Shown: positions 1 through 20,276 of the stretch, in pieces
Numbering within the stretch: position 1 is the first letter of the stretch
Layout: each line of letters begins with the position of its first letter
Source: a virus
Direction: 5' to 3' (one strand)
IMG/VR virus record: IMGVR_UViG_3300036846_000505
Coordinates: 1-20,276 of that record
DNA length: 20,276 bases
Position numbers and translations under genes: made by a program
The notes under the pieces: model-generated
Told to the model about the DNA's origin: nothing
Databases searched by the model: none
The model's input: the letters and a program-made list of their open reading frames with translations, nothing else

Positions 1-62
1 ATCGGACGGATGGATCGGGATGCTTAGCAAGCCTCCACCAAAAACGAAGGGGAGAAACGAGA

Positions 63-76
63 CGCCATCCGTGGCG
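63..76 (-). terminator. Weak hairpin after the HNH gene, possible terminator
   Basis: Directly after the HNH stop the - strand can form CGCCA-CGGA-TGGCG, a 5-bp stem with a 4-nt loop, followed by a pyrimidine-rich stretch that includes TTTTT about 25 bases later (39-43 region on the + strand as AAAAA). The stem is short and the T-run is far away, so this is only a weak candidate. The rest of positions 1-77 shows no gene. Confidence 0.25.
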
Positions 77-77
77 G

Positions 78-359
78 TTACATGCGCGTGTCATAGCGAG
101 CGAGCGTTTTGTTGTAGCCCCATCGGGCGGCGTTGGTGCGTTGGGCGGAGAGGTAGCCGTTGCATCGTTTGCATGCGGCTCTCATGTTGGACGGGACGTC
201 GTCTCCACCATCGGCGCGGGCAACGATGTGGTCGACTTCGGTTGCCCAATCGGTACAACGTGGGCCTTTGATTTGGCATTGGTAGCGGTCTCGTTGGAGT
301 ACCCAATGGGCTAGGGCTCGGTATGCGCCTAGCCATAGGCGGCGTTCGGTCGAGCTCAT
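78..359 (-). CDS. HNH endonuclease
   Basis: A 93-residue HNH-family nuclease. C28 and C35 precede the core D43-H44-I, N58 follows, then C63-x2-C66-N67. The two cysteine pairs form the usual structural zinc site, and the last position of the motif is N rather than H, a known HNN-type variant. I chose the ATG at 359 because it overlaps the stop of the preceding microprotein as ATGA; longer in-frame starts up to 419 would overlap that gene more and add a basic, featureless leader. In many actinophages a small HNH protein is encoded next to cos and the terminase and assists DNA packaging. The end-of-genome position here, with portal at the opposite window edge, fits that role, which is inferred. 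A free-standing homing-type HNH is the alternative. Confidence 0.88.
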   Translation of the reverse strand: MSSTERRLWLGAYRALAHWVLQRDRYQCQIKGPRCTDWATEVDHIVARADGGDDVPSNMRAACKRCNGYLSAQRTNAARWGYNKTLARYDTRM

Positions 360-433
360 GCGTAGACGATGAGCAGTACGACGGCCACGACTACCGCGCA
401 TACGAGCATGGCTCTCCAATAGTTATCGCTCAT
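356..433 (-). CDS. 25-residue single-span membrane microprotein (third of three)
   Basis: A short reading frame encoding a polar N-terminus (MSDNYWRA) followed by about 16 uninterrupted hydrophobic residues (core LVCAVVVAVVLLIV) running to the C-terminus. Its ATG overlaps the stop of the preceding microprotein (ATGA) and its own TGA overlaps the HNH start (ATGA), so it is held in a tightly coupled chain. The frame stays open upstream to 550, but the longer version is a basic, low-complexity sequence overlapping the neighbours, so the ATG at 433 is preferred. The function is unknown. Being a single helix with almost no soluble part, it could be a membrane-perturbing or exclusion peptide. It is too short for most gene callers. 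Confidence 0.6.
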   Translation of the reverse strand: MSDNYWRAMLVCAVVVAVVLLIVYA

Positions 434-504
434 CGGCGTGCCAGCCATGTACCGAGCAGGAACAAGGTGCCACCTATGAGCAGTCCCCATACGAGCGGGC
501 TCAA
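430..504 (-). CDS. 24-residue single-span membrane microprotein (second of three)
   Basis: A 24-codon frame starting at TTG (504-502). That TTG overlaps the preceding stop as TTGA, and the frame ends in a TGA that overlaps the next ATG as ATGA. The product is a hydrophobic helix (core GLLIGGTLFLLG, flanked by two tryptophans) ending in A-R-R, a positive-inside signature that suggests the C-terminus is cytoplasmic. No Shine-Dalgarno sequence is visible, so translation would depend on reinitiation from the upstream gene. The TTG start and small size lower confidence. The support is that hydrophobicity, the terminal arginines and the stop/start overlaps at both ends all agree with the neighbouring frames. 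Function unknown. Confidence 0.5.
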   Translation of the reverse strand: MSPLVWGLLIGGTLFLLGTWLARR

Positions 505-587
505 CGGCGGAGCAGGAAGTCGATTGCTCGACAGACGGCGAGGACTGCAACTCCGATGGCGGTTATCCATGCGGCAACGTCAGGCAT
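501..587 (-). CDS. 28-residue single-span membrane microprotein (first of three)
   Basis: A 28-codon frame starting at ATG 587, which overlaps the end of the coiled-coil gene by 8 nt (ATGCCTGA, the same junction seen between portal and protease). The protein has a short acidic start (MPD), a hydrophobic stretch of about 18 residues (core ITAIGVAVLAVC) and a C-terminal D-F-L-L-R-R tail, predicting one membrane span with a positively charged inner end. It is followed by two similar frames in tandem. The three proteins share design rather than obvious sequence, so I cannot tell duplication from convergence. A role in lysis timing, superinfection exclusion or membrane sensing is possible but not shown. 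Confidence 0.58.
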   Translation of the reverse strand: MPDVAAWITAIGVAVLAVCRAIDFLLRR

Positions 588-1215
588 CTTTCGCTCCGAT
601 GTATTCCAATACTTCCTCGGCGTCCAAGCCTACGTTTACGGCGTCGAGCAAGTCGTTGTAGACGTCGGCGGCGTCTCGGTCTTTGGCCCATTGCAATGTT
701 GCTCGGGCTCCGATGACGCGTTGGAAGCGGCGGAGTCCGTCGTCGGAGAGTTGCCGTCGAGCGTTGACGTCGGCCTTTGGTGCGTACGGACGTACTAGAG
801 CGTTGCCGAGGTCTCGGCCCAAGAGGTAGGACAGGACGGCGGGATAGCGGCGGAAGAGGAGCTCGGCCCGGTCGGCGTCTCCCATCCCGAGCCCTCGGAC
901 GAGGCGCGCAACGTCGGGACCGAGTTTCTCTCGCCATTCTTGGCAGGCGGCCCGTTGGCGGGCTCGATGCTCGTCGGCTTGGGCTTTCCACGCGTGGCAA
1001 GCCTCTAACGCGTCGGCAAAGAGCTCGTCCTCGTCGACTTGGCGGTCGAGCTCGTCGAGGCGGGCGGTTTTGGCTCGGAGGACGGCGTTGCGGGCTCGCT
1101 CCAATTTGAGCTCGGCTTTGGCCTCGGCAATCTCGTCGGTTAGCGAGCGGCAGAGCTCTCGGGCGGCTTGCTCGCGACGGTTGGCGGCTTGGACGGCCTC
1201 TTTGCCTCTAGTCAT
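580..1215 (-). CDS. Coiled-coil protein of unknown function
   Basis: A 211-residue protein. Residues about 5-65 are rich in A, E, R and K with heptad-like leucines, consistent with a coiled coil, and a second charged helical stretch follows to about residue 100. The C-terminal half is mixed alpha with several aromatic residues. I chose the ATG at 1215 because it overlaps the stop of the upstream winged-helix gene by 8 nt (ATGACTAG); the same frame is open to 1617 but that part is a low-complexity shadow of the upstream gene. I do not recognise the family. Its place between a DNA-binding protein and the microprotein cassette at the end of the early operon gives no firm clue. The gene is well supported; the function is not. 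Confidence 0.75.
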   Translation of the reverse strand: MTRGKEAVQAANRREQAARELCRSLTDEIAEAKAELKLERARNAVLRAKTARLDELDRQVDEDELFADALEACHAWKAQADEHRARQRAACQEWREKLGPDVARLVRGLGMGDADRAELLFRRYPAVLSYLLGRDLGNALVRPYAPKADVNARRQLSDDGLRRFQRVIGARATLQWAKDRDAADVYNDLLDAVNVGLDAEEVLEYIGAKDA

Positions 1216-1669
1216 CGAGCTCTCCGGTCCCATGTATCTCCGACAGGCCTCCGAGCAAATGGTCGAGATGTTTGGACAGGAAGTTGGCTCTCCGCCACTC
1301 GACGGTCCCTTTGGGTAGGTGCGGGAGGACGATGCGGACGTCTCGGCGTATCGAGCGGAGCCGAGTTTCGGCGTGGCCGAGCGCGTAGGAGGAGCCTGCC
1401 TCGACGGGAGCCCATTCGATGGTGGCCTCGTACCGCCAATCGGGCGGAGTGACTTGCGGGACCGCGATCCCGAGCTCGGGACAGACAACGTCGCGGGCGG
1501 CCCGGAGAGCCGACGTAAACCGTCCTTCGGACCATCCGAGTATCCGTTGGATATCGGCCCTTGTGAGCGGCCCGACGTCGACGAGGAGGTCGAGGAGCTC
1601 GTTGGCGTAGCGGACATTGGATTGGATCGGGATGGATATGGCGACGTCGGTAGCCGTACGCCTAGGCAT
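1208..1669 (-). CDS. Winged-helix DNA-binding protein
   Basis: A 153-residue protein with a helix-turn-helix or winged-helix domain at about residues 20-60: a helix (YANELLDLLV), the turn around GPLTRADI, then a recognition-like helix (SEGRFTSALRAAR). The C-terminal part is basic and includes EWRRANFLSKHLDHLL, which may mediate DNA contact or oligomerisation. A GTG at 1681 is an alternative start, but the ATG at 1669 has the better-placed GGAAAG/GTGAG upstream, so I use it. The gene lies just downstream of a large inverted repeat (1702-1778) and of the RepA-like ATPase. A role as a replication or regulatory protein binding that dyad is a reasonable inference, not something the sequence proves. 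Confidence 0.72.
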   Translation of the reverse strand: MPRRTATDVAISIPIQSNVRYANELLDLLVDVGPLTRADIQRILGWSEGRFTSALRAARDVVCPELGIAVPQVTPPDWRYEATIEWAPVEAGSSYALGHAETRLRSIRRDVRIVLPHLPKGTVEWRRANFLSKHLDHLLGGLSEIHGTGELDD

Positions 1670-1701
1670 GATTCTGCTCACTTTCCGTAGGATTAGCCCC
1701 G

Positions 1702-1778
1702 CTAAGGTCGCAAAGCACCTATGACATAAGACCTGCTCGTTGGCCTGCTCTTATGTCATCCTTGCTTTGCGACCTTAG
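1702..1778. repeat. Large interrupted inverted repeat between the repA-like and winged-helix genes
   Basis: Left arm CTAAGGTCGCAAAGC (1702-1716) and ATGACATAAGA (1721-1731) are perfectly complementary to TCTTATGTCAT (1749-1759) and GCTTTGCGACCTTAG (1764-1778). That gives 26 paired positions in 30, with one 4-nt internal mismatch. The 17-nt loop contains CCTGCTC twice in the same orientation (1732-1738 partly repeated at 1744-1750). No T-run follows on either strand, so this is not a canonical Rho-independent terminator. It could be an operator, a replication-origin dyad or a structured mRNA leader. Confidence 0.85.
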
Positions 1779-1789
1779 GCGGCTCGATC

Positions 1790-2920
1790 TCACTCTCCGC
1801 TGTCGAGGAGCTCGTCGGGATTGGGCCTGCTCCATACCCAATGGCCTTTGCCCGCGACTCCTCCGACGCGACGCGACTCGATGCCGAGCAAGGCTTTGGC
1901 CTTCTCCAACGTCCGATCGTGGACGCCTTGTTGGTGGGCCTCGGAGTAGACGTCTTTGGCGTCGACTTCCTCCGGCGAGTACGGCACAAGCTCGATGAGA
2001 AATAGGACGGCGGCCTCGACGGACGTCCGCTCGTCGGGATCGGACGTTGCCGCGCTCATGGCGAGGATTTCCGCCGCGCTCCGCTTCGACGTCCCTTGCC
2101 AAGAAATCTCTCCGCAGTCGTAGAGCTCATTCGGGACGATGCGGTAGGCGAGCGTCTCGGCCTTTGGTGCCACGTTGGATTTGAGCGAGGCGAGGAGGCG
2201 GCGTCCCTCGTTGTCCGGGTCGTGGGCGGCAATGAGGACGAGACGAGCGGCGGCCAGAATGCCAATCGAGCCTCCTCCTCGGTAAAGCGCGGGAGCGTCG
2301 GAGCTCTTGTTCAAATGGCGGATGGCGAGGACGGTTACTCCCGTTGCCTCGGCCATTTGCGCGAGCGGAGCCAACGCTCGACGTATTTGTTGGTCCTTGT
2401 GGGAGTTGACCCAATCCGCGAGGAAGGCAACCAGCGGGTCGATGATGACGAGCCCTATGCCGTCCCGCTCGACGACGGAGCCGAGGTCGAGACAGTCGGT
2501 CGGTAGCTCGGCCATGCGGTACGTGAGCCGTCCGAGCTCGTCGATATCGGGCATCCCTTGGAGCGCGATCCAACGCTCGGGGTCTCCTCCTGCCGCGAGG
2601 AGGCGCGGGAGGACCGTATCCGCGATCCCGTCCTCGGCTTGCAAATGGAGGATGCTTGTCGGTCCGTCCGGGACGTAGCCGTCCGGCAACGGCGTCCCTG
2701 TCGTGAGGCGGGCTCCGAGGTCAACGGATAACGTCGACTTTCCAACGTCGGGGTCTCCGTCGAGGATGACCAACTTCCCTTTGGGCAAGCGTCCCGGCCA
2801 AAGCCAATGGACTCGGTCCCGTTTGACTTTGGAGAGCGGGAGACGGTTAGGCGTTAGGCCCAAGTCCTCGGCGGACAGTCCCTCGGCGGCCTTTTCGTAG
2901 GGACTCTCGTATTCGGGCAT
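1790..2920 (-). CDS. RepA-like AAA ATPase (hexameric helicase/DnaB-like loader type)
   Basis: A 376-residue P-loop ATPase of the RepA/AAA_25 type, a RecA-fold family that works as a replicative helicase or helicase loader in plasmids and phages. Walker A is GDPDVGKS (55-62), Walker B is GLVIID (156-161), and the family stretch RHLNKS (201-206) is followed by the YRGGGSIG segment near 213-220. The C-terminal 75 residues look like a small winged-helix domain. The start at 2920 has a strong GGAGG nine bases upstream. It overlaps the end of the preceding 82-residue gene by 74 nt in another frame, which is unusual for this window. Together with the RecT/exonuclease pair it supplies replication functions. 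Confidence 0.9.
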   Translation of the reverse strand: MPEYESPYEKAAEGLSAEDLGLTPNRLPLSKVKRDRVHWLWPGRLPKGKLVILDGDPDVGKSTLSVDLGARLTTGTPLPDGYVPDGPTSILHLQAEDGIADTVLPRLLAAGGDPERWIALQGMPDIDELGRLTYRMAELPTDCLDLGSVVERDGIGLVIIDPLVAFLADWVNSHKDQQIRRALAPLAQMAEATGVTVLAIRHLNKSSDAPALYRGGGSIGILAAARLVLIAAHDPDNEGRRLLASLKSNVAPKAETLAYRIVPNELYDCGEISWQGTSKRSAAEILAMSAATSDPDERTSVEAAVLFLIELVPYSPEEVDAKDVYSEAHQQGVHDRTLEKAKALLGIESRRVGGVAGKGHWVWSRPNPDELLDSGE

Positions 2921-3095
2921 TTGCTAATGCCTCCTCCCATTGGATGAGCGGCTCTCCGGCCTCGACGTCGGCGTCGGGCCATTCCCATACGGGCTCGCCA
3001 TGCTCGTCTCGGTAGAAACGGCGGCCTTGGTCGTCGGCCTCGATGGGTCGGCCTCGGCGGATGACATGCCACGGATACCTAGGACGCTCGGGCAT
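2847..3095 (-). CDS. Small charged protein of unknown function
   Basis: An 82-residue, highly charged protein. The N-terminal part has many aromatics (PRYPWHVIRRG, FYRDEHGEPVWEWPD) and resembles the small WW-containing accessory proteins of actinophages; the C-terminus is basic. The ATG at 3095 overlaps the preceding gene by 17 nt, and the last 74 nt overlap the RepA-like gene in another frame. No Shine-Dalgarno is evident. I cannot assign a function. The long overlap is the main reason for caution, but the coding frame fills the gap between two well-supported genes and has the expected third-position bias in its first two thirds. Confidence 0.62.
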   Translation of the reverse strand: MPERPRYPWHVIRRGRPIEADDQGRRFYRDEHGEPVWEWPDADVEAGEPLIQWEEALANARIRESLRKGRRGTVRRGLGPNA

Positions 3096-3348
3096 GGTCG
3101 AGGTCAAAGAGCCGGAGTTGGAGCCAAGCCTTGGCGGGATGGTGCGGGTCATCGGACGGCAACGCTCCGACCCATTCGACGCGTCGAGCTCCATGCAACG
3201 CTCCGTTGCATCGGCAACGGCAACGGGACGTCTCGGCGTCCTCGCAAGCCTGCGCTTGCCGTACGGAGAGCGGACGCGTCCGCTCGGACCGGAGGAGCTC
3301 TCGGTTGTATTGCTCCTCGGCGTAGTCGCGTTGCTCGTCGTTATCCAT
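3079..3348 (-). CDS. Cysteine-rich small protein with CxCxC motif
   Basis: An 89-residue protein with a charged helical N-terminus (about 1-30) and a compact cysteine cluster C35, C43, C45, C47 (RCRCRCNGALHG) followed by a histidine. The CxCxCxG..HG pattern recurs in small actinophage proteins and probably binds zinc; that comparison is from memory and the function is unknown. The ATG at 3348 overlaps the preceding stop by 8 nt (ATGGATAA), in keeping with the rest of the operon. The C-terminal half contains hydrophobic and aromatic residues (KAWLQLRLFDLDH) that could form a small fold. Confidence 0.68.
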   Translation of the reverse strand: MDNDEQRDYAEEQYNRELLRSERTRPLSVRQAQACEDAETSRCRCRCNGALHGARRVEWVGALPSDDPHHPAKAWLQLRLFDLDHARAS

Positions 3349-3562
3349 CGAGCGTTGCTCGCCATCGAGCTCGGGCGGCCATGAGGTCGGTCCGGTACGG
3401 ACGTCCGCATCGTTGGCATTCGCCTATGGCGTCGGGCTCGGGCTCGTCGCAAATGCAAACGGGAGCCTCGGTCGCGTATTTGGCGAGGTTGTAGCAATGG
3501 AGGCAGGAGCCGCGTGTATACGGATCGGCGGGACGTCCGCAACCGTTGCGGCAAAGGCTCAT
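3341..3562 (-). CDS. Double zinc-knuckle small protein
   Basis: A 73-residue protein with eight cysteines in two clusters: C4-x3-C8 with C20-x2-C23, then C36-x-C38 with C49-x2-C52. The first cluster (CRNGCGRPA then GSCLHCYN) resembles the zinc module often joined to HNH or GIY nucleases in phages, but no nuclease residues are present. The ATG at 3562 overlaps the TGA of the resolvase-like gene as ATGA, which fixes the start; the frame remains open far upstream as a shadow of other genes. The likely role is nucleic-acid or protein binding in the replication/recombination module. The specific function is unknown. Confidence 0.72.
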   Translation of the reverse strand: MSLCRNGCGRPADPYTRGSCLHCYNLAKYATEAPVCICDEPEPDAIGECQRCGRPYRTDLMAARARWRATLDG

Positions 3563-3912
3563 CGGTCGAGCCAAGCGGCGGCGATGGACAGGAGGCGGGC
3601 AAACGTCGTCGGGCTCATGGCCGCGACCCATTCTCCGCCCGGATGACGGACGAGCGCGACCGGGAAATATGCCTTGGCGACTCGGGCGGCCTGCTCTTTG
3701 GCGTCCCGGAGCGCAGTCCGCTCGGCTCCCAATACATCGGACGGCCAATTGCGGACTTGGGCAACGCAGTACGGCAGGCCGGAGAGGTCTCCTCGGTCGT
3801 CGGGCCGTCCGGCTCCGTAGGCGCGACGTACGTCCCATCCGGTGAGGTCGGAGAGGTAGCGGGCAATCTCGGCCTCGGCCTTGTCTCCCTTGCGCTTGGA
3901 GCTCGACGTCAC
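3559..3912 (-). CDS. Holliday-junction-resolvase-like PD-(D/E)xK protein with altered active site
   Basis: With the GTG start at 3912 this is 117 residues. The fold signature of the Hjc/VRR-type resolvases is visible: KGDKAEAEIARYL near the N-terminus (E13), then GAGRPDDRGDLSGLP with D42. At the place of the usual E-x-K the sequence is Q52-V-R54, so two catalytic residues are substituted. The GTG overlaps the stop of the upstream gene as GTGA, which favours it; an ATG at 3945 would add 11 residues and a 37-nt overlap. If the family call is right, the protein would bind or cleave branched recombination intermediates made by the neighbouring exonuclease and RecT, but activity is doubtful. Confidence 0.68.
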   Translation of the reverse strand: MTSSSKRKGDKAEAEIARYLSDLTGWDVRRAYGAGRPDDRGDLSGLPYCVAQVRNWPSDVLGAERTALRDAKEQAARVAKAYFPVALVRHPGGEWVAAMSPTTFARLLSIAAAWLDR

Positions 3913-4184
3913 AGGAGGCGGCCTTGGCGTTGGATGCCATGCCATACGCGGACGGCTCCGCCTTTACGGTGCGGTTGGCGGGATTGGACAACGCGTCCAT
4001 CGCTCTCGATGAGTCGGGCGGCGGCGGCTTGGCGAAAGAGGGAGCCGATAGCGGAGTTGGAGCCGTTTGGCGAGTGACTGTCGTCGGGCGGCCCGACGCG
4101 GTCGAGGAGGTCGTCGGCGGTAAAGCCATCGTTGGTGGCGGCAAGGTCGGCCAAGGCGGCCCAAGCCCTCTCGCGCCAAGTCAT
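3909..4184 (-). CDS. Small winged-helix protein
   Basis: A 91-residue protein. Residues 1-60 fit a winged helix: WRERAWAALADLA, then GFTADDLLDRVG, then the recognition-helix region around AIGSLFRQAAAARLI. A basic wing follows (SRQPHRKGGAVRVWHG). Its ATG at 4184 shares one base with the RecT stop (TAATG), so it is translated directly after RecT. Similar short winged-helix proteins occur in the recombination/replication operons of actinophages. Whether it acts as a DNA-binding accessory of RecT or as a regulator cannot be decided from sequence. Confidence 0.7.
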   Translation of the reverse strand: MTWRERAWAALADLAATNDGFTADDLLDRVGPPDDSHSPNGSNSAIGSLFRQAAAARLIESDGRVVQSRQPHRKGGAVRVWHGIQRQGRLL

Positions 4185-5302
4185 TAGAACGGCGTCTCGT
4201 CGAATTGCTCGACGGTCCGGAGCTCGGGATTGACGGCAAAGCAAGCCGAGCCTTGGCGAAACTCGACGATGCCGTCGGGACGCTCGCCAACGATGATGGC
4301 TCCGTTCCGTATCCAATCGAGGCGGCGGTCGAGACGGTCGAGCTCCTCGGCAGTTAGGTCCGAGCTCGACGAGACCGGCCCGTCCGGCCGTTGCCTTGTG
4401 ACGATGACAACGAGCGCGTGGCGGAGCCGGTCGATTGTCGGCCGGTCGGCGTCGGGAAACGTCTCGGACATGCGAGCGTGGAGACGGCGGAGTTGCGTTT
4501 GCGGGAGTCCCGAGCGGAGCTCGACGACGTCGGCGTCGGGAGTCTCGACGTCGACAGGCAAAGGGTCATCGAGCTCCGACTCGGGCGGAGGCGGAGGAGC
4601 CTCGCCAATGTCTCCCTCTCCCGGCAAGGGAGGCTCCGGACGCAATGGGGGTTGCGAGGGTGCGGAGCTCGGCAGAGAGGCGTTGGGAGGCTCCTCCGTG
4701 GCTTGGGCGGGCATGGCAAGACTGCGGCGATTGGCTCGAGTTTTCGGCGGCTCCGGCTCGGTCTCGTCGTCGACGTAGAGCTCGGCAATGTCGAGACCGG
4801 CGAGGACGTCCGCGAACTTCATATGGGCGAGCTCGGACGAGGCGCGAGCGACGAGCATGGCCCGCGGGTACTGCCTCCAAACCTGCTTGTCGGCCAGACG
4901 GGCTCGGCGGGCTCGGTCGAGTGTCCACTCGACTTCGGTCCAACGTTGCTCTCCTCGACGGCGGCCTCGGACAACGGCCTTGGCGTCGGATGCCTCGATG
5001 TCGAGCTCGTGGCCTGCGGCGTAGACAAGAGCTCGGGCAACCTCGGCGGACAGTGTCGTCTTGCCTTCGATGATCCATATGGACCGGAGAGAGACGATTG
5101 GACCCAAGCCGAGCTCGGCTCCGGCGAGGATGGTGGCGAGGATGGCGGGCGGGCGGCCGAGCAGGGCTTTGGGTACGAAACCCTCGACGTTGGCGAGCTC
5201 GTTGGCGAGGTCTAGCGAGTCTCTCCACTGTGCATAATTGGGGCTCCGGGCGGGCAGGTTCGTCTTGGTGGTAGCCAATATGGCTTGCCCGCTCGGACTC
5301 AT
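4184..5302 (-). CDS. recT: RecT-family single-strand annealing protein
   Basis: A 372-residue protein. Residues about 25-180 match the RecT single-strand DNA annealase core: LANELANVEGFVP, RPPAILATILAGAELGLGP, the SIWIIEGKTTLSAEVARAL stretch, and the conserved RQYPRAMLVARASSELA segment near 143-159. RecT pairs complementary strands after resection and works with a 5'-3' exonuclease, here the adjacent upstream gene. The ATG at 5302 overlaps that gene's stop as ATGA, with GGAG eight bases upstream. After the core comes a disordered, proline- and acid-rich linker (about 180-260) and a further C-terminal domain of about 110 residues, making the protein longer than simple RecT proteins. The C-terminal domain may recruit SSB or other partners; that is inferred. 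Confidence 0.9.
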   Translation of the reverse strand: MSPSGQAILATTKTNLPARSPNYAQWRDSLDLANELANVEGFVPKALLGRPPAILATILAGAELGLGPIVSLRSIWIIEGKTTLSAEVARALVYAAGHELDIEASDAKAVVRGRRRGEQRWTEVEWTLDRARRARLADKQVWRQYPRAMLVARASSELAHMKFADVLAGLDIAELYVDDETEPEPPKTRANRRSLAMPAQATEEPPNASLPSSAPSQPPLRPEPPLPGEGDIGEAPPPPPESELDDPLPVDVETPDADVVELRSGLPQTQLRRLHARMSETFPDADRPTIDRLRHALVVIVTRQRPDGPVSSSSDLTAEELDRLDRRLDWIRNGAIIVGERPDGIVEFRQGSACFAVNPELRTVEQFDETPF

Positions 5303-6072
5303 AGGACGGTCTCCATCGTGGGCGTGATCGGGTCGAGGACGAGCTCGGTCCGGTCTCGTTGCATGTACCGCCAAACCTCGGCGGCGTAGAGGAAGGTCCG
5401 CCATGTCTCCCGGCCTGCGTCGAGCGGGACAACCTCGTAACGGTCGTCTTGGAGCCATACGGCGGCAACGAGGTCGACGTCCGGCATCGGGAGCTCGTTG
5501 CCTTCCTCGTCGACGATGAGCTCGGCGTAGCGGTAGCCCGCGAGTTGGAGCGCGGTCTCCGGGTAGATGCCGGACCGGCCCGTTTTCCAATCGAGGAGCG
5601 CGGGCCTGCCTCCGTCGACCCATCCGAGACAGTCGAGGCGGCCCATGTATTGCCAACGCTTGGACAGGACGAAGGCCTCGACGTACATGGGCCGGAGTTG
5701 CCACTCCTTTGCCATGCGGAGAAACGTGTCGACGATGCCGACGTCCTCGTCCGGGACGTCGACGTCTTTGCCCGCGAGGAGCTCGGCGGCGTGGTCGTGG
5801 ATGGTGGTCCCGCGGGCGGCGGCGTCCCAACGATGGGCCTGCCAATACTCTTTGCCTGCCTTGGCGACTTGCGTCGGGCTCATGTCGGCAAACGTGTCTT
5901 TGTGGTCTCCGGCCCAATCGGCCACGTTGTTGGCGGCGGTTACGACAAACGCTCCGCCATCGTTGGCGACCTTGGCGACGGTCGACGCTCCGGGCAACTT
6001 GGTCCCGTCCGGCCCGTAATAGGCGTGGCTCTTGCCGTACTGCCGTGTCCGGTAACCGCTCTCCGTTTTCAT
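5299..6072 (-). CDS. Cas4/RecB-like PD-(D/E)xK exonuclease
   Basis: A 257-residue nuclease. The active-site pattern is clear: RGTTIHDHAAEL with H92, then E132, GRLD with D147, D161-x-K163 in LLDWKTG, and the QxxxY-like motif LQLAGYRYA at 176-183. This matches the Cas4/RecB/RecE exonuclease class that resects double-strand ends using a divalent metal. It overlaps the RecT start by 4 nt, forming an exonuclease/annealase pair like RecE-RecT. The ATG at 6072 has GGAGG seven bases upstream and overlaps the upstream zinc-protein stop as ATGA; the frame extends to 6291 but that leader is a shadow. I see no cysteines arranged as a Cas4 iron-sulphur cluster. Confidence 0.88.
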   Translation of the reverse strand: MKTESGYRTRQYGKSHAYYGPDGTKLPGASTVAKVANDGGAFVVTAANNVADWAGDHKDTFADMSPTQVAKAGKEYWQAHRWDAAARGTTIHDHAAELLAGKDVDVPDEDVGIVDTFLRMAKEWQLRPMYVEAFVLSKRWQYMGRLDCLGWVDGGRPALLDWKTGRSGIYPETALQLAGYRYAELIVDEEGNELPMPDVDLVAAVWLQDDRYEVVPLDAGRETWRTFLYAAEVWRYMQRDRTELVLDPITPTMETVL

Positions 6073-6347
6073 GGGGCGCCCTCCAAGCCGGAGCTCTCGT
6101 TTGGCTCTCGGCCTCGGAGCGGCGGGACAATCCACAAGTTGCAACATGGGCGGGCGGTTGCGTTGACGATGGCGAGTCCGCGTGCTTTGAGCTCCGGTCC
6201 TCCAAACGTGAGACGCGTCCCGCATCCCGAGCAATGGACGTCCCAATGCTTGCCGACTCGCTCGACTCGGAGACGCGTGTCGGCCATCCAACGCGCATAT
6301 TGGCGTTGGAGCTCTCGCTCGGCGGCGGCGTCGGCCTCGGCCGTCAT
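6069..6347 (-). CDS. Small zinc-binding protein
   Basis: A 92-residue protein. A charged N-terminal helix (about 5-30) leads to C39-x2-C42 in VHCSGCGTRLTF, with C68-C69 as the likely second half of the zinc site, and a low-complexity C-terminus. The start at 6347 overlaps the XRE gene stop (ATGA) and the stop overlaps the exonuclease start (ATGA), so it sits in the recombination operon. The second pair is an adjacent CC instead of CxxC, so the metal site may be irregular. The function is unknown; nucleic-acid binding is plausible. Confidence 0.7.
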   Translation of the reverse strand: MTAEADAAAERELQRQYARWMADTRLRVERVGKHWDVHCSGCGTRLTFGGPELKARGLAIVNATARPCCNLWIVPPLRGREPNESSGLEGAP

Positions 6348-6811
6348 TGGTCGGCCCGGAGAACGTCGAGGACGTCCTCTCCCGGCAACGTCAATTGCCA
6401 AATGCGGGACTTACGGACTCCCGGTCCGGCGTCCTCGACAAGCCAATCCTTGGCGAGCCATTGGGCGTTGGTCCGCTCCGCTCCTCGGCCCGTCTCCACG
6501 TACCAACGGTCGGCGTGGCGGTGCAAATGGTGGGCGGTGAGGAGGAGACGTCGAGGACCGATGAGGAGTCCGTCCGCCACTTCCTCCGGGATAAAGAGCC
6601 GGTGATACGGGACGCCAAGGACGGTCGCAACTTTCGGGCGGAGCCAGTAGAGCGGTTGCGAGTGGCCGCGCTCCCAATTGGAGACGGAGCTCGTCGTCGT
6701 CGAGTCGAGTTGGGAGGCGAGCTCGGACTCGGTTAGGCCTGCCGCGATACGGGCGGCGTGGAGACGGGCTCCTTGGTCGGCGTGGCGAGCGGGCAACGTA
6801 ACCTCCGTCAT
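6344..6811 (-). CDS. XRE-family (Cro/CI-type) transcriptional regulator
   Basis: A 155-residue protein with an N-terminal HTH_3 domain at about residues 14-68: GARLHAARIAAGLTESELAS, then a recognition-helix region with SSVSNWERGHSQP, the classic SxxxSxWExG pattern, then KVATVLGVP. The remaining 85 residues are not a recognisable S24 peptidase, so it is not a LexA-like cleavable repressor. It is read in the same direction as its neighbours, not divergently from a cro-like gene, and follows a 144-bp intergenic block containing inverted repeats. It is a candidate lysogeny or early-operon regulator. The ATG at 6811 is preceded by a weak GGATTAGG. Confidence 0.85.
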   Translation of the reverse strand: MTEVTLPARHADQGARLHAARIAAGLTESELASQLDSTTTSSVSNWERGHSQPLYWLRPKVATVLGVPYHRLFIPEEVADGLLIGPRRLLLTAHHLHRHADRWYVETGRGAERTNAQWLAKDWLVEDAGPGVRKSRIWQLTLPGEDVLDVLRADQ

Positions 6812-6955
6812 CGGACGGCGGCCTAATCCCGCTCCCTTGTGGACAACAACGGAGACTTTTGGGGATTACGGATTGCGGTTAGGCCTTGTCCCCAACAAGC
6901 TCCGGCAAATGCATCGGTAAAACACTGTGGAAAACCGAAAGCGGAAGTCCACAAG
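6812..6955. promoter_or_regulatory. Intergenic block with DnaA-box-like motifs and inverted repeats
   Basis: This non-coding stretch lies upstream of the XRE gene. It holds an exact actinobacterial-type DnaA box TTGTCCACA on the - strand (6838-6846), TTGTCCCCA on + (6886-6894, one mismatch), TTTTCCACA on - (6926-6934, one mismatch) and AAGTCCACA on + (6945-6953, two mismatches). It also holds the inverted repeats TAATCCC/GGGATTA (6824-6830 and 6862-6868), GCCTAA/TTAGGC (6821-6826 and 6879-6884) and CTTGT/ACAAG (6885-6899). This is compatible with a replication origin or with a complex operator/promoter region. No convincing -35/-10 pair was identified. Confidence 0.5.
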
Positions 6956-7396
6956 CTACGACGGCGGCTCCGTCAGGACCGCGAACCATTGGCGGCCGTC
7001 TCGCTCCGCAAAGCCGACGACGACGTCTCCTTCGTGGGCGAGGAGCGCAAAGACAACGACGTTGGCTCCGAGCGGCGGCGGCGTGGCGGGAGCGGGCTCG
7101 ACTTTCCGCTTGAGTAACGGTTGTTTGCGAGGCGTCCGCTCCGGCTTGGGCTTGGGCGGACGGCCTCGACGAGCGGCGGAGGCGTGGTAGGTCCGGCCGT
7201 CCTTGACGACGGTAAAGCCGAGGTCTCGGAGTCCCTTTATGGTGACGTAGAGCCCGGTTCCTGCCCAAGCGTCGACGGTCGTCCCGCCATTGAACATGGC
7301 GTGCCGCATCCGTCGAGAGGCAGGCCAATCGGGCGGCGGCGGCCCGACAAGCGTCCGCTCCTCCTCGACAAGTTTCCGCAGTTTCTCCCCGCTCAT
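6956..7396 (-). CDS. Accessory protein with AT-hook-like motif
   Basis: A 146-residue protein of unknown function. Residues 1-75 are mixed (RRMRHAMFNGGTTVDAW, VTIKGLRDLGFTVVKDGRTYHA) and look like a compact domain. RRGRPPKPKPE at 76-86 carries an AT-hook-like RGRP core, in a basic proline/lysine linker up to about 105. A C-terminal hydrophobic segment follows (VVVFALLAHEGDVVVGFAERDG). The start at 7396 overlaps the upstream stop as ATGA. The linker suggests binding to the minor groove of DNA or simply flexible tethering. I do not recognise the family. Confidence 0.68.
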   Translation of the reverse strand: MSGEKLRKLVEEERTLVGPPPPDWPASRRMRHAMFNGGTTVDAWAGTGLYVTIKGLRDLGFTVVKDGRTYHASAARRGRPPKPKPERTPRKQPLLKRKVEPAPATPPPLGANVVVFALLAHEGDVVVGFAERDGRQWFAVLTEPPS

Positions 7397-7755
7397 TGTC
7401 CGGTCTCCTCCCAAATCTCTTTGCGGTAACGGCGGGCCTTGGCGGCCTGCGCGTTGGTTATCGCTCCAAGGCCTCGGAGATAGGCGGCTCGCCAAGTCGC
7501 TCGGGACGGACGCTCGCCATTGGAGCTGGAGCTCAAATAGCCGTCCGGGTAGACGTAGCGGCGGCGTACCAACTCCAACGTCGAGGCGTCGAGCTCGTCT
7601 CTGCGTTCCGTCGAACAATGGAGGCATCGCCACCAAATAGGGACGATGCCGGGAGAGCGGGCTCCGGGCTCGCTCGGTATCCACTCCAACCAATGGTTGG
7701 CTCCTCGGCATTGCGCCCATTCGGCCGGGACTTTTCGCTCGTCGAAGATGCTCAT
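7393..7755 (-). CDS. Small tryptophan-rich zinc-finger-like protein
   Basis: A 120-residue protein. C16, then HWLEWIP, then WWRCLHCSTE with C44-x2-C47, suggest a zinc site. Next comes a conserved-looking RRRYVYPDGYL stretch (65-74) and a basic helical C-terminus. Proteins with a CxxC...RxYxYPxGY arrangement are common near the integrase/immunity genes of actinophages, usually unassigned; that is from general recall. Both ends overlap neighbours as ATGA (start 7755, stop into the next gene). The function is unknown; nucleic-acid binding is possible. Confidence 0.72.
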   Translation of the reverse strand: MSIFDERKVPAEWAQCRGANHWLEWIPSEPGARSPGIVPIWWRCLHCSTERRDELDASTLELVRRRYVYPDGYLSSSSNGERPSRATWRAAYLRGLGAITNAQAAKARRYRKEIWEETGQ

Positions 7756-7946
7756 GGTCTCCCGTTTCCGTCGATGCGGCGGACGTCGTCCCGTCCGTTC
7801 TCGTATTCCAAGAGGGAGACGTAGGCGTCCCGCAAACCGACGCAGGCGGCTCCGAGCCGGACATGGTCGGCTTGGTCGACGGCTCGGAGCCCGTTTACCT
7901 CCGCAAACAACGAGCGGAGTTGGGCTCGGATTTCGGTAGGGCTCAT
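7752..7946 (-). CDS. Small helical protein after integrase
   Basis: A 64-residue, mostly helical, mildly acidic protein (IRAQLRSLFAEVNGLRAV, LGAACVGLRDAYVSLLEYE) with no recognised motif. It starts at 7946 by ATGA overlap with the integrase stop, so it should be co-translated with it. A small gene coupled to a serine integrase could encode its recombination directionality factor, but nothing in the sequence identifies it as one. Confidence 0.68.
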   Translation of the reverse strand: MSPTEIRAQLRSLFAEVNGLRAVDQADHVRLGAACVGLRDAYVSLLEYENGRDDVRRIDGNGRP

Positions 7947-9601
7947 GCGGCCTGCTCCTCGGTCTCGGGATTGCCGGTCTCGTCGAGCGGGCGGAGGACG
8001 TCTCCGCGCTTGGCGAGGATGCCGTTGTCGAAAGCGGCCTCGATGAGTTTGCGCTTACCGGCCTCGTCGAGCTCCTCGTACGAGACGTCCAAGAGACCGT
8101 CGACTCCGGTCCTGCGTCCGAGCTCCTCGGCCTCGATGGTGCGGAGCTCCAACTCCAAACGGTCCCGAGCTCGGACGGCAATGCCACGGAGCCGCTTGTA
8201 TTCGCCATGTTCCATTTCGTTGCGGCTCCGCTCCTCCTCGTAGATGGCGATATTTGCCATCTCGACGTCGAGCTCGGACCGGAGCCGGTCCTTGTCGGCG
8301 GACGGAGCCTCGGTCCCGACGTTGCGAGCGAGGAGGCGGGCAACGGCTTGGTCGTCGACCCAAGCCTCGGCGGCGGCGGTAGCGGCGGCGTCGAGACGGT
8401 TACGTCCGCAACCGTGGCGACCGTCCTTGGCCTCTCCGGGCAGGAGTTTGCCGGACATGCAAGCCCAAGTCCCTTTGTGGCGGTAGAGCGAGCCTCCGCA
8501 GGGACAGACAAAGAGCCCGGTAAAGCGGGACCGGATCGGAGCGGCTCGGCCTTGACGGTTGCGAGCCAAACGGCCTTGGAAGGCGTCCCATTGGGCTCGG
8601 GACAGGACCGGCGTCCATTCTCCCTTGCCGTAGACGTAACGCTCCTGCCGTTGGCCTTGGGAGTCCATCGGCGGTTGGTAGGTGAGCAGTCCGGCCAACG
8701 CGGGCCGGTCGAGGCGTTGCCGGACCTGCGTGGCGTCCCAAGCCATGTCGGCCCGAGGACGAGGGACTCCGAGCTCCTCCCAACGTCGAGCGATGGCGGT
8801 AAAGCCGATGCCGTCGATGGCGGCTTGGACGGCGTCCCGGACAACGTCGACGACGGTCGAGTTGCCGACGGGCGTCTTGTCGAAAGCGAGCCCTCCCTTG
8901 GCGGCCTTGTCGACGACGAGACCCATGCAAGCAAAGCCTCCGACGTACTGGCCTCGGTCCCGTTGGTCGCGGTTGGCGTTGAGGACTCGCTCCCTCGTTT
9001 GGTCAACCTCTCCGGCTCCAATCGAGCAGAGGATGCGGGCAACCATGCGGAGCAAGGCGGAGTTGAGGTCGAGCTCCGATGCCGTCAACGGTTGAAACGT
9101 CAACGTGTGGCCGCGCAACTTGGCGTCGTCGGCCACGGCACAGAGCTCGTCGAGCTCGGCATGGTCGCGGGCCACGCGGTCCGACTTGGTGAAGATGAGC
9201 GTTGTTACCTCTCCGTCCCGCATGAGGTCGAGGAGGCGGCCGAAGGCGAGCCGAGTGGAGACTCCTCCGGTCTTGCGCTTGCCGAACGTCGAGGCGGAGG
9301 CGTTGTTGTCGACAAAGACGGGCAGGCCGTTGGCGGGATCGGGCCGGAGCGTGATGCCGTTGGCGAGGCAATGGCGGAGCTCGTCGGCGGCCTCCCTGCG
9401 GACTCCGTGAGCGTCTCCGGCCTTGTCCTTGGACATACGGACGGAGGCGGCGGTCGAGCTCGTCTCGTCGCACAGATGCCATGCGTCGAGCTCGTCGACG
9501 ACGGCCCGTACTTCGGACTCGGCCAAAGATTGGAGGAGCTCTTGCCTTGTGGGCTTGCGTCTCCGTGCGCGGTGCGCGGTCCCTGTCTTGGTGGTAGCCA
9601 T
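7943..9601 (-). CDS. int: Large serine integrase
   Basis: A 552-residue large serine recombinase that would integrate the phage at attP x attB. The resolvase domain contains R55-x-S57 (VRMSKD) as the catalytic serine context, and SDRVARD at 140-146, the conserved arginine motif. The recombinase domain follows (about 215-350), then a zinc ribbon with C366, C368, C381 and C398, a coiled-coil region (about 436-500) and a variable tail. An N-terminal extension of about 50 residues precedes the catalytic core, longer than in many family members. The gene is followed by a 64-residue protein (ATGA) and preceded by the 48-bp dyad proposed as attP. The ATG at 9601 has only a weak ribosome site. Confidence 0.94.
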   Translation of the reverse strand: MATTKTGTAHRARRRKPTRQELLQSLAESEVRAVVDELDAWHLCDETSSTAASVRMSKDKAGDAHGVRREAADELRHCLANGITLRPDPANGLPVFVDNNASASTFGKRKTGGVSTRLAFGRLLDLMRDGEVTTLIFTKSDRVARDHAELDELCAVADDAKLRGHTLTFQPLTASELDLNSALLRMVARILCSIGAGEVDQTRERVLNANRDQRDRGQYVGGFACMGLVVDKAAKGGLAFDKTPVGNSTVVDVVRDAVQAAIDGIGFTAIARRWEELGVPRPRADMAWDATQVRQRLDRPALAGLLTYQPPMDSQGQRQERYVYGKGEWTPVLSRAQWDAFQGRLARNRQGRAAPIRSRFTGLFVCPCGGSLYRHKGTWACMSGKLLPGEAKDGRHGCGRNRLDAAATAAAEAWVDDQAVARLLARNVGTEAPSADKDRLRSELDVEMANIAIYEEERSRNEMEHGEYKRLRGIAVRARDRLELELRTIEAEELGRRTGVDGLLDVSYEELDEAGKRKLIEAAFDNGILAKRGDVLRPLDETGNPETEEQAA

Positions 9602-9621
9602 CCGTTTACTCTAGCGGCCGA

Positions 9622-9669
9622 AGGTATCTAGGGTGCTTACCTCCGGGAGGAAACGCACCTTAGATACCT
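9622..9669. other. attP: Candidate attP: imperfect 48-bp dyad upstream of the serine integrase
   Basis: The arms AGGTATCTAGGGTGC (9622-9636) and GCACCTTAGATACCT (9655-9669) are inverted repeats with one mismatch in 15. The 18-nt centre contains CCTCC-G-GGAGG (9640-9650). The total span of 48 bp equals the usual size of a large-serine-integrase attP, and the position right next to int is typical. No T-run follows on either side, so it is not a standard terminator. An operator for int is the alternative. The surrounding gap 9602-9701 holds no gene. Confidence 0.6.
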
Positions 9670-9701
9670 ACGTTTCCGCAGGTCAGGCGGCGTGTCCGAT
9701 T

Positions 9702-9815
9702 TCACTCCGAACTTTTCGAGGAGCGGCGGCCTGCGAGGTAGCCGAGATAGGCCGCTAGCGCGGCAAGAGCTCCGTGGGACAGCGCCAAGCCTGCCACGGT
9801 AAGAGCGAGCCGCAT
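9702..9815 (-). CDS. 37-residue membrane protein, holin candidate
   Basis: A 37-codon frame starting nine bases after the endolysin stop. It encodes MRLAL, a hydrophobic alanine/leucine-rich span of about 24 residues (AGLALSHGALAALAAYLGYLAG) and a basic-serine tail (RRSSKSSE). This is one predicted membrane span with a cytoplasmic C-terminus. The position directly after the amidase makes it a candidate holin or holin-like lysis protein, but it is shorter than most known holins and has only one span. No strong Shine-Dalgarno is seen; coupling to the amidase is likely. Confidence 0.6.
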   Translation of the reverse strand: MRLALTVAGLALSHGALAALAAYLGYLAGRRSSKSSE

Positions 9816-9824
9816 GGAGCTCGA

Positions 9825-10577
9825 CTAGGAGACAGTCGGGATGGCGTCGACGTCGGCCTGCTCGTAGTAGACGGGACCGTTGTTGCCGTCCTGCTCGATG
9901 CGGCCTCCGGCCGCGACGGTCCGGACAACGATGCGGGCGGCCTCGTCCGGGCTTTGGACGTACCGCTTGGAGACGAGGTCGGTAACGAACCACTCGGGCT
10001 CGTCGCCAACAATGAGATGGAGAGGCATGTCGTCGGAGTCCTCCTCCGGTTGCGGTTGCGGTTGGCCTCCTGCGGCCATGTCGAGGACGTCTTGGATCGG
10101 GAAGTCCGGTCCGCAGTCCCAATGGCCTCCGCCCATCGAGCCCAAGTCGTTGTGTTGGCATACGCCGCGAGCGTTGGGGTCTTGGGCTTGGTCGGCGGAG
10201 AGCAGGACGAGCGGGATGCCAAAGGCGGCGGCCTCCTCCGCGATCCATACGGCGGTATTGGCGAGCATCGTCGGATGCCGGGACCACTCCGCTCCGTCCC
10301 AAGCGGCAAACGCACAGAGCTCCGCTTGGACGGACCAAGGATTGGCGTTGCCCGCGGTCCAAGCCTTGCCGTCTCGTTGGACGTATTCGCCTACAACGTT
10401 GGGCGTGTCGTCGATGCCGACATGGGAGGAGACTCCGGAGCTCGGGCTTGCAAAGAAGTTGCCGAGCTCTTGGTACGTCCGGGCTCCCTCTGCGGTATGG
10501 AGGACGATTGTCGTAACCGTCGAGCCTCCACGCGACGAATAGTTAGGACTCGGGATCGCGACGCGTTGCAGGCTCAA
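9825..10577 (-). CDS. Endolysin: N-acetylmuramoyl-L-alanine amidase
   Basis: A 250-residue zinc amidase (Amidase_2/PGRP fold) that cleaves the amide bond between N-acetylmuramic acid and the stem peptide to lyse the host. Likely zinc ligands are H27 (IVLHTAEG), H142 (VCQHNDLG) and D154 in HWDCGPDFP, which corresponds to the family KxDPGPxF. A glutamine/proline linker (about 172-183) leads to a C-terminal domain of about 65 residues (EWFVTDLVSKRYV) that may bind cell wall. The start is TTG at 10577, with GAAGGAG ten bases upstream; that ribosome site lies inside the preceding 40-residue gene. No signal peptide is seen, so export would rely on a holin. Confidence 0.9.
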   Translation of the reverse strand: MSLQRVAIPSPNYSSRGGSTVTTIVLHTAEGARTYQELGNFFASPSSGVSSHVGIDDTPNVVGEYVQRDGKAWTAGNANPWSVQAELCAFAAWDGAEWSRHPTMLANTAVWIAEEAAAFGIPLVLLSADQAQDPNARGVCQHNDLGSMGGGHWDCGPDFPIQDVLDMAAGGQPQPQPEEDSDDMPLHLIVGDEPEWFVTDLVSKRYVQSPDEAARIVVRTVAAGGRIEQDGNNGPVYYEQADVDAIPTVS

Positions 10578-10665
10578 CGGGAGTCGGCTCCTTCGGTTCC
10601 TCGGCGGGATGCGACGGCTCCTCGTCGGGCTCGTCGGCAGGCTCCGGCCACTCGGTCTCGGACAT
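10543..10665 (-). CDS. 40-residue acidic proline-rich protein
   Basis: A short frame of 40 residues, almost wholly E, P, D, S and T (for example EPADEPDEEPSHPAEEPK), strongly acidic and probably disordered. The ATG at 10665 has AGGAGG four bases upstream, and that site overlaps the stop of the preceding gene. The last 35 nt overlap the start of the endolysin, whose own ribosome site is inside this gene. It may be a real small protein or a leader that couples endolysin translation to the tail genes. The function is unknown. Confidence 0.6.
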   Translation of the reverse strand: MSETEWPEPADEPDEEPSHPAEEPKEPTPVEPATRRDPES

Positions 10666-10673
10666 TGGGCCTC

Positions 10674-10931
10674 CTAGGGTGCTAGGTGCGCTTGGATGGT
10701 CGACAGGATCATTTGATCGGTAATCACGGACTCGTCTCCGCCCGGATTGGGATTACCGGAGACGAGAGCGGCCTCGTAGGCGGCCTCGATATCGGAGGCG
10801 GTAACGACAGGCCAAAGGACTTGGTTGGCGGCCTCGTTGGGAGCCTCCGCTCCCTCCTGCGCGACGGCGGCGGTTATCCGCCCGTAGAGCTCGGCATCGT
10901 TGGCGGACGCAAAAATGGATGAGTAGGACAC
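10674..10931 (-). CDS. Small protein following the tail fibre gene
   Basis: An 85-residue protein starting at GTG 10931, which shares one base with the preceding stop (TAGTG). It is helical and alanine-rich (SIFASANDAELYGRITAAVAQEG, PVVTASDIEAAYEAAL) and ends in VITDQMILSTIQAHLAP. Similar small proteins follow minor tail genes in actinophages and are usually unassigned. It may be a tail component or a lysis-region accessory; the sequence does not decide. Confidence 0.72.
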   Translation of the reverse strand: MSYSSIFASANDAELYGRITAAVAQEGAEAPNEAANQVLWPVVTASDIEAAYEAALVSGNPNPGGDESVITDQMILSTIQAHLAP

Positions 10932-11797
10932 TAGAAACCTCCCAAGTCGACGGCCTCTAACCAGCATGGATACGTCGGGTCGGCGGTTATGTAGGCGTTG
11001 GCTCCGTTGCCCATGTAGTAGAGCCCGTACGTATGCGGGCCTGCGGACGGCGTAATGGTCCGGCCCATGATTGATCCCGCTCCGGCTCCGGCTCCGTTGA
11101 TAGCGAGTTGGAGCTCGTTGACGATGGCGGCTCCCTCTTTGATCCGGTAGAAGGCGGAGCCGTTTACCGCGCCATTCATGGCTCGACAATAGGATTCGAG
11201 GCGGACGTAACGGTTGGCCGGGACGTTTATCGAGACGGACACTCCTGCGGCGGTCTCGACGGAGACGGCGGTCGTCCCTGCGATTATTTGGGCGTAGGCC
11301 AAGCGGCCTTGTGGCGACTTGACGAGGTCGACGGTCGGAGCTCGACGGTCGACAATGTTGCCTGCGGTAACGGAGGCGGAGCCTCCCGGTACGTAGATTT
11401 GCGCCAACGCGACGGCGTTGGGCGGGACGGCAGGAACGGACGGAGAGGCGGCGGCCGTCCCGGTAACCGTCGTAAAGAGGAAATCGTTGTTGGCTCCTCC
11501 GTCCAAGTCGTTGCCTCGCGCTTGGCAAATGATGAGGTCGTAACGGTTGGAGCCGGAGCCGGGAGCGGCGGCCAAGGTGACGGGCTCGACGGCATCGGAC
11601 GCACAAAGCACGGAGCCCGTATTGTTGGAGCTCGGGACGGCCACGGAGCCTGCCGCGACATTTACCGTCATGCCGGACGCAACCGTGACCGCGCATCCTG
11701 CCGTGGCCGGAGCAGGCCACAAGGCTCCGATAAGTCTCCGGTCGATGGAGGCGGCGTAGGAGCCTTGTTGCTCCCATAGCGGCGTGTACCGGGTCAT
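10931..11797 (-). CDS. Minor tail / receptor-binding-type protein
   Basis: A 288-residue protein. The N-terminal part (MTRYTPLWEQQGSYAASIDR and the following region to about 160) matches the baseplate or fibre-attachment domains of actinophage minor tail proteins, rich in G, A, S, V and N with beta character, including SNRYDLIICQARGND and a repeated pattern of short strands. The C-terminal part (about 165-288) looks like a jelly-roll type binding domain with many glycines and tyrosines. It probably contacts the host surface. The ATG at 11797 has GAGGAG eight bases upstream. Its place at the end of the tail module supports the call. Confidence 0.78.
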   Translation of the reverse strand: MTRYTPLWEQQGSYAASIDRRLIGALWPAPATAGCAVTVASGMTVNVAAGSVAVPSSNNTGSVLCASDAVEPVTLAAAPGSGSNRYDLIICQARGNDLDGGANNDFLFTTVTGTAAASPSVPAVPPNAVALAQIYVPGGSASVTAGNIVDRRAPTVDLVKSPQGRLAYAQIIAGTTAVSVETAAGVSVSINVPANRYVRLESYCRAMNGAVNGSAFYRIKEGAAIVNELQLAINGAGAGAGSIMGRTITPSAGPHTYGLYYMGNGANAYITADPTYPCWLEAVDLGGF

Positions 11798-11801
11798 TGG
11801 G

Positions 11802-13040
11802 CTATCTCCTCGCTAGGGCGTCGATATCTCGGTCGGAGGCTCGGAGCATGGTGTAGAGCGTCCGTGGAGCTCGGCCGACAGTCAACGCGACGTCCTCGTT
11901 GCCGTCGTCTCCGATGGCGTAGTCGATACCGACGACTCGGACATTGGTGTTGACGTTGAGCCGTCCCTCGTTGACGTAGAGCGGGACCGTGTCTCCCATG
12001 TTGGGCGAGCCGAGCAGGTACGAGCTCGGCCGGAGCGTCAACGTGTACGACGGAGAGAGGAGACCGTCGAGGTTGAGGCGGCCTTGGGCTCGCTCGTTGA
12101 GCGTTTGTTGGACGGAGACGTCGGAGGCGTTGTCTCCGAGCATCCACAAGCCGACCGGGTTTACCGTGACGTTGTTGGCGTCGGTATTCCAAGCCTCCGC
12201 GAACATTTGCGGAGCGTTGGGATCGGACGAGCTCTTGTTGCCAACCTCCCGGACGTAGTTGGCATAGTCGGCGGAGGAGACAGTACGGGTCAACGCCGCG
12301 ACGTTGACGCCGTAGACGAGGGCGATATCCGTCCTCGTGATCCCTTGTTGGGGATAGAACACGCGGACGTAGTCGAGGGAGAAGCTCGGCCCTTGGGCGG
12401 AGACGTCGAAGTCGAATCCGTTTATGACGGCTCCGAGATTGGTTATGGCGTCGAGAAAGTTGGTTTGCGGCGGCCATGTCCGGTCCCGGAGTTGGCCCGA
12501 CTTGGTCGGCCGGGACGTCCCGTCCGGCTTTACGTTGGTGGCGAACAGCGGCACGAAAGAGCCGGGACGAAAACTGGTGACGCCATCGGCGGCGGTTAGG
12601 TAGGAGAAGAATGCGACGAGGTTGTAAACCATGTCGTCTTGGTCCATGCCGAGCCATCCGCCCGTTAGCGGCCCGGTAAAGAAACGACGAGAGCCCATTG
12701 CCAAATAGTCGTGGGCGACGAAGGTAACGGTTGCCGAGCTCTCGGAGAGTTGGTCCTCGGAATGGTCGAGGAGCCCTCGGAACATGACGACGTCTTGGCC
12801 TTGGGTCTCGTCCCAACGGAAAGCAACGACGTCGGTTGCGAGCTCGACGAGGAGCGGAGCCTCCTGCGCGTGTCCATCGAGGGTAAACGTCAATTGGGCC
12901 GGGTAGTTGAGTTTCTGCTCCAACCGTCGGCCTCGGGCCTTGTCGAGTTGGGCGAGCGGCGTCGGCAACGCGTTGGAGAATTGGCGGTTGTAGGCGACAA
13001 GCCGCCAACGTCCGCGTCCGGCCGGGATAGGAGTGGTCAC
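11802..13040 (-). CDS. Minor tail protein (Gp37-like, baseplate hub type)
   Basis: A 412-residue protein starting at GTG 13040, which overlaps the distal tail stop as GTGA. The first 120 residues include the pattern RWRLVAYNRQFSNALPTPLAQLD and KLNYPAQLTFTLDGH, typical of the siphovirus ReqiPepy6 Gp37-like family that forms the hub after the distal tail protein. Later segments (TDIALVYGVNVAALTRTVSSADYANYV and LRPSSYLLGSPNMGDTVPLYV) also fit this family. It would sit at the tail tip, joining the tail tube to the receptor-binding proteins. The ORF remains open further upstream, but the GTGA overlap sets the start. Confidence 0.82.
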   Translation of the reverse strand: MTTPIPAGRGRWRLVAYNRQFSNALPTPLAQLDKARGRRLEQKLNYPAQLTFTLDGHAQEAPLLVELATDVVAFRWDETQGQDVVMFRGLLDHSEDQLSESSATVTFVAHDYLAMGSRRFFTGPLTGGWLGMDQDDMVYNLVAFFSYLTAADGVTSFRPGSFVPLFATNVKPDGTSRPTKSGQLRDRTWPPQTNFLDAITNLGAVINGFDFDVSAQGPSFSLDYVRVFYPQQGITRTDIALVYGVNVAALTRTVSSADYANYVREVGNKSSSDPNAPQMFAEAWNTDANNVTVNPVGLWMLGDNASDVSVQQTLNERAQGRLNLDGLLSPSYTLTLRPSSYLLGSPNMGDTVPLYVNEGRLNVNTNVRVVGIDYAIGDDGNEDVALTVGRAPRTLYTMLRASDRDIDALARR

Positions 13041-13951
13041 GACAGGAACGCATCCCGCCAATAGGCGACGACTTGCGTAACGTTGTTGAGCGTGCCGGAG
13101 CCGAATAGTTGGATGGCGGTCCAAGACGGCATTACCGGGAGGTACGGCCAGACCGTCGTGGCAAAGTTGAGACCGGCGAATGCGGGTTGGGCCGGGTCGG
13201 AGTCCCGGTAAACGGTTTTGTTGTTGGTGTCGACGTCGACCCAATGTTGCGCGTCGATATGGAACGAGGACGCAAAGTTGACGTCCGCCCGGACCGTCGA
13301 GCCTCCCTGCGGAGCGAAATGGACGCGGGGTCCGTCTATCGGTCCGTAAATGCGGAGCAACGGTTGGACCGGCAAATCTCCGTTGGAGACAATGTCGCCA
13401 ATGGTGGCGGAGCCTCCGCCCGTTGGGTACGTCCTCGGAAAGACGAGGTTGTATTGGCGGCCGGACGGAGTCGTCGAGCCTGCGTAGGCGTTGGTCGATT
13501 GCGTTACCGAGTCGTAGACGTTGGGGTCGGCCGCGACCCAAGCAAGTTGGATATCTCGTTGGGAGTCTCCGATAACGGACCATTGGTAGCCGGAGGCGCG
13601 CACGACAATCGTCCGCTCGGCCGCTCCGGGCCGGTCCAAGATGTAATGGAGGACGGGCCGGACGGCAGGAGCCATGTACGGGCCAAAGTTGTCGGCAACG
13701 TCGTCGATGCGGGCTCCGGCTCCGGCGAGGACGACGACATGCGCGGTTATGGCCCGAGCTCCGAAGAATTGGGTCCGGTCGTCGGTCCCGTCGTCGTCGG
13801 GACGGTTATTGACGACGGCTCGTACCTCCGGCCATCCGAGGTCGAGCTCGACGCAAAACCATCCTCCGGCCTCGTTGTCGAGGTCGATGGATTGCGAGCC
13901 GAGCGTTAGCCATGCGCGTCGGACGCAGGGACCGGGCGGAGTCCAAGTCAT
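13037..13951 (-). CDS. Distal tail protein (Dit-like)
   Basis: A 304-residue tail tip protein. The N-terminal region (MTWTPPGPC, RRAWLTLGSQSIDLDNEAGGW, VRAVVNNRPDDDGTDDRTQFFGARAIT) matches the distal tail component of siphoviruses, which forms a ring at the end of the tail tube. The C-terminal part contains a second domain with FAPQGGSTVRADVNFASSFH. The ATG at 13951 shares one base with the tape measure stop (TAATG). The order tape measure, distal tail, Gp37-like hub and receptor-binding protein is standard and supports the assignment. Confidence 0.85.
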   Translation of the reverse strand: MTWTPPGPCVRRAWLTLGSQSIDLDNEAGGWFCVELDLGWPEVRAVVNNRPDDDGTDDRTQFFGARAITAHVVVLAGAGARIDDVADNFGPYMAPAVRPVLHYILDRPGAAERTIVVRASGYQWSVIGDSQRDIQLAWVAADPNVYDSVTQSTNAYAGSTTPSGRQYNLVFPRTYPTGGGSATIGDIVSNGDLPVQPLLRIYGPIDGPRVHFAPQGGSTVRADVNFASSFHIDAQHWVDVDTNNKTVYRDSDPAQPAFAGLNFATTVWPYLPVMPSWTAIQLFGSGTLNNVTQVVAYWRDAFLS

Positions 13952-15612
13952 TACATCGCTCTCGTTTGCGCGACCCAAGCGGCTCGACGCATAAAGAGGT
14001 CGACGTCGAGCTCTTGGGAGAAGTTGGCGTTCTCGATAACGACGGACGGGCCTCCTGCGAGCATGGAGCCGAGACGGGAGAGCGGGATAACGGCCTCCGA
14101 TTCTCTCTCGCCAACCAACGCGAGCGTCGGTCTTGTGACGATGCCTCCGGACGCAAGATGGGAGAGAGCTCCGGTAACCAAGCCTGCTCCGGGGATATGG
14201 GACAACGCTCCGCCGACGTCTCCAATGGCGTTTTTGATGTGGTCGAGAGCTCCGGTTATTTGGTCGACGATCCCGCTAATGATGTTCCACGCGACTCGAA
14301 ATGGTGCGGCAATGATGTTCTCCAAGCCTGCCATTGCCGTCGAGATGGCACTACCGAGCCCGCTCCATAGCGACTTGATGAAGTCGACAGCCGCACTCGC
14401 CCCGCCTTTGATGTTGTCCCAATAGGTATAGATGAGTCCTGCGGCCAACGCGATGGGACCGAGGAGAAAGCCGACGATGAGAGCCCAATGGTCGCGGATG
14501 AAGTCGATAACGGCGGCAAACGCATTCTTTATTGCGTCCCAATGGTCGATTATCAGGTTGACGGCGATGCCGATGGGACCGAGGAGAATATCGAGGAGGA
14601 GCGGCCAATGGCCGGTAATCCAATCCCATACCGCGCCGATGGCGGTTTGGATACCGGACCAAATGGTGTCCCAATTGCGGTAGAGGACGTAACCGATGGC
14701 GATAAGCCCAATAACGGCGAGGACGATAAGCCCAATCGGTCCGAGCGCAATCGACGCCATCGCGCCCATGAGCGGCCCGACGACGGTCCAAATGCTCCCC
14801 AACGTCATTACCGCAATGCCGATGCCTTGCAACGCGGGACCGTATTTCTGGCCGAAGATGGCGACTTGGTCCTCTAGATGGGCCTTTATGCCGTCCAGCT
14901 TTCCCATGAAGGTATCCGCGCTGGCCGATGCCTGTCCGGAGAGCATCTTGCCGAGCTCGGCGGTCGCATCGTGGGCGGCGGTCGTCTTGTCCTTGCTCGT
15001 ATCGAGATGGACGCCAAACTCTTTGAGTAACTTGGCGTTGCCGTTGTAGACCTTGCCCAACTGGCCTGCGGCGGTGTTCAAATCCTCATGTTTGGCGGCG
15101 GCAAGATCGGATGCGGTGCCGAGGAGGTCGATTGCTTTTTGCGGGTCGTGCGTGGCTTGCGTCAACGACTGCAACGCGTTTTGCGTCTCGTCGGCGGTGT
15201 GACCGAATTTCTCTTGGTTCTTTATCGCTTGCTCGATTGGGTCCGCAAAATCGTCGTAGGACTTGCCGGTTGCCTCGACTGCCGTTTGGAGTTGTTGGTG
15301 GGCGGCTTGGTCCTTGGAGCCGAACGCGGACAGGCCTGCGCCAAGTCCCGCTAGAGCTCCTCCGGCTCCGGCCAATGCCGGTCCGACTCCCTTGGCTTTG
15401 TTTACGAGCGAGTCCAAGCCTTGGCCGATGCCGTCGAGCATCCCGCCTATCGGTCCGAGCGTCCCTTGCGCGTTGATACCGCCAAGAAACGAGCGGAAGG
15501 CGGCGGTACCGCGGGAGGCGACTCCCTCGGCTTTGGAGCCTGCGTCGGAGAGGGATTGGCCTAGACCTTTGAGGTCTCCGAGAATCCGGACGGTTACGGA
15601 CGGACCGGCCAC
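13951..15612 (-). CDS. Tape measure protein (short)
   Basis: A 553-residue protein starting at GTG 15612, one base into the stop of the frameshift product (TAGTG). It has helical, alanine/glutamine-rich ends and a long hydrophobic centre (about 262-445). In the centre, modules beginning GPIG/GPIA and carrying W-D-x-I and HW segments recur; two start exactly 120 nt apart, a 40-residue period. Tape measure length sets tail length: at about 1.5 angstrom per residue this predicts a tail of roughly 80 nm. There is no lysozyme or peptidase domain, so this is a minimal tape measure. It would be chaperoned by the G/GT proteins encoded just upstream. Confidence 0.88.
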   Translation of the reverse strand: MAGPSVTVRILGDLKGLGQSLSDAGSKAEGVASRGTAAFRSFLGGINAQGTLGPIGGMLDGIGQGLDSLVNKAKGVGPALAGAGGALAGLGAGLSAFGSKDQAAHQQLQTAVEATGKSYDDFADPIEQAIKNQEKFGHTADETQNALQSLTQATHDPQKAIDLLGTASDLAAAKHEDLNTAAGQLGKVYNGNAKLLKEFGVHLDTSKDKTTAAHDATAELGKMLSGQASASADTFMGKLDGIKAHLEDQVAIFGQKYGPALQGIGIAVMTLGSIWTVVGPLMGAMASIALGPIGLIVLAVIGLIAIGYVLYRNWDTIWSGIQTAIGAVWDWITGHWPLLLDILLGPIGIAVNLIIDHWDAIKNAFAAVIDFIRDHWALIVGFLLGPIALAAGLIYTYWDNIKGGASAAVDFIKSLWSGLGSAISTAMAGLENIIAAPFRVAWNIISGIVDQITGALDHIKNAIGDVGGALSHIPGAGLVTGALSHLASGGIVTRPTLALVGERESEAVIPLSRLGSMLAGGPSVVIENANFSQELDVDLFMRRAAWVAQTRAM

Positions 15613-16066
15613 TAGCGGCGTCTCCTATTGGCTCGCTCGATGTCTCGGGCCTCGCGCTCCATATGGCGGACGAACGCGTTGTAGGTGTCGGCGTCGAGCT
15701 CGTCGACGTCGGCGGGAGTCATCCGCCAATAGCGGCAGAAGGCGGCGAGGTTGTCGAGGAGCCGATACCTAAAGGGTCGGCGGCCCGGTCGTCGACGTTG
15801 GCGCGGAAATCAATCTCGACGTCTCCGGCCTCGTCCCATAGGACTCCGGCGTCCGGCAAATGGCCGAGGCGGGCGGCTCGTTTGTGGAGCTCCAAGAAGG
15901 CAACCGCTTGCATCCGGTCGGCCTCGGAGTCGGGATCGTCGGTCCCTTGGAGGAGCTCGGTCATTGTCCGGCCCGTTGCCTTGTAGAGCGAACGCATAGC
16001 GGAGGCGGACACGCGGAGCGGTTTCTCCTCGGAGACAACGATGGGCTCGTCGCGGTAGCTAGCCAT
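15612..16066 (-). CDS. Tail assembly chaperone GT (product of -1 frameshift)
   Basis: Ribosomes that slip one base back at the heptamer CCCTTTA (15770-15776) leave the G frame after residue 99 and continue for 52 residues in the overlapping frame to the TAG at 15612-15614, giving a 151-residue fusion. The extension starts RYRLLDNLAAFCRYW and contains MTPADVDELDADTYNAFV, the DxLxxFxRxWxxxP / P.dvd.ld...y pattern seen in actinophage tail chaperone GT proteins. The extension has no start codon of its own and abuts the tape measure gene. GT recruits the tape measure protein during tail assembly in lambda; the same role is inferred here. Confidence 0.82.
15719..16066 (-). CDS. Tail assembly chaperone G
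   Basis: A 115-residue protein read without frameshifting. It has a short beta-rich N-terminus, then LRVSASAMRSLYKATGRTMTEL and VAFLELHKRAARLG, features of siphovirus tail assembly chaperones, and an acidic C-terminus that ends soon after the slippery site at residues 97-99 (DPL). The start at 16066 (MASYRDEP) overlaps the upstream stop by 8 nt. G and GT together coat the tape measure while the tail tube polymerises. The position between a gp10-like protein and the tape measure gene is exactly where this gene is expected. Confidence 0.82.
   Translation of the reverse strand: MASYRDEPIVVSEEKPLRVSASAMRSLYKATGRTMTELLQGTDDPDSEADRMQAVAFLELHKRAARLGHLPDAGVLWDEAGDVEIDFRANVDDRAADPLGIGSSTTSPPSAAIGG
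15770..15776 (-). promoter_or_regulatory. -1 programmed frameshift slippery heptamer
   Basis: On the - strand the sequence reads GA-C-CCT-TTA-GGT in the G frame. CCCTTTA is a canonical X-XXY-YYZ heptamer. It lies 16 codons before the G stop, and the -1 frame is open to the start of the tape measure gene. I did not fold the downstream RNA. Confidence 0.85.
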
Positions 16067-16523
16067 CGGATACGGCCTCCGGGTTGCTCGTCGTGTTCGT
16101 CCATATGGCATCGGAGTTGAGGATGCGGTCCAACGCGGTCGAGTAGAGCTCCGCCGAGGTCGACGCCAAGCCTGCGGCGGCAGGAAAGAGGTAGCGGCCG
16201 GACGGTATGTAGTCGCGGGTCGAGCCGTCCGGTCTCGTCCCTCCAAACTCGATCCATCCCGCATACGGGATGGAGACGCGGCCCATCCGGACGGCGGCTC
16301 CTGTCTTGGTGCCGGACACGCGGATATCTCCGGAGAGGCGGTCGTCCGGGCCACGCGGGACGGCGGCCCGAGCTCGGGCGGCAACGGGCTCGGCCGCTTG
16401 GGCTCCGGCCTGCTTTATGGCCCGATAGACGGGAGAGGAGACGTCGTCGGCGGCTTTGTTGAGATCACGGCGGAGAGCCCGCATCCCGACGACGGCAACG
16501 GTCGGAGCCGTCGAGGCGGGCAT
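16059..16523 (-). CDS. HK97 gp10-like head-tail or tail completion protein
   Basis: A 154-residue protein with the HK97 gp10-type pattern: VGMRALRRDLNKAADDV, AAEPVAARARAAVPRG, and the conserved region IPYAGWIEFGGT (about 98-109) followed by a segment around YLFPA. Family members act at the head-tail joint or as tail completion factors. Here it lies after the tail tube gene rather than before it, a different order from HK97. The ATG at 16523 shares one base with the upstream stop (TAATG). The specific role, tail terminator or minor tail component, is uncertain. Confidence 0.75.
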   Translation of the reverse strand: MPASTAPTVAVVGMRALRRDLNKAADDVSSPVYRAIKQAGAQAAEPVAARARAAVPRGPDDRLSGDIRVSGTKTGAAVRMGRVSIPYAGWIEFGGTRPDGSTRDYIPSGRYLFPAAAGLASTSAELYSTALDRILNSDAIWTNTTSNPEAVSDG

Positions 16524-16996
16524 TAGGCGACGACTTTGGACGGGACGGCGTCGAAAATCCAATCCAAATCAACCTCGGACGCGGAGCCTGCCGTACCGCC
16601 AAAGAGCTCATATGGTTGCGGGATCACGTTGCCTTCAAAGGACGGATTGGTCGGCCCGACGACTCGCGACTTGTACGGGCGGACTTTGATCGGGACCAAC
16701 GTCCCGGCCGAGACGTAGGCCTGCAACGCGGCATAAAGCGTGGCATCGGTCGCGCCGGTATCGAACGACTGCGCCAACTTGGCTTTGAAATGCCATTTCG
16801 TTGGGCCGGGATAATCCTTCACTCCGCAAAAGGTGATTACCTCGACGGGCTTGTTTTCGGGCTCGACATGAATCTCCAAGCCGAGGCACGACAGGTTTGC
16901 GGTCCCTATTTGGACGTAGGCGTCCGTCATGATGACGGGCGTGGCGGCGGGCGGCGTCGGGTCGGTACCGGCGAGGACTTCGGGAGCGTCGGGCAT
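16523..16996 (-). CDS. Major tail (tube) protein
   Basis: A 157-residue beta-rich protein of the siphovirus tail tube type. Visible features are TDAYVQIGTANLSCLGLEIHVE near the N-terminus, VITFCGVKDYPG, WHFKAKLAQSFD, and a C-terminal region around PTNPSFEGNVIPQPYELFGG. Tube subunits form stacked hexameric rings through which DNA passes. The ATG at 16996 has GAGGT six bases upstream. Its place just before the chaperone and tape measure genes and just after the probable terminator is consistent. It is slightly shorter than many tube proteins and has no Ig-like C-terminal domain. Confidence 0.82.
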   Translation of the reverse strand: MPDAPEVLAGTDPTPPAATPVIMTDAYVQIGTANLSCLGLEIHVEPENKPVEVITFCGVKDYPGPTKWHFKAKLAQSFDTGATDATLYAALQAYVSAGTLVPIKVRPYKSRVVGPTNPSFEGNVIPQPYELFGGTAGSASEVDLDWIFDAVPSKVVA

Positions 16997-17004
16997 TGGT
17001 TACC

Positions 17005-17388
17005 TCACTGTTGGATTTCGAGGAGTAGGTCGGCGGCAAGGATTTCGGCTCCGGCGATAACCCAAAGCCTTGTTTGCTCCTGCGTCCGGACGCGGCAGGA
17101 GTGGACGGCTCCGGCGAGGGACGGGTCGGCGTTGAGAGCCTTTTTGGCTTGGTCGAGGAGCTCGTCGAGCCGGTCAATCTCTGCCACTCCTACGGCGGCG
17201 GCAACGGGCAAGAGACCGGCGTCGACGCCAAAGGCGGGCGAGTCGTAGTCGACGCTCCTCGTATAACCGACGATGTAGGCCGGGACGTTGAATGTCGACG
17301 GCGGCTCGGCAAAGACGGAGACGGTCGCGTCCAACGTGATGAGCACGGCCTCGACGGCGGCGGCGGCGGTAGGACGGGAGTAGCCCAT
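17005..17388 (-). CDS. Probable tail terminator / head-tail joining protein
   Basis: A 127-residue protein with an N-terminal helix (PTAAAAVEAVLITLDATVSVF), a beta-rich middle (VPAYIVGYTRSVDYD) and a C-terminal helix (EQTRLWVIAGAEILAADLLLE). The size, order (between connector and tail tube) and fold pattern fit a tail terminator or a head-tail joining protein. The ATG at 17388 shares one base with the upstream stop (TAATG). I cannot separate these two roles by sequence. Confidence 0.68.
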   Translation of the reverse strand: MGYSRPTAAAAVEAVLITLDATVSVFAEPPSTFNVPAYIVGYTRSVDYDSPAFGVDAGLLPVAAAVGVAEIDRLDELLDQAKKALNADPSLAGAVHSCRVRTQEQTRLWVIAGAEILAADLLLEIQQ

Positions 17389-17717
17389 TAGCCAAATACC
17401 ATCGGCGCGCAGGAGGCATACAACCGTTCGGCGTCTCCGTCGTAGCCTCCGGCCCGGATAACTCCTCCCTCTCCGAAGGCAATGGTCCCGTCGAGGGAGT
17501 CGCGGCGGCGGTAGAGACGGGCGGCGTGGAGGAGACAGGCCTCGTGAGCGGCGTCCGGCAACGTGCCGTCGTCGACCCATCCTCCTCCAAGGTTCAGGCG
17601 GCGGTTGCCGTAGTCGATGGCGGCGGCCAAAGCCGTTTGGAGTACCGCGTCCTCGTTGGCGTCCGGTTGGAGCCGGAGGAGTTTGCGGAGCTCGGCAAGG
17701 TTCGGCCAATTCGCCAT
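17388..17717 (-). CDS. Head-tail connector (gp6-like adaptor)
   Basis: A 109-residue helical protein. ELRKLLRLQPDANEDAVLQTALAAAIDYGNRRL at the N-terminus matches the gp6-like head-tail connector of HK97 phages, which forms a ring under the portal. HEACLLHAARLYRRRDSLDG follows and is also typical. The ATG at 17717 has GGAGG ten bases upstream, and the gene starts 16 nt after the capsid stop. Position directly after the capsid gene fits. Confidence 0.82.
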   Translation of the reverse strand: MANWPNLAELRKLLRLQPDANEDAVLQTALAAAIDYGNRRLNLGGGWVDDGTLPDAAHEACLLHAARLYRRRDSLDGTIAFGEGGVIRAGGYDGDAERLYASCAPMVFG

Positions 17718-17733
17718 CGACTACCGGCCTCCG

Positions 17734-19056
17734 TTACTTGGAGCTCTTGGAGCTCGTCGAGCTCGTCGAGTCGTCGGCGGCGGCCTCCTCGGCCTCGACC
17801 ATCGTCGGCAGATTGGTGACGGCGGACAGGTCGAGCGCGATGTAAGCGGCATTGTGGAGCGAGCCGAAGGCGAGGTATCCGCCATAGGCGACTTGGACTC
17901 CGAGAATCGACGGCTCGATTACCGACAGGAGCCCAATGGTGTCCTCGTAAACCTCATAGAGGTCGGACGGCCCGACGATGCATGTCTTGGCGGGCAGGAA
18001 CGGAGCCACAACACGCGGCAAGCCGAGGACGTCTCCTCGGAAATCCGCCAATGACGACGAGCCTGCGGCGGTGTCCAAGTTGCCGGACGTCGGCATAACG
18101 AGGCGGGCAACGTCGACGAGCGAGCCGAGCGCGGCCCAAACGTCGAGCGAGCACCAAATGCGCGTCGGCATCCGTTGCGCGGCTTGGTAGGAGTGCATGG
18201 CGGCGGTGTAGAGCGCGTGAGACCAATCCGAGAGGACGGGAGCGGCCGGTAATGCGGGCGGCTTGGTGCCGGTTGCCTTGGTGACAAAGTCGGCGGCAAC
18301 CGTCGTCTCCGTCTCGATGGCGTATTGGTCCGCCAAGTCCCGGACGAGAATGTCCCAAGCCGACGGACTCGTCCAATCAATATCTTGCCGGGAAATGTCG
18401 ACGTAACCGCCATGCGTGGCCTTGGTAAACGGCATGGAGATAATCGTCATCTTGCGCGACGGGAGAGCCGTCTTTTCTCCGGCTTGCGGCCCGACTTGCG
18501 TATGGACCGTGATCTTCGGACGTCCGAAAGACGTACCCGCGATCCCGCCCAACGCTCGGGCTCCGCCCAACGACGCGATAAGCGGACGGTTGGCGTCGAT
18601 GAGGTTGACGACGGGACCGATAAGCGGCGTCGGTAGCAGGCCCGCGGTGTCGGCCGTCGTTTGATCGGCGCGGGCTTGGTAGATGCGAGCGGCGGCCTGC
18701 TCGTCCCGTTGGTTGCGGTCGAGGATCGAGTTTGCCCGCATGTAGTCGACGAGGAAATGGCCCGGACTGCGGTAGTCAAAGCCTCGGTTGTCGAGCTCGG
18801 CCCGACGCGGTTGGGCGTGGTCGGCAGGACGAGGGAGAGCTCCGACCGTCTCGCGGTGGGCGTCTCGCATGGCCTCCAACGAGGCAAGCGGCTCGATTTG
18901 GGCGTCGAGCTCGGCAATGCGTTGTTGGGAGGCGACGAGGACGTTGCGCTCGGCGTCGACAAGGTCGCGGTCCTCGACGTTGTTTAGGAGCGTGTCCATA
19001 TTGGCGAGTTGCTCGGCTCGCTCGGTACGGAAGCGTTCTAGGACGGGATTGGGCAT
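17734..19056 (-). CDS. Major capsid protein (HK97 fold)
   Basis: A 440-residue protein. Residues 1-75 are a charged coiled coil, likely the delta scaffolding domain removed by the prohead protease. The body includes LLPTPLIGPVVNLIDANRPLIASLGG, MPFTKATHGGYVDISRQDIDWTSPSAWDILV and a C-terminal region with GVQVAYGGYLAFGSLHNAAYIALDL, all standard for phage HK97-type capsids. The C-terminal tail is acidic then serine/lysine rich. The ATG at 19056 has GGAGG nine bases upstream, next to a small hairpin. Order portal, protease, capsid supports the call. Confidence 0.93.
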   Translation of the reverse strand: MPNPVLERFRTERAEQLANMDTLLNNVEDRDLVDAERNVLVASQQRIAELDAQIEPLASLEAMRDAHRETVGALPRPADHAQPRRAELDNRGFDYRSPGHFLVDYMRANSILDRNQRDEQAAARIYQARADQTTADTAGLLPTPLIGPVVNLIDANRPLIASLGGARALGGIAGTSFGRPKITVHTQVGPQAGEKTALPSRKMTIISMPFTKATHGGYVDISRQDIDWTSPSAWDILVRDLADQYAIETETTVAADFVTKATGTKPPALPAAPVLSDWSHALYTAAMHSYQAAQRMPTRIWCSLDVWAALGSLVDVARLVMPTSGNLDTAAGSSSLADFRGDVLGLPRVVAPFLPAKTCIVGPSDLYEVYEDTIGLLSVIEPSILGVQVAYGGYLAFGSLHNAAYIALDLSAVTNLPTMVEAEEAAADDSTSSTSSKSSK

Positions 19057-19174
19057 GGCGGTATTCCTCCGTTGGTGGCGGTTAGCCAACGAGGCAATAC
19101 GTCGGGCCTATCCGGGCCTGTCCGAGTGGCCTGCTCGACGGCGGAGGACGGCGGAGGACTATCGCGAGGCGTTG
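19057..19174 (-). promoter_or_regulatory. Capsid gene leader with hairpin and 10-bp direct repeats
   Basis: The 118-bp gap between the protease and capsid genes holds no gene. On the - strand CGTTGG and CCAACG (19070-19075 and 19086-19091) can form a 6-bp hairpin that ends one base into the capsid ribosome site. Upstream are two sets of 10-bp direct repeats: GGGCCTATCC/GGGCCTGTCC on + (19104-19123) and ACGGCGGAGG twice (19138-19157). They could serve capsid-specific expression; no promoter boxes are evident. Confidence 0.45.
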
Positions 19175-19783
19175 CTAGACGGAGCGTAATCCTTCGACGA
19201 TTTCTCGCCAACGGTCAACGTCGCGAGGTTGAGGAGCGGGCTTGCGAGCTCGCGTGCGGACCATCGTTACCGAGGCGTCGGCAAATGCGGGCGTCGGCGT
19301 AAGCGATACCTCGACGAGCCGAGACTCCAACCGCGTCACGCGGGCCTTGTTGTCCGGACCGAGCTCGGGATCGAATACCTCCGGGATTTCCCATTGCGGA
19401 GCTCGGGCGTCTTGGAAACCGACCGACAAGCCGAGGAGGTCTCCGGACTCCGCCATGCGGGCGGCCTCCTGCGCGTTGGCGGAGTCGTTGAGTTGCCAGA
19501 CTCCCGTCATGCCTTCGGAGTCGTGGCTCCAATGGTCGGCGTGGCCTATCGGCATCGAGGCGTTGTTGTGGAACAGGAGCAACGGCAGGGACTTGCCGGA
19601 GCGGCCCGTCGTCGACCGTTTGAACGAGCCCGCTCGATGGGACTCCATAAACCATCCGAGGTCCGCCCAAACGTCGTACGGGACGGCTCGGCCTTCCAAA
19701 TAGCGGTACGGCTTGCCGATGGCTTGGGTCTCTCGGAGCTCCAACGTCGTCGAATAGGCGCGGGACTCGGCAACGTCAGGCAT
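19175..19783 (-). CDS. Prohead protease (HK97 type)
   Basis: A 202-residue serine protease that trims the capsid scaffold domain during head maturation. Expected catalytic positions are visible: H72 in LLLFHNNASMPIGHA, S120 in LLGLSVGF and E158 in RLVEVSLTPTPA. The N-terminal segment (YRYLEGRAVPYDVW) and the size are usual for the U35/S78-like family. The ATG at 19783 has AGGAGG nine bases upstream and overlaps the portal stop by 8 nt (ATGCCTGA). Confidence 0.92.
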   Translation of the reverse strand: MPDVAESRAYSTTLELRETQAIGKPYRYLEGRAVPYDVWADLGWFMESHRAGSFKRSTTGRSGKSLPLLLFHNNASMPIGHADHWSHDSEGMTGVWQLNDSANAQEAARMAESGDLLGLSVGFQDARAPQWEIPEVFDPELGPDNKARVTRLESRLVEVSLTPTPAFADASVTMVRTRARKPAPQPRDVDRWREIVEGLRSV

Positions 19784-20276
19784 TCGGAGCAACCTCCTGC
19801 GGGCTCATTGGGTCGGCCTGCGGCTCGGCAGGCTCGGGCGGCGTAGCGATATCGGCTCCCTGCCCAATCGGGCCTTGCATGTCGGGCGGCAAGCCGAGCT
19901 CGACTCGGGCCTCCGGTAACGACATGAGTCCCGCACCGTAGGCGGCAACGGCGGCGGTAACAGTCGTGGCAAGGTCGTCGCGCAAGAGTTGCGAGCGGCG
20001 GAAACGGATAGTGGTCCCTCTCGGCAACCAAGCCGAGCTCCATACGTCCTCGAAGTCGGCAAGGACCGGCTCCAACGACGTCCGCAGGACTTGCATGTAT
20101 TGCGGGCCTGCCGTCCGGTACGTCATCCCTGCGACGGGAGCTCCGAGCCAATAACCGTCCAAGTTGAAAGCGTTCGCGACGTCGACACGCGACATTTCTC
20201 GGGCCTGCGTTAGTTGCGTATCGGTCGGAGACCATGCCAACGGGATTACCTGCGTCCCGTTGGGCAGGATTACCGG
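19776..20276 (-). CDS. Portal protein, C-terminal part (cut by window end)
   Basis: The frame is open to the right edge of the window, so about 167 C-terminal residues are seen. SPTDTQLTQAREMSRVDVANAFNLDGYWLG, followed by TYRTAGPQYMQVLRTSLEPVLADFEDVW, matches the HK97-type portal, the dodecameric ring through which DNA enters and leaves the head. The last 30 residues are a disordered proline/acid-rich tail. The N-terminal part lies outside the window, where the terminase would also be expected. The stop overlaps the protease start by 8 nt. Confidence 0.86.
   Translation of the reverse strand, partial: PVILPNGTQVIPLAWSPTDTQLTQAREMSRVDVANAFNLDGYWLGAPVAGMTYRTAGPQYMQVLRTSLEPVLADFEDVWSSAWLPRGTTIRFRRSQLLRDDLATTVTAAVAAYGAGLMSLPEARVELGLPPDMQGPIGQGADIATPPEPAEPQADPMSPQEVAPNA

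Follow-up and report, generated by a model that had tools for sequence, protein, structure and literature searches.

A coupled cassette of three predicted membrane microproteins in a small phage, and its link to a widespread phage microprotein family

The sequence studied, hereafter the window, covers an entire virus record (20,276 bases). Its minus strand carries genes for a portal (partial), protease, capsid, connectors, tape measure, tail proteins and an amidase endolysin, along with a serine integrase, an HTH repressor-like gene, an exonuclease, RecT, a RusA-like gene and a RepA-like ATPase; the order ends with two genes lacking an assigned role, three microproteins and an HNH gene. Relatives measure 20-23 kb, and since terminase genes are absent from the window, the record is a linear fragment. 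Capsid and endolysin display ~30% identity to those of mycobacterial and Gordonia phages, so that this small, temperate soil phage probably has an actinobacterium as its host. A nucleotide search of cultured phages returned only one weak 97-bp match, a capsid search of bacterial genomes returned no match, and one related locus (L004) has only the replication genes in common with the window. Upstream of the serine integrase gene (9601-7943), and adjoining it, lies a 15-bp inverted repeat with one mismatch (9622-9669; AGGTATCTAAGGTGC ... GCACCCTAGATACCT), a candidate attP or integrase-control site.

The microproteins and their neighbors are arranged as follows.

580-1215, minus strand: 211-aa protein, no function assigned, adjoining ORF1 upstream; its stop overlaps the ORF1 start (ATGCCTGA)
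591-597, minus strand: Shine-Dalgarno-like GGAG region ahead of ORF1, with GGAG six bases before the ATG, read directly
501-587, minus strand: ORF1, 28 aa, single span, MPDVAAWITAIGVAVLAVCRAIDFLLRR; assigned below to the EVG family as a divergent member
430-504, minus strand: ORF2, 24 aa, single span, MSPLVWGLLIGGTLFLLGTWLARR; its TTG start overlaps the ORF1 stop (TTGA)
356-433, minus strand: ORF3, 25 aa, single span, MSDNYWRAMLVCAVVVAVVLLIVYA; its ATG overlaps the ORF2 stop (ATGA)
78-359, minus strand: HNH endonuclease, 93 aa (Pfam HNH 1.1e-8; phrog_333 6.7e-20); its ATG overlaps the ORF3 stop (ATGA)

A sequence-only reading of this DNA had described frames of 28, 24 and 25 codons linked by stop/start overlaps, and its coordinates, overlaps and lengths are exact to the base. 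The links ATGCCTGA, TTGA, ATGA and ATGA form a chain that joins the gene for the 211-aa protein, which has no relatives in IMG/VR, to the HNH gene. The best 17-residue hydropathy means are 2.18 for ORF1, 1.82 for ORF2 and 3.16 for ORF3. Because ORF2, ORF3 and HNH have no Shine-Dalgarno motif ahead of their starts, they would rely on the stop/start overlaps. Within the 220-nt gap between the flanking genes we found no unusual RNA fold (z 0.81) and no promoter.

Chance is excluded as an explanation of the cassette as a whole. When 100,000 gaps of the same length as the real one were generated from an order-2 Markov model, a linking chain of any kind appeared in 1,130, and a linking chain with a membrane span in every frame appeared in none. 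Moreover, 0.08 short hydrophobic frames are expected by chance per 20-kb strand, whereas four are present here, three of them being ORF1-3. The earlier claim is supported in so far as ORF1-3 make up a coupled set of peptides that each have one membrane span and are too short for annotation cut-offs. Codon usage gives clear support for ORF1, weak support for ORF3 and none for ORF2. Both ORF2 and ORF3 have longer in-frame forms overlapping ORF1, and the added stretches score worse as code. In view of the linkage, the hydropathy and the analogy with other cassettes, ORF2 and ORF3 are likely, but unproven, real genes. ORF3 also contains an internal in-frame ATG (409-411, minus strand) with GGAG four bases upstream; one might speculate that it is a second start giving a 17-aa peptide, which would recall dual-start holins.

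ORF1 is a protein under selection. Searching IMG/VR with the three peptides joined revealed one relative, in a different phage (L284), whose homologue (MPDVAAWITAIGVAIIAAHHLLGILGRK) starts in a TGATG overlap and is 61% identical to ORF1. The N-terminal residues are identical at 14 of 14 positions, and the nine nucleotide differences in these first 14 codons all fall in third positions (9 synonymous, 0 non-synonymous); when the nine were placed at random, the protein was kept in 0 of 200,000 trials. Over the whole length pS is 0.83 and pN 0.30. The synonymous-site bias proposed as a check of the frames is accordingly present for ORF1. For ORF2 and ORF3 we detected no relatives in the family and homology comparisons (no firm ones in the case of ORF3), and queries with HNH, the 211-aa protein, the RepA-like ATPase, the exonuclease and the three joined peptides yielded no close relative covering them. 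Single microproteins searched by tblastn against cultured phages gave nothing even at E 10, for which their length and masking are probably to blame. The idea that ORF2 corresponds to part of a glycine-rich holin span was rejected (p 0.25).

We then looked at related phages, starting from 80 loci obtained by a capsid-based search, of which 25 contain an HNH gene. In these relatives the stretch ahead of HNH and the one behind the endolysin contain small membrane proteins of the same kinds. A profile built from four of them detected 39 loci, and iteration in fetched loci extended this to >60 loci on >50 contigs. The resulting EVG family comprises proteins of 25-33 aa with one span, an MTETQ[AG]W start, EVG[VI][IV]AL within the span and often a basic end; as a consensus we used M-T-x-x-Q-[AG]-W ... 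E-V-G-[VI]-[IV]-A-L, 25-33 aa. In all 169 of the 169 pairs compared pN was below pS (mean 0.28 vs 0.68), and a Shine-Dalgarno 4-mer precedes 35% of the starts vs 8% at random. Pfam holds no family for these microproteins, and neither they nor the window peptides match the holin families of Pfam or PHROG. Like the EVG proteins, four PHROG families of no function (12997, 26357, 13419 and 20523) are short hydrophobic phage proteins. However, none of the four matches more than 3 of 27 EVG members, and the matches of single members are too weak (best E 0.0009; ORF1 to phrog_12997, E 0.0024) for the EVG family to be filed under them. Catalogues such as GMSC likewise hold very many unannotated small transmembrane proteins of phages and microbiomes (PMC11364881). 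Judged by the Pfam and PHROG comparisons, the EVG family is a widespread, previously undescribed and unannotated group of phage membrane microproteins, represented on >50 viral contigs. In the literature we found no text on its shifting position, its tandem coupling or its link to endolysins. Among 396 genomes from the phylum of a Streptomyces genome the family had no match at E 1e-4, and among 299 genomes from the class of a Thermoleophilia genome it had two, of which only one looks real. This member (MTDVQAWILVVAVVVIALVHLWGAPRGPRG; L287, in bacterial genome G634, contig C89) lacks the glutamate and hints at the host group of one EVG branch.

Several features connect ORF1 with this family. 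At 28 aa (ORF2, 24 aa; ORF3, 25 aa), with one span and a hydropathy of 2.18, it is of the expected size and kind, and the N-terminal motif M-x-[DE]-x-[QA]-[AG]-W is recognizable in ORF1 (MPDVAAW), L284 (MPDVAAW) and L287 (MTDVQAW). Where EVG members commonly have Glu-Val-Gly within the span, ORF1 has G-V-A. The EVG motif is common but not universal, since a glutamate-less branch consisting of L029, L042 and L287 still matches the family profile (3e-13, 2e-9 and 6e-11, respectively). A plain profile HMM does not join ORF1 to the family (1.7 bits, not significant). In global alignment, on the other hand, its similarity to the family was equalled by only 3 of 10,000 shuffles that preserve the hydrophobic pattern, and it exceeds that of all 524 unrelated membrane micro-ORFs. 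The comparison with L287 likewise gave 3 of 10,000 shuffles, so that this protein bridges ORF1 and the family. Gene order agrees: the ORF1 homologue of L284 and the EVG members of L279-L282 all lie between the TerL/zinc-ribbon pair and the portal. The shuffle test, the glutamate-less branch, the L287 bridge and the L284 gene order together establish ORF1, by sequence comparison, as a divergent EVG member. ORF2 and ORF3 have neither the N-terminal motif nor similarity to the family.

The place of the EVG gene varies, and in capsid-related phages there is at most one copy per contig. Across all loci its most frequent neighbor is an amidase endolysin, near which it lies, on either side, in about 19 contigs (Pfam Amidase_2 was found in the six of these that were checked); five contigs (L279-L282, L284) have it between TerL and portal, and further ones near protease or capsid genes, while about 16 have no assignable context. 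Within the capsid-related phages, 15 have it between tail-tube and gp10-like genes; it precedes the endolysin in L055 and L069 and follows it in L029, L045, L052 and L072. In L022 and L042 it stands ahead of HNH, the slot that ORF1 occupies in the window. A search of this slot in related phages had been suggested as a check, and L022 and L042 provide relatives of ORF1 there. The move can be read clearly from two phages that share the same endolysin and two-span holin-like gene: the sister microprotein gene comes after that pair in one phage but ahead of HNH in the other.

L029, 12843-14118: EVG gene after the endolysin and two-span gene
L042, 17160-18181 and 2644-2739: the same pair, and the EVG gene upstream of HNH

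The slot before HNH is also used by a second family. Two-span proteins of 53-65 aa follow the endolysin in many relatives and directly precede HNH in G030-G034; proteins from the two places can be aligned from end to end, and those before HNH in L062, L063, L066 and L067 are homologues of the post-endolysin proteins. Membrane micro-ORFs ending at HNH were found in 4 of 32 distinct loci vs 0 of 475 other junctions (p 1.3e-5), a pool that leaves out the gp10-like and endolysin junctions, where the EVG family itself sits. Small membrane frames upstream of HNH, which the sequence-only reading had proposed to look for in relatives, exist in four loci and are missing from most, and an obligate link with HNH is not supported, given this count and the presence of ORF1's family at many other junctions. 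Small membrane genes also overlap in tandem, by twos or threes as in the window, beside endolysins (L247, L249, L250, L072, L029), where the EVG gene is often in tandem with a two-span and a further single-span protein (L247, L249, L250, L072), and L258 has tandem membrane micro-ORFs of 24 and 25 aa with a four-base overlap away from the endolysin. Two other conserved peptides were seen. A 35-aa one-span peptide (WDGCLFWLTLVGLVALGAVVAGIIVLFFLRLS) is the third gene of the endolysin-side cassette in L247 (4286-4393) and L249 (4288-4395), and a 33-aa single-span peptide (...EVLVGALVITVVILALVVAAFAIF), apparently also unannotated, is coupled directly to the two-span protein in L034, L037 and L039 (near 13, 18.7 and 14.8 kb).

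We hypothesize that ORF1-3 are translationally coupled, holin-like single-span peptides that help to control when, or how completely, the host is lysed, a reading that we hold tentatively and at a little under an even chance. According to this hypothesis translation would begin at ORF1, from its Shine-Dalgarno site, and the overlapping stop and start codons would carry the ribosomes on to ORF2, ORF3 and HNH. The peptides would insert into the cytoplasmic membrane and gather there, ORF1 and ORF2 probably N-out/C-in because of their C-terminal RR, and would affect lysis time or completeness together with the holin-like protein whose gene adjoins the endolysin. We infer that the peptides enter the membrane and with which orientation, that ORF2 and ORF3 are translated, and that the set has a part in lysis. 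The sequence-only reading had offered lysis timing, superinfection exclusion and membrane sensing; lysis timing receives indirect support because ORF1's family and the second, two-span membrane family of the same slot both otherwise occur beside endolysins, while exclusion and membrane sensing gained nothing in their favor. The results should nevertheless be interpreted with some caution, as EVG genes also occur at a distance from any lysis gene (tail-tube/gp10-like, TerL/portal, near capsid genes). Furthermore, holins are expected next to the endolysin, and 9 kb separate the window cassette from the amidase, which has a holin-like neighbor of its own. The missing homologues of ORF2 and ORF3, the missing match to Pfam or PHROG holin families and the small size of the peptides also speak against a lysis role. 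Of the one to four membrane spans of a holin, each peptide has one as judged by hydropathy.

Directly after the amidase, the window has a 37-aa frame (9702-9815, minus strand; MRLALTVAGLALSHGALAALAAYLGYLAGRRSSKSSE) whose span resembles the second span of post-endolysin holin-like proteins in L029, L042 and L080 (p 0.001). It is probably the holin-like gene of the phage's lysis cassette, apparently without the first span. That ORF1-3 are instead the main holin was considered and rejected as unsupported, given that this gene adjoins the amidase.

Comparable lysis systems have been described in actinophages. Paired one- and two-span proteins jointly set lysis time in mycobacteriophage and actinophage cassettes (PMC13056207), and the one-span lysis proteins of Gordonia phages are N-out/C-in and 79-145 aa long (PMC9671378). 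ORF1 resembles the latter, as well as LysF1b of Girr and NormanBulbieJr (PMC13056207), in its one span, probable N-out/C-in orientation and basic C-terminus. The actinophage proteins adjoin the endolysin with a two-span partner, as do EVG relatives, whereas the window cassette does not. The window and EVG peptides are also shorter (24-31 aa vs 79-145 aa in Gordonia phages), are without a large cytoplasmic domain and do not resemble any curated holin family in sequence. The relatives' 53-65-aa proteins are like two-span LysF1a-type or class II holins and lie after the endolysin, or before HNH in five contigs; unlike these holins the window peptides have one span each, and the HNH slot of the window contains no two-span gene.

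Other roles were considered. An accessory role in assembly or packaging, with a membrane-anchored peptide as the docking point for procapsids, for parts of the portal or tail tube, or for the terminase complex, would account for the EVG gene between tail-tube and gp10-like genes in 15 relatives, between TerL and portal in five contigs and beside protease or capsid genes in others, and for a window copy that adjoins HNH on its upstream side, HNH being followed in relatives by the terminase pair. Nevertheless, we consider it unlikely, as the gene is beside the amidase in about 19 contigs, often among holin-like genes, and varies in position relative to every structural gene. In these relatives the terminase-like pair, judged by position and size, comes after HNH, and 100-200 bases often separate HNH from the next late gene, from which ORF1-3 and HNH may close the preceding transcript. 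Directly after HNH (63-76, minus strand) there is a small GC stem and then a stretch rich in T, which together could be a weak terminator for this transcript.

Some known exclusion factors are small membrane proteins, and the phage possesses a serine integrase and a repressor-like HTH gene; the slot before HNH, moreover, differs in content among relatives in the fashion of accessory genes. The peptides might thus protect the infected cell or lysogen by superinfection exclusion or another membrane-based block on competing phages. This is rather improbable, since genes for exclusion usually have a patchy distribution and lie in accessory regions, unlike the EVG family, which is conserved, single-copy and within the structural/lysis gene run in most relatives; nor did the window peptides match any superinfection exclusion protein in sequence.

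About equally doubtful is a reading in which only ORF1 is a real gene, ORF2 and ORF3 being short read-through frames that stop ribosomes from leaving the mRNA and in this way determine how much HNH is made, with products that do little. The missing homologues of both frames, the poor codon usage of ORF2 and an HNH gene that starts on the ORF3 stop without its own Shine-Dalgarno site are consistent with it. However, spans in both ORF2 and ORF3 are not expected by chance (0 of 100,000), and relatives have similar tandem membrane micro-ORFs (L258, L029, L247, L249). A toxin-like or host-takeover role, in which small hydrophobic peptides depolarize the membrane early in infection and independently of lysis, has a precedent in the toxic 58-aa one-span protein that mycobacteriophage Amelie encodes outside its lysis cassette (PMC11797047), but is very improbable given the late-gene positions of most EVG members.

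Returning to lysis control, a more specific version can be proposed, with still less confidence. The EVG gene would be a minimal lysis regulator that moves singly among at least five junctions of one phage lineage with its sequence kept, and that has here been expanded to a three-peptide cassette at the HNH/terminase junction.

In conclusion, if this is true, a conserved part of the lysis program, or of another late function, of many soil phages would have been overlooked because the gene is shorter than annotation cut-offs. Few known membrane regulators of phages would be as small as the EVG peptides, and their clear consensus would ease finding and testing them. The changing place of the gene within one phage lineage would then be a natural experiment on the gene order needed for lysis control.
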